Shown one piece after another: positions 1-64,000 of a stretch of 64,000 nt of DNA. The notes below the pieces were generated by a model. That model did no database searches. It was not told where the DNA came from and saw only the letters and a list, made by a program, of their open reading frames with translations. Numbering within the stretch: position 1 is the stretch's first letter; every line of letters starts with the position of its first letter. This stretch comes from Candidatus Sulfotelmatobacter sp. (GTDB lineage: Bacteria; Acidobacteriota; Terriglobia; Terriglobales; Acidobacteriaceae), in contig JASHNU010000019.1 in the NCBI GenBank assembly GCA_030041475.1, positions 124,001-188,000 on the forward strand. Reading direction: 5' to 3'. A program made the position numbers and the translations under genes.

Positions 1-624
1 ATCGCCTTCCGCCAGGACCAGACGGTCACACGTTTCGAAACTTTCGAGGACGTGCTCGCCTACTGCCGCTACTCGGCGAATCCGGTCGGGCACCTTGTCC
101 TGTATCTATGCGGATATTGCGACGCGGAGCGGCAGCAGCTTTCCGACTACACCTGCACCGCGCTGCAGCTGGCGAACTTCTGGCAAGACGTGACGCGCGA
201 CTACGCCAAGAACCGCATTTATTTGCCGCTCGAAGACCTCCGGGCATTCAATGTGAGCGAAGATGACATCGTGTGCAGCAGGAATACTCCGGCCTTCCGC
301 GCCCTGATGCAGTTCGAAGTCGACCGCGCGCGGGAGTGGTTCCGCAAAGGGCTGCCGCTAGTCGAAAAAGTCGATCGGGAGCTAGCCGTCGATATTGAAC
401 TGTTCAGCCGCGGCGGGCTCGAAATTCTGCGTGCGATTCGGCGGCAGGGCTTTGCGGTGCTGGGGAATCGTCCCGTCATTTCGAAGCCGCGCAAGCTCGC
501 GCTCGTGGGGCGCGCTGCGCTGGGCAAGCTGTTTTCAAGTAGCACCTGGAGTGAAGCAGCAGTCGGACGAGCAGGGGGACATCACCATGGCGCAGACCCG
601 CGGAGCGGGGTGACGAAATCATGA
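1..624 (+). CDS. hpnC: HpnC-type squalene synthase homologue (5' partial)
   Basis: The reading frame is open from base 1, so the start lies upstream of the window. About 207 C-terminal residues are visible out of roughly 290 usual for the family. It belongs to the trans-isoprenyl diphosphate synthase (squalene/phytoene synthase) family. The second Asp-rich motif is intact (FWQDVTRDYAKNRIYLPLED), as expected for Mg-diphosphate binding. In the HpnCDE route HpnC turns presqualene diphosphate into hydroxysqualene. The stop overlaps the ATG of the next gene (ATGA), so translation of the two is probably coupled. The last 30 or so residues form a poorly conserved tail with a GGHHHG run. The assignment as HpnC rather than another squalene synthase rests mainly on its position before hpnD and hpnE. 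Confidence 0.88.
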   Translation: MAFRQDQTVTRFETFEDVLAYCRYSANPVGHLVLYLCGYCDAERQQLSDYTCTALQLANFWQDVTRDYAKNRIYLPLEDLRAFNVSEDDIVCSRNTPAFRALMQFEVDRAREWFRKGLPLVEKVDRELAVDIELFSRGGLEILRAIRRQGFAVLGNRPVISKPRKLALVGRAALGKLFSSSTWSEAAVGRAGGHHHGADPRSGVTKS

Positions 625-1565
625 GCGTCGGCACTCAGCAGGTCCCGCTTCCCTGGACGCCGGCTCCGCCGCAGCTCATCATGGCGTACTCGGTGTGCAA
701 GGGCATTACGCGCAGAGCAGCGAAGAATTTCTATTACGCCTTCCATGTTCTGCCGCGCCGGAAGCGTGAAGCGCTGTGTGCCGTTTACGCCTTCATGCGT
801 ACTTGCGACGACATTACCGACGACGCCACAATGAGCCTTCCCCAACGGCGTCAGAAGCTTGACACATGGCTTGATGCCCTGCACCGCGCGCAGCAGGGCC
901 AGCCCACGGATGATCCCATTCTGCTGGCTCTAACTGACGCGCAGCGGCGCTACGCGATTCCCGCCGGATTGCTCGACGAACTTGCCCACGGCACCGCCAT
1001 GGATGTTGAACAGGCCGAACCTGAGACACAGCCTACCGGCGCTCCCGGCCTAACAGTGCAGTACATGACTTTTGAAGATCTGCAGCTCTATTGCTACCGC
1101 GTGGCGTCGGTAGTGGGGCTGGTTTGCATTCACGTGTTCGGATATCGCGAACCGGCGGCGGAAATTCTGGCCGAGCGCTGCGGCCTTGCCTTCCAGTTGA
1201 CCAACATCATTCGCGACGTAAAGGAAGACGCGCGCATGGGCAGGGTTTATCTTCCGGAAGAAGATCTCGCCCGCTTCGGCCTTACGACTTCAGAACTGAT
1301 GACCACTCCGGATCCAGCGCGCTTTCAGCCGCTTCTGACTTTGGAGGCGGATCGTGCGCGCGAGTTCTACTCGGCTGGCGACGCGCTGATTCCCTATGTC
1401 TCTGAAGACAGCCAGCCCGCGCTGTGGGTGCTGGTGAATATTTATCGTCGCTTACTCGAGAAGATCGCGGAGAGAAAATACGACGTCTTCACCGCGAAAG
1501 TCGCTTTGAGCCGGTGGGAAAAGCTGCGCATTCTGGGGAAGGGACTCTGGATGCGATTGACGTAG
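621..1565 (+). CDS. hpnD: HpnD presqualene diphosphate synthase
   Basis: A 314-residue member of the squalene/phytoene synthase family. Both metal-binding Asp motifs are present: DDITD at residues 63-67 and DVKED at 199-203, followed by MGRVYLPEEDL. HpnD condenses two farnesyl diphosphates to presqualene diphosphate in the cytoplasm or at the membrane, the first committed step of the HpnCDE hopanoid route. The ATG overlaps the hpnC stop. The N-terminus carries about 20 Pro-rich residues before the usual start of the family, and an internal Met at residue 21 (MAYSVCKG) could be the true start. The stop is followed directly by a palindromic intergenic repeat, and hpnE follows about 110 bases later. 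Confidence 0.93.
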   Translation: MSVGTQQVPLPWTPAPPQLIMAYSVCKGITRRAAKNFYYAFHVLPRRKREALCAVYAFMRTCDDITDDATMSLPQRRQKLDTWLDALHRAQQGQPTDDPILLALTDAQRRYAIPAGLLDELAHGTAMDVEQAEPETQPTGAPGLTVQYMTFEDLQLYCYRVASVVGLVCIHVFGYREPAAEILAERCGLAFQLTNIIRDVKEDARMGRVYLPEEDLARFGLTTSELMTTPDPARFQPLLTLEADRAREFYSAGDALIPYVSEDSQPALWVLVNIYRRLLEKIAERKYDVFTAKVALSRWEKLRILGKGLWMRLT

Positions 1566-1566
1566 A

Positions 1567-1663
1567 CTCTGAATCTCAGATTGTAGAGTTAAGATTGAAA
1601 AACCGACTCGGAGATCGTGCAATCTGCTGGTCAGAATCTGAAATCTACAATCTGCAATCTGAA
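1567..1663. repeat. Palindromic intergenic repeat, AATCTGAAATCT family (copy 1)
   Basis: The left part (1568-1587) reads as the near reverse complement of the right part (1644-1663). Both are built from the words TCTGAAATCT and CTACAATCTG. The element fills most of the gap between hpnD and hpnE. A second copy with the same words lies at 48806-48902. It would fold into a long hairpin in RNA. This is seen directly; that it is a dispersed genomic family is inferred from the second copy. Confidence 0.7.
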
Positions 1664-1677
1664 CTCACCCCCATTAC

Positions 1678-3201
1678 TTGATGAATCCTTCTTCCCCCAC
1701 GGTCGCCGTGGCCGGAGGCGGTCTGGCCGGCCTGGCCGCGGCCTGCGCCCTATCCAACGCGGGATTTCGCGTCACACTTTTTGAGAAGCGTCCGTTTCTT
1801 GGCGGCAGAGCATCTTCCTACGAACATCCGGGAACGGGCGAGGTGGTGGACAACTGCCAGCACGTGCTTCTGGGCTGCTGCACGAATCTGATCGAGTTTT
1901 ACCGGCGCACCGGCGTCGATGACAAGATTCGCTGGTATGACAATCTGACCTTCCTTGAGCCGGGCGGGCGAGCGTCTTCGATCGGGCCTTCGTTGCTTCC
2001 GGCACCTCTGCATACGGCGCCCGCATTTCTGCGTGCCGCCTGTCTGGGTTGGCGCGACAAGGTAAGCATTGCCTGGGCAATGGCGCTTCTTACCGGGAAT
2101 CTTCCAGACACTGGATACGCGCCGTTCGTGGCCCACGCCGAGGGCCGCATCGTGCCGCGCTCTACGGGAGAAGATTTTCTGACCTGGCTGCGCCGTCACC
2201 GTCAGACGGAGCAGGCGATCGAACGCTTCTGGAAGACGATCCTGGTCAGCGCCCTGAATGAAGATCTCGACCGTATCTCCGTGGCCTACGCGGCGCAGGT
2301 GATCCGGGAGTCGTTCCTGAAGTCTCCTGCCGCCGGTCGCATGGGCGTGCCCACGGTTCCGCTCACCGAGCTTTACAACGCCGCCGGTGAATACATCTGC
2401 ACTCACGGAGGCACGCTGCAGCTCCGCAGTTCGATCGCATATCTCACGCCTAGCGAATCGCGAGTCACCGTTCGCATTCGCGGCCGGGTGGACGAGCGCG
2501 AGGGCCAGGTTGCTGAGATCTTCGATTACTTCATCTCGGCTCTTCCCTTCGACGATCTCGACCGCATTCTCGTGGACACGCCCGAAAGCGCGCCACTGCG
2601 TGAGAAGCTCGCGCATTTTGAGGCGTCTCCAATCACCGGAATTCACCTTTGGTTCGATCGGCAGATTTCCGACCTCGACCACGCCGTGCTGCTCGACCGC
2701 ACCATACAGTGGATGTTCCACAAGTCGCGGTTGCAGCCGATGCGTACGCAGCAAACGGAATCCGCACTTCTCGCAAACGCGGCGAGAAATGGCGCACCCA
2801 CGGATGTTGGCAGCTACATCGAGCTCGTCGTGAGTTCTTCGAAATCGCTGGTCGAAAAATCGAAAGCGGAAATCGTCGACCTTGCGCTCCGCGAAGCGCG
2901 GGAGTTTTTCGCGGAAGCCCGTCGGGCAAACCTTCTGAAATCTACTGTGATTAAGGAAGTGAACGCCACCTACTCGCCGTGCCCAGGAATTGACGCGTAT
3001 CGCCCGGCAGCCGTCACCGCCTGGCCACGGGTGTTCCTGGCCGGGGATTGGACGGCGACCGGCTGGCCTGCAACAATGGAAGGCGCGGTACGCAGCGGAT
3101 ATCTGGCAGCGGAAGCGCTCGCGCACACTGCCGGGCAGAAGGATGCGCGGTTTCTCTCTCCAGATTTACCGGCGGCAGGACTAATGCGACTGCTCGCCTG
3201 A
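1678..3201 (+). CDS. hpnE: HpnE squalene-associated FAD-dependent desaturase
   Basis: A 507-residue amine-oxidase/phytoene-desaturase-type flavoprotein. The N-terminal dinucleotide-binding motif is clear (VAVAGGGLAGLAAACALSNA), followed by the FEKRPFLGGRASSY signature of the family. The C-terminus has the FAD-contacting segment VFLAGDWTATGWPATMEGAV. HpnE reduces hydroxysqualene to squalene, the last step of the HpnCDE route feeding squalene-hopene cyclase. The first ATG at 1681 is preceded by TTG ATG; the frame from 1678 allows a TTG start, while ATG 1681 gives MNPSSPTVAVAGG and is the likelier start. A long internal segment (about residues 350-380) precedes the C-terminal FAD region. The cyclase gene is not in the window. 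Confidence 0.93.
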   Translation: MMNPSSPTVAVAGGGLAGLAAACALSNAGFRVTLFEKRPFLGGRASSYEHPGTGEVVDNCQHVLLGCCTNLIEFYRRTGVDDKIRWYDNLTFLEPGGRASSIGPSLLPAPLHTAPAFLRAACLGWRDKVSIAWAMALLTGNLPDTGYAPFVAHAEGRIVPRSTGEDFLTWLRRHRQTEQAIERFWKTILVSALNEDLDRISVAYAAQVIRESFLKSPAAGRMGVPTVPLTELYNAAGEYICTHGGTLQLRSSIAYLTPSESRVTVRIRGRVDEREGQVAEIFDYFISALPFDDLDRILVDTPESAPLREKLAHFEASPITGIHLWFDRQISDLDHAVLLDRTIQWMFHKSRLQPMRTQQTESALLANAARNGAPTDVGSYIELVVSSSKSLVEKSKAEIVDLALREAREFFAEARRANLLKSTVIKEVNATYSPCPGIDAYRPAAVTAWPRVFLAGDWTATGWPATMEGAVRSGYLAAEALAHTAGQKDARFLSPDLPAAGLMRLLA

Positions 3202-3259
3202 CGGAAACGAATCACTCTTCAGAGTTTCTTTGCAAAAAATGCGTCGGCCCAGCTACGCC

Positions 3260-4729
3260 TCAGGCTTTGGCGGGCTGGGCCGCGGCAGCCGCTTGGTTGT
3301 GTTCCTTGATCATCTTGTTGCGGGCTGCGCGCAGTTTCAAGAACGTCTTCGCCTCGTAGTAAAGGCGCTTGCGCTCGTGGCCATCGAAAGCCGCTTTACG
3401 CAAGATTCGGTACACCGCCTTGGGGCGGAAGTAATACTCATCGTAGAAGCGGTGCACGGCAGCGAGAATTTCGTCAGCGGGAAGGCCCGGATATTGAATG
3501 TGCGCCAGCTGGTGTCCACCGTCGTCCACCATCTTGCTCTCGGCGACCATGAATCCGTTCTTCACTGCGTAATCGTAAAGCTCGGTACCGGGATAAGCAT
3601 GTGCGACTGAGACCTGAATGGTTTCGACGTCGAGTTCTTTTGCGAAAGCGATCGTCCGGTTGATGGTTTCATGGGTCTCGCCGGGCAGACCCAGGATGAA
3701 GTCGCCGTGAACGACCAGGCCGAGCTTCTTGCAGTCCTTGGTGAACTGCAGGGCGCGCTCGACGGTGGCGCCTTTCTTGATGTTCTTGAGAATCTGCTGG
3801 TCGCCCGATTCGTAGCCGACGATCAGCAGCCGGCATCCGGCTTCCTTCATCGCTTTCAGCGTCTCGAAATCTGTGGTGACGCGCGACGTACACGACCAGG
3901 TCAGTCCAAGCGGCTTCAGCTTGGAGCACAGCTCGATCGTGCGGGCTTTCTGGATGTTAAAGGTGTCGTCGTCAAAGAAGAATTCCTTCACATCCGGCCA
4001 CAACTGCTTGGCGCGGGCCATCTCGCAGGCCACGTCATCAGTGGAGCGCTTGCGCCATGGATGTCCGCTAAGCGTCTGCGGCCACAGGCAGAAGGTGCAT
4101 TGCGCCGGGCAACCACGCGTGGTATAGAGCGAGACGAAAGGATAAAGCAGGAAGGGCACGGTGTATTTCGTCACGTCGAGATCGCGCTTGTAGATCTCGG
4201 TCACGTGCGGCAGGGCGTCCAGATCTTGGATCTGCGGCTGATCGGGATTGTGCACGATCTGGCCGTACTTCAGGAAAGAGACTCCGGGGATCTCCTCGAG
4301 CGGCTTGCCCTTGGCGTAGTCGACGACGGCGAAGTCGAATTCCTTGCGGCAGATGAAATCGATGGCCGGGCAGTCGCGCAGAGATTTTTCTGGCAGCACG
4401 GTCACGTGCGGGCCCACGAAGGCAATTTTGATCTTGGGATTCGCCTCTTTGATGGCGCGAGCGAGGCGAATGTCGCCGGGGAAACCGGGCGTCGAGGTGA
4501 ACAGAACGAGAAATTCGTAGTCTTTGGCGATGTGGATGGTCTCTTCCCCGGAAATGTGATGCGGAGGAGCGTCCAGGAGGCGCGAACCCTCGAGCATGCC
4601 AGCGGGATACGCCAGCCATACCGGGTACCAGTAACTCTCGATTTCGCGGGTCGCAGGCCAACGGGAGCCGGCGCCTCCGTCGAAGTTTTCAAACGAAGGG
4701 GGGTTTAAGAAGAGTGTTTTTAGAGGCAT
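3260..4729 (-). CDS. hpnJ: HpnJ-type B12-binding radical SAM protein
   Basis: A 489-residue protein with an N-terminal cobalamin-binding-like Rossmann region, then a radical SAM domain with the cluster motif CPAQCTFC (Cys207, Cys211, Cys214). The N-terminal sequence MPLKTLFLNPPSFENFDGGA with GSRWPATREI and SYWYPVWLA matches what I know of HpnJ. In Burkholderia, HpnJ is implicated in converting bacteriohopanetetrol glucosamine to the cyclitol ether, a side-chain modification of hopanoids. It converges on hpnE with a 58-base gap, which supports the hopanoid link. The tail (about 15 residues, Ala/Gln-rich) looks disordered. The end product in this organism is an inference; related radical SAM paralogues could act on other lipids. 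Confidence 0.85.
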   Translation of the reverse strand: MPLKTLFLNPPSFENFDGGAGSRWPATREIESYWYPVWLAYPAGMLEGSRLLDAPPHHISGEETIHIAKDYEFLVLFTSTPGFPGDIRLARAIKEANPKIKIAFVGPHVTVLPEKSLRDCPAIDFICRKEFDFAVVDYAKGKPLEEIPGVSFLKYGQIVHNPDQPQIQDLDALPHVTEIYKRDLDVTKYTVPFLLYPFVSLYTTRGCPAQCTFCLWPQTLSGHPWRKRSTDDVACEMARAKQLWPDVKEFFFDDDTFNIQKARTIELCSKLKPLGLTWSCTSRVTTDFETLKAMKEAGCRLLIVGYESGDQQILKNIKKGATVERALQFTKDCKKLGLVVHGDFILGLPGETHETINRTIAFAKELDVETIQVSVAHAYPGTELYDYAVKNGFMVAESKMVDDGGHQLAHIQYPGLPADEILAAVHRFYDEYYFRPKAVYRILRKAAFDGHERKRLYYEAKTFLKLRAARNKMIKEHNQAAAAAQPAKA

Positions 4730-4783
4730 ATTGGGTATTCAGCTATTCTAGCAAAGGGATGGGGTTGGTGCCGTTTTGAGCGG

Positions 4784-5032
4784 TTATTTCTGCAGGTTCC
4801 CGCAACGCGATGCCCGCGTTGATGGGCGAGTGAACCACAATAAACCCGCGACGCCAAGGCCCAGCAACGCTGCAAGCGCAACGAAGTACCACAGTGATGG
4901 CAGAGCAATCAGGAAGATCGCCACACTTCCAACAGCGAACACCAGCCCAGGAAAGTCTCCTCCAACCGGCAACTTGTGCATCGTGATGCCGCGATGCGGT
5001 TCAGCGGAGCCTCTGCGGGGTGAATCCATCAT
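4784..5032 (-). CDS. Small membrane protein, function unknown
   Basis: An 82-residue frame with two hydrophobic segments (roughly residues 28-42 and 45-68), suggesting a short inner-membrane protein with both ends on one side. Only 12 bases separate it from the stop of the upstream gene on the same strand, so the two may be cotranscribed. Two starts are possible: ATG at 5032 (MMDSPRRG) or ATG at 4981 (MHKLPVGG), the latter leaving only the hydrophobic core. No strong ribosome binding site marks either. I do not recognise a family. Confidence 0.55.
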   Translation of the reverse strand: MMDSPRRGSAEPHRGITMHKLPVGGDFPGLVFAVGSVAIFLIALPSLWYFVALAALLGLGVAGLLWFTRPSTRASRCGNLQK

Positions 5033-5044
5033 CGCGCATTTGTG

Positions 5045-5878
5045 CTACTGGGCTTCGCCCGGGACTGGGACGCGGAAAGTCACGCCACGGTCGGCGTTGG
5101 CTTTGGTGGTGGCAGGAATGTCGAGATCAGCCAGCGAAATCTTCTCGGTGTGTTGCGGAGCGAAGTTCCACAGCGTCTGGCCGACGATAGCGTAGTTCGC
5201 GATTTCTTCCTTGTGCTGATCGCGGAAAACGAGAACGGTGTTCGGCATCATGGCCGCGCCTTTGGCTTCATCACCCGCTGGGCGCCGTGGGCCTTGATAC
5301 GGCGCGTAGGCATCCTGATCGCCGTCGGCTTGTTCCTGCTGAAGCATACGCTGCTGCTCTTGGTTTATCCGGGCAGCGGCGTCTACGTTCTGATCATCAC
5401 TGTTGTAGTACGAGCCGTTGTCGTACGCGCCGTTGTTGTCGTAGGAGTCGTCGTTCCACCACCACCAAGGATCGTACCAGCCCCACGGCCATCCCCAACC
5501 CCACCACGGGTAGCCATAGCGTCCCCAATATCGATATCGGTTGAACGTGTTGAATCGGACACCGTTATGCAGGAACGGGCTGCGAGAGAAATTACGCTGC
5601 TGCGAGAAGGAAGTGCGGCCGGAGAAGCTGCGCGGGGCAGTCGATGAGAGCGGTCCGCTGTAGGCGTGAACGTTGGGACTGGAATGAGATCCGCTGAAAC
5701 CGCCGCCGCTGTGGCTGGAGAAACCACCCGCGTGGCCACCGCTGGATCCGCCGCCGTGGCCGCCTCCGAAACCGCCAGCGTGCCCGCCACCACCGCCGTG
5801 ACCGCCTCCTCCATGTTGGGCCCACACTGGGACTGCCAAGAAGAGCGCGAACGCCGTGATGGCTATCAGGCGGCGCAT
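5045..5878 (-). CDS. Secreted Gly/His-rich protein, function unknown
   Basis: The start is placed at ATG 5878 because it begins a clear signal peptide (MRRLIAITAFALFLAVPVWA, cleavage after AQ). The mature protein opens with about 70 residues dominated by Gly, His and Ser (GGGGHGGGGGHAGG), then an Arg/Tyr/Trp-rich part with GWGWPWGWYDPWWWW, a Asn/Asp/Tyr stretch, a Gln-rich stretch, and a small better-ordered C-terminal part (VLVFRDQHKEEIANYAIVG, ending in TFRVPVPGE). His-rich regions could bind metal, but this is only an inference. A TATAAT hexamer lies 9 bases upstream of the start with no visible ribosome binding site, suggesting a very short or absent leader. Confidence 0.75.
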   Translation of the reverse strand: MRRLIAITAFALFLAVPVWAQHGGGGHGGGGGHAGGFGGGHGGGSSGGHAGGFSSHSGGGFSGSHSSPNVHAYSGPLSSTAPRSFSGRTSFSQQRNFSRSPFLHNGVRFNTFNRYRYWGRYGYPWWGWGWPWGWYDPWWWWNDDSYDNNGAYDNGSYYNSDDQNVDAAARINQEQQRMLQQEQADGDQDAYAPYQGPRRPAGDEAKGAAMMPNTVLVFRDQHKEEIANYAIVGQTLWNFAPQHTEKISLADLDIPATTKANADRGVTFRVPVPGEAQ

Positions 5879-5887
5879 ACTGGACCT

Positions 5888-5893
5888 ATTATA
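5888..5893 (-). promoter_or_regulatory. Candidate -10 hexamer close to a start codon
   Basis: The minus strand reads TATAAT here, ending 9 bases before the ATG at 5878. Transcription from it would begin about 3 bases before the start codon. No good -35 match is seen 16-18 bases upstream. It may be a leaderless promoter; chance occurrence cannot be excluded. Confidence 0.35.
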
Positions 5894-6045
5894 ACTCCGA
5901 AAAGCAAGTCCGGTGCGGTTCTTCGTACAGTGGACAGGTTGGCTGGCAAGACGGGGGAGGGCTGTCCGACCAGACACTGGCGCGTGAGCAACTGGAACGG
6001 GACGTCGCGCATAAATGACGCTCTGCCTGCCTGCTTCAGAACGCT

Positions 6046-7632
6046 CTATTTTTTTCTTTTTGCGGCCTTTTTGGGCGCGGGTTTGTGGGCGGGCTTCGCG
6101 GGGGGCTTCGCGGGCTTGGTCGGCTTCGCTTTTTCCGCAGCTTTGGGCGCTGATTTTGCGGCTGGTTTTTGTTGGGCCTGCGGCCTGGATGCCGGCGCTG
6201 CCGGCAGCGCAGCCGGACTCGCAGCGGCCTCTTTCCCTTTCTTCCCTTTCGCGGATTCCTTGGTCAGCGCGGGTTTGCCCCCGGCGGTCGCCGGCGCAGG
6301 GTTGGCTGCCGCTTTGGCGGCACGCCCACGCCGCGGGGCCGGGGGCGGTGGGGGCGGAGGCGGCGCAAACGGCTTCAGGAACTTCAGCGTCTCAGTACGT
6401 GAGCGCAGCCTGCCATCGAGCAGCAACATGAAAACGTCATGCGCGATTTTGGGGTATTCAGGCAACTGCGGAGTGATGAGCAGCTCCGTCATCTCGGGCA
6501 GCGGAATTTTCTGCTGCACCTGGCGCCACTTGGTCAGGAAGTTCTTGATCTTCTGCTCAACCGACTGCTGGCGCGCGGTGACGGCGAGGAACAGAATCAT
6601 CTCGGGGCGAGCTTTCGAGAGCAGCTGCCAGGTCCGCGAGGGAGTCGCGGCTTCTTTGCCCATCAGGCGCTTGGCCAATTCCTTGGCGTGATCTTCAATG
6701 TCGCGCCACGCCTCGACCAAGTCCTTGCGCGGAATGAGCCGCTGCAGATCCGCAACGTCTTTGCTGGAAAGGCGCGCCGTCAGGAAGTACATGACGGCCG
6801 GGCCGGCATCGGGCGCATAGCCGAGATCGACCATCTGCTGGCGAGTTTTCATCAGCGCAGTCAGGCCATTGGCGTCAACTTTGGCGGACGTCCAGTGCTC
6901 GTGCAGAATGGTGAGCCAACCTTCCTTCTCGAGCATCTTCACCACATGCAGGGGATCGTCCTCGTGGGCGAGAGCGGCGATTTCGTGGCCGATCGAGCCG
7001 CGCTGAATGTGATCGATGTAGTTGCCTTCCCTGGCGGCGTCGTAGCGTGCTTGGGTGCGCTCCTCCAGAGCCCAGTGGAAGCGCGCAGAGAAGCGCGTGG
7101 CACGAATCAGGCGCGAGGGATCCTCGAGGAAGGAATAATTGTGCAGAATCCGGATCAGCTTGGTTTCGATATCGGCGACGCCGTTGAAGGGATCAAGCAG
7201 CAGGCCGCGGGAGCCTTCGTTCAGCGAAAGCGCCATAGCGTTCACGGTGAAGTCGCGGCGGCGGAGATCTTCGTAGATCGTCGCGGGAGCGACAATGGGC
7301 GGCTTCCCCGTCTTTTCGTAGCGCTCGGTCCGCGCCATGCTGATTTCGGCGCGGGCGTTGCCGGGCAGCGAGATGAAAATCGTGCGCGCGTCTTCCTCGA
7401 CGGCGCTGATCTGCGCGCCAGCCTTTTCCAGATCTTTTTGCAGCTTGAGCGGATTTCCTTGAACCGTAAAGTCCAGGTCACGAATGCTGAATCCGCTGAT
7501 GATGTCGCGAATGGCCCCGCCGGTCAGATAGAGATTCATGCCGGCAGCGCGGGCCACATCCTGAACCAGGCCGACGCCTCTCAACTGGTCCGGCGTCAAC
7601 CGGAGTTCCATGGTGTAAATGTAATCAGCCAT
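6046..7632 (-). CDS. tRNA nucleotidyltransferase/poly(A) polymerase family protein with basic tail
   Basis: A 528-residue class II nucleotidyltransferase. The head domain shows LYLTGGAIRDIISG and the metal-binding RDLDFTVQG (the two Asp carboxylates), then RRDFTVNAMALSL and LLDPFNGVADIETKLIRILH, all typical of CCA-adding enzymes and bacterial poly(A) polymerases. The RNA-binding helical part follows to about residue 400. The last 120 or so residues are low complexity, a PPPPPPP run followed by Ala/Lys/Pro repeats (PAKPAHKPAPKKAAKRKK) resembling histone-H1-like tails, which could bind RNA or DNA. The family acts on tRNA 3' ends in the cytoplasm. Whether this one adds CCA, only AC or C, or poly(A) cannot be told from sequence alone. 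Confidence 0.88.
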   Translation of the reverse strand: MADYIYTMELRLTPDQLRGVGLVQDVARAAGMNLYLTGGAIRDIISGFSIRDLDFTVQGNPLKLQKDLEKAGAQISAVEEDARTIFISLPGNARAEISMARTERYEKTGKPPIVAPATIYEDLRRRDFTVNAMALSLNEGSRGLLLDPFNGVADIETKLIRILHNYSFLEDPSRLIRATRFSARFHWALEERTQARYDAAREGNYIDHIQRGSIGHEIAALAHEDDPLHVVKMLEKEGWLTILHEHWTSAKVDANGLTALMKTRQQMVDLGYAPDAGPAVMYFLTARLSSKDVADLQRLIPRKDLVEAWRDIEDHAKELAKRLMGKEAATPSRTWQLLSKARPEMILFLAVTARQQSVEQKIKNFLTKWRQVQQKIPLPEMTELLITPQLPEYPKIAHDVFMLLLDGRLRSRTETLKFLKPFAPPPPPPPPAPRRGRAAKAAANPAPATAGGKPALTKESAKGKKGKEAAASPAALPAAPASRPQAQQKPAAKSAPKAAEKAKPTKPAKPPAKPAHKPAPKKAAKRKK

Positions 7633-7993
7633 TCGCTTTCAGCGGCCTTTTCAGGCCAACGTTGCTGCCGCCATCGCCGCTCCGTGCGATGAAAACGGAG
7701 CCTGCTGATGGCCGTTCTTACACAGGATTTCCACAGGGAAGGGCTGCCGGGCTGATGCAGCCCTCAGACGCACGTCTGCAAGTAGCTTAATATAAAGCAT
7801 TTAGATCGCTCAAAATCTTTGCGGCAAGTTAAAGAAAATAACACAACGTTTACATTTTGGCTACTGCATAGGCGGATTCCGCGAGAATTTTGAGGAAAGA
7901 TGCGAAAATCGCAAGGCAGGGGTCAGGGACTAGGGGCTAGGGAGCAGTAAATTCCTTTACGCGCTGGCCCCTGATCTCTGGCCCCTGTTTCTT
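7633..7993. other. 361-base intergenic region with AT-rich segment and palindrome
   Basis: This gap separates two divergent genes and should hold promoters for both. Bases 7785-7860 are unusually AT-rich for the window (runs such as AATATAAAG and AAAGAAAATAACA), consistent with promoter or DNA-bending sequence. I could not pick a convincing -35/-10 pair. The palindromic repeat at 7917-7987 fills the right end and stops only 6 bases before the next start codon. No gene is seen. Confidence 0.5.
7917..7987. repeat. Palindromic intergenic repeat, CAGGGGTCAGGGACTAGGGGC family
   Basis: Left arm 7917-7938 and right arm 7966-7987 are 22 bases each. Seventeen positions pair exactly, and four of the five mismatches would be G-U pairs in RNA, so the transcript could form a nearly unbroken hairpin with a 27-base loop. 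It ends 6 bases before the ATG at 7994, so it may affect translation of that gene. A related half-element occurs at about 55813-55840 just before smc. Confidence 0.7.
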
Positions 7994-8470
7994 ATGCCGT
8001 CAACGCACAAAAAAGTGATCGTCCGGAAGATGGACCGGGACTCCGTCTCGGGCTACGTGGCACCGGCGCAGTTCGTGCACGAAGGCAAGCTGGAATTGCT
8101 GAACACTTCCGGAACCGTCATTGCCATTGATCTGCGGGAGATTAAGGGCGTTTATTTTGTGCGCGAATTCGGCGATTCCGAATCGCTGACCCGCAAAACG
8201 TTCACCTCGCGGCCTCGGTCGGAAGGGCTGTGGGTGCGCCTGCGCTTCAAGGACAACGAAGTCCTGGAAGGTCTGATGCCCGCCGATCTCGCTCAGACGA
8301 TGCCGGAGGGATTTCTGATCAGCCCGCCCGATCAGCGTTCGAACACGCAGCGGATCTTCGTACCGCGGACGGCGCTCGAGTCGCTGACCGTTCTGGCCGT
8401 AATTGGGGCAATGCGGCGGCAACGCCGCGGCGCGCAGGATCAGCGCCAAGTCACGATGTTCGAGGAATAA
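7994..8470 (+). CDS. Conserved small protein, function unknown
   Basis: A 158-residue cytoplasmic protein with no signal or membrane segment. The first 130 residues look like a folded beta-rich domain (VIVRKMDRDSVSGYVAP, ELLNTSGTVIAIDLREIKGVYF, GLWVRLRFKDNEVLEGLMPA). The pattern of short strands around ligand-like loops recalls small regulatory beta-barrel domains, but I cannot assign a family. The C-terminus is basic and Gln-rich (MRRQRRGAQDQRQ). The start follows immediately after a large palindromic repeat and lacks an obvious ribosome binding site. Confidence 0.75.
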   Translation: MPSTHKKVIVRKMDRDSVSGYVAPAQFVHEGKLELLNTSGTVIAIDLREIKGVYFVREFGDSESLTRKTFTSRPRSEGLWVRLRFKDNEVLEGLMPADLAQTMPEGFLISPPDQRSNTQRIFVPRTALESLTVLAVIGAMRRQRRGAQDQRQVTMFEE

Positions 8471-8685
8471 CTTCTTCTGCCCTCGGCGGGAGCACGCATG
8501 GATTGGCGCGCTCTGCCCCATTTTCGCCTCTACGCTTCCCCGAAGACTCATTGCAACCAAATCCGGTTTGAGGTACCGTGTCAGGCCACCCGGGAATGTC
8601 CGGGCAGAGAGACGATTCGGCAAATTGTACCTTCCTCCTCCGGATCGCCTACGATGTGGCGTCCATCCAAGTCGAGGTATCCGGC

Positions 8686-11600
8686 ATGCGCACGCGACTA
8701 GTGTCTCTGGCCGTGTCAGTTCTTTCAGGTTTTCGTACGGCGAAATCCGCCATGCTCGCGGCGATTTCTCTAAGTGCAATCCTCTGCGTCCAAGCGGTGT
8801 GCCAGAGTGCTGCAACTGCAGCGCCTTCCCTGCCCCAGACGACCCAGCCGCTGATCACCCAGCCCATCGACGAATCGCAGCTCACAACCCTCAAGGGAAA
8901 TACCCATCCGCTGGCGCGGCCCCAATTCGACCTGGGCACAGCCCCGGCGAGCCTGCCGATGGAGCGCATGCTGCTGGTGCTGAAGCGCAGTCCCGAGCAG
9001 GAGACGGCACTGCGCACGCTGCTCGACAATCAACAGGACAAGCACTCGCCCAGCTATCACAAATGGCTCACACCGGAACAATTCGGCAAACAATTCGGCC
9101 CCACCGACAGCAACATGCAAGTCATTACGGGCTGGCTGCAGTCGTACGGATTTCAGGTCGGGACGACCAAGGGCCGCACCGTGCTGGAGTTCTCAGGCTC
9201 GGCCAGCCAGTTGCAGGAGGCGTTTCACACCACGATTCACAAGTACATCGTGAACGGCGAGCAGCACTGGGCGAACTCTAGCGATCCCCAGATTCCGACG
9301 GCGCTCGTGCCTGCGGTGAAGGGAGTGCTGACGCTGCACAATTTCGTCAGCAAGCCGACAAACCACTTCGTGAAAACGCCTGTTTTGGCACGGATCACGA
9401 AAAAGGGAAGCAAGCCCGCGATCAACGCGCTCGCACCGCAGGATTTCGCGGTGATCTATGACGTGAACCCCGTGTACGACTACCTAAACGATGGAGGACA
9501 GGGCGTCACCATTGGCGTCATTGGACGCAATGACCTTTACAACGGTGGCCAAGACGTCCAGGACTTCTGGCGCACAATTGGAACAGGTAACGGATTGTCC
9601 GGCGGCGTAACTCTCAATGTTATCGTGGACGGCCCCGACCCGGGCGATATAGGTGGTGGAGAGGAAGCCGAAGCAACACTGGACACAACGTGGTCCGGTG
9701 CGATCGCACTCAACGCGACGATCGATTTTGTCGTCTCGGGGTCAACCAATACCACCGACGGCACTGATCTCTCGGAGCAGTACATTATCGAGAACAATCT
9801 TGCTGACATTATGACGGAGAGCTTCAGTACCTGCGAATACTTTTCGACTGACGCACAACTTGCGGGAATTAACGCTTTGGCAGAACAGGCTGCAGCGCAG
9901 GGAATCACGTACTTCGTTTCCACAGGAGACAACGGCGCGGAAGGCTGCGCGGACCCCGACTCTGCTCCGGCTACGGGACCAATCTCGGTGAATGCACTGG
10001 CGTCGACGCCGTTCAATGTCGCGGTCGGGGGAACAGAGTTCAACGAAAATGGCGACACCAGCAAGTACTGGACATCCAGCGCGCCCTTCGCGGAGACGGC
10101 GATTTCCTACATTCCGGAAGATGTGTGGAATGAAAGCAGCCTGACCAATGGCCTGTGGTCGGGGAGTGGCGGCGCCAGCGCCGGAAACATCGGGGACAAT
10201 CAAATTTCTCCGCCGGGCACAACCCCCGGTGTTCCGAAACCCTCGTGGCAATCCGGCACTTTGCTGAACATCCCTGCAGACGGAGTGCGTGACCTGCCCG
10301 ATGTGTCCTTGACCGCCGCCGGGCATGATCCATATCTGCTTTGCCTCGATGGTTCTTGCGTTCCGAACGACCAGGGATACATCTACGTCTACTTTATCAG
10401 CGGAACCTCCGCGTCGGCGCCGTCCTTCGCCGGCATCATGGCTCTCGTGGAGCAAGGGTTGGGCCGACAGGGGCAGGCAAACTATGTGCTGTATCCGCTG
10501 GCACAGTCGCAGGCAACGCAGAACATCTATCCTGCACAGTGCAATGGGTCCAATACGTCTGCCCTTCCCGGCAGCAACTGCATCTTCAACGACGTTACTG
10601 TAGGAAACAACGTTGTACCAGGCGAAACGGGGAACGACTATCAGGCGGGGCCGGGCTACGACCTGACTACGGGGCTCGGGTCCGTCAATGTGGCGAACCT
10701 GGTGAACGACTGGAGTTCGGTCATATTCAACCCCACCACAACGGCGTTCACTCTCAACGGTGGGCAAACAGTGAACATCACGCATGGCACAGCTGTGAGT
10801 GTTGGGGTTACGGTTACGCCGAACTCGGGAACCGCGACTCCCACCGGCGATGTCATCCTGTACACAAATAATGGGCTGGCGCGGAGCACGCTCGATCTTT
10901 TTCCTCTGAGCGGCGGACAAGCTATTGGTTCGACGAGCGCACTGCCGGGCAGCCTGACCCCTTACAATGTCTGGGCGCACTACGGCGGCGACGGCACCTA
11001 CGCGCCGAGCGATTCCTCGACTGTCACCGTTACCGTAAGCTCAGAGCCGAGCACGACCACTCTGAGCTTATCGGCCAACGCTCTAAGCACCGGCAATCCC
11101 CTTACGAGTCCTTACCCCTTCGGCAGCTTGGTGTTTGTGCGCGCCGATGTGGTCGGCGCCTCTGGACACGGAATACCCACCGGGACGGTGACGTTCACCG
11201 ACACGTTCGGTCCGTTGCCGACGACGAATGCGCAGGTCAATCCGCCAGTTCAGGTTCTCAGTAATCCTCCACTCAACAGCCAAGGCAATACGTCAGTCGG
11301 TGACGGGATTATCAGCTTCGACGCCGGCAACCACACGATTTCAGCGACCTACAGCGGCGACCCCAGCTTCAACCCAAGCAGCAGCACGCAATCCGTCTCG
11401 TTCACGGTTCAACCTGGCTTTGCCTTCGTCTCGCTTCCGCCGTACGTCACTATCACGAGTCCGGGCTTGTCGGCCACAGCAGCAGCTGGCGTCATTGCTT
11501 CCACCAATTTCACCACCGCCGTTAGCTTCACCTGCAGCGGCTTGCCGACGGGAGCCACGTGCGGCCAAGCCAGTGTTACTGGACAGGGACCAAATACGGT

Positions 11601-11919
11601 CGCGACCGCGAATATCGTGATTACAACGACGGCGGCGACCTCCGCGTCGCAACGAGCAGGCCTCGTGGCAGTTCCCCTCGGTGCGCTGCCACTGGCAGGC
11701 ATAGTCCTCCTCGCTGTGCCCCGACGCCGTCGCCAACTATTGCTTCTGGGATTGGTGTTAACGCTGCTCGTATTCGTCCCAAGCTGCGGTGGAGGTGGCG
11801 GAGGCGGCTCCACTCCACCACCCAATCAGGGAACGCCGACCGGGAACTACACCGTGACGGTAACGGCGACCGCAGGCACGCTTTCCCAGTCAGGCACGTT
11901 CACGCTGGTGGTGGAATAA
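8686..11919 (+). CDS. Sedolisin-type (S53) secreted protease with Ig-like repeats
   Basis: The start at 8686 gives a signal-like N-terminus (MRTRLVSLAVSVLSG, then a hydrophobic stretch ending near VCQSAATA). Order of parts: pro-kumamolisin activation domain (about residues 60-220), S53 catalytic domain (about 240-680) with Glu329 and Asp333 in EATLD, Asp415 in STGDNGAE, and the nucleophile Ser575 in SGTSASAP, then two or three bacterial Ig-like domains. The end is unusual: two hydrophobic helices flanking PRRRR, then VPSCGGGGGGGSTPPP and a last short beta segment. The protein is 1077 residues. S53 enzymes are acid-active endopeptidases, here probably exported and perhaps membrane-held by the C-terminal helices. 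An earlier in-frame ATG at 8578 would place extra residues before the signal peptide. Confidence 0.92.
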   Translation: MRTRLVSLAVSVLSGFRTAKSAMLAAISLSAILCVQAVCQSAATAAPSLPQTTQPLITQPIDESQLTTLKGNTHPLARPQFDLGTAPASLPMERMLLVLKRSPEQETALRTLLDNQQDKHSPSYHKWLTPEQFGKQFGPTDSNMQVITGWLQSYGFQVGTTKGRTVLEFSGSASQLQEAFHTTIHKYIVNGEQHWANSSDPQIPTALVPAVKGVLTLHNFVSKPTNHFVKTPVLARITKKGSKPAINALAPQDFAVIYDVNPVYDYLNDGGQGVTIGVIGRNDLYNGGQDVQDFWRTIGTGNGLSGGVTLNVIVDGPDPGDIGGGEEAEATLDTTWSGAIALNATIDFVVSGSTNTTDGTDLSEQYIIENNLADIMTESFSTCEYFSTDAQLAGINALAEQAAAQGITYFVSTGDNGAEGCADPDSAPATGPISVNALASTPFNVAVGGTEFNENGDTSKYWTSSAPFAETAISYIPEDVWNESSLTNGLWSGSGGASAGNIGDNQISPPGTTPGVPKPSWQSGTLLNIPADGVRDLPDVSLTAAGHDPYLLCLDGSCVPNDQGYIYVYFISGTSASAPSFAGIMALVEQGLGRQGQANYVLYPLAQSQATQNIYPAQCNGSNTSALPGSNCIFNDVTVGNNVVPGETGNDYQAGPGYDLTTGLGSVNVANLVNDWSSVIFNPTTTAFTLNGGQTVNITHGTAVSVGVTVTPNSGTATPTGDVILYTNNGLARSTLDLFPLSGGQAIGSTSALPGSLTPYNVWAHYGGDGTYAPSDSSTVTVTVSSEPSTTTLSLSANALSTGNPLTSPYPFGSLVFVRADVVGASGHGIPTGTVTFTDTFGPLPTTNAQVNPPVQVLSNPPLNSQGNTSVGDGIISFDAGNHTISATYSGDPSFNPSSSTQSVSFTVQPGFAFVSLPPYVTITSPGLSATAAAGVIASTNFTTAVSFTCSGLPTGATCGQASVTGQGPNTVATANIVITTTAATSASQRAGLVAVPLGALPLAGIVLLAVPRRRRQLLLLGLVLTLLVFVPSCGGGGGGGSTPPPNQGTPTGNYTVTVTATAGTLSQSGTFTLVVE

Positions 11920-12010
11920 ACGCCGTTAGAGATCATCAGCGTGAAGGCAATCAGCTCCTGATCGGAGTCGTTCGCTAGTGTAGGATTTACTGGCGTCTCC
12001 GACCATCACA

Positions 12011-13009
12011 ATGAAACTTTCTGCCATCGTTTCCGCCCTCAACCTGCGCCTTGAAAATGGCTCTCCCGACACGGAAATCACCGGCCTCAACGGGATTGAA
12101 CAGGCTGGCCCGGGAGAGCTGACCTTCGTCTCCAATCCCAAGTACGCGGCGGCCGCGCGGACCACGAAGGCCTCGGCCGTCATTGTGGACGAGGACTTCC
12201 CTGCCGTTCCCGCCGCCGCGATGCTGCGGGCGAAGGACCCCTATCTCAGTTTCGCGCGGGCGTTGGAATTGTTTCACCAGCCTGTGCGCTATGCGCCGGG
12301 TGTGCATCCCACGGCGGTTGTGCATGCGAGCGCGCGGATCGGGGCAAAGTCGCACATTGGACCGTACGTTGTGATTGGCGAAGACGTCGAGATCGGCGCG
12401 AATGCCGTGCTACTGGCCCACGTCGTCATTTATCGCGGAGCGAAGATCGGCGAGAACTTCTTCGCCCATGCGCACTCTGTCGTGCGGGAAAACTGCCGCA
12501 TCGGCCGGAACGTGATTCTGCAGAATGGAGTGGTGATTGGAGCGGACGGGTTCGGCTTCGCCAAGACGGACGACGGACGGTGGCACAAGATTCCTCAACC
12601 TGCGCCGGTCGTGATCGGCGACGATGTGGAGGTACAGGCGAATTCGTGCATCGACCGGGCGAGCGTGGGTGAAACGAGAATCGGACGCGGCGTGAAGGTC
12701 GACAACCTGGTACAGGTAGGCCACGGATCGCAGGTGGGCGAAGATACGCTCTTGTGCGCTCAGGTGGGGCTGGCGGGATCAACCGAGATCGGCAACAAAG
12801 TCATTCTTACCGGTCAGGTAGGCGTGGTGGGGCACTGCAAAGTTGGAGACAACGCGATCGTTACTCCGCAGAGCGGTGTGGCGAATGACATTGCGGCGGG
12901 CACCCTGGTCAGCGGATCGCCGGCGGTCGATCACAAACTGTGGTTGAAGTATTCCGCCATTCTTCCTAAGTTGCCGGACATTGCACGGGCACTGCGGAAA
13001 AAGGATTAA
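12011..13009 (+). CDS. lpxD: LpxD UDP-3-O-acylglucosamine N-acyltransferase
   Basis: A 332-residue protein: an N-terminal uridine-binding domain ([17 protein letters not shown], then [13 protein letters not shown]) followed by a left-handed beta-helix of hexapeptide repeats from about residue 100 ([19 protein letters not shown]). The catalytic His is in [13 protein letters not shown]. LpxD adds the N-linked hydroxyacyl chain in the third step of lipid A synthesis in the cytoplasm. It stands apart from other lpx genes here. The stop is followed directly by a self-complementary element shared with the convergent PlsC gene. Presence of LpxD with a PagL-type gene at 35412 supports an outer membrane containing lipid A. 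Confidence 0.95.
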
Positions 13010-13074
13010 CCACAGAGGTCACAGAGGATCCAGAGGAACTTAGGCTTCTCTGTGAAGCTCTGTGGCTTCTGTGG
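13010..13074. repeat. Palindromic CCACAGAGG element, probable bidirectional terminator
   Basis: Left arm 13010-13026 and right arm 13058-13074 match at 15 of 17 positions as an inverted repeat, with further pairing inside (CAGAGGAA against TTCTCTG). It lies between convergent lpxD and plsC. The last codons of plsC run into the element, so its sequence encodes the C-terminal residues ATELHREA. It may end transcription in both directions, though no strong T-run follows. Confidence 0.6.
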
Positions 13075-13789
13075 TCGAGTTTGGCTGCCGATATTCTTCC
13101 GGCAAGCTGCTCTCGATTGTCGTTCGCACTTTTTCCATCAGGCACTCGCGGCTGCCGAAATCCTTGGGATCGATGGCAGGGTGAAAGATTACCTTCACCA
13201 GTCCTGGCTTTATGGCGAAGCGTTTCTTTGGCATGGCGTAGTGCGTGCCGACGATCGTCATGGGAACCACGGGAACGCCGCACTCCATGGCCAGGTAAAA
13301 AGGCCCTTTTTTGAAAGGCAGAAGCTTACCGTCGAAGGAACGCTTGCCCTCCACGTAGATCGTCATGTTGATTCCCTGCTGGATGACCGCCTTGGCCGCC
13401 TCAACCGCTTCGATGCCGGCATCGCGATTGCCGCGATCAACTGGAACGAGCGATGCCATCCGCATGGCTGGCCCCAGGATGGGCGTCTTGAATAATTCCT
13501 TCTTGACCAGGACGGAAGTGCGGCGCGGAATCAGCGGAATCTGAATGGGCGGGTCGAGATTCGAGGCGTGATTCGACATGAAGATGTACGTCCGCGCGGG
13601 ATCGAGTTTGTCGAGACCCACGATTTCCACGCTAACGCCGGTCAGGCGGACACCGGCGAACGCACCCCAGTTGAATATGCGATAGAGCAAACGAATATCG
13701 CCGGTGAGGAAGGTCCAGGAGAAGCCGACCAAGGCGGCCAACGGCATGGCCAGACCCCAGAAGGTCAACATGATGGCGGTTCTGATCAT
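13040..13789 (-). CDS. plsC: 1-acyl-sn-glycerol-3-phosphate acyltransferase family (PlsC-like)
   Basis: A 249-residue membrane-associated acyltransferase with an N-terminal hydrophobic helix (residues 1-30). Motif I is NHASNLDP (His and Asp catalytic pair), motif III is EGKRS in IYVEGKRSFDG, and motif IV is in GVPVVPMTIVG. The family acylates lysophosphatidate at the inner membrane to give phosphatidate. Its ATG overlaps the stop of the M61 peptidase gene (13786-13789), so both belong to one minus-strand run. The final 10 residues are encoded by a palindromic repeat and are probably not functional. Another acyl acceptor is possible because the family is broad. Confidence 0.9.
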   Translation of the reverse strand: MIRTAIMLTFWGLAMPLAALVGFSWTFLTGDIRLLYRIFNWGAFAGVRLTGVSVEIVGLDKLDPARTYIFMSNHASNLDPPIQIPLIPRRTSVLVKKELFKTPILGPAMRMASLVPVDRGNRDAGIEAVEAAKAVIQQGINMTIYVEGKRSFDGKLLPFKKGPFYLAMECGVPVVPMTIVGTHYAMPKKRFAIKPGLVKVIFHPAIDPKDFGSRECLMEKVRTTIESSLPEEYRQPNSTTEATELHREA

Positions 13790-15726
13790 TTTTCTAGGAA
13801 CTCTGGTTTCTGAGACTCTGGCTTCTGAGATCCTGGTTTCTGAAAATCTGGTTTCTGAGAACCTGACATTCGAGACCCCGGTTGCACGTCGGTTCCGGCT
13901 TCACCGGCTGCACTTGCGGTAGGTTGGTCTTCTCCCTTGATCCACGCAGCGCGCCGGGCGAGTTGAGTGTCGGTCACCTGATCGAGATTGCCTACCTCGT
14001 AAGAAATCTCTTGGCGGCTGGCGACCTTCCATTTCAGTTCTCGCTCATTTCCGCGGCGGCCACGGACTCTCAACCTTAGCGTGTCGCCCGGATTCAGTCG
14101 CGCCAACTCCTGCCGCGCATCCTGTCCGGAGGCGTTACCTTGCAGTTCCACAATCGCGTCTCCAACCTGTAATCCCGCGCGCTCCGCGTCGCTGCCCGGA
14201 GTGACGGCCGACACTGACATGGGCCCGTCAAAGTTGCGCGAAGCAAGAAATCCGGCATCCGCAACAGAGACGGTGATTGCCTGGGCCCGAAGGCCGACCG
14301 AGCGCAGAAAATCGTTCCACGGGATTTCCTCCGTACCAGTGACATATTTCGCAAAGAACCAGCCGAGATCGGAGTGACTGACAGCCTCGGCGGCCTCGCG
14401 GACTCCTTCGCTATCCTTGAAGAACTTCGCTTTCTTCGCATAGTTCACATTCATCCACTCGAACACATCGCGCAGCGAAGCCTGCCCGTGGCTGGCGTCG
14501 CGGATGGCAAGGTCGAGCATGATGCCGAGTAGTTCGCCCTTGTTGTAATAGGAAATACTGCGCTCGGGGCGACGGTAATAGGCGTCACCCTCGAGCCAGG
14601 CATCGAGGCTCGATTCTTCGGCCGATTGCGTCAAATGGGCGGGGCGCCGTTCCAACTCCGCCATCAACTCGCTCACCCGCTGGAGGTACTGCTTTTCGTC
14701 CAGCAATCCAGCGCGCAACTGAAGGATGCCTTCGACTGTGCTGGTCACGCCTTCGCTGAACCATAGCGCCCGCGTGTAATTTTCCTTCGTGTAATCGATT
14801 GGTTCGAGTGTCTGCGGGCGAATTCGCTTGACGTTCCAGAGATGGAAAAATTCATGGGCGCTGATTCCGGCGAGCGTTTCCGGGCTCGATTTCATGGATT
14901 CCGCGTTGATGTCGATCGCGGTCGAGAAAGAGTGTTCCATTCCACCGCCGCCGGGACCGTGGGGAAAGTGGTAGATAAAAGTGTAGGTATCGAAAGGACG
15001 ATCGTTCATCCATGAAGTCGCCGCGGCCACGATCTTGTGCAGCTGGCTAACGATGCTTTCCATGTTGTACTCGGCGACATCGGCGTCGACAATCACACGG
15101 AAATGCCCGCCGTCCTCTTCGAAGTCAGACTCGCGAAAGCTGCTGATTTCGACCGGTGAATCCACGAGCCGGTCGTAATCCTCCGCCTCAAATTGATCAT
15201 CCGCGCCGAGCGAAAGTGGCGTGGCAATGCGCCAAGTGTCCGGTACCTGATTGAATCGCACCCGCATAGGTGCGTGGCGCAAATCTGCCGGATACATCAG
15301 AACTTGCGCGAGATTGAGGAAGGCATGGTGCGCGTTGAATTGCGCACCAAACGGTCCGGGAGAATCGACGTAGATCTGATACTCGACGACGGCGCCCCCT
15401 GCAGCGTCTTCAATCTGCCAGCAGCTTTTCGAAAGCACGCGGACGGCGAGTTCCCCGCCGGAACGGTCTTTCGCGCGTACCCAGTTCACATACTGGGCGA
15501 AATCCCGAACCTGGTAAAGCGCATTCCACACGGGAAGCTGCAGTTCGCGCTGTGCCGCGCCTGCAGGAAGGATGATCTGCACTTCGACCAGATGCTGAGC
15601 GGGCGACACAAGTGTGATCGTGTAAGAGACCCCGGGTAACGACTGCGCAAACGCAAGCGGCGTGACCAGAATTGCCGCAACCAGCGCAAGTCGTGCCACG
15701 CGTCGGATCGGAGGAAATAGGCTCAT
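13786..15726 (-). CDS. M61 family metallopeptidase with PDZ domain
   Basis: A 646-residue secreted protein with a signal peptide (residues 1-27, ending LAFAQ). The N-terminal half is the M61 beta domain; the catalytic part has HEFFHLWNVKRIRP (zinc ligands His291 and His295) and FSEGVTS with Glu325 as third ligand, and GGMEHSFST. A PDZ domain spans about 515-590 (AGLQVGDAIVELQG). The family includes glycyl aminopeptidases. The last 30 residues consist of five-residue units of the form SQKPx, encoded by a 15-base tandem repeat at 13802-13876. The ATG overlaps the mpl stop by 4 bases. Confidence 0.92.
   Translation of the reverse strand: MSLFPPIRRVARLALVAAILVTPLAFAQSLPGVSYTITLVSPAQHLVEVQIILPAGAAQRELQLPVWNALYQVRDFAQYVNWVRAKDRSGGELAVRVLSKSCWQIEDAAGGAVVEYQIYVDSPGPFGAQFNAHHAFLNLAQVLMYPADLRHAPMRVRFNQVPDTWRIATPLSLGADDQFEAEDYDRLVDSPVEISSFRESDFEEDGGHFRVIVDADVAEYNMESIVSQLHKIVAAATSWMNDRPFDTYTFIYHFPHGPGGGGMEHSFSTAIDINAESMKSSPETLAGISAHEFFHLWNVKRIRPQTLEPIDYTKENYTRALWFSEGVTSTVEGILQLRAGLLDEKQYLQRVSELMAELERRPAHLTQSAEESSLDAWLEGDAYYRRPERSISYYNKGELLGIMLDLAIRDASHGQASLRDVFEWMNVNYAKKAKFFKDSEGVREAAEAVSHSDLGWFFAKYVTGTEEIPWNDFLRSVGLRAQAITVSVADAGFLASRNFDGPMSVSAVTPGSDAERAGLQVGDAIVELQGNASGQDARQELARLNPGDTLRLRVRGRRGNERELKWKVASRQEISYEVGNLDQVTDTQLARRAAWIKGEDQPTASAAGEAGTDVQPGSRMSGSQKPDFQKPGSQKPESQKPEFLEK
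13802..13876. repeat. 15-base tandem repeat, five units, in the 3' end of the M61 gene
   Basis: Five consecutive 15-base units (13802, 13817, 13832, 13847, 13862) share the pattern TCTGGTTTCTGAGAC with few changes; the last unit is the most diverged. They encode units like SQKPG and SQKPE at the C-terminus of the M61 peptidase. Copy number is likely to vary between strains. Confidence 0.85.
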
Positions 15727-17162
15727 TTGCTACGTGCCAGCTGCTGGAGGCGCGCAGGCAGTTTTTCATAAATGCCGCCAAACCCGCCATTGGAAAGAAT
15801 AGCGACCACATCTCCGCTCCGCATTTCCGGAGCGACCGTTTGTACGATGGCGTCTGCGTCGGCGAGCAGGCGGGCTTGTTTTCCGTGGCGCCCGATTTCC
15901 GCGGCCAACTCCAGCAATTGCATGCGTTCGTTCTCCGGAACCGCCTCCGAGCGGAACACGTTGGCCACAACGATTTCATCTGCCAGGGCCAGGCTGCGCG
16001 CCAGATCGCTTTGCAGCACGCGCCGGCGTAGGGTGTTGGAGCGGGGCTCCAGAATCGCCCACAAGCGCGCGCCGGGGTAGCGGGCGCGCAGAGCCTTCAC
16101 CGTACCGGCGATCGCCGTAGGGTGGTGTGCGAAATCGTCAATGACCGTGATTCCGTTCACTTGCGCCCTGACCTCGAGTCGCCGCTTCACGCTCTTGAAG
16201 GTCTTCAAGGCAGAGGCAATAACGTCTTTCGGAATTCCGCATCCGGCAGCCAGCGCCGCCGCGGCGGTTGCGTTCCAGACGTTGTATTCGCCGGCCAGCG
16301 CAAATTCGAAATCGGCCCAGGACTGGCCATCACGCAGAACGGTCCAGCGCGTGTGTCCAGGATCGAGGCCTAAGTCGCTGACTCGCCAATTTGCGTGCAA
16401 GCCGGCGCCGTAACGTTCGACGGGACAGAAGGCCTTGGCTAGAGAACGTTGCAGGCTTGGGCTCTCTGTTGCCTCGCCGGCCTCGCCGTCAAAAGCCACG
16501 ATGCGCCCACGGCGAGGAATCACGTTGACTAGGCGTTTGAAGGCCGTCTCCACGGCGTCGAGATCTTTGTAGATGTCAGCGTGATCGAACTCGACCGACG
16601 TCAGGATCACCGCGTCCGGAAAGTAGTGCAGGAACTTCGGACCTTTATCGAAAAACGCTGTATCGTATTCGTCGCCTTCGAGGACGAAGTGTTTTCCCGA
16701 CCCCAAATGAAAGCTGGATCCGAAATTCTCGGCGATGCCGCCGATCAGAAACGAGGAGTCAAGGCCGGCGGAGTGAAAGATCCAGGCGAGCATCGAAGTG
16801 GTCGTCGTTTTGCCGTGAGTGCCGGCTACGACCAAAACTTCTTTTCCGCGCAGAAATTCGTCGTGCAGCAACTGCGGAAGGGAGCAGAAGGGGATGCGCT
16901 GATCGAGGACATGCTCAAGCTCCACATTGCCCCGCGAGATCGCGTTGCCAACCACGACCAGATCAGGCCGCGGTTCGAGATTCCTCGCATCGAACGGCTG
17001 CGACAGGGGAATGGTCAGTTCGCGCAGGAAATCCGACATCGGCGGGTAGGCGGCGGCGTCGGAACCGGTCACGCGAAAGCCGCGCTGGTTGAGCATTCCA
17101 GCGAGCGAGGCCATGGCCGTGCCACAGATTCCGATCAGGTGAATATGTTTGGCTGCGTTCAT
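15723..17162 (-). CDS. mpl: Mpl, UDP-MurNAc:tripeptide ligase
   Basis: A 479-residue Mur-ligase. The N-terminus HIHLIGICGTAMASLAGML binds the UDP-MurNAc part, the ATP P-loop is GTHGKTTTTSM (residues 114-124), and EGDEYDTAFFDKGPKF (162-177) is the signature that separates Mpl from MurC. Mpl attaches the recycled tripeptide L-Ala-D-Glu-meso-Dap to UDP-MurNAc in the cytoplasm. It sits in one minus-strand run with an LD-carboxypeptidase upstream, whose product is the tripeptide Mpl uses, so the pair forms a peptidoglycan recycling unit. Overlap of 4 bases with the M61 gene downstream. Confidence 0.93.
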   Translation of the reverse strand: MNAAKHIHLIGICGTAMASLAGMLNQRGFRVTGSDAAAYPPMSDFLRELTIPLSQPFDARNLEPRPDLVVVGNAISRGNVELEHVLDQRIPFCSLPQLLHDEFLRGKEVLVVAGTHGKTTTTSMLAWIFHSAGLDSSFLIGGIAENFGSSFHLGSGKHFVLEGDEYDTAFFDKGPKFLHYFPDAVILTSVEFDHADIYKDLDAVETAFKRLVNVIPRRGRIVAFDGEAGEATESPSLQRSLAKAFCPVERYGAGLHANWRVSDLGLDPGHTRWTVLRDGQSWADFEFALAGEYNVWNATAAAALAAGCGIPKDVIASALKTFKSVKRRLEVRAQVNGITVIDDFAHHPTAIAGTVKALRARYPGARLWAILEPRSNTLRRRVLQSDLARSLALADEIVVANVFRSEAVPENERMQLLELAAEIGRHGKQARLLADADAIVQTVAPEMRSGDVVAILSNGGFGGIYEKLPARLQQLARSK

Positions 17163-17212
17163 CGTTAGCTTTTATTTGAGTAAGTCTGGTCTTAGTTTGT
17201 TTGATCGGCATG

Positions 17213-18151
17213 TCAGGGCATGACCGCCGACTCGAGAATTCTCAGTCCCACCTGTCCGTCGCGCACCGTGAGCCTCGCCTGCACTCCGAATGGCAGGGTG
17301 ATGTTCTCAGCGGTTACGTGGCCGGAGCGAACGCCGAAGGCGACAGGAACTCCCAGATCACCCACAATACGTGTCACCACTTCCTGCAAAGTGTAGCCCT
17401 GACCCGGTGCCTGCACGCAGTCGAGCATCTCGCCGAAGACGATGCCGCGCACTCGCGCGAATTTGCCAGCCAACTTCAACTGCATAAGCATGCGGTCGAT
17501 CTGATAGGGTTTGGCGGCGAGGTCTTCGATAAAAAGAATCGTGCCATCGGTCTGGATTTCGTACGGCGTGCCGAGCGACGCCACCAGAATCGAGAGGCAG
17601 CCACCATAAAGTATGCCCTCGGCCTCCCCGTCCACCAGCCCATTAACGCCGGCGCCAGTGGGAACGTCCCAGGGTTCGGAGCCAGACAGGGCCGATCGCC
17701 AGGACGCGAGATGCACGCCATCGTTATGCGCCCAATCCTTGGCCGCCATGGGGCCGTGAAACGTAACGAAACCCCCAGGGGTGGAGAAATACACCAGCAA
17801 CGATGTCATGTCGCTGTACCCGACAAGAATCTTCGGGTGCGACACGACGGGCTTCTCCGGCAGCAGGTGATTCACCCCATAACCGCCGCGCGCGCAAATG
17901 ACAGCGCGCACTTCGTCTCGCGCGAACATTTCCTGCAACTCGCTAACCCGGCGCTTCACCGATCCGGCAAAATACAGATCTTTCTCTAAGATGGAGTCGA
18001 AATAAAACGGCTTGTATCCCGCCCGGCGCAAGGCTTCGCAGCCCGCCTCGAGATCGGCCTGCTTGATGTTGCTGGCCGGCGCGACGATGCCGACCGTGTC
18101 TCCAGGACGGAGTGCGGGCGGCTTGCGGCGTTGAAAATTCGAGGATGGCAT
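17213..18151 (-). CDS. ldcA: LD-carboxypeptidase (S66, muramoyltetrapeptide carboxypeptidase)
   Basis: A 312-residue cytoplasmic enzyme without a signal peptide. The S66 triad is visible: Ser113 in VGYSDMTSLL, Glu209 in LFIEDLAAKPYQIDRM and His278 in GVRSGHVTAENITLPFG. ICARGGYG is also typical. It removes the terminal D-Ala from recycled tetrapeptides to give tripeptides. It lies 50 bases upstream of mpl on the same strand, fitting a recycling pair. The family also contains microcin-self-immunity proteins, but the neighbours favour recycling. Confidence 0.92.
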   Translation of the reverse strand: MPSSNFQRRKPPALRPGDTVGIVAPASNIKQADLEAGCEALRRAGYKPFYFDSILEKDLYFAGSVKRRVSELQEMFARDEVRAVICARGGYGVNHLLPEKPVVSHPKILVGYSDMTSLLVYFSTPGGFVTFHGPMAAKDWAHNDGVHLASWRSALSGSEPWDVPTGAGVNGLVDGEAEGILYGGCLSILVASLGTPYEIQTDGTILFIEDLAAKPYQIDRMLMQLKLAGKFARVRGIVFGEMLDCVQAPGQGYTLQEVVTRIVGDLGVPVAFGVRSGHVTAENITLPFGVQARLTVRDGQVGLRILESAVMP

Positions 18152-18221
18152 TTTTCTAAGAGGACATTTCGCACGACGGCGAATGGGGCGAGCCGCGGTG
18201 CGTAGCGACTCAGCTCAAAGT

Positions 18222-19019
18222 CTAGCTCAGCAAGAATTCGCCCCGGCATACTAACCGCGCCGAACCGCGAAGAAAAAGATTGTTCCCCTCCTGGCGCACT
18301 GTTTGTGTTCCGCCGGGTGCATGCACTCGAACCGGCGATTCAGCTCTGCCGGAGATCATGGCTGCCGCTGCCGACGCGCAGGAACCGGTCCCCGAAGAGC
18401 GCGTCTCCCCCACGCCGCGCTCAAAGAACACGACGTTCACGTCGTGGCGACCGTGAGAAGAAACCAGTTCGATATTCACTCCATTGGGAAACTGCGGAGC
18501 ACGCTGGACCGCAGCGGCGCGGGCCTGCCAGTTCGCGGCAAACGCCGGCACAAAGACAACGAAATGCGGATTGCCCATGGAGACCGGGATGCCGCGTACC
18601 TCCTTACCATCCACTTGCAGCGCAAGTTCCTTCTCAACGACAGCCGCGCCCATCTCCATTTCAAACTCGTACTCCGAGTCTTTCCGTCCCCTGAGTGAGC
18701 AAATCTTGATGCCGGCTCCGGTCAGAATCGACATGCGCTCTTTCTCGCGCGTCGCGCAAAGGTAGGCCGCAACGCAGCGCGTGCCATTGCCTGAGATCTC
18801 CGCCGGTGAACCGTCCGCATTGATCAGCCGGATCTCAACGTCAGCAGAAAAATGGGGCAGGATCCACTCAACACCATCCGCGCCCACGCCTTCGTGACGG
18901 TCGCAGATACGCCGCGTGAAGGCGGCGACGTCCTCGGGAGCGAGGGCGCCGTCGATCAGCAGAAAATCGTTGCCGCAGGCGCTGGCTTTCACAAAAGCGA
19001 TGGTGCGGCTGGCACTCAC
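18222..19019 (-). CDS. Diaminopimelate-epimerase-like protein with Ser in place of both catalytic Cys
   Basis: A 265-residue DapF-fold protein. Conserved features are KASACGNDFLL, INADGSPAEI, GNGTRC, MGNPHFV and GVGETRSSGTGSC. In known DapF the two catalytic cysteines lie in xCGNGxR and xxCGxGA. Here those positions are Ser76 (AEISGNGTRC) and Ser209 (TRSSGTGSC); the codons are TCA and TCG, read clearly on both strands. A two-thiol epimerase mechanism is therefore not possible as drawn. The gene sits beside LD-carboxypeptidase and mpl, so a role in amino-acid or peptide stereochemistry of the envelope is possible. It may be an active variant, an enzyme for another substrate or an inactive paralogue. 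The start at 19019 has no competitor. Confidence 0.85.
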   Translation of the reverse strand: MSASRTIAFVKASACGNDFLLIDGALAPEDVAAFTRRICDRHEGVGADGVEWILPHFSADVEIRLINADGSPAEISGNGTRCVAAYLCATREKERMSILTGAGIKICSLRGRKDSEYEFEMEMGAAVVEKELALQVDGKEVRGIPVSMGNPHFVVFVPAFAANWQARAAAVQRAPQFPNGVNIELVSSHGRHDVNVVFFERGVGETRSSGTGSCASAAAAMISGRAESPVRVHAPGGTQTVRQEGNNLFLRGSARLVCRGEFLLS

Positions 19020-19133
19020 ACCCGCTCCACAACGGCCTTAGTCACCGATGGCTTCATTGGCTGATCCTGCGGACATGTGTCAGATGGCCGGATTCTATCA
19101 CTGCAGGCAGCGCTGGTCGCGTTACCGGCGTGA

Positions 19134-20789
19134 TTACCGGATGCGATAAAGAACCGCGCGCGATTGGCCGGTCACGTGAATTTCGACCAGCGCGCGCAGA
19201 TGACGATTCTGCACAGCTTGCCAGACCGGGTCACCTTCGAAAGCAACCACGTAGCCCGCGTACGCCGCAGGATTGGACAGCGCACGCTCCCAAAGGCCCT
19301 CGGCATCTTCCGGTTGCTTCCAGACGCGGTGGTTGCCCTCGTTGATCGTGCGCCGCAACGGAACGCCTGCCTGCTCGAGGGCGCCCACATGATCGCCAAG
19401 ATACATGAGAATAGTCGAATCTGGCGGAAGTTTGCTGAGCCAGCCTGCTAGTTGCGCTTCGAGTTGATTCCGGCTGCGCATGTTGATCTGCGCCTCGGCG
19501 AGGGTGATGGGCGTCGCTCGCCAGATGGAAGCGTAGCCCACCGTGACGAGGGCAACGGTTCCCGCGATGGCCGCCCAGCGAACCGTCCTGAGCCAGCCAC
19601 CGGATGGCCAGGGCAGCTTGATGCCGAGATACATCACCACCGCGAAAGCCAGGGCGAATGCCGGCAGCAGCTGCAATCCATAGCGGACGTTGTAATGAGT
19701 GAACGGCCACCAAGCGGGCACGAAAATTGGAACGCCACCGTAGCCGATTGAGAAGGCGTAAAAAGCAATAGGCGCAAGGAGCAAGGCAAATACATGAACT
19801 TTGCGAAGGACTAACATCCCGAGGCATCCTGCTACGAACCAGATCACAAGGACGTGCTCCAAGAGTTCACCGTCAGCCATGGTTTCTTGTGCGGCTTTGA
19901 AAAAATACAGCGATGAAACGCCCAGGCTGCCCGACCCCGGATGCCCGCTGTGCCTGGGATTCTCCGTCCTCATTTCAATCGCCTTGGCCGAGTACGGACC
20001 ATTTTCAAATTCCAGCGGATTGCGGTAGATGATTGCGTTGTAAGCGAGCCAGAGCGCGGGGGCGGTCGCGGCGATCAGGACAAATGTGATCGCCACTCTC
20101 CGAGAAAGTCGGAATCCCGGACTCTGGTTCTGTAACGGTGGGCGGAGCGCGAGAACGATCACAACCAGTGACAACCCGGCAGCGAGAAACCAGCCATCGT
20201 ATCGCGTCAGGCACGCCGCCGCGAGGCAAGCTGCACACTTGTTCAGAGCTCTCGTGCTGCCGCGCAGCCACTCGCTGAAGTAGACAACAGTCCAGATAAA
20301 GAGCGCCAGGTAGATCGCCTCACCCATTGCCGTGGTCTGCATGTAAATCAAATTCGGATTGGCCGCATAGATTAGAGCGGCGGCCCAGGCCGCAATGCGA
20401 GCCCCCGCGTCTGGTTGACTGTTCTGCGAGAGCACGCCGCGCGCGAGCCGGAAGATCCCGATCACGCCGCACACGTACGCGGTCAGAGAAGGAATCGAGC
20501 CGCCCACACCCCGCTGCCACATTTCGTTGGAAATCAGGAATGGGATCATCAACAGGTGAGGTAGCGGCAGCCAGACCGTTCCCAACTGGAGCAGACCCGG
20601 GGTTCTCGAATCGAAGACGCGGCGCGCGATGTTGATGTGAGCCACCGCGTCGCCATACAACGCCGTGTCGCCATTGCGAAAGTAAAACAAGTAGGAGAAA
20701 ACCGCGATACACGTCGCCAGCCACGCCAGCAGCCGGACTTCGGAATCCCAATGTGAGCCGGCAGGCGGATTCTTGGTTGAGTTGGCCAT
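19134..20789 (-). CDS. Polytopic membrane protein, GT-C glycosyltransferase-like
   Basis: About 551 residues with 10-12 predicted membrane helices. The start is placed at ATG 20789 (MANSTKNPPAGSHW) because the longer frame to 20873 would overlap the pfkB-family gene. After the first helix comes GDAVAHINIARRVFDS, in the place where GT-C enzymes keep a catalytic acidic residue in their first periplasmic loop, and VWLPLPHLLMIPF follows. The C-terminal 110 residues form a soluble domain (LPPDSTILMYLGDHVGALEQ). GT-C enzymes move sugars or other groups from polyprenyl carriers on the outer face of the membrane. Substrate unknown; the family call rests on topology and the acidic loop. Confidence 0.75.
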   Translation of the reverse strand: MANSTKNPPAGSHWDSEVRLLAWLATCIAVFSYLFYFRNGDTALYGDAVAHINIARRVFDSRTPGLLQLGTVWLPLPHLLMIPFLISNEMWQRGVGGSIPSLTAYVCGVIGIFRLARGVLSQNSQPDAGARIAAWAAALIYAANPNLIYMQTTAMGEAIYLALFIWTVVYFSEWLRGSTRALNKCAACLAAACLTRYDGWFLAAGLSLVVIVLALRPPLQNQSPGFRLSRRVAITFVLIAATAPALWLAYNAIIYRNPLEFENGPYSAKAIEMRTENPRHSGHPGSGSLGVSSLYFFKAAQETMADGELLEHVLVIWFVAGCLGMLVLRKVHVFALLLAPIAFYAFSIGYGGVPIFVPAWWPFTHYNVRYGLQLLPAFALAFAVVMYLGIKLPWPSGGWLRTVRWAAIAGTVALVTVGYASIWRATPITLAEAQINMRSRNQLEAQLAGWLSKLPPDSTILMYLGDHVGALEQAGVPLRRTINEGNHRVWKQPEDAEGLWERALSNPAAYAGYVVAFEGDPVWQAVQNRHLRALVEIHVTGQSRAVLYRIR

Positions 20790-20826
20790 GGCCCCCACGG
20801 AAAGGAAAAAGACGGACGGACCGGGA

Positions 20827-21750
20827 TTATTCGAGATGCGATAGCTCACGAAAGATCTGAAAGCGGGCGTCAATTTCCTCCCGGGTCAGCGACTGCAGCC
20901 GCTCGGTCCCGAAACGCTCGACGGCGAATGATCCCATCACGCCTCCGTAAAACAGAGCGCGTTTCAGCACTTCGCGGTTCACCTCTTCCTGCGAAGCCAA
21001 GTATCCCATGAATCCGCCGGCAAACGAGTCGCCCGCGCCGGTCGGGTCTTTGACCTCGTCAATCGGCAGCGCCGGCGCACGAAACGGATGACGGCCGATG
21101 CCGAACGCACCTTCGCGAAAGAAAATGGTCGCGCCGTATTCACCGTGCTTGATGACCAGCGCCTTCGGGCCCATGGCCAGCACTTTCTGCGCAGCGCGCG
21201 GCAGATTGGTCTGGCCGGCCAGCATTTTGGCCTCGGTGTCGTTGATGAGCAGCAGGTCTACCAGCTTCAACGTTTCGGCCAGTTCCCTGGGCGTGCCTTT
21301 GATCCAGTAATTCATCGTGTCGCAACCGGTCAGGCGAACGCCGTTCATTTTGCGCCGCACATTCGCCTGCAGCGTGGGCTGAATGTTGGCGAGGAACAGA
21401 AACTCTGTGTCTTCGTACTCCTGCGGAATCCGCGGCTGGAAGGTCTCGAAGACATTGAGGTCGGTGTAGTTGGTCTTGGCCTCGTTGAGATTGTCGAAAT
21501 ACGAACCGCCCCAGCGAAACGTCTTCCCCTTGGCGCGCTCGATGCCACGTGTGTCGATTCCATGCTTGTGGAACACCGCTTCTTGCTCGGGGCCAAAGTC
21601 TTCGCCTACGATGGCGACAACGCGAACTTTCGTGAAGTAGCTGGCAGCGAGCGAGAAGTAAGTGGCGGCTCCGCCCAGAATATTTTTCACGCTGCCGGAG
21701 GGCGACGTGATGTCATCGTATGCGACCGAACCGACTACCAGAATGCTCAC
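20827..21750 (-). CDS. PfkB family carbohydrate/nucleoside kinase
   Basis: A 307-residue ribokinase-like kinase. The N-terminus has the family glycine motif (NILGGAATYFSLAASYF), and the C-terminal signature is DPTGAGDSFAGGFMG with Asp241 as the catalytic base. It lies 32 bases downstream of MTA phosphorylase on the same strand, so the two are probably cotranscribed. The substrate cannot be read from sequence; adenosine, ribose or a methylthioribose-related compound would fit the neighbour, but this is inference. A TAGGAG ribosome binding site lies upstream. Confidence 0.88.
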   Translation of the reverse strand: MSILVVGSVAYDDITSPSGSVKNILGGAATYFSLAASYFTKVRVVAIVGEDFGPEQEAVFHKHGIDTRGIERAKGKTFRWGGSYFDNLNEAKTNYTDLNVFETFQPRIPQEYEDTEFLFLANIQPTLQANVRRKMNGVRLTGCDTMNYWIKGTPRELAETLKLVDLLLINDTEAKMLAGQTNLPRAAQKVLAMGPKALVIKHGEYGATIFFREGAFGIGRHPFRAPALPIDEVKDPTGAGDSFAGGFMGYLASQEEVNREVLKRALFYGGVMGSFAVERFGTERLQSLTREEIDARFQIFRELSHLE

Positions 21751-21782
21751 TGCTAACGCGCGCTCCTAGGCGGGATTTGTGG

Positions 21783-22646
21783 CTACCTCACGTACTTGCC
21801 GATGATCAGCTTCAGTTTCTTTTTGGTTGCTGCCGAAATTTTCTTGGGGTCCGTCAGGATCGCGTGGGCCAGCGCCGATGCGCATTTGCAGGAACGTGTG
21901 GGCGGAATAGCGGCGACAGTGGCGCGGACAACTTTTGTCGCGTTCTCGGCATTCTTCAGCAGAACAGTCACAACCTGATCGACGGTGACCGAAGCGTGAT
22001 GCGGATGCCAGCAATCGTAATCGGTGACCATGGCGACAGTGACGTAGCAAAGCTCTGCCTCCCGCGCCAGCTTGGCTTCCTGCAGGTTGGTCATGCCGAT
22101 GACGTCCATGCCCAAGCTCCGGTAAACGTTCGACTCTGCCCTGGTAGAAAACTGCGGGCCCTCCATGCAGAGGTAGGTTCCCCCGCGCTTCCCGACGACA
22201 CCGATCTGCCGGCACGCACTTTCGACCACGCCTGACAATTCTCCGCACACCGGTTCGGCAAAGGCGATATGCGCGACGATCCCCCCGCCGAAAAACGTGT
22301 CGACGCGATGACGGGTGCGGTCGAAGAACTGATCGGGAATCACGAAGTCGAGAGGCTTGTGTTCTTCCTTGAGCGAGCCCACGGCGGAAATGGAAATGAT
22401 GCGCTCGACACCGAGCTGCTTGAATCCGTGAATGTTGGCGCGGAAATTCAGCTCGCTGGGCAGAATGCGATGGCCCCGCCCGTGGCGCGCCAGAAACGCC
22501 ACCTTACGTCCTTCCAGCATGCCGCAAACGTAAGCGTCGGAGGGCGCGCCGAACGGCGTCTTCAGCCGGACCTCTTTCACCTTTCCGAGGCCGGGCATGG
22601 AATAGAGCCCGCTGCCGCCAATGATCCCGATTTCCGCCTGTACCAA
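21783..22646 (-). CDS. mtnP: S-methyl-5'-thioadenosine phosphorylase
   Basis: A 287-residue purine nucleoside phosphorylase-family protein. The N-terminus [16 protein letters not shown], the [19 protein letters not shown] segment and [19 protein letters not shown] are characteristic of MTA phosphorylases, with [17 protein letters not shown] following. It cleaves methylthioadenosine, a by-product of polyamine and other SAM-dependent reactions, to adenine and methylthioribose-1-phosphate in the cytoplasm. The C-terminus carries a Lys-rich extension ([16 protein letters not shown]). The GVERI and GMDVIGMTN segments fit MtnP rather than general PNP. Confidence 0.93.
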
Positions 22647-22804
22647 TCACCCTCCCGGACGCACGCGCGCCCACAAGTCAAACTCGTGATTATACAGGAG
22701 CGAAATTGTCTTCCCGCAGAGGTCGAAGCGAGGACGCTGGCCCGAGTTCGAAAGCGATAAAGGAACAAGGCATACTTTCAGTGGGGTGAAAAAGGGTAGC
22801 CGCT

Positions 22805-23020
22805 ATGAGCGCCGGAAAATGGCGTCACAGCATGTGCGTCAAATGCTTTCGCAAGCGCTGGCCGCACGGCAAAATCTCGCCAAAGCAGATACCTGAAAGC
22901 AGACGCCTCTGGGAGACTTGCTGTTTCTGCGGCACGAAGCACAAGGATGGAATCCACTTGAAGAAAGATCCACGCAGCCGCGAACTCCAGTGCGGTGTCC
23001 TGATTCCGGCCTCCAAGTAG
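22805..23020 (+). CDS. Small cysteine-rich protein, possible zinc ribbon
   Basis: A 71-residue basic protein with two Cys pairs, CVKC near residue 11 and CCFCG near residue 39, spaced like a treble-clef or zinc-ribbon fold, plus one more Cys near the end (LQCGVL). It is rich in Lys and Arg. ATG 22805 follows a GGGTAGCC stretch; a second ATG at 22832 begins MCVKCFRKRWP. It lies alone between mtnP (divergent) and a secreted protein gene. No family recognised. The spaced Cys pairs favour a real gene, but short length keeps confidence moderate. Confidence 0.55.
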   Translation: MSAGKWRHSMCVKCFRKRWPHGKISPKQIPESRRLWETCCFCGTKHKDGIHLKKDPRSRELQCGVLIPASK

Positions 23021-23070
23021 CCGCCGCCCCCGCCTGAAGCCGTGTCTTTACTCGGCGGTACAATCTAGCC

Positions 23071-24327
23071 ATGAGGTTCGCTGTTGCGGGCTGTGTGCTG
23101 TTGCTCTCCAGCTTTTGTGGCGCCCAGGAAAAGCCTGCTGCTGTTGCGGCTTCAGTCACCGTTCCAGCCATCATCGATCACAACCGTGTCACCATCGAGG
23201 CAGACATCGCCGTGCCCGACGGCTCGACACAGCGCGTCCGTGCCTGGGTCGATAATGGAAATCCTGACCTGGAAATGTCGCGCCATTTAGCGACAGTCTT
23301 GCAGTTGGCGGTTTCGTGCGATGATCGCGCATGCTCTTCTGCGCCGCCACATGAGATGACGATCGGCGGAATGAGCATTTCGTTCGCTGCACTGAAAGAG
23401 GCTAAGATTCCGCTGAAGCCGGTGAGTGCCGCGTCAGTGCTGGCCCCGGGAACGAATGCCGAAATCAATCTGCCCGCCAGGGTGCTGCGGCACTACGACG
23501 TCCTCGTCGATTTTCCCGGGCACAAGTTCACGATCGGCCCGCCGGGCACGATTCACTTTCAAGGCGTGAGCAGCAAAGTTCAGATCGGCGCGGAGAGTGG
23601 CCTTATCCAGGTCTCCAGCCAGATCGAAAGCAAGAAATACAATCTCGCGCTGGATCTGGGGTCGAGCGTCAGCTTTTTGTCGGAGGACCTTTTCCACACG
23701 CTCGCCGCCGCGCATGCCGCATGGCCACTCATGACCGGCGCCGTGGGCCCGGCCAATATGTGGGGAACGGATGACGAACCGAAGTGGCAGCTGATGCGGG
23801 TGGACCGCCTGCAGTACGGACCGGTGTTTCTTACCGACGTTCCGGTGGTCGCGCTGTCCGTAGCGTACATCGATTTCATTGAAAAGCCGGTTGGCGCTTC
23901 TGACGTGGGCCTGCTCGGTTCCCAAGCATTGCTGAACTATCGCGTTGGGTTTGATTACGCGCACTCAACCGTTTACTTCGACATCGGACGCCTGTTCAAC
24001 TTCCCCGACTTCGACGTCGTCGGCCTTGTCCTGCGCCCCGAGGATGATGGGCGATTCACTATCCTCGGTGTAGCGGACTTCGAGGGCAAGCCTTCGGTGC
24101 CGAGCGGACCCGAGGGTGTGCACGGGGGCGATCTTCTCGTTGCAGTTGACGACATCCCTGTGCAAGGTGTGACCATGGGGCAAGTGTGGTCTATGCTCGG
24201 CGGAACGCCAGGGCAGGCGCGCAAGCTGACGATCGAACACGGTGGGAAACAGTTTATGGTTGCGGCCAGCGTGCGGCACTTCCTTGCAGAGCCGCCAGAC
24301 GACGGCGACACAAAAAAGAAAAAATGA
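23071..24327 (+). CDS. Secreted aspartyl-protease-like protein with PDZ domain
   Basis: A 418-residue protein with a signal peptide (MRFAVAGCVLLLSSFCGAQ). Two repeats resemble retropepsin/pepsin lobes: the first has RAWVDNGNPDLEMS, where DTG of active enzymes is DNG, and the second has LALDLGSSVSFLS, a DxGSS motif. Residues 325-410 form a PDZ-like domain (GGDLLVAVDDIPVQGVTMGQV). The changed first motif suggests either an unusual protease or a non-catalytic binding protein. It ends one base before the stop of the convergent metallopeptidase gene. TACAAT lies 6 bases before the ATG. Confidence 0.8.
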   Translation: MRFAVAGCVLLLSSFCGAQEKPAAVAASVTVPAIIDHNRVTIEADIAVPDGSTQRVRAWVDNGNPDLEMSRHLATVLQLAVSCDDRACSSAPPHEMTIGGMSISFAALKEAKIPLKPVSAASVLAPGTNAEINLPARVLRHYDVLVDFPGHKFTIGPPGTIHFQGVSSKVQIGAESGLIQVSSQIESKKYNLALDLGSSVSFLSEDLFHTLAAAHAAWPLMTGAVGPANMWGTDDEPKWQLMRVDRLQYGPVFLTDVPVVALSVAYIDFIEKPVGASDVGLLGSQALLNYRVGFDYAHSTVYFDIGRLFNFPDFDVVGLVLRPEDDGRFTILGVADFEGKPSVPSGPEGVHGGDLLVAVDDIPVQGVTMGQVWSMLGGTPGQARKLTIEHGGKQFMVAASVRHFLAEPPDDGDTKKKK

Positions 24328-24328
24328 G

Positions 24329-25942
24329 TTACTTCGCGGCCGCTGCAGGCGTTGCAGTCGCAGATGCGAAAATTTCCTTCTCCAGCGCTGCCGTCGTGGC
24401 TGCCTCGAGGCCCTCGCTCACGAACACCGTGTCACCCTGTTCTTCGATCACGACAGCGCCATCCTCGGTGGTCCACACATGGCGGCCTTTCAACAGATCG
24501 ATCTTGAACTCGCTCGTCTGCGTCGACTTTTCCGCCGATGCTTTTTCCTGCCCCACGGGCGGATCGGACGACGTTGCATCGCCAACAGGCTGCACTTTCT
24601 TGTAGCGCTGCTGCAGCGAGCGCGCATAGATGTCGGCAAACTCGGAGGCGTTCTCCGCGCTCGACCAGCGTGAAACATACAGAAGTCCCAGCGGACCCGT
24701 CATGGTTACATCGGAGCCGGTATTCTGTTTCGGCCTGACGGCGTAATAGTATCCGCCGCGCCACTCCGGATAGAGGCGCTTGGAGAGAGGCTTTCCCGCA
24801 TATTGTTCCACCAGCACGGCCACATCAAATTCGCCCATCGCGCCAATGTCGAACTTCTCATAATCCTTGAAGTCGTGCTTGAAATCGGGCACGGACATCA
24901 GCTCGATCTTCTCGCCCGAGAGGTACGTCTCCGGCTGCATGATCTGCCGCGTCGTATGAGGAGGATTTTGCAGCACCGACGCGAACGCCTTCTCCTTGCC
25001 GCCTTTCTCCATGAGCTTGACTACGAACTCCATGCCATAGCTGTAGGGGAAGGTCAGCGACTCCTTCATAAAAATGGGGGCTTCGTTGAAGACCTTCGTG
25101 CTCGGCGAACCGCTCAACGTTTCCTCCACCATAGCTTCGACCAGTGCCGGTGAATCGGTGAGTGTGTGCCCGGTCGGCGCCATCGCGTACTGGAACATCA
25201 TGGCCTGCGCCTGGCCTTCTACGACCGCCTCACGCGCGTTGTCGATTTCATCGTTTTCAATGTCGGTCGGAGTGGGCTCTTTTCTCATCTCGGCCAAATC
25301 TTTTTCGCCCTTCTTCATCCACTTCCCCAGTCCGACCGCCTGGTCCTGCAATGCATGGGTCAATTCGTGAGCCATTACCGGCTCCTGCTCCTGGATGGGC
25401 ACCCAGTCGAGCAGATTCACCGTCTTCGTTTTCGGATCGTAGTAACCAGCGATCTCCTCGCGCAGAATTGCCACGAGAAAAGTTTCCAGATTGAACTCGC
25501 GCGGCAACAGGCCAAATTTCTTGAGCACGAGTTCCGAACGCCGGAGCCGTTTCGTGTCTTCATCGTTTACGTGCTTGGTCAGGTAGGAAACGACCTCGTC
25601 GCGGCTGGTGAGCCGGCGCTTCACCTCGTGTTTGATCGGCAGGCCGGTCTGCCGACTGTCGAATTCGAGAATCTCATCGACGGAGTGGAAAAGGTCCTGG
25701 GCCTGTTGCGGGGTGATCTTTACGTCGTCGTCCTCTTTGGATGACGAAGGCACCTGCGGCGACGTCGCGGGATTGGATTGCTGTTGTGCTGCTGCCGGCG
25801 CCTGCGGAGCGGGCGGACTCGGGGCCTGCGTCGCCGTCTGGCCTGCGCATAGCGAGGCACCGGCTACGACACACGAGACCAGAAAAAAGATGGCCGCCAG
25901 CCTGAGGCGGCACAGGAATACAGGAGCTCGCGAGGACATCAT
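24329..25942 (-). CDS. Secreted zinc metallopeptidase-like protein (HELTH motif)
   Basis: The start is set at ATG 25942 (MMSSRAPVFLCRLRLAAIFF), which begins a signal sequence ending near AGASLCAG and avoids overlap with leuB. About 537 residues. A Pro/Gln/Ala-rich linker follows the signal, then a domain with EEIAGYYDPKTKTVNLLD and the zinc motif MAHELTHALQDQ (His192, His196); an acidic residue in REAVVEGQAQAMM is the likely third ligand. This arrangement is common in acidobacterial secreted proteins of unknown function. The C-terminus is Ala/Thr-rich. Substrate unknown; catalytic activity inferred from HExxH only. Confidence 0.8.
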   Translation of the reverse strand: MMSSRAPVFLCRLRLAAIFFLVSCVVAGASLCAGQTATQAPSPPAPQAPAAAQQQSNPATSPQVPSSSKEDDDVKITPQQAQDLFHSVDEILEFDSRQTGLPIKHEVKRRLTSRDEVVSYLTKHVNDEDTKRLRRSELVLKKFGLLPREFNLETFLVAILREEIAGYYDPKTKTVNLLDWVPIQEQEPVMAHELTHALQDQAVGLGKWMKKGEKDLAEMRKEPTPTDIENDEIDNAREAVVEGQAQAMMFQYAMAPTGHTLTDSPALVEAMVEETLSGSPSTKVFNEAPIFMKESLTFPYSYGMEFVVKLMEKGGKEKAFASVLQNPPHTTRQIMQPETYLSGEKIELMSVPDFKHDFKDYEKFDIGAMGEFDVAVLVEQYAGKPLSKRLYPEWRGGYYYAVRPKQNTGSDVTMTGPLGLLYVSRWSSAENASEFADIYARSLQQRYKKVQPVGDATSSDPPVGQEKASAEKSTQTSEFKIDLLKGRHVWTTEDGAVVIEEQGDTVFVSEGLEAATTAALEKEIFASATATPAAAAK

Positions 25943-25980
25943 TGTTTTCAGTGTATACCGATGCGAGCCTGCGTTCATCC

Positions 25981-27105
25981 TCAGCGAACTCGCGACGCCA
26001 CCCACTCGCCTGCTTCCTTTGTCCCCAGCGTACCGCCGATATCCTGCGTGGTTTTCTTCTCGCGAACGGCCGCCAGCACGGCCGCTTCGATTTTGTCTGC
26101 CTCCTTTTCAAATTCCAGATGGCGGAGCATCATGGCCACGGTCAGGATCGCGCCAAATGGATTCGCCACGTTCTTTCCCGCGATTGGCGGGGCCGAGCCG
26201 TGCACGGGCTCGAACATTGACGTCCGGCCGGGATGAATGTTGCCGCTGGCCGCCATACCCAGGCCTCCCTGCAACCCGGCGGCGAGATCGGTGATGATGT
26301 CGCCGAACATGTTGTTGGTCGCGATCACGTCGAACTGGCGCGGGTCGCGCACCATCTGCATGCAGAGCGCATCCACGTACATGTGCTGGGCGGTAATCCG
26401 CGGATAACCGACACTGACTTCCTTGAACGTGCGTTGCCACAGGCCGCCGGCATGGGTCATGGCGTTCGATTTGTCGCACATCAGCACGGTCTTCCGCGGC
26501 GAGCCGTCGAGCTTGCTGTGCTCCTCGCAATATTGGAACGCATAGCGAATGATGCGCTCCACGCCCTTGCGCGTATTGATGTCTTCCTGCGTCGCAATTT
26601 CGTCGGGCGTGCCCTGCTTGAACACTCCGCCGGCGTCGGTGTAGACACCCTCCGTATTTTCGCGAAGCACGACAAAGTCGACATCCTTCGGCTCAATCCC
26701 CTTCAGCGGGCACAGAGCCGCGTCGAGCAAGCGCACCGGGCGAACATTGGCGTAGAGATCCATTTTGAAGCGCATACCCAGCAGAATTTCTTTGGCGTGA
26801 ATGTTGGTCTTGACGCGCGGATCGCCGAAAGCGCCGACCAGTATCGCATCAAAGTCGCGGGCCAGCATGGCGAAGCCGTCGGCGGGAACGGTCGTGCCGT
26901 CGCGGAGATAGCGGTCGGCGCCCCAGTCGAATTCGGTCAGTTCCACATTCGCGCTGGCGGCCTGAATGACCTTGACCGCCTGCGCGATGACTTCCTTACC
27001 GATGCCGTCGCCGGGAATAACGGCAATGCGCTTTTTTTCTGCACTCTTTCGCCCCTGGCTCTTTCGGCTTTGCGTTCCCTTTTTGTCGTTCTTTGTCGAG
27101 CTCAC
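25981..27105 (-). CDS. leuB: 3-isopropylmalate dehydrogenase-type decarboxylating dehydrogenase
   Basis: A 374-residue member of the isocitrate/isopropylmalate dehydrogenase family: [14 protein letters not shown] (residues 27-40), [35 protein letters not shown], the metal-binding [24 protein letters not shown] and the NAD-site [20 protein letters not shown]. LeuB oxidises 3-isopropylmalate in leucine synthesis. An odd 25-residue Lys/Arg/Ser-rich extension ([20 protein letters not shown]) precedes the fold, with no later Met or obvious alternative start. No other leu genes are adjacent, so substrates such as tartrate or homoisocitrate cannot be excluded. Confidence 0.85.
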
Positions 27106-27128
27106 GGCAGGAAAGGTAACACAATCGC

Positions 27129-27134
27129 TATAAT
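27129..27134 (+). promoter_or_regulatory. Candidate -10 hexamer before the YgfZ-like gene
   Basis: TATAAT ends 12 bases before the ATG at 27147, giving a leader of only about 5 bases. No clear ribosome binding site is present between them and no good -35 is seen. It fits a possible leaderless transcript. Confidence 0.4.
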
Positions 27135-27146
27135 CGAACTACCGCT

Positions 27147-28277
27147 ATGGGGCTGACCGCACTCCAGCAAAACGGCCAGGGCTTAGGCGCCGTACGTGTC
27201 GGCGAGTATCGCGGCGCCACCACGGCGACGAGCTTCGGCGACCCTCACAAGGAATGGGCCCAGTTGAATACTGCGTGTGGAGTCTACGATCTCGGCTTTC
27301 GCGCGAAGGTCTCGATCACAGGCGGCGACCGGGTGCGCTGGCTGAACGGGATGGTCACCAACAACATTCGTGATCTGGCCGACGGGCATGGCGTGTACGC
27401 GTTCCTGCTCAATCCGCAGGGACACATTCTCGGCGACCTCTACGCTTACAATCGGGGACACTGCATCACGGTCGACACCGACCGCAGCCAGGTGGAGAAA
27501 GTTCTGGCCACCTTCGACCACTACATCATCATGGACGATGTCGAGGTCAAGAACCTGAGCGACGCGCTTACGGCTCTGGGGATTGCCGGGCCAACGGCGC
27601 ACTCGGTGCTGCAGAAAGCAGGGATCCAGTTTCCTGAGTTGCAGCCGTTACAGCTTCACGATATCCAATGCGATTGCGATTGCGGCTGCTTGACCTGCAC
27701 GATCGTGCGCGGGGACAGTGCGGCCGGTGAATCGTACGAAATATGGCTCGCGCCGGAGCATGTCAGGCCGCTGTGGAAAGCGCTGGTCGCCGCCGGCGCC
27801 CCTCCGGTTGGGTTTGAGGCGCTGGAATTGCACCGCATCGTCTCGGGAGTTCCGCTGTACGGCGTTGATATTCGCGAGCGCGATCTTCCGCAGGAAACCG
27901 AGCAGGCAAGGGCGCTGAATTTCAACAAAGGATGCTATATCGGGCAGGAGATCGTGGAGCGGATTCGCTCACGCGGAACTGTGCACCGGAAGTTCACCGG
28001 CTTCGTGCTGAAAGGGGCAGCGCAAATCGCGGCTGGCGCGAAGATTGTGACTGCCGAAAAAGAAGTCGGCGAAGTCACCAGCGTGGCCGATCTGGAGATT
28101 GCAGGAGAGGCAAAGACTCTTGTCTTGGGGTATATCCGCCGCGACGCGGGCACGCCGGGACGGGAAGTCTCGATTGGCGGTGCTCCGGCCATTGTGGCAC
28201 AGTTGCCTTTCGATCTTACACACTTGGCGCAGGAATCCGCACGGGAGGAGGCGCACCTCGAACGTCACCGGGCTTAA
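27147..28277 (+). CDS. ygfZ: YgfZ/GcvT-like folate-binding protein with cysteine cluster
   Basis: A 376-residue protein related to the aminomethyltransferase GcvT and to YgfZ, which supports iron-sulfur cluster enzymes using tetrahydrofolate. The YgfZ signature is NKGCYIGQEIVERIR with Cys263. The GcvT-like N-terminus has WLNGMVTNNIRDLADG and LLNPQGHILGDLY. An unusual insertion at residues 175-184 reads CDCDCGCLTC, five cysteines that could bind a metal or cluster; I know of no such motif in E. coli YgfZ. Divergent from leuB with a 41-base gap holding a TATAAT. Function is by homology; the cluster's role is unknown. Confidence 0.88.
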   Translation: MGLTALQQNGQGLGAVRVGEYRGATTATSFGDPHKEWAQLNTACGVYDLGFRAKVSITGGDRVRWLNGMVTNNIRDLADGHGVYAFLLNPQGHILGDLYAYNRGHCITVDTDRSQVEKVLATFDHYIIMDDVEVKNLSDALTALGIAGPTAHSVLQKAGIQFPELQPLQLHDIQCDCDCGCLTCTIVRGDSAAGESYEIWLAPEHVRPLWKALVAAGAPPVGFEALELHRIVSGVPLYGVDIRERDLPQETEQARALNFNKGCYIGQEIVERIRSRGTVHRKFTGFVLKGAAQIAAGAKIVTAEKEVGEVTSVADLEIAGEAKTLVLGYIRRDAGTPGREVSIGGAPAIVAQLPFDLTHLAQESAREEAHLERHRA

Positions 28278-28361
28278 CCAGAGCATTTGCCGACGACGCT
28301 CCCCGTTCGAGGAACAGATTTACGGAAGTTCGGCAGAGACGAGATTTGTGGGGAAAGAACT

Positions 28362-29000
28362 ATGGCTGAGAAGAAACACGAGCAATCCAGTTTTACGGTA
28401 ACCGACCGGCGGTTGTTCACTTCCGATGGCGACTTGCGGGCTGACGTCAAGGAAGAAGCAAAGGAAGAAGTGCGGCAAGATGGCAAAAAGACTGAACCGG
28501 CAAATACCGATTCTGCCGGTGCGGCGAAGAGCGGCGCTTCAACCGAACAGTCTGGGGCTCAATCGTCCGGGAACGTGATCGAGACGATCGACCGCGAAAT
28601 GCCCATCCCACCATCGAGTGCAGAGCAGGATGCGCAAGCGGCCGCGTATCGCCAGTCGTCCAAGGATCTCGACGCGCAAGTCGAGCTCAGCGGACACTCC
28701 GCTAAAGAATTGGAGATGACGTTCGAGCGTTTCCTTGCCTCGCTCTACATGACGGCGATGCTGCAACTGGGGCTGATGCGCGAACAGGGCGGCCAGCCTC
28801 GCATCGACATCATCGGGGCGCGGCAAACCATCGACACGCTCAGCCTCATCGCGGCCAAGACAAAGGGGAACCTGACCCCCAGCGAAGACAACTTCTTGCA
28901 GAACAGTCTTTACGAGCTGCGCATGGCATACGTTGAAGTGACCAACGCTCTGGCGCGGCCGCCGCAGGCGGGACCGGCCACAGGAACCAGCGGACGCTAA
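28362..29000 (+). CDS. DUF1844-type protein
   Basis: About 212 residues starting MAEKKHEQSSFTVTDRRLF. The first 110 residues are charged and probably disordered (Glu/Lys then Ala/Ser/Gln). The C-terminal 85 residues form the conserved helical part: MTFERFLASLYMTAMLQLG, then IDIIGARQTIDTLSLIAAKT and LTPSEDNFLQNSLYELRMAYV, characteristic of DUF1844. Function unknown. It lies between a YgfZ-like protein and an MBL hydrolase on the same strand with short gaps, possibly one transcription unit. GTGGGGAAAG before the ATG could serve as ribosome binding site. Confidence 0.85.
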   Translation: MAEKKHEQSSFTVTDRRLFTSDGDLRADVKEEAKEEVRQDGKKTEPANTDSAGAAKSGASTEQSGAQSSGNVIETIDREMPIPPSSAEQDAQAAAYRQSSKDLDAQVELSGHSAKELEMTFERFLASLYMTAMLQLGLMREQGGQPRIDIIGARQTIDTLSLIAAKTKGNLTPSEDNFLQNSLYELRMAYVEVTNALARPPQAGPATGTSGR

Positions 29001-29026
29001 AGCGGACCGACTTTAACACGAGAAAG

Positions 29027-29800
29027 ATGAAAGCGACGATCACCGTGCTGGGCAGTGGGACCTCGATGGGCGTGCCCACGCTCGGCTGCAATTGCGCTGT
29101 TTGCCACTCGAGCGATCCGCATGACCGCCGCACGCGACCGTCGATCATGGTCGAGTACGGGGGTAAGGTGGTGATCATCGACACCACTCCGGATTTCTAC
29201 ACGCAGGCCATCCGCGAAAACATTTCGCGCGTGGACGCAGTGTTCTACACGCACACCCACGCCGACCACATTCTGGGTATCGATGACCTGCGCCCTTTGA
29301 GCTACCGTCACAAGCCAGACAAGCTGCCACTGTACGCGCGGCCCGACGCCGCCGCCTTCCTGCGACGCATGTTTGCCTACATTTTTGAAGGAGACTACAA
29401 GTTTGGCGGGTTGCCCCAGCTTGAGCTGCGGCCCATCGACGGCCCGGTGGACGTGTTTGGCGTGCGCTTCGACCCGTTGATTCTGATTCATGGCGAGGTG
29501 CAGATCTGCGGCTACCGCTTCGGTTCGGCGGCCTATCTCACCGACCACAGCGAGATTCCCGAGTCCACCTTTCACCAACTCGACGGGTTGGATGTTCTGT
29601 TCCTAGACGCGCTGCGGCACAAGCCCCATCCGACCCACTCGACCGTGAAAAATTCGCTCGAAATTGTGGAACGCGTGAAGCCGAAACGCGCCTTCTTCAC
29701 TCACATCTGTCACGATCTGGCCCACGAGGCCACCAACGCCACGCTTCCGCGGCACGTGCGGCTGGCGTACGACGGGTTGAAGCTGGAGTTTGAGATCTGA
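29027..29800 (+). CDS. MBL-fold metal-dependent hydrolase, PhnP-like
   Basis: A 257-residue metallo-beta-lactamase fold protein. The first motif after MKATITVLGSGTSMGVPTLG is GCNCAVCHSSDPHDRRTR, a cysteine-containing zinc-binding region as in PhnP phosphodiesterases. The catalytic motif is FYTHTHADHILGIDDLRPL, with later ligands in LTDHSEIP, LFLDALR and FFTHICHDLAHE. The family cleaves phosphodiesters such as cyclic ribose phosphates; no phn genes are nearby, so the substrate here is unknown. It starts 26 bases after the DUF1844 gene. Confidence 0.88.
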   Translation: MKATITVLGSGTSMGVPTLGCNCAVCHSSDPHDRRTRPSIMVEYGGKVVIIDTTPDFYTQAIRENISRVDAVFYTHTHADHILGIDDLRPLSYRHKPDKLPLYARPDAAAFLRRMFAYIFEGDYKFGGLPQLELRPIDGPVDVFGVRFDPLILIHGEVQICGYRFGSAAYLTDHSEIPESTFHQLDGLDVLFLDALRHKPHPTHSTVKNSLEIVERVKPKRAFFTHICHDLAHEATNATLPRHVRLAYDGLKLEFEI

Positions 29801-29815
29801 AACGAACAAAGCATT

Positions 29816-29920
29816 CACCGCCGAGGACGCAGAGAACGCCGAGAAAATTCAGGGATCTGAAATACGTCATGGCATAAGGTCACCTTTCTCGGTGGGGCTA
29901 CGCGATCTCGGCGGTTGGTG
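29816..29920. repeat. Imperfect palindromic element, CACCGCCGAGGACGCAGAG family
   Basis: The left arm (29816-29846) and right arm (29885-29917) are imperfect reverse complements, sharing the words CGCCGAGAAA/TTTCTCGG and ACCGCCGAG/CTCGGCGGT. It fills the gap between the MBL hydrolase and ribF. It resembles in design, but not in sequence, the palindromes at 7917, 13010 and 1567. Confidence 0.55.
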
Positions 29921-29929
29921 TTGTTTGCG

Positions 29930-30883
29930 ATGCAACTCTTCCACAAACTCGACGACGTTCCGGCCGGATTCGGGCCGTCAATGGCCAGCGTAGGCAACTT
30001 TGACGGAGTGCATCGCGCGCATGCGCATGTACTGCATGAGATCGTTTCGCGCGCGCGCGCGAGTGGCACCAAGGCCGTGGCAGTCACGTTTGAGCCGCAT
30101 CCGGCACGGATTCTGCGCCCGGATTCCGGATTAAGACTGCTCACTCCAACGGCGGAAAAGCTACGCCTGCTCGAAGCCACCGGTATCGACGGCGTTCTCT
30201 TGCTTCCGTTCGGACGCGATCTCTCGTTGATGACGCCTCGGCAATTCGCCGACCGGATTCTCCACAAGAAACTGCATGCCCGCGAGGTGCACGAGGGATA
30301 TAACTTCCGCTTCGGGCATAAGGCTGCGGGAGACACGAAACTGCTCGCGGAACTTGGGCGCGAGATGGGATTCGAGGTCAAGGTTTATCCCGAGATGAAA
30401 CTGCGCGGCGAGACCGTGTCAAGCAGCCAGATTCGCAGGCTTCTTTCCGAGGGCCGGGTCAGTCGGGCGCGGCATCTTCTGGCCCGCCCGTTCTGCATCC
30501 TTGGCACGCCAGGACGCGGCAGGGGTTACGGTTCCAAATACACCGTTCCTACCATCAATCTGGCGCGCTACGAGGAGCTTGTCCCGAAGGACGGCGTTTA
30601 CATCACCTGCACGCGCGTGGGAGCAGAGCGTTTCGACTCCGTCACCAACGTGGGCAATCGTCCGACATTCGGCCACGAGCTGTTTGCCGTTGAGACCCAC
30701 TTGCTCAATTTCCATCCCGTGGAATTGACGCCCGAGACCGAGGTCGAAATCTGTTTCCTCGACCGCCTGCGCGATGAGATCAAGTTTCCTTCGGTGGAGG
30801 CGTTGCGCGAGCAGATTGCCCGCGACGTGAAGAAAGCACGGCGATACTTCCACCTGCTGGGGCGGATCAATCGCGGCGCTTGA
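29930..30883 (+). CDS. ribF: Bifunctional riboflavin kinase/FAD synthetase
   Basis: About 317 residues from ATG 29930 (MQLFHKLDDVPAGFGP); an upstream ATG at 29915 adds five residues from the repeat. The N-terminal FMN adenylyltransferase domain has MASVGNFDGVHRAHAHVL and later SSSQIRRLLSEG; the C-terminal riboflavin kinase domain has GRGYGSKYTVPTINL and the ending EIKFPSVEALREQIARD. It converts riboflavin to FMN then FAD in the cytoplasm. Typical length for the family. It stands alone after a palindromic element, with no rib operon in view. Confidence 0.93.
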   Translation: MQLFHKLDDVPAGFGPSMASVGNFDGVHRAHAHVLHEIVSRARASGTKAVAVTFEPHPARILRPDSGLRLLTPTAEKLRLLEATGIDGVLLLPFGRDLSLMTPRQFADRILHKKLHAREVHEGYNFRFGHKAAGDTKLLAELGREMGFEVKVYPEMKLRGETVSSSQIRRLLSEGRVSRARHLLARPFCILGTPGRGRGYGSKYTVPTINLARYEELVPKDGVYITCTRVGAERFDSVTNVGNRPTFGHELFAVETHLLNFHPVELTPETEVEICFLDRLRDEIKFPSVEALREQIARDVKKARRYFHLLGRINRGA

Positions 30884-31015
30884 TCCAGGCAACAATGACC
30901 CGGAGGAAAATGATCCCGAGGAAAATTTGGCCCCGAGTAATTTAGGGGAGGGCGATTCCGAAGCCGCAGCGAATCCAACTCGTGCGCACCCAGCTTCTCT
31001 TAACGATCTGCCGCC

Positions 31016-31459
31016 CTAATGGGGCAGATAGCCGAACTCCATTGGCAGTTTGCCGTCGACGTGAACCACGTTGATGCTGTTGTCGACCGAATGCACATCG
31101 ATCATGCCAATCGCGCCTGGCTCGGACTGAACCACCTTCAAAACATCGGCGTCGGTGGCCACGAAGAGGATCGACTCCCGGTGCGCTTCGACGAACGACT
31201 TCCACTCCGCGGCCGTCATCTTGTTGAGCCGCTCGAGGGTTTCAGTTTCGCCGACAGAATCGTTGTGCAGCACCAGCAGAATGCTTCTTCCGTCAGGCCA
31301 CTTCTTCACTTCCCCGCGCACGATCTTCACGAGGTGAGCAGAAGTGAGATTCTCAACTGCGTTGTCTTTGTTGACCACCACGGCCGTGTGGTGCGCGAAG
31401 CAAGGCGTAAGGCATAGCGAAAGAAATCCGAGCACGCGGATCGCAAAGCGGACTCTCAT
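31016..31459 (-). CDS. Secreted PstS-like substrate-binding domain protein
   Basis: A 147-residue protein with a signal peptide (MRVRFAIRVLGFLSLCLTPCFA). The mature part is a half-size phosphate-binding-protein-like domain: VVVNKDNAVENLTSAHLVKIVRGEVKKW matches the opening of PstS-type domains (first lobe with the N..N..E pattern) and SEPGAIGMIDVHSVD the later glycine motif. Full-length PstS is about twice as long, so this may be a stand-alone small member. No ABC genes are adjacent. It may bind an anion or be involved in regulation; role unknown. Confidence 0.75.
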   Translation of the reverse strand: MRVRFAIRVLGFLSLCLTPCFAHHTAVVVNKDNAVENLTSAHLVKIVRGEVKKWPDGRSILLVLHNDSVGETETLERLNKMTAAEWKSFVEAHRESILFVATDADVLKVVQSEPGAIGMIDVHSVDNSINVVHVDGKLPMEFGYLPH

Positions 31460-31673
31460 GACTTTGACCTCAAGTTTGTTCGGTTGGGGGTAAGGAAAGC
31501 CTAACCAACCACCCTAGGGTAGGTTGTCAAAAAGGTGTAAATCGAAACACCGAGGTAACTATGAGGTAACTATAGGGTAATGGCTCCAGCGGGCCACGGC
31601 GACCGCTCGGAAAAACAGCACTGGACATTTCTCCCTCTGGCTTTACAATCCGCCGAGTCAGTTTTCTAACTCC

Positions 31674-32927
31674 ATGGCTATCAGTCCGGTGGAATTGATC
31701 CGGCAGGCGACGCCCGGGCAGCGGCGCACACTGCTGGCGGCCGCGCTGGGATGGGCGCTCGACGCCTTCGACGCCATGCTCTACTCGCTGGTCCTGGCGC
31801 TCCTCATGCGCGATCTGGGCATGACCAAGACCGTGGCCGGTTTCCTGGGGACGCTCACGCTGCTGGCGTCAGGCCTCGGCGGCATGTTGTTCGGCTTTCT
31901 GGCCGACCGCATCGGCCGTAAGCAGGCGCTGATGGCGAGCATCCTGACCTACTCGGTGTGCTCTTTTGCCTCGGGGCTGGCCACCAGCGTGGCCATGCTG
32001 GCGGCGGCGCGCTTCGTGCTTGGACTGGGTATGGGCGGCGAGTGGAACACAGGCGCCACGCTCGTCGCGGAAAGCTGGCCGACGGAATTCCGCGCCAAGG
32101 CCATTGCCCTGGTGCAGAGCTCCTGGGCGCCGGGCTTCGCCGTAGCCGCGCTGGTGGCGGGGCCAGTGGCGCGTTACTTCGGCTGGAGAGCGGTATTCTT
32201 CGTCGGAATCCTGCCGGCGGTGGTCACGCTGTGGATACGAAGAAGAGTGCCTGAGTCGGAGATGTGGCAGGGGCAAGCAGGGCGCGAGAAAACCGGCGCT
32301 GACCGGAAGGATCAAGTTTCCTTAATCACCATCTTCCGCCCGCCGTATGTGAAATACACGTTTGCGCTGCTCCTGTTTAATTTCTTTCTGCTGTTTTCGT
32401 GGTGGGGGTTGTTTACCTGGATGCCGCCCTATCTGGCGCTGCCGGTAGAGCAGGGCGGGCGCGGTTTCGGCATCATAGGCATGAGCACGCTGATGGTGCT
32501 ACTGAACCTGTTCGGCATGTTCCCGGGATACGTCAGTTTCGGCTGGGTTGCCGACTCTGTCGGGCGACGCAAGGCCTTTTTTATCTATACGTTTCTACCA
32601 TCTCTTCTGATTCCTCTTTATGCCGCCGCGCGCTCGCCCCACGCCTTGCTTCTGCTGGGCGCTGTAGTTGCGTTCTTTGGCACGGGAGCTTTTTCGGGCT
32701 CAGGAATTATAGGCAGCGAAATCTTCCCGACGGCCGTGCGTGCCCGCGCTCTGGGCTTCACCTACAACGGGGCGCGCATGATGAGTGCGCTCTCCCCGTT
32801 GATTATCGGCCGCATCGGGCAAGCAAAAGGCCTGGGCTGGGCGTTCTATTTGTGCGCTGCGGGATATCTGCTGGCCGCGTTGACCACGACGCAACTGCCG
32901 GAGACAAAGGGCAAGCAGCTGGACTGA
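31674..32927 (+). CDS. Major facilitator superfamily transporter
   Basis: A 417-residue inner membrane protein with 12 hydrophobic segments. The MFS motif between helices 2 and 3 is GFLADRIGRKQALMA, and the N-terminus LGWALDAFDAMLYSLVLALL with Asp residues in helix 1 resembles the sialate/aromatic-acid/proton symporter group. The second half repeats the pattern in GWVADSVGRRKAFF. Substrate unknown, most likely an organic anion taken up with protons. TTTACAAT lies about 24 bases upstream as possible -10. It is transcribed away from the PstS-like gene. Confidence 0.9.
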   Translation: MAISPVELIRQATPGQRRTLLAAALGWALDAFDAMLYSLVLALLMRDLGMTKTVAGFLGTLTLLASGLGGMLFGFLADRIGRKQALMASILTYSVCSFASGLATSVAMLAAARFVLGLGMGGEWNTGATLVAESWPTEFRAKAIALVQSSWAPGFAVAALVAGPVARYFGWRAVFFVGILPAVVTLWIRRRVPESEMWQGQAGREKTGADRKDQVSLITIFRPPYVKYTFALLLFNFFLLFSWWGLFTWMPPYLALPVEQGGRGFGIIGMSTLMVLLNLFGMFPGYVSFGWVADSVGRRKAFFIYTFLPSLLIPLYAAARSPHALLLLGAVVAFFGTGAFSGSGIIGSEIFPTAVRARALGFTYNGARMMSALSPLIIGRIGQAKGLGWAFYLCAAGYLLAALTTTQLPETKGKQLD

Positions 32928-33006
32928 GATGTACTGGAATCCCGCTCCCAGCAAGACATTCGGCGCCCCTCGCTCCGGGTTACAATAGTTGCGTCTGGGG
33001 GAACCA

Positions 33007-33492
33007 ATGACTCGCCGACCGGTGCTGAACAAATTTGTCTTTCGCGGCCTTACGCAGACCTGTCTGTTCTTTGTCACCTTGAGCCTGTCGGCGCAATGGG
33101 CCTCGCCGCAGGGCGACGCCAACGAAGTCCCGGCTTATAACGCCGCGCCACCGCCTCAGGGAACGGCTTTGCCTCCAATCATGTCAAAGGGCGAGCTTTG
33201 GGAAAAGGATGCCGAGCATCCGTACCAACTCCATGCCTATGAACTGGCGGCGAAAATTCCGGTCGTGCTGCACCAGCAGCCTTGCTATTGCTATTGCGAC
33301 CGCGTGGGCCACAACAGCCTGCACAGCTGCTTCGAGACCGCACACGGTGCCCGCTGCACCACCTGCATGAAGGAGTTGTACTATTCCTACCAGCAGCACA
33401 AGAAAGGCAAGACCGCGGAGCAGATTCGCGCCGGAATCATCAAGGGCGATTGGAAGCAGATCAACCTCGACACCGCCACCGAGATCAATTAG
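33007..33492 (+). CDS. PCYCGC-type secreted protein
   Basis: About 161 residues from ATG 33007 (MTRRPVLNKFVFRGL), with a signal-like hydrophobic segment to about residue 30. The core is HQQPCYCYCDRVGHNSLHSCF, the PCYCGC motif with the usual Gly replaced by Tyr, followed by ARCTTCMKELYYSYQQHKKGKT. Such proteins are found in envelope contexts and the Cys motif suggests metal binding; function unknown. A longer start at 32989 adds six residues. TACAAT occurs 20 bases before the ATG. Confidence 0.8.
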   Translation: MTRRPVLNKFVFRGLTQTCLFFVTLSLSAQWASPQGDANEVPAYNAAPPPQGTALPPIMSKGELWEKDAEHPYQLHAYELAAKIPVVLHQQPCYCYCDRVGHNSLHSCFETAHGARCTTCMKELYYSYQQHKKGKTAEQIRAGIIKGDWKQINLDTATEIN

Positions 33493-33689
33493 ACCGGTTG
33501 CCAGTAACTCAGCTAGTGGAAAGCGCACTAGTCGAAACCTCCGGCTTCCCGATCTTGAGGGTTGGGCATTAGTACTGGGCACCGCCGTTGCCCGAAAGCC
33601 GTTCTTTAGGCGATACTTTACTGCTCGGAAATCGAGCCTGACACATTAAGGAGTCTCCTATTCCGAAAAGTACAGGAAGAATTTTGCAC

Positions 33690-34271
33690 ATGGCTCAGAA
33701 ACCTACCGCGAAGAAGTCTGTGGCGGAAGATCCGCGCTACACACAGGCGTTGCAGAGCTACGAGGCCGGGCTGCGCGCCATGCAGGAGCGCAAGTTCGAC
33801 AAGGCGAAGCCTCTCTTTCAGAAGGTCGTGGCCGGTCCCAGCAAGGAACTGGCTGATCGGGCCAATGTCCATCTCAATGCCTGCAATCAGCACCTGGAGC
33901 GCACGCCTGCCACGCAGTTCAAAACCACCGAGGAGCACTTCGACTATGCGGTTTCGCTCATGAATCTGGGCGACTATGTCACGGCTCGCGAGCACCTGGA
34001 AAAGCTGCACAAGCAGTCTCCCAAGGCCGACTTCGTAATCTACGGCCTGGCCGCGCTCGATTGCCTCACTGGCCACGTCGAGGATTCACTGAAGCGGCTG
34101 GACGCGGCTCTGCGGCTGAATCCACAGCTGCGCTTCCAGGCGCGCAACGATTCCGACTTCCAGAATCTGACCGAGGATCCGCGCTTCACCGAGCTGCTCT
34201 ATCCGGATCCCGGCGCCGAACTCGAGCTCGGTGCGTCTGACGGCATGCTCCACGAGGACGAGCCTGCCTAG
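33690..34271 (+). CDS. Tetratricopeptide-repeat protein
   Basis: About 193 residues from ATG 33690 (MAQKPTAKKSVAED); a TTG two codons earlier is possible. It consists of TPR-like helical pairs, for example YEAGLRAMQERKFDKAKPLFQKVV and FDYAVSLMNLGDYVTAREHLEKL, then LAALDCLTGHVEDSLKRLDAALRLNP. The C-terminus is acidic. It probably serves as a protein-protein interaction scaffold in the cytoplasm; no signal peptide. It precedes yvcK by about 75 bases. Confidence 0.8.
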   Translation: MAQKPTAKKSVAEDPRYTQALQSYEAGLRAMQERKFDKAKPLFQKVVAGPSKELADRANVHLNACNQHLERTPATQFKTTEEHFDYAVSLMNLGDYVTAREHLEKLHKQSPKADFVIYGLAALDCLTGHVEDSLKRLDAALRLNPQLRFQARNDSDFQNLTEDPRFTELLYPDPGAELELGASDGMLHEDEPA

Positions 34272-34275
34272 GCTT

Positions 34276-34347
34276 CGGGACGAGGCAACCTTTACGAAGC
34301 AACCCCTGCGAGACGGCCCATACGAGGCAGCCCATACTAGGCAGTCC
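34276..34347 (+). repeat. Imperfect short tandem repeat upstream of yvcK
   Basis: Direct repeats of the form TACGAGGCAGCCCA and CTAGGCAGTCCA, with more diverged units before them, run from about 34276 to the start codon at 34348. The pattern resembles decayed copies of a 14-16 base word. No clear ribosome binding site is visible, so the repeat is the whole leader seen. Confidence 0.5.
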
Positions 34348-35415
34348 ATGGACACCAAGACGATCGAACTTCTGACGCCCGAGAAGGCGGCGCGCGAGCG
34401 CGGTCTGTGCGTTGTCGCCATTGGGGGCGGCACCGGCCTTTCCACCTTGCTCAAGGGCCTGAAACGCTTCGTTCTCTCGCCCGCAGAGCTGATCGCCGCA
34501 AAGGCCGATTCGCCGGTCATTCGCGACCTTTGCGCTGTCGTCACCGTCAGCGACGACGGCGGATCGAGCGGCCGCCTGCGCAAAGAACTGAACATGCTGC
34601 CGCCAGGCGACATCCGTAACTGCATCGTCGCCCTCAGCGAAGATGAAGCTCTGCTCTCCAAGCTGTTCCGTCACCGCTTCGACAAAGGTTCCGGACTCGA
34701 AGGCCACAGCTTCGGCAATCTTTTTCTGGCGGCGCTGACTTCCCTGACTTCCGATTTTTCCGAGGCCGTTCGCCTATCCTCGGAAATTCTGCTCACCCGC
34801 GGACACATTTATCCCGCCACGACATCGAATATCGAACTAGAAGCGTTGATGGAAGACGGCACGCGTGTGCGCGGCGAAACCAAGATCACCGCCAGCAAGG
34901 GCCGCATTCGCGAGCTGTTTCTTGTTCCCCCGAACGTCGAGCCGATGCCGCAGACGCTCGAAGCCATCGCCAAAGCCGATCTGATCACGATCGGGCCGGG
35001 CTCGCTCTTCACCAGCCTCATTCCCAATCTTCTGGTGCGCGGCATTTCAGACGCGATCGTCGCGTCGCCGGCCACGAAGGTTTACATCTGCAATCTCATG
35101 ACGCAGGCCAACGAGAGCCTGGGCCTCAGCGCGGCCGATCACATCCGCGCCCTGAATCGTCACGCGCAGAAAAACATCTTTGATTACGCGCTGATCAACC
35201 GCACTCAGGTTTCCGACGAACTCAAGGCCAAGTACGCCAGCGAAGGTGCCTGCCAGATCGTCAACGATCTCGACGCTGTGGAGGCGCTCGGCGTGATTCC
35301 CGTGCTCGGCGACTATCTCGACGAAGCCGGCGTCGCCCGCCACAATACCGCGCGAGTCGCCCGCGATCTCATGCAGCTCGTCGCGGATCGTCCGCGCCGT
35401 GACCGCTCTTCATGA
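34348..35415 (+). CDS. yvcK: YvcK-family gluconeogenesis factor (CofD-like fold)
   Basis: About 355 residues from ATG 34348 (MDTKTIELLTPEKAARERG). Conserved parts are CVVAIGGGTGLSTLLKGLKRF, VTVSDDGGSSGRLRKELN, PGDIRNCIVALS and SFGNLFLAALTSLT, which together identify the YvcK family related to 2-phospho-L-lactate transferase. In Bacillus YvcK binds UDP-GlcNAc and is needed for cell shape and growth on gluconeogenic carbon. Its last four bases overlap the ATG of the PagL-type gene, so the two are translationally coupled. Confidence 0.9.
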   Translation: MDTKTIELLTPEKAARERGLCVVAIGGGTGLSTLLKGLKRFVLSPAELIAAKADSPVIRDLCAVVTVSDDGGSSGRLRKELNMLPPGDIRNCIVALSEDEALLSKLFRHRFDKGSGLEGHSFGNLFLAALTSLTSDFSEAVRLSSEILLTRGHIYPATTSNIELEALMEDGTRVRGETKITASKGRIRELFLVPPNVEPMPQTLEAIAKADLITIGPGSLFTSLIPNLLVRGISDAIVASPATKVYICNLMTQANESLGLSAADHIRALNRHAQKNIFDYALINRTQVSDELKAKYASEGACQIVNDLDAVEALGVIPVLGDYLDEAGVARHNTARVARDLMQLVADRPRRDRSS

Positions 35416-36008
35416 CCGCCCCGCGCTGGCTCGCTGCTGTTGTTGTTTTGCTTTGCGCAGCGCCGTGCTTCGCTCAAGCTGCCCCCGAGCAAGGCGGAAA
35501 CGAGGTGCAAATCTGGGCTGGCGGAGGTCACTCCGTTCCCGGCGGCACCGCGAACACGGGCGCGTTTAATGCGGGCCTACGCTACGGATGGATTCTTACC
35601 GGCCCGCATCTGCCCGGCTTTCTGCGCGGCCGCTTCGAATACGCCCTCGACGCTGTGCCGGTTTTCCTGGTCTTCCAGCCCGCCAACACCGCGTACGGCG
35701 TTGGATTCGACCCGCTCGGCTTGAAGTGGAATTTCCAGCGCCATGGCCGCATTTCTCCCTACCTTGAACTCACCGGCGGCACGCTCTTCACGGACCACAA
35801 TGTCCCCACCTATACCAACACTGTGAATTTCATGGACCAGGCCACACTCGGCATGCACATCCTCGGGCCCAAGTACAACGTGAGCCTCGAACTGCGCTAC
35901 ATGCACATCTCGAACGCTGGCTTGGCGAACTTGAATCCGGGGATCAACACGGTGCAGATACGGCTGGGAGTGGGAAGGTTCTTGGGCGGGCGCGGCAAGC
36001 GGAAGTGA
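35412..36008 (+). CDS. pagL: PagL-type lipid A 3-O-deacylase (acyloxyacyl hydrolase family)
   Basis: A 198-residue protein with a signal peptide (MTAPRWLAAVVVLLCAAPCFA) and an eight-strand outer membrane beta barrel. The PagL hallmark His/Ser is in LRYMHISNAGLANLNPGIN, and FDPLGLKWNFQ and YLELTGGTLFT match conserved strands. PagL removes a primary acyl chain from lipid A in the outer membrane. The ATG overlaps the yvcK stop by 4 bases, an unexpected partner for an outer-membrane enzyme. The catalytic Glu lies C-terminal and was not pinned down, so activity is likely but not certain. Confidence 0.85.
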   Translation: MTAPRWLAAVVVLLCAAPCFAQAAPEQGGNEVQIWAGGGHSVPGGTANTGAFNAGLRYGWILTGPHLPGFLRGRFEYALDAVPVFLVFQPANTAYGVGFDPLGLKWNFQRHGRISPYLELTGGTLFTDHNVPTYTNTVNFMDQATLGMHILGPKYNVSLELRYMHISNAGLANLNPGINTVQIRLGVGRFLGGRGKRK

Positions 36009-36027
36009 TGGCAAAAATGGGGAGGCT

Positions 36028-36047
36028 TGACTCATTATGATGAGTCA
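36028..36047. promoter_or_regulatory. Palindromic operator candidate upstream of vapB
   Basis: TGACTCAT, four bases, then ATGAGTCA: an exact inverted repeat with 8-base arms, ending 14 bases before the vapB start codon. Ribbon-helix-helix antitoxins bind palindromes of this kind near their own promoter and repress the operon, so this is the probable autoregulatory site. Confidence 0.65.
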
Positions 36048-36061
36048 GATAGACTAATAAG

Positions 36062-36316
36062 ATGGCTAAGCGACTCCAGGTCATCCTGCAAGATCCCGAG
36101 TACCGCGAGGTGCAGCGGGCCGCCCGCGCACGACGAATGTCCATCGCCGCGTGGGTCCGGCAAGCCCTGACTCAAGCACGCCGCAGCGAGCCGCAGGGCA
36201 GCGTGGAGAAAAAGCTTGCCGCAATTCGAGCCGCCGCGCGTTACGAATCCCCAACCTCCGATATCGATACTATGCTGGCCGAGATCGAGCAGGGGTACCT
36301 GCCCAAACAATCGTGA
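36062..36316 (+). CDS. vapB: VapB-type ribbon-helix-helix antitoxin
   Basis: An 84-residue basic protein. [40 protein letters not shown] has the strand-helix-helix pattern of the RHH fold. The C-terminal half ([27 protein letters not shown]) is the likely toxin-neutralising part. It is followed by a PIN-domain toxin whose GTG start overlaps its stop, the usual antitoxin-first order. A palindromic operator candidate lies upstream. Expected to repress its own promoter and bind the toxin. Confidence 0.88.
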
Positions 36317-36708
36317 TTCTGGTCGATTCCAACATCCCGATGTATCTGGTGGGCACGCCGAGTCCCCATAAAACCGATAGCCAGCGTTTGCTGGAAAGGC
36401 TGATCAGCCAGCGGGAGCGCCTCGTCACTGACGCGGAGGTGCTGCAGGAAATTCTTCATCGCTACGTCGCCATTAATCGCCGTCGCGACATACAACCGGC
36501 GTTCGACGCGCTGCTCAACACGGTGGACGAAGTATTCCCAGTGGATCTTGCCGCCGCGGAACGAGCTAAACAGCTCGTCCTCGCTTACGATCGGCTTTCT
36601 GCCCGCGATGCAGTCCACCTGGCCGTGATGGAACATCATGGCATATCCCGAATTTTGACCTTCGACTCCGGCTTTGACGCCTTTCCGGGAATCACAAGGC
36701 TGTTCTAG
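36313..36708 (+). CDS. vapC: VapC-type PIN-domain toxin
   Basis: 131 residues. The start is GTG at 36313, overlapping the antitoxin stop in GTGA; a longer open frame upstream runs through the antitoxin and is not used. The PIN nuclease residues are all present: Asp in [12 protein letters not shown], Glu in LQEILHRYV, Asp in [12 protein letters not shown] and Asp in [11 protein letters not shown]. VapC toxins cut RNA, commonly tRNA or rRNA, when not held by the antitoxin. The pair is a complete type II module without nearby mobile-element signs. Confidence 0.9.
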
Positions 36709-36784
36709 AAATTCGCGCATCATCGCGCAGCTTTTGCCAGTGGAGGTTGCGGCAGCCTCGCTTGCCCCGTTATTCTCTTCCGTT

Positions 36785-38263
36785 ATGTCTACCCTCGTCG
36801 AATGCGTTCCGAATTTTTCCGAAGGCCGCGATAAGGCCAAAGTTGACGCCATCATTGACGCCATGAAAATGCCCGGCGTCTATCTGCTCGACCGCGAAAT
36901 GGACGCCGACCACAACCGCTGCGTGATCACTCTGGTAGGCGAGCGCGAGGCCATTCAGGAAGCCGCCATTCGCGGCGTCGGCAAAGCCGCCGAGTTGATC
37001 GACCTCACCGTCCACACCGGCGCGCATCCACGCATGGGCGCGGCCGACGTTGTACCCTTCATTCCCATCGACGGCGTCACCATTGAAGATTGCGTCGCGA
37101 TGGCCAATCACGTGGGCGAGGAAATCTGGAAGCGCTATCAGATTCCGGTCTATCTCTACGAGGCGGCTGCCAGAACTCCCGAACGCCAGGGACTCGAGAA
37201 CATTCGCCGCGGTCAGTTTGAGGGCATCCGTGCTGAAATCGCCACGAACCCTGCGCGAAAACCTGATATCGGCGAGCCCCGCGTTCATCCCACCGCGGGC
37301 GCAACTGTGGTGGGTGCACGAAAATTTCTTATCGCTTACAACGTTTTTCTCAACACTCCGGACGTCGAGATCGCCAAGAAAGTCGCCAAGGCCGTGCGCT
37401 TCTCGAACGGCGGTCTGCGCTTCGTGAAAGGCGCCGGATTTCTGGTGCGCGGACTCGCCCAGGTTTCTATGAACCTAACCGACTTCGAACAGACGCCGAT
37501 CCATCGCGCCTTCGAGTTCGTCAGGCGCGAGGCGGCTCGATACGGCGTTCTGCCGGTGTCGAGCGAGATTGTCGGCCTCATCCCCAAGAAAGCCTTGGAG
37601 CAGGCCGCGGAGTGGTTCCTGCAGGTCGAAAACTTCGATTCGTCGCTGATTCTGGAAAACCGCCTGACCGCCGTGATGAGCGGCAAGATGGCGGTGGGCG
37701 GCCTGCGCGCTGGCGTCGAGCCGTTCGTCGAGCAACTGGCCGCGCCAACGGCCACTCCGGGCGGCGGCAGCGCCTCGGCAGCAGCGGCCGCCATGGCCGC
37801 CGGATTGGCCACGATGGTCGCCTCCGTGTCGCGCGGAAAGAAGGCTTACCTGCAATATGAGTCGCAGCTGAGCGCAGCCATTGCCCGCCTGACGCCGCTG
37901 CGCGAAGAGTTGAAAGCTGCCATTGACGCGGACGCTGAATCCTTCAACTCCGTGATGAGGGCATACAAGCAAGCCAAGGCCGCGCCCGATGAGCAAGCCG
38001 CCGAAGCTGTGATCGAGGCCGCTTTGAAGGAGGCCACGTCCGTTCCGCTGCGGGTCGCCGAAAAAGCGCATGAAATCGCCGCGATCGCACGGTCGCTGGT
38101 GCCTATGACGAACCCCAACATGAAGTCGGACCTGACCACCGCCGAAGCTCTGGCCCAGGCGGCCGTAAAAGGCGCCCTCGCGAATGTGGAAATCAACCTG
38201 GATTCGTTGAAGGATCAGGCTTTCGCAGCCAGCGTCCGCCAGCGGACGAGGATCCTCTCATAG
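36785..38263 (+). CDS. ftcD: Bifunctional glutamate formimidoyltransferase/cyclodeaminase
   Basis: 492 residues from ATG 36785 (MSTLVECVPNFSEGRD). The N-terminal two-thirds is the formimidoyltransferase (CVPNFSEGRDKAKVDAI, DADHNRCVITLVG, HTGAHPRMGAADVVPFIP), and the C-terminal third is the helical cyclodeaminase (TATPGGGSASAAAAAMAAGL, KGALANVEINLDSLKD). It moves the formimino group of formiminoglutamate to tetrahydrofolate and then makes methenyl-THF, in histidine breakdown. No other hut genes are adjacent. A vapC gene lies immediately upstream. Confidence 0.92.
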   Translation: MSTLVECVPNFSEGRDKAKVDAIIDAMKMPGVYLLDREMDADHNRCVITLVGEREAIQEAAIRGVGKAAELIDLTVHTGAHPRMGAADVVPFIPIDGVTIEDCVAMANHVGEEIWKRYQIPVYLYEAAARTPERQGLENIRRGQFEGIRAEIATNPARKPDIGEPRVHPTAGATVVGARKFLIAYNVFLNTPDVEIAKKVAKAVRFSNGGLRFVKGAGFLVRGLAQVSMNLTDFEQTPIHRAFEFVRREAARYGVLPVSSEIVGLIPKKALEQAAEWFLQVENFDSSLILENRLTAVMSGKMAVGGLRAGVEPFVEQLAAPTATPGGGSASAAAAAMAAGLATMVASVSRGKKAYLQYESQLSAAIARLTPLREELKAAIDADAESFNSVMRAYKQAKAAPDEQAAEAVIEAALKEATSVPLRVAEKAHEIAAIARSLVPMTNPNMKSDLTTAEALAQAAVKGALANVEINLDSLKDQAFAASVRQRTRILS

Positions 38264-38354
38264 GGAATGTAAACGAATATTTTCTGGCAACCGAGTGGAA
38301 ATGTCAGACTCAGGGTTCAAAACTTAGTGTGCCGCCATTCGGAGTGAATCGCCT

Positions 38355-39794
38355 ATGGGCCGAGCCGCCTTCCTCTGCTTCTCCCTCGTATTGTTAACCA
38401 CTGCCATCTTGCTGCTCAGCCTGAATGGTTGCAGCAGCAAGTCGGGCACCAGCGTGTCCGTGCCGCCGCCGATGGGAACGATCCAGCATGTCGTTGTCAT
38501 CTTTCAGGAGAATCGCACGCCCGACAATCTGTTTCACGATCCTGTGCTGATCGCCAACGGCGCCGACATCGCGAGCACCGGACTCGATTCCTCAGGCAAC
38601 ACGATCACGCTCCAGCCCGAGCCTCTCGGTATCGATTATGACTTGAGCCATGCAAATTCCGCGTTCGTCGCCATGTACGACGGCGGCAAGATGGATGGCG
38701 CCAACAACGTGACCATCACATGCGCCAGTGGGGCCACCGATTGCCCGCCTCCCAACGCGCAGTACTACTACGTGCAGTCCTCCGACGTTGGCCCCTATTT
38801 CCAGATGGCCGAGCAGTACACGTTTGGCGATCGCATGTTTCAAACCAACGAGGGGCCAAGCTTCCCGGCGCACCAATTCATTATTTCCGGAACATCTGCG
38901 CCCTCGGCGGCCAGCAATCTTTTTGTCTCCGAAAATCCTTCCGGTGCAACGAAAGCCAACAACAATGCCGGCTGCACCGCACCGCCGTCAGAAACGGTTA
39001 CGCTGATCGATCCTTTCGGCAACGAATCGAGCAATCCCGCCATCTACCCTTGCTTCGAGCACGCTACGCTAATCGACGAACTCGACGCCGCTGGACTGTC
39101 ATGGCGTTATTACGCCCCCAGCGCCGGTTCGATCTGGACTGCCCCCAATGCCATCCAGCACCTCTGCGGACCCAATGCCACGCCGCCCAACGCCACCAGT
39201 TGCGAAAGTTCCGATTGGCTGAATGACGTTATCATCTATACCACCGAGAATCCGGCGCCCATCTTGAACGACATTGCGAATAACCAACTGCCCGCGGTGA
39301 GCTGGGTCATTCCTGCTTCCCAGAACTCCGACCATGCCGGATCCACCGCTACGACGGGCGGACCATCCTGGGTAACAGCCATCGTGAACGTAATCGGGAC
39401 GAGCGCCTACTGGTCGAATACGGCAATCATCGTTACATGGGACGATTGGGGAGGCTGGTACGACCACGTTCCTCCGCCCCAAGTCATCAACAATGGCACC
39501 AGTTGGGGATCGGGCTATCTCTATGGCTTCCGCGTGCCGCTCCTTGTGATCTCGCCCTATGCGAAGGCAAGCTACATCTCACACGTGACGCATGATTTCG
39601 GAAGCATCCTGAGCTTTATTGAGCAGAACTTCCGTTTGCCCTCGCTTGGCTACGCCGACGCCCACGCCGACGCTCTTTCCGACTGCTTCAACTGGGGCCA
39701 GACGCCGTTGAAGTTCACTACTATCACTGCGGAGCACAACGCAGCCTACTTTCTCAACGACAGAACTCCGCCGGCCGGGCCGGACGATGATTAG
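38355..39794 (+). CDS. Phosphoesterase-family lipoprotein (AcpA/phospholipase C-like)
   Basis: A 479-residue protein. The N-terminus is a lipoprotein signal ending in LSLNGCSS, with Cys as the lipidation site. The enzyme core is of the acid phosphatase/phospholipase C superfamily: HVVVIFQENRTPDNLFHDP (metal ligands), TNEGPSFPAHQFIISG, and DDWGGWYDHVPPP late in the protein. The family hydrolyses phosphomonoesters or phospholipids in the periplasm or outside. Substrate unknown. A weak hairpin (TTCCCTG/CAGGGAA) lies at 39840-39868 just after the stop. Confidence 0.87.
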   Translation: MGRAAFLCFSLVLLTTAILLLSLNGCSSKSGTSVSVPPPMGTIQHVVVIFQENRTPDNLFHDPVLIANGADIASTGLDSSGNTITLQPEPLGIDYDLSHANSAFVAMYDGGKMDGANNVTITCASGATDCPPPNAQYYYVQSSDVGPYFQMAEQYTFGDRMFQTNEGPSFPAHQFIISGTSAPSAASNLFVSENPSGATKANNNAGCTAPPSETVTLIDPFGNESSNPAIYPCFEHATLIDELDAAGLSWRYYAPSAGSIWTAPNAIQHLCGPNATPPNATSCESSDWLNDVIIYTTENPAPILNDIANNQLPAVSWVIPASQNSDHAGSTATTGGPSWVTAIVNVIGTSAYWSNTAIIVTWDDWGGWYDHVPPPQVINNGTSWGSGYLYGFRVPLLVISPYAKASYISHVTHDFGSILSFIEQNFRLPSLGYADAHADALSDCFNWGQTPLKFTTITAEHNAAYFLNDRTPPAGPDDD

Positions 39795-40016
39795 GGACTG
39801 TCGGGAATTTGATGGCATTCACAGAAATGCCGCCGCCTGTTCCCTGCCCCTGAATTATCAACAGGGAATGTACTTTTGTTCCCTTCCTCAGGCTGCAAGT
39901 AAAATAGAATAAAGCGATCTGGCAAGAGAGGCTGAGCGCGCATCCAGGAAACAGTGCGCTCGCTGATATTTTCAGAACTTTGCGGTTCAGGATTTTCCCC
40001 TGACTTTCGAGGTGCT

Positions 40017-40958
40017 ATGAAACTGTTTAAGCTGTGCGTGGCTTCCCTCCTCCTGGTGAGCATGGCCTATGCCGTGCCGCTGAACTCGTCCGGTCGGGCT
40101 TGCATTCCCGCCGAAGTGCTGCAAGTCATCTCGGTGGACTATCGCTCCTTGAAGGATTCGCCGACAGCGCTGGCGCTGAAGACGCAACTCATGCCCGACA
40201 ACATCAAGCAGCTTGAGGCGGCCCTGAAAGGGATCGGCATCGATCCCGACAAAGACGTGGATACGCTGACGTTCGCCTCGTTCCATTCGGGCAAGCAGGG
40301 CGTGCGCGGCGTTGGCATCGCCAGTGGCCCGTTCGACATGAAGGCGGTACGTAAGAAGATGAAGCTGCAACACTATGTCCCCAAGAAATATCCCACCGGG
40401 GGCACGACCGACGTCTACCCGATGGAAGGCGGCCTGTACATGAGTTTCCTCGATGACAGCACTCTGCTGTTCGGTGAGCCCACGGCCCTCCATCACGCAC
40501 TCGACGTGCGGGACGGCACGGAATTGAGCCTCGATACCAACGGCAACATGGCTGACATGATGACCAACGTCGACTCGGCTTCGGTCTGGAGCATCCTCGA
40601 CCAAGAAGGCACGCAGAACATGATGCGCTCAGCCCTGGGCGATGCGTCCAAGATCGGGGACTATGAGACGCTGAAGAAGAAGCTGCTCGGTTCGCGCTAC
40701 ACCATGAACTTCTCGAGCGGAGTGAACTTCGACGCTACCGTCGTCACCGATGACTCGGTAACCGCGGGCACCTTAACCTCGATGGTGAAGGCGTACCTGC
40801 TTTACAAGAAGGCCACCGCCGCGGCGGGTGAGAAGGTTGTCATGGACAACACGTCAGCCGATTCCGACGGCTCCAACGTACAAATTCACTTCAAGTCGGA
40901 CGATAAGCAGTTCCAGGCGCTGATGCATACCGACTTATTCAACGCGCTCTCGCGCTGA
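40017..40958 (+). CDS. Secreted protein of unknown function
   Basis: About 313 residues from ATG 40017, whose first 20 residues (MKLFKLCVASLLLVSMAYAV) form a signal peptide; an earlier ATG at 39954 would precede it with 21 non-signal residues. The mature part alternates beta and helical segments (VISVDYRSLKDSPTALALK, DTLTFASFHSGKQGVRGVGI, YMSFLDDSTLLFGEPTALHHALDVRDG). The pattern of paired repeats recalls acidobacterial secreted proteins of unknown function. I do not recognise a family. Confidence 0.75.
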   Translation: MKLFKLCVASLLLVSMAYAVPLNSSGRACIPAEVLQVISVDYRSLKDSPTALALKTQLMPDNIKQLEAALKGIGIDPDKDVDTLTFASFHSGKQGVRGVGIASGPFDMKAVRKKMKLQHYVPKKYPTGGTTDVYPMEGGLYMSFLDDSTLLFGEPTALHHALDVRDGTELSLDTNGNMADMMTNVDSASVWSILDQEGTQNMMRSALGDASKIGDYETLKKKLLGSRYTMNFSSGVNFDATVVTDDSVTAGTLTSMVKAYLLYKKATAAAGEKVVMDNTSADSDGSNVQIHFKSDDKQFQALMHTDLFNALSR

Positions 40959-40979
40959 AGTTTTCGAGCGGTGAATCGT

Positions 40980-41050
40980 GGCACTGAGGCTTACGCGGTA
41001 CTGATCTACATTTAGATCAGCGCCGCTTACGCGCCAGTGCCAAGTTTTTT
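40980..41050 (-). terminator. Long stem-loop with T-run
   Basis: GGCACTG (40980-40986) and CAGTGCC (41035-41041) close a nested stem whose centre is CTGATCTA and TAGATCAG around a CAT loop. A run of seven T follows from 41044 on the plus strand. It lies between convergent genes, the secreted protein (plus) and glmU (minus), and probably ends the plus-strand transcript, perhaps both. Confidence 0.65.
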
Positions 41051-41063
41051 TGCCAACGCAGTA

Positions 41064-42530
41064 TTATTTCCCCTTGGCGGCTTTCCTGGCGCTGGCCCAG
41101 CCTTCCTTCACCACCTGCCGCGCCCGGCCGATCGCCAGGCCATTCTCCGGAACGTCGTCGGTAATACAGGATGCAGCGCCCACATAAGCCCCCTTGCCCA
41201 CGCGCACCGGCGCCACCAGCGTGCTGTCGCTGCCGATGAAGACGCCGTCGGCAATCACGGTCTTATGCTTGTGCACGCCGTCGTAGTTGCACGTAATCGT
41301 TCCCGCTCCGATATTGACTCCTGCACCGATCTCCGCGTCTCCCAGGTACGTCAGGTGATTCGCTTTCGATCCCTTGCCCAGCCTGATTTTCTTTGTTTCC
41401 ACAAAATTGCCGACATGCGCGCCTTCGCCGATCTCGCTGCCCGGCCGCAGGTGCGAATACGGCCCGATCACAGCCCCGTTCGCGATTCTGGCTCCCTCCA
41501 TCACGCAGCCCGGGCGAATGATTACGCCGTCGCCAATCTCCGAATCACGAATCACCGAGTACGACCGCACCCGGCATGCCGTTCCGATGCGCGTCTTCCC
41601 TAGCAGTTGCACATAGGGCTCAATCACAGAATCGGGTGCGATTTGCACATCGGCGTCAATCACGCACGTCGCCGGATAAAACACCGTGACCCCATCCGCC
41701 ATCAACCGGCGGCACTTCGTCATTCGCAAGTAGTGGTCGATATCAGCCAGTTCCGCCCGCGTATTCCCACCGAGCACTTCGTAGGCGTTCGCCGTTTTCC
41801 ACGCCACCACGCGTTGTTGCGCCCCGCGCAGGACTTCCGCCATATCCGTTAGGTAATACTCGGAGTGAACATTGGTGGTCGAAAGCTTGCCGATGTTCCG
41901 GTAGAGTTCCTTAGCGTCGAAGACATAAAAGCCGGAATTGATCTCGTGAATCTTCTTCTGCACCGCGCTCGCTGATTTCTCCTCCACGATCGCCCGCACG
42001 TCGGCACTGCGCGGGTTCTTGCGGACGACCCGGCCATATCCGGTCGGATTGTCCAGATCGGCGGTCAGCAGCGTCATCGCCGCCTGCTCTTCGAGATGGA
42101 AATTTCGCAGGTGTCCGATCGTTTCGGGAGTGATCAGCGGCGCATCGCCCGACAACACGATCACGTGGTCATGATGGACCAGGGCCTTCTGGGCCGCCAT
42201 CAAGGCGTGGCCGGTGCCCCGCTGCTCTGCCTGCAACACGTACTTGATCCCAGTATGTTCTGTCGCAGCGCGCACGCGCTCGGCTTCATAGCCGATGATG
42301 GCGTACACGTCCGCCGCGGGAACAACCCGCACCGCGGTGGCGATCACATGCTCCAGCAGCGGCTTTCCCCCGACTTCATGTAACACTTTAGGAAGTTGCG
42401 ACTTGAGCCTGGTTCCCTTGCCCGCCGCCATGATGGCGATGGCGATGCGAGGTGCGGAGTTTCGTGTAATTGATGCAACGGTGCGCGAAGCTGAACCTCG
42501 TGCTGCGGACTTGACTCTCGCTTTCTTCAT
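41064..42530 (-). CDS. glmU: GlmU bifunctional UDP-GlcNAc pyrophosphorylase/acetyltransferase
   Basis: About 488 residues from ATG 42530 (MKKARVKSAARG); three more residues are possible upstream. After a basic 30-residue lead-in comes AIAIMAAGKGTRLKSQLPKVLHEVGGKP, the uridylyltransferase signature, then a left-handed beta-helix with GEGAHVGNFVETKKIRLGKG and NHLTYLGDAEIGAGVNIGAGTITCNYDG. GlmU acetylates glucosamine-1-P and joins it to UTP, giving UDP-GlcNAc for peptidoglycan and lipid A. A TATATT hexamer lies 7 bases before the ATG. The basic N-terminal extension is longer than usual. Confidence 0.93.
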   Translation of the reverse strand: MKKARVKSAARGSASRTVASITRNSAPRIAIAIMAAGKGTRLKSQLPKVLHEVGGKPLLEHVIATAVRVVPAADVYAIIGYEAERVRAATEHTGIKYVLQAEQRGTGHALMAAQKALVHHDHVIVLSGDAPLITPETIGHLRNFHLEEQAAMTLLTADLDNPTGYGRVVRKNPRSADVRAIVEEKSASAVQKKIHEINSGFYVFDAKELYRNIGKLSTTNVHSEYYLTDMAEVLRGAQQRVVAWKTANAYEVLGGNTRAELADIDHYLRMTKCRRLMADGVTVFYPATCVIDADVQIAPDSVIEPYVQLLGKTRIGTACRVRSYSVIRDSEIGDGVIIRPGCVMEGARIANGAVIGPYSHLRPGSEIGEGAHVGNFVETKKIRLGKGSKANHLTYLGDAEIGAGVNIGAGTITCNYDGVHKHKTVIADGVFIGSDSTLVAPVRVGKGAYVGAASCITDDVPENGLAIGRARQVVKEGWASARKAAKGK

Positions 42531-42550
42531 TCGCCCCAATATACCGCGCC

Positions 42551-43330
42551 CTACAGCCCCAAACCACCATCCACGGCCAGAATTTGTCCGGTGATGAACT
42601 GCGGCGCGGTGGCAAAGAACAATACCGCTCGGGCGATCTCATCGCCGCGCCCATTCCGCCCCATCGGGGTCTGTTTGGCCATGCGCCGCATGAAGGCTGC
42701 CGCCGATTTCTCTCCAAGATCAATCATTCCCGGAGCCACTGCATTAACCGCAATTTCAGGCGCCAGCGCTTTCGCCATCACCTTGGTCAGCATGTGCAGC
42801 GCCGCCTTCGACGAGCAATAATGCGCGTGCGTGGCCCACGGCCGAAGCCCACCCAGGGAGCCCATATTGATGATTCTCGCCTCGACTGCTTGTCCCTTCC
42901 CGCGTTTGCGCCGCATCCATTTCAGCGCCTCGCGCGAAACCAAAAACGGCCCGCGCGTGTTGGAGGCAAAAATCGCGTCCCACTGCTTGGCGGTCAGCTT
43001 TTCGAATTCGGCTGTCTCATAGTTGGCCGCGTTGTTGACCAGAATGTCGATTCGCCCCAGCTCCTGTCCTATCTCCTTCATCATCGCCCGAATGCTGGCT
43101 TCGTCGGTCACGTCGCAATGCAGGGCAAAAGCGCGCCCGCCAAAACTGGACAAGTCGATCACCGTCGCTCGCGCCTCGGGGCCGGAGTTGTTGAACGTGA
43201 TGGCCACATCCGCGCCCGCCTGGGCCAATGCCAGCGCCGATGCCCGTCCCAGCCGCTTCGCCCCGCCGGTGATGAGGGCGGTCTTGCCCGACAAGGGCCT
43301 GGCCTCGGGTCTCGACCCAGGATTTTGCAT
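42551..43330 (-). CDS. Short-chain dehydrogenase/reductase
   Basis: A 259-residue SDR. The cofactor motif is TALITGGAKRLGRASALALA (TGGAKRLG, as in pteridine-reductase-like members), followed by NNAANYE, and the catalytic set GSLGG and HYCSSKAAL (Tyr and Lys). The C-terminus ITGQILAVDGGLGL is typical. Cofactor NADPH is probable from the Arg after the motif. Substrate unknown. It runs on the same strand as glmU, 20 bases upstream of its start, but glmU's own -10-like hexamer lies between them. Confidence 0.88.
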   Translation of the reverse strand: MQNPGSRPEARPLSGKTALITGGAKRLGRASALALAQAGADVAITFNNSGPEARATVIDLSSFGGRAFALHCDVTDEASIRAMMKEIGQELGRIDILVNNAANYETAEFEKLTAKQWDAIFASNTRGPFLVSREALKWMRRKRGKGQAVEARIINMGSLGGLRPWATHAHYCSSKAALHMLTKVMAKALAPEIAVNAVAPGMIDLGEKSAAAFMRRMAKQTPMGRNGRGDEIARAVLFFATAPQFITGQILAVDGGLGL

Positions 43331-43492
43331 GGAAGGATTCTACCTGCTTTCGCTTTGTCCGCCGATGCCGGCAAATTGAGCACCAGCTCGAACTGGTCCG
43401 GCCACCTGACCTGGCGACTCGGTGCTTTTTCTGGGCTGATTTTGATTTTTCGCATTGGCCGGCATCAATTTCACGCGCTAGAATTTCTCCGC

Positions 43493-43738
43493 ATGCCGGA
43501 GCCTCGCAGCGTCGTCGTGTATTCCCGCAAGGGTTGCCATCTGTGTGAGCTCGTCAAAGAGAGCCTCGCCAAGCTCCACCGCCGCGGCGGCTTCACCTGG
43601 ACCGAAGTGGACGTCGACTCGGACGCCGAACTGCGGCGCGAGTTCAACGACCAGGTCCCCGTCGTTTTCATCGACGGCCGTAAAGCCTTCAAGTACCACA
43701 TGGACGAGCAGGAGTTCCTGCGCAAACTGGCCAGTTAG
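43493..43738 (+). CDS. Glutaredoxin-family protein
   Basis: 81 residues starting at ATG 43493. MPEPRSVVVYSRKGCHLCELVKESL has the CxxC motif as CHLC near residue 15, and VPVVFIDGRKAFKYHMDE contains the cis-Pro of thioredoxin folds. It probably performs thiol-disulfide exchange in the cytoplasm. It is followed 57 bases later by the acyl-CoA ligase gene. The frame extends upstream through a shadow of the SDR gene; the ATG used is the first giving a normal glutaredoxin start. Confidence 0.85.
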   Translation: MPEPRSVVVYSRKGCHLCELVKESLAKLHRRGGFTWTEVDVDSDAELRREFNDQVPVVFIDGRKAFKYHMDEQEFLRKLAS

Positions 43739-43795
43739 GCCGTAACGCGTTTCAGCGCTTCAATCTTGCCGCGCTCCGTTACAATCTCTCCCGGC

Positions 43796-45394
43796 ATGCT
43801 CCGCACCAAGCTCCACGCCGATCCTCACAAACTTTTCCTGCACGATCTCGTCCTTGAATCCTGCCATCGCAATCCGCAGAAAACTGCGCTCGTCGATACT
43901 TCCTGCGGCCGGCGCTTCACCTACGCCGAATACTGGGAAACCGTCGAGGCCATCGCCCGCGGACTGATTGCCACCGGCATCAAGCCCGGCGAAGTGGTCG
44001 CCATCTTTCTCGCCAATTCCTGGGAGTTTTGCGCGACGTATCACGCAACTACTCTGGCCGGTGCAATCCCCACGCTCCTGAACCCGACCTATCGGGAACG
44101 CGAGGTCCGCTTTCAGCTGGAAAACTCGGCTGCAGTCGCGCTGGTCACCGACGGATCAAATCTCGAAGGAATCAACCTCGGTGGCATTCCGGACCTTCGC
44201 CGCGTTTACACGACGCGGCAGCCCGCCCCGGGCGTAGATTCCTTCGCCAACCTGCTGAAGCCGGCAACCGCGCCGTTTCCCAAGTCCCACAAGTCTTCCG
44301 AGGAAACTCTCGCCGCTCTTCCCTACTCCAGCGGCACCACAGGTCTGCCTAAGGGCGTCATGCTCTCGCATTACAACATTGTGTCGAACATCTACCAGTT
44401 GATCGGACCTAATGCGTCCCACTTGAACTCGGCTGACACGCTCCTCTGCTGTCTGCCTCTCTATCACATCTACGGCCTCAACGTGATTCTCAACCCCTCG
44501 CTGATCCTCGGCGCGACGCTGGTGATCATGCCTCGCTTTCACCCCCAGCAGCTTGCCGCATTGCTGATCGACGAAGCCGCCACCATGATGCCGCTGGTGC
44601 CGCCCGCCATCAACGCTCTCTGCCAGCTCGCCGAGGCGGGACAATTCCCGCGCGACCACAAAGTGCTCTGGATCAAGTCCGGCGCCGCGCCGCTTCCGCC
44701 CGACTTGGCGCGCCGTTTTACGGCCCTCACTGGGATTCCGGTCTGCCAGGGTTATGGCATGACTGAAGCGTCGCCCGTCACACATGTCGGCTTCCTAGAA
44801 CCAGCGCTCTATCGTCCCGACTCGATCGGTCATCCTCTCGCTGAGACCGATTGCCGCGTGCTGTCTCCGGCTCACATCGACTCAGGTATCTCAGCCGACC
44901 GCGTCGCTGAAGTCGACACCGGCGAGGCCGGAGAACTCGTCATGCGCGGCCCGCAATTCATGCTCGGCTATTGGAGGGAACCGCAGGCCACGGCCGCCGT
45001 TTTGCGCGATGGATGGTATTGGTCCGGCGACATAGTGACCCGCGATCGCGAAGGCTTCTACCGCGTCGTCGACCGCCGCAAGGAGATGATCAAGTACAAA
45101 GGCTTCCCCGTCGCTCCCGCCGAAGTCGAGGCCGTGCTGCTTGAGCATCCGGCGGTGAAGGAATGCGGCGTGGTCGGCCGCCCCGACTCCTGCGCGGGAG
45201 AGATTCCTGTCGCCTTCGTCGCCCTGCGCGATGGTTTTGTCGACAGCGCAAAACTCGGCGAGGAGCTTTGCGCCTTCGTCGCCGACCGCCTCACGCATTA
45301 CAAACAGCCGCGCGAAGTACGCTTTATCGATGCCGTTCCCAAGACCGCGTCCGGGAAAATCCTGCGCAGAGAGTTAAGAAAGTCCATCGGCTAG
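43796..45394 (+). CDS. Class I AMP-forming acyl-CoA synthetase/ligase
   Basis: About 532 residues from ATG 43796 (MLRTKLHADPHKLFLHDLV). The adenylate motif ALPYSSGTTGLPKGVMLSH, GYGMTEASPVTH, GWYWSGDIVTRDREGFY and the C-terminal PKTASGKILRRELRK with the catalytic Lys define the ANL superfamily. Its overall pattern resembles 4-coumarate-CoA ligases and medium-chain acyl-CoA synthetases. It activates a carboxylic acid as acyl-AMP then thioester; the acid is unknown. A TACAAT hexamer ends 10 bases before the ATG. Confidence 0.9.
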   Translation: MLRTKLHADPHKLFLHDLVLESCHRNPQKTALVDTSCGRRFTYAEYWETVEAIARGLIATGIKPGEVVAIFLANSWEFCATYHATTLAGAIPTLLNPTYREREVRFQLENSAAVALVTDGSNLEGINLGGIPDLRRVYTTRQPAPGVDSFANLLKPATAPFPKSHKSSEETLAALPYSSGTTGLPKGVMLSHYNIVSNIYQLIGPNASHLNSADTLLCCLPLYHIYGLNVILNPSLILGATLVIMPRFHPQQLAALLIDEAATMMPLVPPAINALCQLAEAGQFPRDHKVLWIKSGAAPLPPDLARRFTALTGIPVCQGYGMTEASPVTHVGFLEPALYRPDSIGHPLAETDCRVLSPAHIDSGISADRVAEVDTGEAGELVMRGPQFMLGYWREPQATAAVLRDGWYWSGDIVTRDREGFYRVVDRRKEMIKYKGFPVAPAEVEAVLLEHPAVKECGVVGRPDSCAGEIPVAFVALRDGFVDSAKLGEELCAFVADRLTHYKQPREVRFIDAVPKTASGKILRRELRKSIG

Positions 45395-45527
45395 GCATCG
45401 CAATGTCTTGCACTTGCTTGCCGAATACTTCCAGGCCGACTCCCAGAAGAAGAAGTGACACTTTCTTGACAATGTTCTGACAATCCCTCTCTAACGTGCG
45501 TTCACACTGCTGCGGAGGAGGATTGCC

Positions 45528-46571
45528 ATGACTTCGTCTGAACTGAGAAGCTGGGCGTGGGCACTCTCGCTCATCGCCGCCACCGCGCTGCCCGGCCTGG
45601 CCCAGGGAAACCACTTCAACACACCCGGGAACATTCTGATTTCCGACCAGTACAACAACCGCATTCTCGAAGTAAATCCTGACACTCACGGAATCGTGTG
45701 GCACTTCGGAAACCAGAGTTGGGTCGCCGGCCCGCACTCCGTCGTTGGCCCGAATGACGCGCAGCGTGTCGGTTTTCTCACTCTCGTCGCGGGCACCGGC
45801 GTGCCCGCTGGAGCCGAACCCAACTGCCCCAGCGGCTGCGCCGATAACCGCGTCATGCTGGTCGATCCCGCCAGCCAGATCATCTGGCAATATGGCGAAG
45901 CCGGCGTTACCGGCTCCGGCCCTAACCAGCTGAACACTCCAGTGCAGAACACGTGGCTGCCCAGCTTCCACGTCCTGATCACCGATCAAGGCAACGACCG
46001 CATCATTGAAGTCACCTTGAATAAGAATATAGTGTGGCAGTATGGCCAAACTGGCGTTGCTGGCGATGGCCCGAACCAGCTCAACAGTCCCAATAGCGCC
46101 GAACTGCTGGCCAACGGCGACATTCTGATTGCCGATGAATCCAACAATCGCGTCATCGAAGTCGACCGCAGCAAGAATATCGTTTGGAGTTACGGCTGCG
46201 CGACCTGCTCTCAACTCAGCGGCGCCGCCTTCGCCAGCCGCCTGCCCAACGGCGACACCCTGATCACCGATTCCAACAACAATCGCATCCTCCAAGTCGA
46301 CTCCGGCGGCAACGTCGTCGGGACCTACTACACGAACACCCAGCCCGGCAGCATCGCTGCTCCGCTCCCCACGCGGGCAATCCGCTTGCGCAACGGCAAC
46401 ACGCTCATCAGCAATCAGTACGACATGCAGGTGATTGAGATCGACTCCAAACAGAACATCGTCTGGAGCCAGGGCGAAATCGCCGTCTCAGGGAACACCT
46501 TCGACATGTTGAACGGGCCCTACGATGCAAAGGTGGTAGGCGATTACACCGGCTTGACGCCGCCGTTCTGA
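45528..46571 (+). CDS. Secreted NHL/PQQ-type beta-propeller protein
   Basis: A 347-residue protein with a signal peptide (residues 1-26, ending LPGLAQG). The mature protein is made of repeated blade units such as NILISDQYNNRILEVNPDTHGIVWHFG, HVLITDQGNDRIIEVTLNKNIVWQYG and DILIADESNNRVIEVDRSKNIVWSYG. The recurring D(Q/E/S)xNNRxxEV followed by IVW gives about six blades. Such propellers usually bind proteins or ligands outside the cell; no catalytic residues are seen. An AGGAGG ribosome binding site precedes the ATG. Confidence 0.85.
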   Translation: MTSSELRSWAWALSLIAATALPGLAQGNHFNTPGNILISDQYNNRILEVNPDTHGIVWHFGNQSWVAGPHSVVGPNDAQRVGFLTLVAGTGVPAGAEPNCPSGCADNRVMLVDPASQIIWQYGEAGVTGSGPNQLNTPVQNTWLPSFHVLITDQGNDRIIEVTLNKNIVWQYGQTGVAGDGPNQLNSPNSAELLANGDILIADESNNRVIEVDRSKNIVWSYGCATCSQLSGAAFASRLPNGDTLITDSNNNRILQVDSGGNVVGTYYTNTQPGSIAAPLPTRAIRLRNGNTLISNQYDMQVIEIDSKQNIVWSQGEIAVSGNTFDMLNGPYDAKVVGDYTGLTPPF

Positions 46572-46636
46572 TCGCGTCTTTCGAATTGCATCGTCCGGCG
46601 ACTTAGCGTCTCCCCCGCCCTCGCCCACCCTGAGAG

Positions 46637-46673
46637 AACGCCCAGCCCTTGCAATCACAGGAGCTGGGCGTTT
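46637..46673 (+). terminator. Rho-independent terminator candidate
   Basis: AACGCCCAGC (46637-46646) pairs with GCTGGGCGTT (46663-46672), followed by a short T-run. It is 66 bases after the propeller gene stop and 42 bases before the end of the convergent esterase gene. Confidence 0.6.
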
Positions 46674-46714
46674 GATTCCCTCGTATGCCAGTTCGCGCCC
46701 GTTCATGATTCAAA

Positions 46715-47812
46715 CTACTGCGAGCTGGAAGTCTTGTCCTGCAATTTGTGCGTTACGAGGAAGTTCCACACCGTCTCATCGGCGTTGAGGTCCTGACTCG
46801 TCTTCCCAATCGCGCTCTCGGTTTCGTACTGTTCGCCGCCGGGCCAGGTATTTCCTGCCCCTTTCACGCTGTAGAGGACAACCTGCGCCTCTTCGTGGCA
46901 GCCAGTATAGGTATCGACCTTTGTCTCCATGCCGCCCTTCGCTTTCTCAGGCAGCTTGCTCTTCTCCGGCTTCCCCGTGCAACGATCAATCTTCGCCCAC
47001 TCTTTCGCACTGTCTTCCGCCGAAAGCATCGTCAGGCTTAGATTGTGTTCTATGCCGCCGCCGTAGGGAACCACGGGATCGGATGTACCGTTAATCATGA
47101 TCACCGGCACGGGGCGCGGCGGCAGACACGTCATCGTCTTTGGCATTGCTGCACCCACTGAGCCGAGGGCTGCGAAGCGGTCGCCCAGGCTACAACCCAG
47201 CTTCATGCTCATGAAGCCGCCCTCCGACAACCCCAGGGCATACACGCGTGGAGAATCGACAGAAAACTTCGTGCCGATCTGGTCGAGCATTGCGCCGATG
47301 AAGGCGACATCGTCGGCAGGTTCCGGCTGCTCGTGTTTTTCGGAATCGCGATTCGGATTCTGCTGCCCCGGATTGCCTCCCCCTCCCGGATAGCCACCCC
47401 CCGGATAGCCGCCGCCGGGGTACCCTCCCCCGCCGGGGTAGCCGCCGCCATAGCGCCGTCGGCCGGGCCCCGGGCCTGCGGGACGCGGCTGCTCGGGCTG
47501 CACGCCGACATTCCATCGCCCATGCAGCGCGCACGGATAGACGACAATAATTCCGTCCTTGTCCGCCAACTCATCGAAGCGCGTAAGCCGCTCGATGTCG
47601 TCGGTATCCTGATTCATGCCATGCAGCAGCACCACCACCGGATATTTCTGCTGCGCGTTGTAACCCTTCGGCAGGCGGACCATGTACGTCCGGTCCACGT
47701 CATCGACCGTGACCTTTTCCTTCGTCTCCTGCGCCCGGAGGAGCTGCGACGCGCCGAGCACCCATGCCGCCACCGAAGCCGCCAGCACCTTATGCAATTT
47801 TCCAGGATTCAT
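46715..47812 (-). CDS. Secreted LpqC/polyhydroxybutyrate-depolymerase-like esterase with YPGGG repeats
   Basis: About 365 residues from ATG 47812, which starts a signal peptide (MNPGKLHKVLAASVAAWVLGASQLLRAQ). An alpha/beta hydrolase core: VVVLLHGMNQDTDDIERL, the nucleophile elbow GLSEGGFMS, then MINGTSDPVVPYGGG (Asp). Between the early core and the elbow sits an inserted Gly/Tyr/Pro tract (YPGGG units, about 25 residues). A His near the C-terminus is expected to complete the triad (TWPGGEQ region). Likely an esterase acting on polyesters or plant material outside the cell; substrate unknown. Confidence 0.85.
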   Translation of the reverse strand: MNPGKLHKVLAASVAAWVLGASQLLRAQETKEKVTVDDVDRTYMVRLPKGYNAQQKYPVVVLLHGMNQDTDDIERLTRFDELADKDGIIVVYPCALHGRWNVGVQPEQPRPAGPGPGRRRYGGGYPGGGGYPGGGYPGGGYPGGGGNPGQQNPNRDSEKHEQPEPADDVAFIGAMLDQIGTKFSVDSPRVYALGLSEGGFMSMKLGCSLGDRFAALGSVGAAMPKTMTCLPPRPVPVIMINGTSDPVVPYGGGIEHNLSLTMLSAEDSAKEWAKIDRCTGKPEKSKLPEKAKGGMETKVDTYTGCHEEAQVVLYSVKGAGNTWPGGEQYETESAIGKTSQDLNADETVWNFLVTHKLQDKTSSSQ

Positions 47813-47980
47813 GCCGCCTCCACAATGGCGACCCGGAGACCCCAAGGCATTCCACTGGTTGGAAGCATATGCCGCCGTCGAAGTTGGCTGCAAGGGAACT
47901 TTCCTTTCCCGTCTTCCGTATCCTCTCTCGCAAGCGATGCTCACTCCCGCGGGCGAGGACACCCGAAAAGGAGAATTACC

Positions 47981-48337
47981 ATGAACGATTTCACCGGTCT
48001 TGCCGCAGTTGTCATGGTCCTGGGAATGCCCACGGCGGCGATTGCGATGTACACGTTTTACCGCGTGCGCAAGCTGCGCACGGAAGAACGCCTCGCAGCT
48101 ATTCAGCGGGGTGTGTCCATTCCAATGGAGCCGGAACTTCCCGAGTCCGCGCGCTCGCGCCGTTACGGGATTCTGCTCATTGCCGGCGCGGTTGGTTACA
48201 TGCTGACGTTCACCATCCTGGCGCGACTTGAGCCCGACGCCTTGGAAGCTGCTGCTTTCGGCGCCATCCCGTTCACGCTGGGGTTGGGATATCTGCTCGA
48301 TTCGATCCTGATTCGCCGCGACGCGAAGGCTTCGTAG
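47981..48337 (+). CDS. Small membrane protein, function unknown
   Basis: A 118-residue protein whose ATG at 47981 follows AAAGGAG at good spacing. Three hydrophobic segments are visible: residues 4-25 (GLAAVVMVLGMPTAAIAMY), 62-82 and 90-108. The middle is a basic soluble part with TEERLAAIQRGVSIPMEPEL, a pattern seen in small DUF6249-like membrane proteins. Function unknown. Longer in-frame upstream sequence is a shadow of the convergent esterase and is not used. Confidence 0.75.
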   Translation: MNDFTGLAAVVMVLGMPTAAIAMYTFYRVRKLRTEERLAAIQRGVSIPMEPELPESARSRRYGILLIAGAVGYMLTFTILARLEPDALEAAAFGAIPFTLGLGYLLDSILIRRDAKAS

Positions 48338-48417
48338 GGGAGTTTGGGGAGATGGGAGTGCCCGTCCTGGAGTCGCTTTGCGATTTTAGCGTGGGACGTT
48401 GACTTGGAACGTCGAGG

Positions 48418-48798
48418 TCAGCCCCGAGTCAGAAACCTGTACTGCGTCTCATTCAGTGGCACTACGCTCAGCCGTCCCTGCCGCACCAGCGGAGACTCCG
48501 CGAAAAACTTGTTCGCTTTCGCCTCGGTCAACGTAACCGGCTTCGCGATGGCGCTTCCCGCTCTGATCGTGACCCGCGGGTTCTTCTCGTCCGACGCATC
48601 CACCGATACCACCGTCGCCATCCCCACGGCGCTCTTCTCGTCCCCGGTGTGATAAATCACCAGGCGTTCACCGGGCTTCATGTTCCGCAGATTCTTCAGC
48701 GCGACGGGATTTGACACGCCGTCCCAGACTGTGGTCTTCTCGCGCTGCAGGTCGGCGAATGAGTACGTGGAAGGCTCGGTTTTGAGTAAGTAATCCAT
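48418..48798 (-). CDS. EVE-domain protein
   Basis: A 126-residue protein. MDYLLKTEPSTYSFADLQREKTTVWDGVSNPVALKNLRNMKPGERLVIYHTG is the EVE-domain pattern, as in thymocyte nuclear protein 1 homologues; VTLTEAKANKFFAESPLVRQGRLSVVPL closes it. EVE domains are related to PUA/YTH folds and are thought to recognise modified bases in DNA or RNA. It stands alone. Immediately upstream lies a copy of the AATCTGAAATCT palindrome. Confidence 0.85.
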   Translation of the reverse strand: MDYLLKTEPSTYSFADLQREKTTVWDGVSNPVALKNLRNMKPGERLVIYHTGDEKSAVGMATVVSVDASDEKNPRVTIRAGSAIAKPVTLTEAKANKFFAESPLVRQGRLSVVPLNETQYRFLTRG

Positions 48799-48805
48799 AA
48801 GGCTC

Positions 48806-48902
48806 CAGTTGCAGATTTCAGATTGTAGATCTCAGATTGCGGATCAAACCTTCTCCAAGCCGACCCTTCCATAGTCTGAAATCTCAAATCTTTGATCTGA
48901 AT
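48806..48902. repeat. Palindromic intergenic repeat, AATCTGAAATCT family (copy 2)
   Basis: GCAGATTTCAGATTGTAGATCT in the left part (from 48811) faces AGTCTGAAATCTCAAATCT in the right part, an inverted arrangement of the words seen in copy 1 (1567-1663). It separates two minus-strand genes. The right end overlaps or abuts the stop of the carboxypeptidase-regulatory-like gene. Confidence 0.65.
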
Positions 48903-49349
48903 TCAGTTCGGCTTCGTCTGATCCTGCGGTTTGGGCGGTGGATTCGAATCCTTCGGCTTGTCGTCATACACCGAGAACTGCTGTTGCGGCCTTTTCAGCT
49001 TGATGGTGATCGCAACCTTGTCCTTGTCGATGTCGAAGTCGTCGCCCCAGGTCTGAAATCCCGGCGCGAGCACCTGTACCCGCAGCTTGCCGTACGGGAT
49101 GCCCTCATAAATCGCCTTGCCATCCAGGTCCGTCTTCAACTCCATTCCGCCTTTGGCTTGCTGGCCGCGCGAGTTCACCGTATGCAACACGACGGCGGCA
49201 TTCCGCACCGGCTTGGCGTTGTCTTCCTTGAGCACCAGGAAATTCAGAATCGCCGTCGGCCCCACGTCGTCATCTTTTTTCTCTTTCTGCCCCACCGCAA
49301 TTGACGTAATCGCCCATATGACCAGTACCACAGAAAGAATCCGGTTCAT
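48903..49349 (-). CDS. Secreted carboxypeptidase-regulatory-like domain protein
   Basis: A 148-residue protein with a signal peptide (MNRILSVVLVIWAITSIAVG). The mature domain reads like a transthyretin-like regulatory fold: PVRNAAVVLHTVNSRG, GGMELKTDLDGKAIYEGIPYGKLRVQVLAPGFQTWGD. The C-terminus is Pro/Lys/Asp-rich. Such domains are common in acidobacterial secreted proteins; here the domain is alone. Role unknown, probably structural or binding. Confidence 0.75.
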   Translation of the reverse strand: MNRILSVVLVIWAITSIAVGQKEKKDDDVGPTAILNFLVLKEDNAKPVRNAAVVLHTVNSRGQQAKGGMELKTDLDGKAIYEGIPYGKLRVQVLAPGFQTWGDDFDIDKDKVAITIKLKRPQQQFSVYDDKPKDSNPPPKPQDQTKPN

Positions 49350-49467
49350 GCGGCTATTTTATGCCGAAATCTTTTTGCGCGTCATTTCCGCGCCAGTTGT
49401 CCTGCAGAATCCGCGCTCATCCGCGCCGCCTCTTTTACAATGCCTGATAGAACAGGCAATCAATAGC

Positions 49468-50580
49468 ATGCGCAATAAGACCTGGGACGTCATCATCGTC
49501 GGCGGAGGCATCATCGGCCTTTCGCTCGCCATCGCCCTGCGCAAACGGCGGGCGACAGTGCTGGTCGTCGAGCGCGGCGAGCCCGGCCGCGAAGCCTCGC
49601 ACGCCGCAGGAGGCATGCTAGTGGATTGCAGTGCCGAAACTCCAGTTTCGCTGCAGCCGCTGGCCATCGCCAGCGCCAAAATGTATCCAGAATTTGCCCA
49701 TGAGTTAGAAATCGAATCGGGGATGAAGGTCGATCTCCGCGACTGCGGCACCATCGTATTTCCTCCACCCGAGCATGTTCACGAACGGCCGGGATTCACC
49801 CTCGCCAGTCTGCTTCCTGCGCCGCTAGCCGAACTGGAGCCGGCCCTCGCCGAGCCAGCGCGACCGGCCTTCTACCTGAAAGAATGTAGCGTCGATCCCC
49901 GCGCCCTCACCGCAGCCGCCATCAAAACCGCGAAAAATCGCGGCGTGGACTTCTCTTCTGGCGATCCCGTCACGGCAGTGAATCTGTCCGATGGTCAAAT
50001 CTCTGGTGTCACGACGGCCAAGACATCCTTCCGTGCCTCGAAAGTAGTCAACTGCGCCGGAGCCTGGTCTGGACAGATAACGTCTGGACAAATAACGACG
50101 TCGCAGATTGGCCCACAGCCAATCCCGACGAGGCCAGTCAAAGGCCAAATGCTCTGCCTGATCATGCATCCGAAAGATCTGATCCGGCACGTCATCCGCT
50201 CACCCGAAGTTTATCTGATCCCGCGCAGCGACGGCCGCCTGCTGGTCGGCGCGACGGTCGAAGAAGCCGGATTCGACAAACGCACCGTCCCCACGACCAT
50301 CCAGCGCCAACGAGCAGCCGCGATCGCGCTCGTCCCGAAGCTGGCCGACGCTCGCATCCTCGAAGACTGGGCCGGCCTCCGACCCGGCACGCCCGACGCG
50401 CTTCCCATCCTCGGCGCAACCCAGACTCCAGGCTATTACGTCGCCACCGGCCACTTCCGCGACGGCATCCTGCTGGCGCCGATCACGGCCCAAATTATGG
50501 CAAATGTAATCACGGGATTAGCAGCAGGTTACGACTTGAAGGCTTTCGATCCTCGCCGCTTCGCCAAGAATGCTGCCTAA
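49468..50580 (+). CDS. thiO: ThiO-type glycine oxidase
   Basis: About 370 residues from ATG 49468 (MRNKTWDVIIVGGGIIGLSLA). A DAO-family flavoprotein: the FAD motif IIVGGGIIGLSLAIALRKR, REASHAAGGML, and the late signature GATVEEAGFDKRT and LRPGTPDALPILG, with GHFRDGILLAPITA at the end. Glycine oxidase makes iminoglycine for the thiazole of thiamine. No other thi genes are adjacent, so other D-amino acids are possible. A local repeat GQITSGQITTSQI at mid-protein looks like a small sequence duplication. Confidence 0.88.
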   Translation: MRNKTWDVIIVGGGIIGLSLAIALRKRRATVLVVERGEPGREASHAAGGMLVDCSAETPVSLQPLAIASAKMYPEFAHELEIESGMKVDLRDCGTIVFPPPEHVHERPGFTLASLLPAPLAELEPALAEPARPAFYLKECSVDPRALTAAAIKTAKNRGVDFSSGDPVTAVNLSDGQISGVTTAKTSFRASKVVNCAGAWSGQITSGQITTSQIGPQPIPTRPVKGQMLCLIMHPKDLIRHVIRSPEVYLIPRSDGRLLVGATVEEAGFDKRTVPTTIQRQRAAAIALVPKLADARILEDWAGLRPGTPDALPILGATQTPGYYVATGHFRDGILLAPITAQIMANVITGLAAGYDLKAFDPRRFAKNAA

Positions 50581-50654
50581 CATAGAAGGCCCTCGTACAG
50601 GGCGGTTACCATCGTGATGATTTCCGGGCCGCGAACGCTTGCTAGACTGCGGCC

Positions 50655-51437
50655 ATGCAGCGAGACCGACTTGTTCTGGGGGCGCTTCTGGCAGCACTGT
50701 TCACAACGGTCCCTTGCCATGCGCAGATTTCTTCGTCTGGCAAAACGGATGCGCTGGTTGAGGGGTCCGGCAAAGCCCCTGTCAAAGAAGGATGCAAACT
50801 GCTGCCCTACACCGGAAAGATTCCGCTCAGTAAGCTGCCGTTTTATGTCCCGGACCAACCAGATTTCCGCGGCGGGGTTATTTGTCATTATCGAATTAGC
50901 CATGACCTGCCACTCTTCACATTTCATTTCGTTGGGAAGCCGGACAATAGTCTGGGTCAACTCGAGATCATCGAAGAACCCAGTACGACGATCGTCCAGA
51001 CAATCGAACAATTCACCGATTGGGGCATGGTGTCGTCGGTTTCCGAACTTGAAGAGAACCTGCTCACCCCGGTGGACGCCAACTTCGATGGCTACCAGGA
51101 CCTGCAGATCCTGAGTAATTGCGGAGGAACGGGAAACTGCTCATACGATTTCTTCCTTTACGATCCCGTCACAAATAAATTCGTTCACAACGAATTCCTG
51201 AGCAACAATCTTCGCAGCCCCGAATTTGACGCCAAGAAAAAGCAGATCACCACACATTCCAACGGTAGCGCCGCGGACTGGGAGAACGACACGTATCAGT
51301 ACGAAGATGGCCGCTACACGCTGATTCATCAGGAAATCTCAGCCTGGGACAGGAAGGCAGAAACTGTCACCGTGAATAGGTACGAACTCCGCAATGGAAA
51401 GATGGAGCTAGTGGATTCTGAAACGGAACACCAATAG
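50655..51437 (+). CDS. Secreted protein of unknown function
   Basis: A 260-residue protein with a signal peptide (MQRDRLVLGALLAALFTTVPCHAQ). A segment TPVDANFDGYQDLQILSNCGGTGNC has the Asp-rich loop pattern of calcium-binding FG-GAP or EF-like loops, and FFLYDPVTNKFVHNEF follows; this matches a group of XAC2610-like secreted proteins. The rest has no recognised domain. A later part (ENDTYQYEDGRYTLIHQE) is also typical of that group. Likely extracellular or periplasmic binding role. Confidence 0.7.
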   Translation: MQRDRLVLGALLAALFTTVPCHAQISSSGKTDALVEGSGKAPVKEGCKLLPYTGKIPLSKLPFYVPDQPDFRGGVICHYRISHDLPLFTFHFVGKPDNSLGQLEIIEEPSTTIVQTIEQFTDWGMVSSVSELEENLLTPVDANFDGYQDLQILSNCGGTGNCSYDFFLYDPVTNKFVHNEFLSNNLRSPEFDAKKKQITTHSNGSAADWENDTYQYEDGRYTLIHQEISAWDRKAETVTVNRYELRNGKMELVDSETEHQ

Positions 51438-51599
51438 GTCCCGTTCTGCGCGCCCTGCCCTGTGTGTACTCTGTGGTGAAAAACCCGCTCAGGCAGCACC
51501 TCCCGGATCGCGCTATACTGATCCGTTTCCGCGGTGCCTCAAAATTCGCAATTCTGCTCGTCCGCCGAAATCCGGCTTGCGACCATAGAAAGGATCACC

Positions 51600-52973
51600 A
51601 TGGCCTCTCCCGCAGTCGATTTTGCCCGCAGTAATCAGCAGCGTTTTCTCAGCGAACTCAAAGATCTTCTTCGCATCCCCAGCGTCAGCACACTCGAAGA
51701 ACACAAGCCCGACATTCAGAAAGCGGCCGACTACGTGGCCAGCGAACTGGGCCGCATCGGCATGGAAAATGTCGAAATCATCCCGACGAAGGGGCATCCC
51801 CTCATTTACGCCGACTGGCTGCACGCCCACGGCAAGCCGACCGTGCTCATGTACGCGCACTACGACGTGCAACCGCCCGATCCTCTCGACGAGTGGCATA
51901 CTCCGCCCTTCGAGCCCACCGAGCGCAACAACAACATTTATGCTCGCGGCGCCGTCGACGACAAAGGCCAGCTCTGGATGGAAGTCAAAGCCCTTGAGGC
52001 CCTCATGCAGACCGGCGGCGGCAAGCTGCCCATCAATGTGAAAGTGATCTTCGAAGGCGAAGAAGAAGTCGGCGGCGAATCCATCGCCGAATACATCCGC
52101 AAGCAGAAAGCCAAGCTGAAAGCCGATTTCGCCCTGGTCTGCGACACCGAACTGTTCGCGCCCGATCTGCCTACGCTGTGCGTCGGCCTGCGCGGCCTCG
52201 TCTACACGGAAATCGAAGCCTACGGCGCGAAGACCGATCTGCATTCCGGCATGTACGGCGGCGCTGCACCGAATCCCTTCTTTGCCCTGATTGAAATGAT
52301 CAGCAAGATGAAAGACGCAAAGGGTAAAGTTTTGATCCCCGGCTTCTACAAGGGCGTGAAGGCCCCGACCGCGGCCGAACTGAAAGCATGGAAGCGGCTA
52401 CCTTTCAACGAAGAGCACTACCGCAAGACCGAAGTCGGATCGAAGGTGCTGACCGGCGAACCGGGCTACTCAGTTTTGTATCGCACCTGGGCGCGGCCCA
52501 CGCTCGAGGTCCACGGCATGCCCGGAGGCTTCACCGCCGATGGCGCGAAGACCGTGATCCCGGCCAAAGCGAAAGCTAAAGTTTCCATGCGCCTCGTGCC
52601 CAATCAGGATCCCGACGACATCCTGAAGAAGTTCATGGCGTTCATCAAGAAGATCACGCCCAAAGGAATCGAAACCAAAGTCAAAGTCTGGAGCAAAGGC
52701 CCGGCCTGCGTCGTTTCGACCGACAACAAATACATCGAAGCCGCGACCGAAGCCCTGCACGACACGTTCAAGAAAGACACGGTCTTCATCCGCAGCGGCG
52801 GCTCGATTCCCATCGTGACCGATTTTCAGGATGTACTGAAAATTCCCAGCGTGATGATGGGCTTCGGCCTTCCCGACGACAATCTCCACGCCCCCAACGA
52901 GAAGTTCCACATCCCGAACTTCTACCGCGGGATCGAAACCATCTGCCGCTTCTTCGAGAAGCTCGGCGGGTAA
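51600..52973 (+). CDS. M20 family metallopeptidase/dipeptidase
   Basis: About 457 residues from ATG 51600 (MASPAVDFARSNQQRFLSELKDLL). The zinc-binding residues of M20 enzymes appear in VLMYAHYDVQP (His, with Asp), GAVDDKGQLWM (Asp), FEGEEEVGGES (Glu, catalytic) and ALVCDTELF, and the last ligand is in DDNLHAPNE. A dimerisation domain lies in the middle. The family splits dipeptides and related N-acyl amino acids in the cytoplasm. It is followed by a strong terminator. Substrate specificity is not clear. Confidence 0.9.
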   Translation: MASPAVDFARSNQQRFLSELKDLLRIPSVSTLEEHKPDIQKAADYVASELGRIGMENVEIIPTKGHPLIYADWLHAHGKPTVLMYAHYDVQPPDPLDEWHTPPFEPTERNNNIYARGAVDDKGQLWMEVKALEALMQTGGGKLPINVKVIFEGEEEVGGESIAEYIRKQKAKLKADFALVCDTELFAPDLPTLCVGLRGLVYTEIEAYGAKTDLHSGMYGGAAPNPFFALIEMISKMKDAKGKVLIPGFYKGVKAPTAAELKAWKRLPFNEEHYRKTEVGSKVLTGEPGYSVLYRTWARPTLEVHGMPGGFTADGAKTVIPAKAKAKVSMRLVPNQDPDDILKKFMAFIKKITPKGIETKVKVWSKGPACVVSTDNKYIEAATEALHDTFKKDTVFIRSGGSIPIVTDFQDVLKIPSVMMGFGLPDDNLHAPNEKFHIPNFYRGIETICRFFEKLGG

Positions 52974-52998
52974 CAAGCAATTGCCGCGCAGCACTGCA

Positions 52999-53026
52999 AA
53001 AGAGCGCCCCAAGGGGCGCTCTTTAT
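52999..53026 (+). terminator. Rho-independent terminator
   Basis: AAAGAGCGCCCC (52999-53010), a two-base loop, then GGGGCGCTCTTT (53013-53024) with TATT following. It lies 26 bases after the M20 gene stop. The stem is perfect over 12 bases and GC-rich. Confidence 0.9.
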
Positions 53027-53124
53027 TCGTTATCGGTTGGAGATCTTGGTGCTTTCCTGATCGAGCTTAGGATGGCTCTGCCACCGTTTCGCTGAACCAT
53101 GCCAACATTAAGCTTGTTATTTCA

Positions 53125-54972
53125 TCATTTCCCCGGCTCATCTTTGCATTTCTGTGGTGAGCACGTTAGGATTGGGCCTCCGTCCTGGGCGGAGTCGATA
53201 ATCAGTTCCAGCGCACCCCAAACCAGACTTGTCGCCTGCGGGCCAGTGCCAGTGCTTGAACCCCAAACCACGCTAAAGGCGGTCAACAGGTCGTCATTCC
53301 AGGGCAACGGAGTACTCGAAACTGCCGAGTTACCGTCTATATCACTCCAAATGGCCGAAAACGCCCACGCCTTCGACGACCCCCAAATCACCGAACGTGC
53401 CGGAATGCTGCTATTACCGTTAACGAGGGAAACTGTGTCAGTAGTTGGGTTGTAGACCACTGACGGAGACAACGCTGCGCCCACCGTGGCCGGAGCTAGG
53501 CTCTTGTCGGACAATGCGGGCTGCATATTGAGCAGGCCCGAACCGACGGAGAACAGATCGTAATACTCGGTGAAGGTCTCATCGAGAGCCGGAACCGTGA
53601 TGGAGGTAGAGGTCGGAAACGCCTGGTAAGTGGTTTGCATCAATCGCGCCTTCACCTGGTCCGGAGTCAGATTGCTGTTTTGCTGCAACAGCAATGCCAC
53701 CGCTCCGCTGATAACCGGCGTTGCCATGCTCGTGCCGCTTAGCGTGAAATAGTCGGGCTGCCCGTTGTTGCCATTCACCAGTAGACTGGGATACTCAGCT
53801 TCCAGGGTAGCGCCCGGAGCCGCCAACGAGACGATGCTGTTGCCGGGGGCCATAATGTCGGGCTTTACCACGTGATCATAGGTCGTGGGCCCCTTGGACG
53901 TGTAGGTCGTCATGATTTCGGCCGACTGCGAAGACGATCCCGTACTGTTCATCGCTCCGACCGTGAGGACCAGTGGATCATTGCCCGGAGCTGTGATGGT
54001 TCCATATCCGTCGCTACCGTCGACGCTCACGCGTCCATAGTTGCCCGCCGCCACCACCACCACAATCCCGGCTTCCCAGGCCGATTCCACCGCCTGGCAA
54101 AGGGGGTCCTGAGTGTAGCTGACGGCAATGCCACGCCCGAGCGACAGGTTTATCACCTGGATGTTGTATTTGTTCTGCAGCGCGATCGCTTGCTGGATGG
54201 CCGCGATCACTGAGCTGTCAGTGCCATTGCCATTCTCATCCAAGGCTCGAAGATCGACCAGGGTTACGGCGGGCGCGACTCCGATATAGCTCCCGCTTGA
54301 AAGATAGCCGTTGCCGCCGATGATTCCGGCAACGTGGGTACCGTGACCGTAGAGGTCGTACTGTGCCCCGCTTGAGTTCGTTGTCGGGGTGCCCGTGAAA
54401 TCCTGGTGATACACCACGCGCGAATGTGTCTCGCCCGAATTCCAGAGATCAGGATGACTATCGTTAATGCCGCTGTCAATCACAGCCACGCCAATCCCGG
54501 CTCCGTTGTAGCCGGCATTCCAGGCGGCGGGCACGTTCGTAGCCGCATCGGTAGTTTCATCCAGCGCCCGCATGGGATGGTCGAGGCTTATCGACACAAC
54601 CTCGCTGTCCGCTTCCAAAGCAGGCAGCGCGTTTACCGGAACCGTGAGAGCGATGCCCTTGACCACGCCCAGCCGGTGGTTCAGACGCGCGCCTAGACGC
54701 TGGGCTTTCCCCTCTTGCTCCGCCTGCGGAACCTGTCTGTACTGCACGATAACCTTCATGGTCTCGTCAGCCGCAACACCTTGATGGGCTCGCGCAACCG
54801 CTGGCGCAAGATCCGGGGCGAACTTGCCAATCGCCCTGCCGTCGCCTCTTCCATCTTGGGCGAAGGCAGCTCCGACAACCAGGAGCAGCAACATCAGGCT
54901 CAATCGCTTTCCCCAAGCTGCGCTGTGGCGCTCGCCTCGACTCCGGTTCTTTGTTTTCATTGCTTGCGGCAT
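53125..54972 (-). CDS. Secreted subtilisin-family (S8) protease with WGS repeat tail
   Basis: About 615 residues. The signal region is LSLMLLLLVVGAAFAQ; an internal Met at 54960 (MKTKNRSRGERHSAAW) is the likelier start. An inhibitor-like propeptide (VIVQYRQVPQAEQEGKAQRLGAR, ending near LDHPMRALDET) precedes the catalytic domain, which shows the triad: VAVIDSGINDSHPDL (Asp), YGHGTHVAGIIGG (His) and LSGTSMATPVISGA (Ser). The last 110 residues contain repeated short words SVIWGSS, AIWSD, SVVWGSS and SLVWGAL. It is exported. Protein targets unknown. Confidence 0.92.
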   Translation of the reverse strand: MPQAMKTKNRSRGERHSAAWGKRLSLMLLLLVVGAAFAQDGRGDGRAIGKFAPDLAPAVARAHQGVAADETMKVIVQYRQVPQAEQEGKAQRLGARLNHRLGVVKGIALTVPVNALPALEADSEVVSISLDHPMRALDETTDAATNVPAAWNAGYNGAGIGVAVIDSGINDSHPDLWNSGETHSRVVYHQDFTGTPTTNSSGAQYDLYGHGTHVAGIIGGNGYLSSGSYIGVAPAVTLVDLRALDENGNGTDSSVIAAIQQAIALQNKYNIQVINLSLGRGIAVSYTQDPLCQAVESAWEAGIVVVVAAGNYGRVSVDGSDGYGTITAPGNDPLVLTVGAMNSTGSSSQSAEIMTTYTSKGPTTYDHVVKPDIMAPGNSIVSLAAPGATLEAEYPSLLVNGNNGQPDYFTLSGTSMATPVISGAVALLLQQNSNLTPDQVKARLMQTTYQAFPTSTSITVPALDETFTEYYDLFSVGSGLLNMQPALSDKSLAPATVGAALSPSVVYNPTTDTVSLVNGNSSIPARSVIWGSSKAWAFSAIWSDIDGNSAVSSTPLPWNDDLLTAFSVVWGSSTGTGPQATSLVWGALELIIDSAQDGGPILTCSPQKCKDEPGK

Positions 54973-55846
54973 AACCCTTACCCTCTCTTACAAGAAAACT
55001 CAAATGGACCAAAATTGTGCAGCAGTTCCCAATCTCTTAGTGAGCACGGGCACTGCCAATCCGTTCCCCGTAAGTGATTGTCAACATTCAAGATCAGAGA
55101 GGCCTCCAGCCGGGCGTCGAGCCAATCTGTCCTACGACGTGGGGCGCGAGACAGTTTGTCTCAGCCCAACACGTTAGTCACGTAACTCTCGTGCCATGAG
55201 CAATCAACCGGAATCGCTACACGTCGACCACTGCCTATGTCTCGACTACATCCGCAACCCGCGCATCAACTCGAGCCGCCCGCTCGACATCGCAGCGTAC
55301 AAGCGCTAGCAGAAGCTTGTCATCGGGACGTAACCTCCGTTCGCAAATGCAAGTGCCGCAACGTAGTCCAACGAACCTGAGAGTCACACCAGCGGGTCCC
55401 GAGCCTGACTTCATTCATTGGCGTAACATCGCCATTGCACTCCACGCCCAGACTGCGCTAGCCTTATCCTGCTCTCGCGATTCTTCCACCTCGTCCTTCC
55501 CTCACCTATAAAGCAGGCCTTTGCTGCAATGTCTGTGCAACTTAACGCGGTGTCTGGCGATGGCACACAAGATATAGTGTTATATTGCTTGACCCCGCCC
55601 CGTTTTCGCCGTTACAGTAGCTTCAATCTGTGCCCGCCCTGTCCAGCCTGGGGTGAGAAATACGGCAGCGGTGAACGGTGCGCGCATAGTACCGCACGCG
55701 ACGGAATCCGTTTGGTAAACACTGGATCGGCATCGTCGATCCCGCTTCTCACGAAAAGTGGGGTCCGCAGGATTTGTACATAGCTCTACAACGGCTGGCT
55801 CGAAAACGGCCACTGATCCCTGGCCTCTGGCCACTGGAGTAACGCG
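54973..55846. other. 874-base region without a convincing gene
   Basis: The region lies upstream of the divergent subtilase and smc. The longest plausible short frame is 55196-55309 (37 residues: MSNQPESLHVDHCLCLDYI followed by RNPRINSSRPLDIAAYKR), which looks like a fragment of something I cannot identify; other frames of 60-85 codons have no protein-like character. The sequence is of mixed composition and may hold decayed sequence. A possible -35/-10 pair before smc (TTGACC, 17 bases, TTACAG, about 55590-55620) is weak. Confidence 0.4.
55813..55840. repeat. Half-copy of the CAGGGGCCAG-type repeat before smc
   Basis: The words CTGATCCCTGGCC and CTCTGGCCACTGG here match the right arm of the palindrome at 7917-7987 (CTGATCTCTGGCCCCTG). 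GGAG at 55835-55838, inside it, is a good ribosome binding site for the TTG start of smc at 55847, so the repeat appears to supply the translation signal. Confidence 0.45.
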
Positions 55847-58800
55847 TTGCTCAAACTGAAGAAGCTTCAGATTCTCGGATTCAAGTCGTTCTGCGACCGC
55901 ACCGAACTCAAGTTTCACGGGGACGGGATTGCGGCCATCATCGGCCCCAACGGCTGCGGCAAGTCGAACATTGCCGACTCCATTTCCTGGGTGCTGGGCG
56001 AGCAGTCGGCCAAGACTCTGCGCGGATCGCGCATGGAAGACGTCATCTTCTCCGGGACGCGCGACCGCAAGCCCACGGGCATGGCCGAAGTGTCGCTGAC
56101 GCTGATCGACCCCGAGGTCTACGCCGGCCCCGACGCCAACGCCGCCACCGAAATCGAGATCCAGGACGACATGCCCGAGTCCGCCACGTCCCATGTCATC
56201 GACGATTGGGACGAAGCCGCCCTACGCGCCCGTAACGCCGAAGAGACCGTCCGCGCCGTCGAAGACGCTCAGCCCGGAAAGATGGAAGAAGTCGAAATTC
56301 CGCGCTCGAAAATTAACACCATCGCGATCGCCTTCCCCGACGACGAGCCCATCTTTTTTCAGCAGATCGCCGCCCTGCCCGTGCACAACGTCACGGCTCC
56401 TGTGCCCCCTGCACCGATCGGCACTGCCGCGCCTCATGTCGTGCTCAAGATTCGCCGCCGTAAATTCAACCAGCAGCAATTTCATCGCGGTGAAGTCGTG
56501 GTCACGCGCCGCCTGTTCCGCTCCGGCGACAGCGAATATCTGCTCAACGGCAAACTCTGCCGCTTGCGCGACATTCAGGAGCTGTTCATGGGCACCGGCC
56601 TTGGACCCGAGTCCTACGCTCTGATTGAGCAGGGCCGCATCGGTCAGATTCTCTCGAGCCGTCCCACCGACCGCCGCGCAATTCTCGAAGAAGCTGCCGG
56701 CATCACGAAGTTCAAAACGAAAAAGCGTCTCGCCGAGGCGCGCCTGGAAGACGCCAAGCTGAACCTCGCCCGCATTAACGACATTTTCGACGAAGTCACG
56801 CGGCAAATGAATTCGCTCAAGCGGCAGGCCTCCAAGGCCGAGCGCTATGCCCGCCTGCGCGACGAAATGCGCGCCAAGCTGCGCGTGGTGCTGGCAAGCA
56901 AGTTCGCCGCCTTGGAACGCGAGAGCGCGGAAATCGATTCGCAACTCAACACCCTCGCCGAAGAAATGCAGCATCGCACCGAAGCTGTGCAGCAACTTGA
57001 AGCCGAGCACGCAGACCGCACCCAGCGCGGATACGCCATCGAGACCGAACTGCGCGAAAACCGCGACCGCATCGGCCAGATCGCAATGGAAATCGATCGT
57101 GCCCACGCCCGCCGCCGCCACAATGAGGAGCGCTGCGCCGAATTGCTGGTGCGATCCGCGTCGGCGGAAGCGGAGCTGGCGCAAATGCGTCATCGCCTGA
57201 CCGCTCTTGAATCCGAGCAGGAATCGAACCGCCAGATTCTTGAGTCTGCGGCCGCAGAAGTGGCCGCCGCTCAGAACGAACTGAGTCTTTGCCAGCAGGA
57301 GGCCGCGGCGGCCGCCGCGCGTCTTGAGGAAGTCGAGCGCCAGCTGGAAGAGTCTCGCGTCGCGATCTTCGACACAGTTTCGTCGGCGTCGCGCCTGCGC
57401 AATCAACTGGCGCAGGCCGAGGAGCGTCTCGCCGGCGCCGACCGCGATGGCCGTCGCCTGCAGGCTGAAATCGACAATGCCAGCATTCAAATAGACGCCT
57501 TCGGTGGCCAGCGCGGTCAACTCGCGCTCGAATTCGAAACCGTCACCCAGCGCGTCACCGGCATTACCGAAGAGATCACCCAGCTTCGACGCCTGATTGA
57601 ATCGAAGAAATCAGAAGAGACCCGCGCCAAAACGAATCTCGACGTCCTCCGCGCCGAGTTCGCGACCGCGCTCGGCAAGAAAGGCTCGCTCGAAGCCGTC
57701 ATCGCCGAACACGGATACTCGACCGAATCTGTCCGCCGCCTGTTTCAGTCGGGCGTGATGCATAGCGGCTTTGCCCCGGTGGGCGTGCTTGCCGATTTCC
57801 TCGAGGTAGAGCCACGGTACGAGCGCGTGGTCGAGGATTTTCTGCGCGACGAACTGAATTACATCGTCGTCAAGTCGTGGGACGCCGCCGATGAGGGCCT
57901 GCGCATGTTGCGCACGGATGTGGACGGCCGGGCGACATTCCTCGTCCATCCGGAAGACGCGCAGGCCAAGTTTTCATTCGTGCTCGACGAAGCCGCGCAC
58001 TCTGCGCCGCCCGCCGCACAAATCGTGCCGCTCAAGCACACCATCCGCGTGCTCAACGGTTTCGGCAAATCCCTCGAAGTGATTCTGCCCAAGCTGCGCG
58101 ACGGATACATCGTGCCGGAAGCCGTCGTTGCGCGAAATCTGGCGCTCGAAAATCCTGACGCGTTCTTCCTGTCGCAGGCCGGCGAGTGCTTCCACAACGT
58201 CACGGTCACGGGCGGCAAGCAGCGCGCCGAAGGCCCGCTCTCCATGAAGCGCGAGCTGCGCGAAATCGCGCGCCAGGTCGAAGATCTGGAGCGCGCCTTG
58301 CGTGACGAAGAAATGCGCGTCCTCACCCTGGGACGCGAAATCAAGGAGCTCACTTCCCTCCTCGATCGGCTGGAGACGGAGAAGCGCGAAGCCGAACATC
58401 AGGCTATGACTTCGGGCCACATGCTGCGCCAGCTCGAATCCGAGATGACGCGTGTCAGCGAGCGGCTGAACGTCTCTCGCCTTGAACTTCAACGTCTCGC
58501 CGCCGAGCGCGCCGAGCAGGAATCCGTCGTCCGCGCCCGCCAGGCGGAAATCGGTGTTCTGGAGCAGCAACGCGTTCAACTCGATCAGTATCTTGCCGCG
58601 ACTCAGGAGTCGCTGGCCACGCTGCGCCAGCGCCGCGAAGAGTCGGCGCAGACGACGTCCCAGCATGCTGCGCGCGTAGCCACGCTTGAAGAGCGCCACC
58701 GTTCCGCCGCCGCGGTTCTCGACCGCATCGGTTCTCTGATCGCCGAGATGGGCGAGCGCATTCACACGTTGACTTCGCAAATCGAAGCCGGCGTCGCCGA

Positions 58801-59779
58801 GAAACTACAGCGTGAGACCGAAAACCAGCGGCTCACCGGGCAAGCGGCCGATTTCGACGCCGAGCGCAACGCCGCCCAGGCCCGCGAAGGCCTGCTGCAA
58901 TTTGAAACCGAGCAACTCCGCGCGCGCTTGACCGAAATCGACGAGCTTTTGCGCCACGGCCGCCTGCTGCTCGATCAAGCGCGTGACCGCCGCGGCGAAT
59001 TGTCGGCTGCGGCAGCGAAGCTCGAATCCGACGCCCAGTACATGTCGGAAACCTGCCTCAACGAGCTCGGACTGGAGCACTCCGCACTCATGGCCGATGC
59101 CACACTCGCCATCGTCACCGGCGAACAGCTCGTCGCCGAAGACCAGCTCCACCGCGACATGCGGCAAAAGCTCGAAGCCATGGGCCCCGTGAACATGATG
59201 GCGCTTGAGGAGTACAAAGAAACGGCCGAGAGACATGAATTTCTCGAGACGCAGCGCAAAGATCTGATCTCGTCGATCGAGAACACGACGGCCACCATTC
59301 GCGAAATCGACCAAATCTCGCGGCAGAAATTCGAGGAAGCCTTCGGCAAGATCAATGAGAATTTTCAGGCCACGTTCAAGAAACTTTTCGGAGGTGGCCA
59401 TGCTCTGATGAAACTCACGGACGAGGAAAACAGCGCCGAGAGCGGAATCGATGTGATCGCGTCGCCTCCGGGCAAGCGCCTGCAAAACGTGCTCCTGCTT
59501 TCCGGCGGCGAAAAGGCCCTGACCGCACTGGCTTTGCTGGTCGGCATCTTCCAATATGCGCCCAGCCCGTTCTGCATTCTCGACGAAGTGGATGCCCCGC
59601 TCGACGAAGCCAACATTGGTCGCTTTACCGACCTGGTAAAGGAAATGAGCGTGCAGACACAGTTCGTGCTCATCACCCACAGCAAGAAAACGATGGGCAT
59701 CGCCCCGGTGCTTTACGGCGTGACCATGCAGGAACCGGGCGTGTCGAAGCTGGTTTCCGTTAGATTCGGAGCGCAATGA
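55847..59779 (+). CDS. smc: Smc chromosome segregation ATPase with large head insertion
   Basis: A 1310-residue protein (typical bacterial Smc about 1150-1190), starting at TTG 55847 with GGAG 8 bases upstream. N-terminal head: IIGPNGCGKSNIADSISWVLG (Walker A), then an insertion of about 110 residues at roughly 91-212, acidic then Pro/Ala-rich, before VVVTRRLFRSGDSEYLLNG. Coiled-coil arms surround the hinge (about 640-760, GFAPVGVLADFLEVEP). The C-terminal head has LLSGGEKALTALALLVGIF (signature) and FCILDEVDAPLDEANIGRF (Walker B). Smc with ScpAB compacts and segregates chromosomes. The insertion is not in B. subtilis Smc. Confidence 0.95.
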   Translation: MLKLKKLQILGFKSFCDRTELKFHGDGIAAIIGPNGCGKSNIADSISWVLGEQSAKTLRGSRMEDVIFSGTRDRKPTGMAEVSLTLIDPEVYAGPDANAATEIEIQDDMPESATSHVIDDWDEAALRARNAEETVRAVEDAQPGKMEEVEIPRSKINTIAIAFPDDEPIFFQQIAALPVHNVTAPVPPAPIGTAAPHVVLKIRRRKFNQQQFHRGEVVVTRRLFRSGDSEYLLNGKLCRLRDIQELFMGTGLGPESYALIEQGRIGQILSSRPTDRRAILEEAAGITKFKTKKRLAEARLEDAKLNLARINDIFDEVTRQMNSLKRQASKAERYARLRDEMRAKLRVVLASKFAALERESAEIDSQLNTLAEEMQHRTEAVQQLEAEHADRTQRGYAIETELRENRDRIGQIAMEIDRAHARRRHNEERCAELLVRSASAEAELAQMRHRLTALESEQESNRQILESAAAEVAAAQNELSLCQQEAAAAAARLEEVERQLEESRVAIFDTVSSASRLRNQLAQAEERLAGADRDGRRLQAEIDNASIQIDAFGGQRGQLALEFETVTQRVTGITEEITQLRRLIESKKSEETRAKTNLDVLRAEFATALGKKGSLEAVIAEHGYSTESVRRLFQSGVMHSGFAPVGVLADFLEVEPRYERVVEDFLRDELNYIVVKSWDAADEGLRMLRTDVDGRATFLVHPEDAQAKFSFVLDEAAHSAPPAAQIVPLKHTIRVLNGFGKSLEVILPKLRDGYIVPEAVVARNLALENPDAFFLSQAGECFHNVTVTGGKQRAEGPLSMKRELREIARQVEDLERALRDEEMRVLTLGREIKELTSLLDRLETEKREAEHQAMTSGHMLRQLESEMTRVSERLNVSRLELQRLAAERAEQESVVRARQAEIGVLEQQRVQLDQYLAATQESLATLRQRREESAQTTSQHAARVATLEERHRSAAAVLDRIGSLIAEMGERIHTLTSQIEAGVAEKLQRETENQRLTGQAADFDAERNAAQAREGLLQFETEQLRARLTEIDELLRHGRLLLDQARDRRGELSAAAAKLESDAQYMSETCLNELGLEHSALMADATLAIVTGEQLVAEDQLHRDMRQKLEAMGPVNMMALEEYKETAERHEFLETQRKDLISSIENTTATIREIDQISRQKFEEAFGKINENFQATFKKLFGGGHALMKLTDEENSAESGIDVIASPPGKRLQNVLLLSGGEKALTALALLVGIFQYAPSPFCILDEVDAPLDEANIGRFTDLVKEMSVQTQFVLITHSKKTMGIAPVLYGVTMQEPGVSKLVSVRFGAQ

Positions 59780-59805
59780 ATTCGCAAGCGGAGGATGCTT
59801 CCCCG

Positions 59806-59864
59806 TTATCCACGCTGATCCTCAGCTTTTCCACATTTGCGATCGTCTGAAACCCTTATCCAAC
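59806..59864 (+). other. Cluster of three DnaA-box-like 9-mers
   Basis: TTATCCACG (59806-59814), TTTTCCACA (59827-59835) and TTATCCAAC (59856-59864) lie in the same orientation within 59 bases between smc and purC. The second fits the relaxed box TTWTNCACA; the first has one change and the third two. No dnaA, dnaN or gyrB is nearby, so this is unlikely to be the origin. It could be a DnaA titration or regulatory site, or chance. Confidence 0.35.
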
Positions 59865-59948
59865 GCTGGTTCTCGCGCGATCGCCTGCTGTCAATCTTTT
59901 TCACTCGCGGGCACCTTACGGCCGGGTCGCTCCTCGTGACGACAATCG

Positions 59949-59976
59949 TTGACAAAAATTCCTGAGCAGCTAGAAT
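59949..59976 (+). promoter_or_regulatory. Sigma-70-type promoter for purC
   Basis: TTGACA (59949-59954), a 16-base spacer, then TAGAAT (59971-59976). Transcription would start near 59983, leaving a leader of about 25 bases before the ATG at 60008. This is one of the two best promoter matches in the window. Confidence 0.75.
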
Positions 59977-60007
59977 ACCCCTCGCCTCTTACCTGTAAAC
60001 TTTCGTC

Positions 60008-60919
60008 ATGAGCACTGATCTTCTCGATTCCGTTCTTTTGCAGACCGATTTCCCGAACCTTCACCTCCACGCCAGCGGCAAAGTCCGCGACGTCTACTCC
60101 GTCGGCCAGCAGCAGCTCCTTTTCGTCGCCACGGACCGCATTTCGGCCTTCGACTACATCCTGGCGACGGGCATCCCCCACAAAGGACACGTCCTCAGCC
60201 AGATCTCGCTCTTCTGGTTTGATTTCCTGGCCGATATTGTGCCCAACCATCTCATCACCGCCGACGTCAACCAGTATCCACCCGAGGTGCGCCAGTACGC
60301 GGATCAGCTCCGCGGACGTTCCATGCTGGTGCAGCGCGCCGAGATGTTCCCCGTGGAGTGCGTGGTGAGAGGCTACATTTCCGGTTCGGCTTGGAAGGAA
60401 TACAAAGCGACGGGCGCAGTGAGCGGCATTCAACTGCCTGCTGGATTAAAAGAGTCGGACGCCTTGCCCGAGCCAATCTTCACGCCCTCCACCAAGGCTA
60501 CCAGCGGACACGACGAGAATATTTCCTTCGAACAGATGTGCAAGATCGTCGGCATCGACACCGCGAGCCATCTGCGCGATCTAACGCTGCGCATTTACCA
60601 GAAAGCCGCAGCCTACGCTGGCCGCCGCGGGATCATCATCGCTGACACCAAGTTTGAGTTTGGACGTACAGCCAAGGGCATCACCCTCGCCGATGAAGTC
60701 CTCACTCCCGATTCGTCCCGCTTCTGGCCCGCCGAGAAGTACGCTCCAGGCCGGCCGCAGGATTCGTACGACAAGCAGTATGTTCGCGACTACCTCGAGC
60801 AAATTCACTGGAACAAGCAACCGCCCGCGCCAGCGCTTCCCGCTGACGTTGCGCGGCACACCAGCGAAAAGTACCTCGAGGCATACTTCCAGCTTACGGG
60901 GCACAGGCTGGATGTTTGA
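60008..60919 (+). CDS. purC: Phosphoribosylaminoimidazole-succinocarboxamide synthase
   Basis: A 303-residue SAICAR synthetase of the longer, eukaryote-like type: HASGKVRDVYSVGQQQLLFVATDRISAFDYIL, VVRGYISGSAWKEY, and IIADTKFEFGRTAKG near the C-terminus. It joins aspartate to CAIR in purine synthesis in the cytoplasm. A good promoter lies just upstream. The next gene (CvpA-like) begins 40 bases after the stop, a link seen in some genomes since cvpA is named for its position in a purine operon. Confidence 0.95.
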   Translation: MSTDLLDSVLLQTDFPNLHLHASGKVRDVYSVGQQQLLFVATDRISAFDYILATGIPHKGHVLSQISLFWFDFLADIVPNHLITADVNQYPPEVRQYADQLRGRSMLVQRAEMFPVECVVRGYISGSAWKEYKATGAVSGIQLPAGLKESDALPEPIFTPSTKATSGHDENISFEQMCKIVGIDTASHLRDLTLRIYQKAAAYAGRRGIIIADTKFEFGRTAKGITLADEVLTPDSSRFWPAEKYAPGRPQDSYDKQYVRDYLEQIHWNKQPPAPALPADVARHTSEKYLEAYFQLTGHRLDV

Positions 60920-60958
60920 AAGCGTGTCTGATAGTATCTCCGCTCGCAGGAGCAGGTT

Positions 60959-61504
60959 GTGACTCCAGCGGATTGGATGATTTGTGCGGTAGTGCTCCTG
61001 AACGTGATTGCCGCAGCCATCCAGGGCTTTTTTGCCGAGGCCCTGACCTTAGGCGGCCTGGTTGTCGGCTACCTGGTGGCAGCGTGGCAGTATCGCGGGC
61101 TTGCTCAGTGGTTGGAATCGTTGTTGAAGCACGGTTTGCTGGCTGACATTCTTGCCTTCTTCTTGATTTTTTTTGCCGTCGTGTTCCTGTTTGGCTTGGC
61201 TGCCAGGGTCGCGCGTTGGCTGATGAAGGAGGCAGGACTGAGCGGGTTTGACCGTTTCCTGGGAGCAGTCTTGGGGCTGCTGAAGGGCGGACTGATGGTG
61301 GCAGTGATCCTGATGGGCATGACGGCGTTCACGCCCACTTCGAAGCTGCTGACGAATTCTCAATTGGCGCCTTATTTTCTGGTAGTCGGCCGGGCGGCTA
61401 TCTGGCTGGCGCCCTCGGAATTGCGTGGCCGGTTCTATCAGGGTTTGGATCTGCTCCACAGCGCTCCACAGAAATTATCGGGTGCTCCCGCCCCACAGAA
61501 GTAG
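60959..61504 (+). CDS. cvpA: CvpA-family membrane protein
   Basis: A 181-residue inner membrane protein with a GTG start at 60959 after AGGAGCAG. Four hydrophobic segments: MICAVVLLNVIAAAIQGFF, LGGLVVGYLVAAW, LLADILAFFLIFFAVVFLFGLAARV, and GLLKGGLMVAVILMGMTAF. The pattern with GGLVVGYLVA and DRFLGAVLGLLKG is the CvpA/colicin V production family. It follows purC, as cvpA does with purine genes elsewhere. Its molecular role is not settled. Confidence 0.88.
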   Translation: MTPADWMICAVVLLNVIAAAIQGFFAEALTLGGLVVGYLVAAWQYRGLAQWLESLLKHGLLADILAFFLIFFAVVFLFGLAARVARWLMKEAGLSGFDRFLGAVLGLLKGGLMVAVILMGMTAFTPTSKLLTNSQLAPYFLVVGRAAIWLAPSELRGRFYQGLDLLHSAPQKLSGAPAPQK

Positions 61505-61546
61505 ACGCGGTGCAGTGAAAAATTCATAAGAAGAGAGAGACGCATC

Positions 61547-61825
61547 GTGAAAGATCAACTGGAAGCACTCGTATTGCAGATGTACAAGAGCAACATTCTT
61601 TATTCCGAGGGAGTGCGCGAGTTCAAGAAGCGATTCATCCTGACCGTGCTGCAAGAAAACAAGGGCAACCAGTGCCGGGCCGCGCGTGAGCTGGGCATGC
61701 ATCGCAACACCCTCAGCCGCACCATCAGCGAGTTGAAGATTGATGTCCGCCAGCTTCGCGACGGCGTCAAGCGCCCGCCGCGCAGCGCGCGCCCCATGAC
61801 CTTCGAAAAGAAGGTCGTCCGTTAA
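61547..61825 (+). CDS. Fis-type helix-turn-helix DNA-binding protein
   Basis: A 92-residue protein with a GTG start at 61547. The C-terminal half has the Fis-family helix-turn-helix, GNQCRAARELGMHRNTLSRTISEL, and the N-terminal part FKKRFILTVLQENKG matches the helix before it. It could be a stand-alone Fis-like nucleoid protein or regulator. A basic tail (RPPRSARPMTFEKKVVR) follows. It is in the same direction as purC and cvpA with a 42-base gap, possibly one unit. Confidence 0.85.
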   Translation: MKDQLEALVLQMYKSNILYSEGVREFKKRFILTVLQENKGNQCRAARELGMHRNTLSRTISELKIDVRQLRDGVKRPPRSARPMTFEKKVVR

Positions 61826-61951
61826 GGCTTGACTTGCCGCCCGGAACAATTGACATCCTTAGCGCAGCGAGCTTTCTGCGCAGCGGGAGCCCTCACAGGG
61901 TCCGGATCTGCACCCGAGGCACGTGAATCTGCCAAGCCCCATCAAAAAAGA

Positions 61952-61972
61952 AGGCAGCCTCTTGGGCTGCCT
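61952..61972 (-). terminator. Rho-independent terminator for the TPR gene
   Basis: AGGCAGCC (61952-61959) and GGCTGCCT (61965-61972) form a stem with a five-base loop. Read on the minus strand it is followed by a T-rich run (from the AAAAAAG at 61944-61950 on the plus strand), so it ends the minus-strand TPR gene that stops at 61999. It may also stop the fis-like transcript. Confidence 0.75.
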
Positions 61973-61998
61973 GTTGTGCACCTCTACTGAATCGACGG

Positions 61999-63366
61999 TT
62001 ATTGCGCCGCTGGCTTCTTATGCGTCCCTGCTGCCGGCTTCTTCGGCGCCGGTGTCGTCAGCAGTTTCCCTTTCTCCATCACCATCATGAAAGGAGTCGC
62101 GGTGTAGGATGCGGGCTCGCCCTGGAAGTCGAAGCTGGCGCCTTCCTTCGGGATCATTTTGAGCGGAACCTTCTCTTCGAACTTCAGCGTAATATCTGCT
62201 TTCTTCGCATCAATGTCGTCCGAGCTGCCGGCGATCATGAACTCGGTCGGCGTCGTGCTGATGACCGTTCCGTTCATCTGCACCGCCTTCCCTTTCACGG
62301 CATTCCACACCAGGTCCTGATCTTCCTGCGAACCGTTCATAAACACGAATTGCCACTCTGCGAAGTTCATTTCCTCCGGCTTCTTGGAGGTCACCATGTT
62401 GTGAACCTGCTCTGCCGGTGTCGGTGCGGGCTTGATCGTCCAGCCAGGCTGAGGCAGTTGCGTAGTCGCAGTCAGCGTGAGCAAGTCGGTCCACCCGTCA
62501 TCGCCGCCATGGTAACGGACGTATTTGCTGCGGCCGAACTTTTTAACCTGCTCCTTGGCCGTGGGATCGGCCACCAGATTCGCCGCGCGCGCGATGAAGA
62601 ACAACCCGTTGACGATGTCCTCTGGAGTCGACGGAGGCAGCGACGCAATAGCCAGGGGGTAAACGTTCTCCACGTTGTTGGGATCGGCATTCACTGCGGC
62701 CCGCAGATACTTCTGCGCCGCAGCATAATCCTTCAGCTGCAACGCAGAAAAGCCGGCCACGCTGTTCATGATCGTGATAAAGGAACTTTTCTGCTTGTCA
62801 AATTCCTCCTGCGAAACTCCCTCCGGCTTCGTCCACTTCGGTAGTACATCGAGAGCGTGCTCGGCATGCTGCTTGGCGTCAGCCCACTTCTGCCCGGCTT
62901 TCTCGCTGTAAGCCAGCACAACCAACGCTTTCGGGTTATCCGGATTCACCGCCAGCAGGCGCTGCGCCGCATCGGCGACTTTGGGGTTGCCCGTCTGCTG
63001 ATAGGCCCCCATCAGAATCTCGAGCGCCTGACCCTTCATGATGCTATTGGGATACTGGGTCAGGAATGCTTCCAGGCCGCTAATCTGCGCCGCCGGATCT
63101 TTCTGGCTGTAGGCGCTCACGTAGGCGTTGTACTCGGCCGGATCTTTGATCACGGGTGCCTGGTTGCTCTGTGCCGCTGGCTGACTCGGCGCAGTCTGAC
63201 CGGTTGGCGGGTTCACGCTTCCCGTCGGCGGGTTTACGCTCCCCGTTGGCGGGTTTACGCTCCCCGTCGGCGGCGGCGCTGGCTGTCCCTGTGCGGGCTG
63301 CGTGGAACTCTGCGCCCCTGCGCCCACAGCAACCCCAAGCACAACCGTTAGCAGAATCTTTTTCAT
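61999..63366 (-). CDS. Secreted TPR protein with PTGSVNP tandem repeat
   Basis: About 455 residues from ATG 63366 (MKKILLTVVLGVAVGAGAQ, a signal peptide); a longer frame to 63441 has no signal at its start. A Pro/Gln/Ser linker contains three copies of PTGSVNP (from a 21-base tandem repeat), then TPR-like helices (AYSEKAGQKWADAKQHAEHALDVLP, YAAAQKYLRAAVNADPNNVENV), and a C-terminal beta-rich domain (NGTVISTTPTEFMIAG, ITLKFEEKVPLKMIPKEG). The tail is Lys/Pro/Ala-rich. A secreted or periplasmic scaffold; function unknown. Confidence 0.8.
   Translation of the reverse strand: MKKILLTVVLGVAVGAGAQSSTQPAQGQPAPPPTGSVNPPTGSVNPPTGSVNPPTGQTAPSQPAAQSNQAPVIKDPAEYNAYVSAYSQKDPAAQISGLEAFLTQYPNSIMKGQALEILMGAYQQTGNPKVADAAQRLLAVNPDNPKALVVLAYSEKAGQKWADAKQHAEHALDVLPKWTKPEGVSQEEFDKQKSSFITIMNSVAGFSALQLKDYAAAQKYLRAAVNADPNNVENVYPLAIASLPPSTPEDIVNGLFFIARAANLVADPTAKEQVKKFGRSKYVRYHGGDDGWTDLLTLTATTQLPQPGWTIKPAPTPAEQVHNMVTSKKPEEMNFAEWQFVFMNGSQEDQDLVWNAVKGKAVQMNGTVISTTPTEFMIAGSSDDIDAKKADITLKFEEKVPLKMIPKEGASFDFQGEPASYTATPFMMVMEKGKLLTTPAPKKPAAGTHKKPAAQ
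63203..63265. repeat. 21-base tandem repeat encoding PTGSVNP, three units
   Basis: Three 21-base units (63203, 63224, 63245) differ at only a few bases, and part of a fourth follows at 63266. They encode the PTGSVNP linker repeat in the TPR protein. Copy number is likely variable. Confidence 0.85.
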
Positions 63367-63552
63367 CAGTATGGCTCCTTGGACCGTTGGAAAATAGCTT
63401 TTCTGGGAACTTTGTTCTTCACACCTAAGCAGCGACTGCATTCCGCCTGGACGCTGAGTCCTGCTTTGGAGTGCTGCTTCCTGGCAGGGGCCCCGGGAAC
63501 CGACAACTCACTGATTCCTAAAGCTGCCTTACCTTTTTTCCCGGTTGGCGGG
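63367..63552 (-). promoter_or_regulatory. Long leader of the TPR gene
   Basis: From the promoter at 63553-63581 to the ATG at 63366 the leader is about 180 bases. It contains GC-rich inverted words such as GGGGCCCC, and a short ATG at 63441 in frame. I recognise no known riboswitch. The length suggests a regulatory role, but this is inference. Confidence 0.35.
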
Positions 63553-63581
63553 ATTATAAGTACCTCTCCTGCCGAAGGCAA
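63553..63581 (-). promoter_or_regulatory. Sigma-70-type promoter for the TPR gene
   Basis: On the minus strand TTGCCT (63576-63581), a 17-base spacer and an exact TATAAT (63553-63558). It lies about 187 bases before the start of the TPR gene, with no other gene between. One of the best promoter matches in the window. Confidence 0.75.
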
Positions 63582-63679
63582 GTTACTTCCCATTCGTGCC
63601 CCACTTTATTGTTAAGATGCCGCTTGCGGACCCGCTGAATGCCGGTCCGCGCGTCCGCGACATCCCCGGAGCTGCTCAC

Positions 63680-64000
63680 ATGATGGACACCGCACAACCT
63701 CTGACTGGCCAAGTCGCCGTTGTTACCGGAGCGGGGCGCGGCATCGGCGCCGCCATCGCCCGCCAACTCGCGCGTCTCGGCGCCACCACCGCGCTCTGCG
63801 GTCGCACTCAAGCCACGCTTGAGGCTACGGCTCGTGCCATCCTCGACGCCGGCGGTAAGGTCGAAATCATTCCCTGCGACGTCACTGTTTTGCATCAGCT
63901 CGAATACGCTGCCACGCGTCTGGAAAGCACTTTCGGCCGTCTCGACATTTTGGTCAACAACGCCGGGATCGGGCGCTTCAGCGAGCCGCTTCACCAGCTC
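63680..64000 (+). CDS. Short-chain dehydrogenase/reductase (3' partial)
   Basis: The frame runs to the window edge, about 107 residues visible. From ATG 63680: MMDTAQPLTGQVAVVTGAGRG, with the cofactor motif TGAGRGIGAAIARQLA, then RTQATLEATARAI and NNAGIGRFSEPLH. GGAG lies 8 bases before this ATG; an in-frame ATG at 63617 would add 21 residues. Catalytic Tyr and Lys are beyond the window. The family reduces carbonyl or oxidises alcohol groups with NAD(P)H; substrate unknown. Confidence 0.85.
   Translation, partial: MMDTAQPLTGQVAVVTGAGRGIGAAIARQLARLGATTALCGRTQATLEATARAILDAGGKVEIIPCDVTVLHQLEYAATRLESTFGRLDILVNNAGIGRFSEPLHQL

Follow-up and report, generated by a model that had tools for sequence, protein, structure and literature searches.

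The window, by which we mean the whole 64,000-nucleotide stretch of DNA analyzed here, encodes on its minus strand, at 18222..19019, a DapF-family protein (265 amino acids plus the stop codon, GTG start) in which serine replaces both catalytic cysteines of diaminopimelate (DAP) epimerase. The open reading frame is that of the minus strand; on the opposite strand, stop codons interrupt frame 1 of this interval. The protein matches the DapF model TIGR00652 over its full length with 194.1 bits (cut-off 114.65) and PF01678 in two stretches with 149.1 bits (cut-off 34.7). Alignment to DapF puts Ser76 (codon TCA, 18792..18794, minus strand; motif EISGNGTRC) and Ser209 (codon TCG, 18393..18395, minus strand; motif TRSSGTGSC) at the alignment positions of the catalytic cysteine pair, Cys73 and Cys217 of Haemophilus influenzae DapF. 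The Ser pair reported by the sequence-only reading is confirmed by the codons, by this alignment, and by the relatives described below. By the curated NCBIfam and Pfam cut-offs, the protein belongs to DapF; by the catalytic Cys pair, it does not. Because this pair was tested for and is absent, we did not file the protein as DapF, and in the strict sense it is not one. The PROSITE signature PDOC01029, in the form quoted in the available part of PMC8225329, includes the catalytic Cys; the window protein fails it and matches once Ser is permitted at the Cys position, and of the 230 rows tested with this pattern, the Cys form fits 60 and the Ser form 147. Membership in related families was not supported: the score against the bifunctional DapF/glutamate racemase model NF038284 is 79.6 bits (cut-off 350), and in the Pfam search (E 0.001) the protein matches PF01678 only, with no match to the proline racemase family PF05544.

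The gene lies in a block of minus-strand genes. Upstream are the genes for S-methyl-5'-thioadenosine phosphorylase (MTAP; 21783..22646, assigned by family search), a PfkB-family kinase (20827..21750, Pfam), and, directly adjoining dapF, a 579-amino acid protein with no family match (19134..20873). Downstream follow an LdcA-like LD-carboxypeptidase of family S66 (17213..18151; both Pfam domains over the cut-off, best NCBIfam match below it), the UDP-MurNAc:L-Ala-gamma-D-Glu-meso-DAP ligase Mpl (15723..17162; 453.3 bits, cut-off 388.7), an M61 peptidase (13786..15726, Pfam) whose position is conserved in the genus, and a 1-acylglycerol-3-phosphate acyltransferase-like protein (13040..13789; over the Pfam cut-off and just below that of TIGR00530). 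The plus-strand gene for LpxD (12011..13009, family searches) marks the convergent end of the block. The genus and the loci titled Acidobacteriaceae and Korobacter share the order MTAP, PfkB, 579-amino acid protein, dapF, ldcA, mpl, and acyltransferase, with M61 intervening before the acyltransferase in the genus and a few other loci. The sequence-only reading had placed the gene in a peptidoglycan-recycling cluster, and dapF indeed lies upstream of ldcA and mpl in an order conserved in the genus. Most loci titled Bryobacterales keep PfkB and the upstream protein and lack ldcA and mpl, both of which are present at locus L061; locus L188 has none of the tested neighbors. Among 20 further Ser/Ser loci from the wider phylum, neither the tested dap genes nor homologs of ldcA or mpl were found beside dapF.

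The genome containing the window, 99.56% complete at 4.63 Mb in 112 contigs, was searched in full with the PF01678 profile; this returned two domain matches, both within the open reading frame at 18222..19019, and no second DapF. The sequence-only reading had considered that the finding would be more striking if this were the only DapF of the genome, which is the case for PF01678 proteins. Across this genome and 60 relatives, TIGR00652 matches exactly once in 55 of the 61 genomes and not at all in six; a second match was detected in two of 75 genomes encoding a Ser/Ser protein (G209 and G298).

The Ser pair is widespread. Of 55 proteins extracted from the same genome and related ones, 54 have the Ser pair; the last is a fragment in which the first site is missing and the second is Ser. 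Phylum-wide, TIGR00652 finds a match in 239 of 247 evenly drawn genomes. From across the phylum, we examined 100 proteins (the 30 top-scoring ones, another 30 from genomes beyond the listed matches, and 40 picked for further families and genera), comprising 62 Ser/Ser, 33 Cys/Cys, and 4 Cys/Ser proteins and 1 fragment; this set was unevenly chosen, and the Ser/Ser share is no estimate for the whole phylum. In named public genomes, the best 80 of at least 576 confirmed relatives include 37 Ser/Ser, 42 Cys/Cys, and 1 Cys/Ser protein. Thirty-four of these 37 Ser/Ser proteins carry acidobacterial titles (Aminicenantes, which we take to be acidobacterial, included), two are titled "Bacterium HR08" and "HR10", and one comes from a metagenome-assembled genome titled Arcobacter (L184). 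None of the 42 Cys/Cys matches among these best 80 has an acidobacterial title, and the single Cys/Ser match is titled Nitriliruptorales. The Arcobacter-titled sequence groups with an acidobacterial row, and its PfkB and upstream-protein neighbors are those of Bryobacterales loci, so it is probably misbinned. All five Cys/Ser rows (four from the phylum sample and one from the named genomes) have Ser at the second site. Sequencing error as the cause of the Ser pair was ruled out by the agreement of independent genomes. The sequence-only reading had named a family-wide feature that was already described as a case against it. The feature is indeed family-wide, and no description of a natural Ser/Ser DapF was found in the literature searched, most subscription journals being outside its reach; the available parts of the GapMind papers (PMC7311316 and PMC5764234) hold nothing on DapF in Acidobacteria, and the available part of PMC6254735 does not report the catalytic Cys.

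Selection appears to act on serine itself. Only Ser or Cys occurs at either catalytic site in all three protein sets (55 relatives, 100 from the phylum, and 80 from named genomes), with no Ala, Thr, or Gly. For conservation counts, 6 of 236 rows were dropped as fragments, and one outlying Ser/Ser row (L110, genome G061) was placed with the Cys/Ser set; S76 and S209 are each 100% conserved in the resulting 150 Ser/Ser rows, which were chosen as Ser/Ser. The two serine codon families, TCN and AGY, differ by more than one base. Among 116 rows, the codons at the first and second sites are TCN/TCN in 97, AGY/TCN in 6, TCN/AGY in 7, and AGY/AGY in 6; the remaining serines of these genes are 30% AGY. 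Mapped on the tree, TCN and AGY interchanged at least seven times at the first site and at least three times at the second. Given these codon-class switches at both sites, Ser itself was therefore selected and repeatedly regained. The gene is under purifying selection: among 32 sequences of the genus, 61 of the 496 pairs had a usable dS (below 1.5), and for these dN/dS (NG86) has a median of 0.146 and does not exceed 0.22.

A quick phylogenetic tree was built from 106 rows with both catalytic residues masked. Sixty-four Ser/Ser rows fall on one side of a branch with an SH-aLRT value of 92 (the program stars branches at 95), and this group is placed near Cys/Cys rows of other phyla. The outlier L110 is located in a second acidobacterial group, together with 23 Cys/Cys and 4 Cys/Ser rows, and has the extra Glu in the motif ERGVE that is common to most of this group. 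The sequence-only reading had proposed testing whether the Ser/Ser homologs form a clade; one is recovered for 64 rows and not for L110. The placement of L110 suggests a second origin of the Ser pair, and does no more than suggest it because one clade for all 65 Ser/Ser rows is not rejected by the approximately unbiased (AU) test (p = 0.304).

The substrate pocket looks like that of a DAP enzyme. In Anabaena DapF, the DAP contacts besides the two Cys include Asn13, Asn66, Gly76, Asn77, Asn164, Asn197, Glu215, Arg216, Gly225, and Thr226 (PMC12039745, available part). All ten are present in the window protein and, as mapped by alignment, are conserved at 86 to 100% in the 150 Ser/Ser rows: N17, N67, G77, N78, N182, E200, and R201 at 100%, N150 and G210 at 99%, and T211 at 86%, with Ser in the other 14%. 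This change of Thr211 to Ser is the only common one among the contacts, and Escherichia coli DapF likewise has Ser at this position. In 31 acidobacterial Cys/Cys rows (for example, L105, L108, L109, L120, and L124-L126), the Asn164 contact is replaced by Val in 87%, and the substrate of this type may not be DAP; because of this replacement, it is the Ser/Ser proteins that, by their pocket, look like DAP enzymes. Most rows of the acidobacterial Cys/Cys type also have the extra Glu in ERGVE.

A structure model of the window protein (pLDDT 96.6) has its closest solved match in the closed, inhibitor-bound DapF 9mro (Z-score = 36.3; rmsd 1.4 Å over 252 of 265 residues), and this superposition extends the DapF fold across the full length of the protein. 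The structures of the C73S and C217S mutants (2q9h and 2q9j) are farther from the model (Z-scores of 30.9 and 30.4). In the model, Ser76 and Ser209 are predicted to lie at or beside the N-terminal ends of helices H77-91 and H210-222. Two further positions separate the types. At position 85, 92% of the 150 Ser/Ser rows have Ala, whereas 98% of 43 Cys/Cys rows have Lys or Arg; at position 208, 85% of the Ser/Ser rows have Ser and the Cys/Cys rows have Ala, these comparison rows consisting of 42 non-acidobacterial loci and E. coli. Residue 85 belongs to the helix that comes after the first catalytic residue. A cysteine five residues after Ser76 was considered as a compensating residue and rejected as a replacement, most Cys/Cys proteins having the same Cys.

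Compared with known systems, the protein shares full-length homology, fold, DAP contacts, and, by gene content, its place in the pathway with DapF (TIGR00652; Anabaena 9mro, Arabidopsis 3ejx, and H. influenzae 1gqz) and differs in having a Ser pair instead of the catalytic Cys pair and at positions 85 and 208. The engineered H. influenzae variants C73S (2q9h) and C217S (2q9j) carry the same substitution at one site each, but these are laboratory mutants of a Cys enzyme, whereas the natural proteins have both changes. In trans-3-hydroxyproline dehydratases, one catalytic Cys is naturally changed; these enzymes act on other substrates and differ at one site, in contrast to two in the Ser/Ser proteins. 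Other DapF-fold, cofactor-independent racemases are PddB (Dab racemase), the histidine racemases CntK and HisR, and the O-ureidoserine racemase 7vdy, and HisR, CntK, and 7vdy are among the fold matches of the model. CntK and O-ureidoserine racemase work with two Cys. The same applies to PddB (PMC8225329) and HisR (PMC11602996), according to the available parts of these papers. PddB has a changed pocket and retains the Cys pair, whereas the Ser/Ser proteins retain the pocket and have lost the Cys pair. An aspartate/glutamate racemase with a Cys/Thr pair, described in the available part of a review (PMC8142540), is a natural change at one catalytic Cys, with another substrate.

The genome that contains the window encodes an asd-lysC-dapB-dapA-dapD cluster, in which every member passes the curated threshold of one or more models (DapD that of NF008808 and not that of TIGR00965), as well as LysA. 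Its MurE contains the DNPR motif, which is typical of DAP-adding MurE and is present in all 19 fetched MurE proteins that score over the cut-off. The best DapL match in this genome, with 280 bits, is below the cut-off of 593. DAP dehydrogenase makes meso-DAP without an epimerase; such a bypass was looked for in searches that found the enzyme in none of 21 genomes and in none of a set of 79 (75 Ser/Ser and 4 Cys/Ser) and that recovered it in both positive controls, the Corynebacterium glutamicum and Bacteroides genomes. Of the 75 Ser/Ser genomes, 56 have a LysA match over the cut-off and 19 do not; the 4 Cys/Ser genomes all lack such a match. The single proline-racemase-family protein of the window's genome (L298, G000:C105:42252-43166) has 4-hydroxyproline epimerase as its best match (416.5 bits, cut-off 450), and the family is matched in 13 of 21 genomes and unmatched in 8; on both counts, we rejected it as a stand-in epimerase. 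The genes adjoining L298 show weak matches to FAD amino-acid oxidases. Many genomes of family f31 (for example, G120, G251, G266, and G298) match DapF only weakly, and the match is often split in two; some of them additionally have a strong match, which in G298 is Ser/Ser. This family may offer a natural experiment for comparing DAP use with MurE type.

One genome, G146, which matches Chloracidobacterium validum, encodes a Ser/Ser DapF (L081, L299, and L319 belong to this genome); its LysA match scores 405.7 bits and is 45% identical to LysA of the window's genome. According to PMC12816986 and PMC4376005 (available parts), the genus Chloracidobacterium requires lysine, and its describers found no genes for lysine. 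In G146, the Ser/Ser DapF does not give lysine prototrophy, although it may still have a role in the wall or in recycling. On lysine prototrophy of these bacteria, the literature searched yielded only this auxotrophy, and it yielded nothing on the wall chemistry of these Acidobacteria.

The conserved DAP contacts, purifying selection, the presence of genes leading toward LL-DAP and of genes that use meso-DAP, and the lack of DAP dehydrogenase in the genomes searched together fit an epimerase with different catalytic groups. We therefore lean toward the view that the Ser/Ser protein is a thiol-free putative DAP epimerase that provides the cell's route from LL- to meso-DAP by means of two serine hydroxyls. 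LL-DAP and meso-DAP would be bound in the normal DapF pocket and interconverted, a proton being taken from and returned to the alpha carbon by the hydroxyls of Ser76 and Ser209 rather than by a thiolate/thiol pair, and the meso-DAP product would feed LysA (lysine), MurE (cell wall), and Mpl (recycling). We infer that the protein epimerizes DAP and that Ser76 and Ser209 form its acid/base pair, in which case a serine hydroxyl, with its high pKa, would somehow be made basic enough. The wider proposition, that many Acidobacteriota have as their only DAP epimerase an enzyme with a two-Ser acid/base pair and that the two-Cys mechanism, regarded as defining for this class of enzymes, is accordingly replaceable, seems to us evenly poised.

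Several observations count against an epimerase. Single Cys-to-Ser mutants of related racemases are nearly dead: those of PddB retain less than 0.1% activity, with Mycobacterium tuberculosis DapF cited as similar (PMC8225329), turnover of HisR is greatly reduced (PMC11602996), and the substitution was used deliberately to hinder DapF catalysis (PMC12039745), all according to the available parts of these papers. The presence of a Ser/Ser protein in a lysine-auxotrophic genus likewise counts against this reading, and so, in our accounting, do the 19 of 75 Ser/Ser genomes without LysA over the cut-off, the second TIGR00652 match in G209 and G298, the subthreshold DapL match, and the lack of any tested dap gene beside dapF in 20 loci. 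No assay of a natural Ser/Ser DapF was found in the literature searched. As a speculation, a slower enzyme might suffice in these bacteria, which would reconcile an epimerase with the mutant data.

The near inactivity of the Cys-to-Ser mutants (PMC12039745, PMC11602996, and PMC8225329, available parts) would also be expected of a DAP-binding pseudoenzyme, that is, a protein that binds DAP without turnover and senses or regulates, with meso-DAP coming from an unrecognized enzyme. Retention of the Ser/Ser dapF in the lysine-auxotrophic Chloracidobacterium points the same way. In E. coli, DapF forms a known complex with RppH, and RppH-DapF complexes are among the solved structures that match the model. 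Nevertheless, a pseudoenzyme offers no evident reason for the maintenance of Ser at both sites in 150 of 150 rows through codon switches, together with the DAP contacts; moreover, neither another PF01678 protein in the genome nor a DAP dehydrogenase was found to supply meso-DAP, and the sole proline-racemase-family protein is 4-hydroxyproline-epimerase-like, from a family unmatched in 8 of 21 genomes. We accordingly regard this explanation as unlikely, albeit one to be taken seriously.

Changed chemistry on DAP or a close analog, for example, one-way inversion, exchange of the alpha hydrogen only, or elimination, appears improbable. There are precedents in the 3-hydroxyproline dehydratases, which have the same fold, and in two cases from the available part of a review (PMC8142540): an aspartate/glutamate racemase that has Thr in place of one Cys acts in a single direction, and glutamate racemases with a Cys-to-Ser change catalyze elimination. 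However, the DAP contacts are unchanged in the Ser/Ser proteins, as opposed to PddB, in which the equivalents of Asn64, Asn157, Asn190, and Arg209 are changed (PMC8225329, available part), and a pathway that requires an epimerase would be left without one, within the families searched. The remaining explanation, that another, unrecognized enzyme makes meso-DAP and the Ser/Ser protein serves peptidoglycan recycling only, draws on the dapF-ldcA-mpl order kept in the genus and in loci titled Acidobacteriaceae and Korobacter, but is very improbable given that the Ser/Ser gene persists in most other relatives and in 20 loci without adjoining ldcA or mpl (L061 being the exception) and that the families searched (PF01678, DAP dehydrogenase, and proline racemase) contain no candidate second epimerase. 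The sequence-only reading had proposed an enzyme of changed chemistry or an inactive partner; the retained contacts, purifying selection, genes toward LL-DAP and for meso-DAP use, and lack of DAP dehydrogenase in the genomes searched leave that proposal less well supported than a thiol-free epimerase, with the alternatives keeping the lower probabilities given above.

DapF is a textbook two-thiol enzyme and an antibiotic target, and exchanging Cys for Ser is the customary means of inactivating enzymes of this type. In these bacteria, proteins that lack the catalytic residues receive the automatic annotation "diaminopimelate epimerase", and thiol-directed inhibitors would not be expected to act on the Ser/Ser proteins. 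If many Acidobacteriota rely on a Ser/Ser DapF, either hydroxyls can do the chemistry or an enzyme that makes meso-DAP awaits discovery, and either would be new. The Ser/Ser proteins thus provide a natural exception on which the accepted two-Cys mechanism can be tested.
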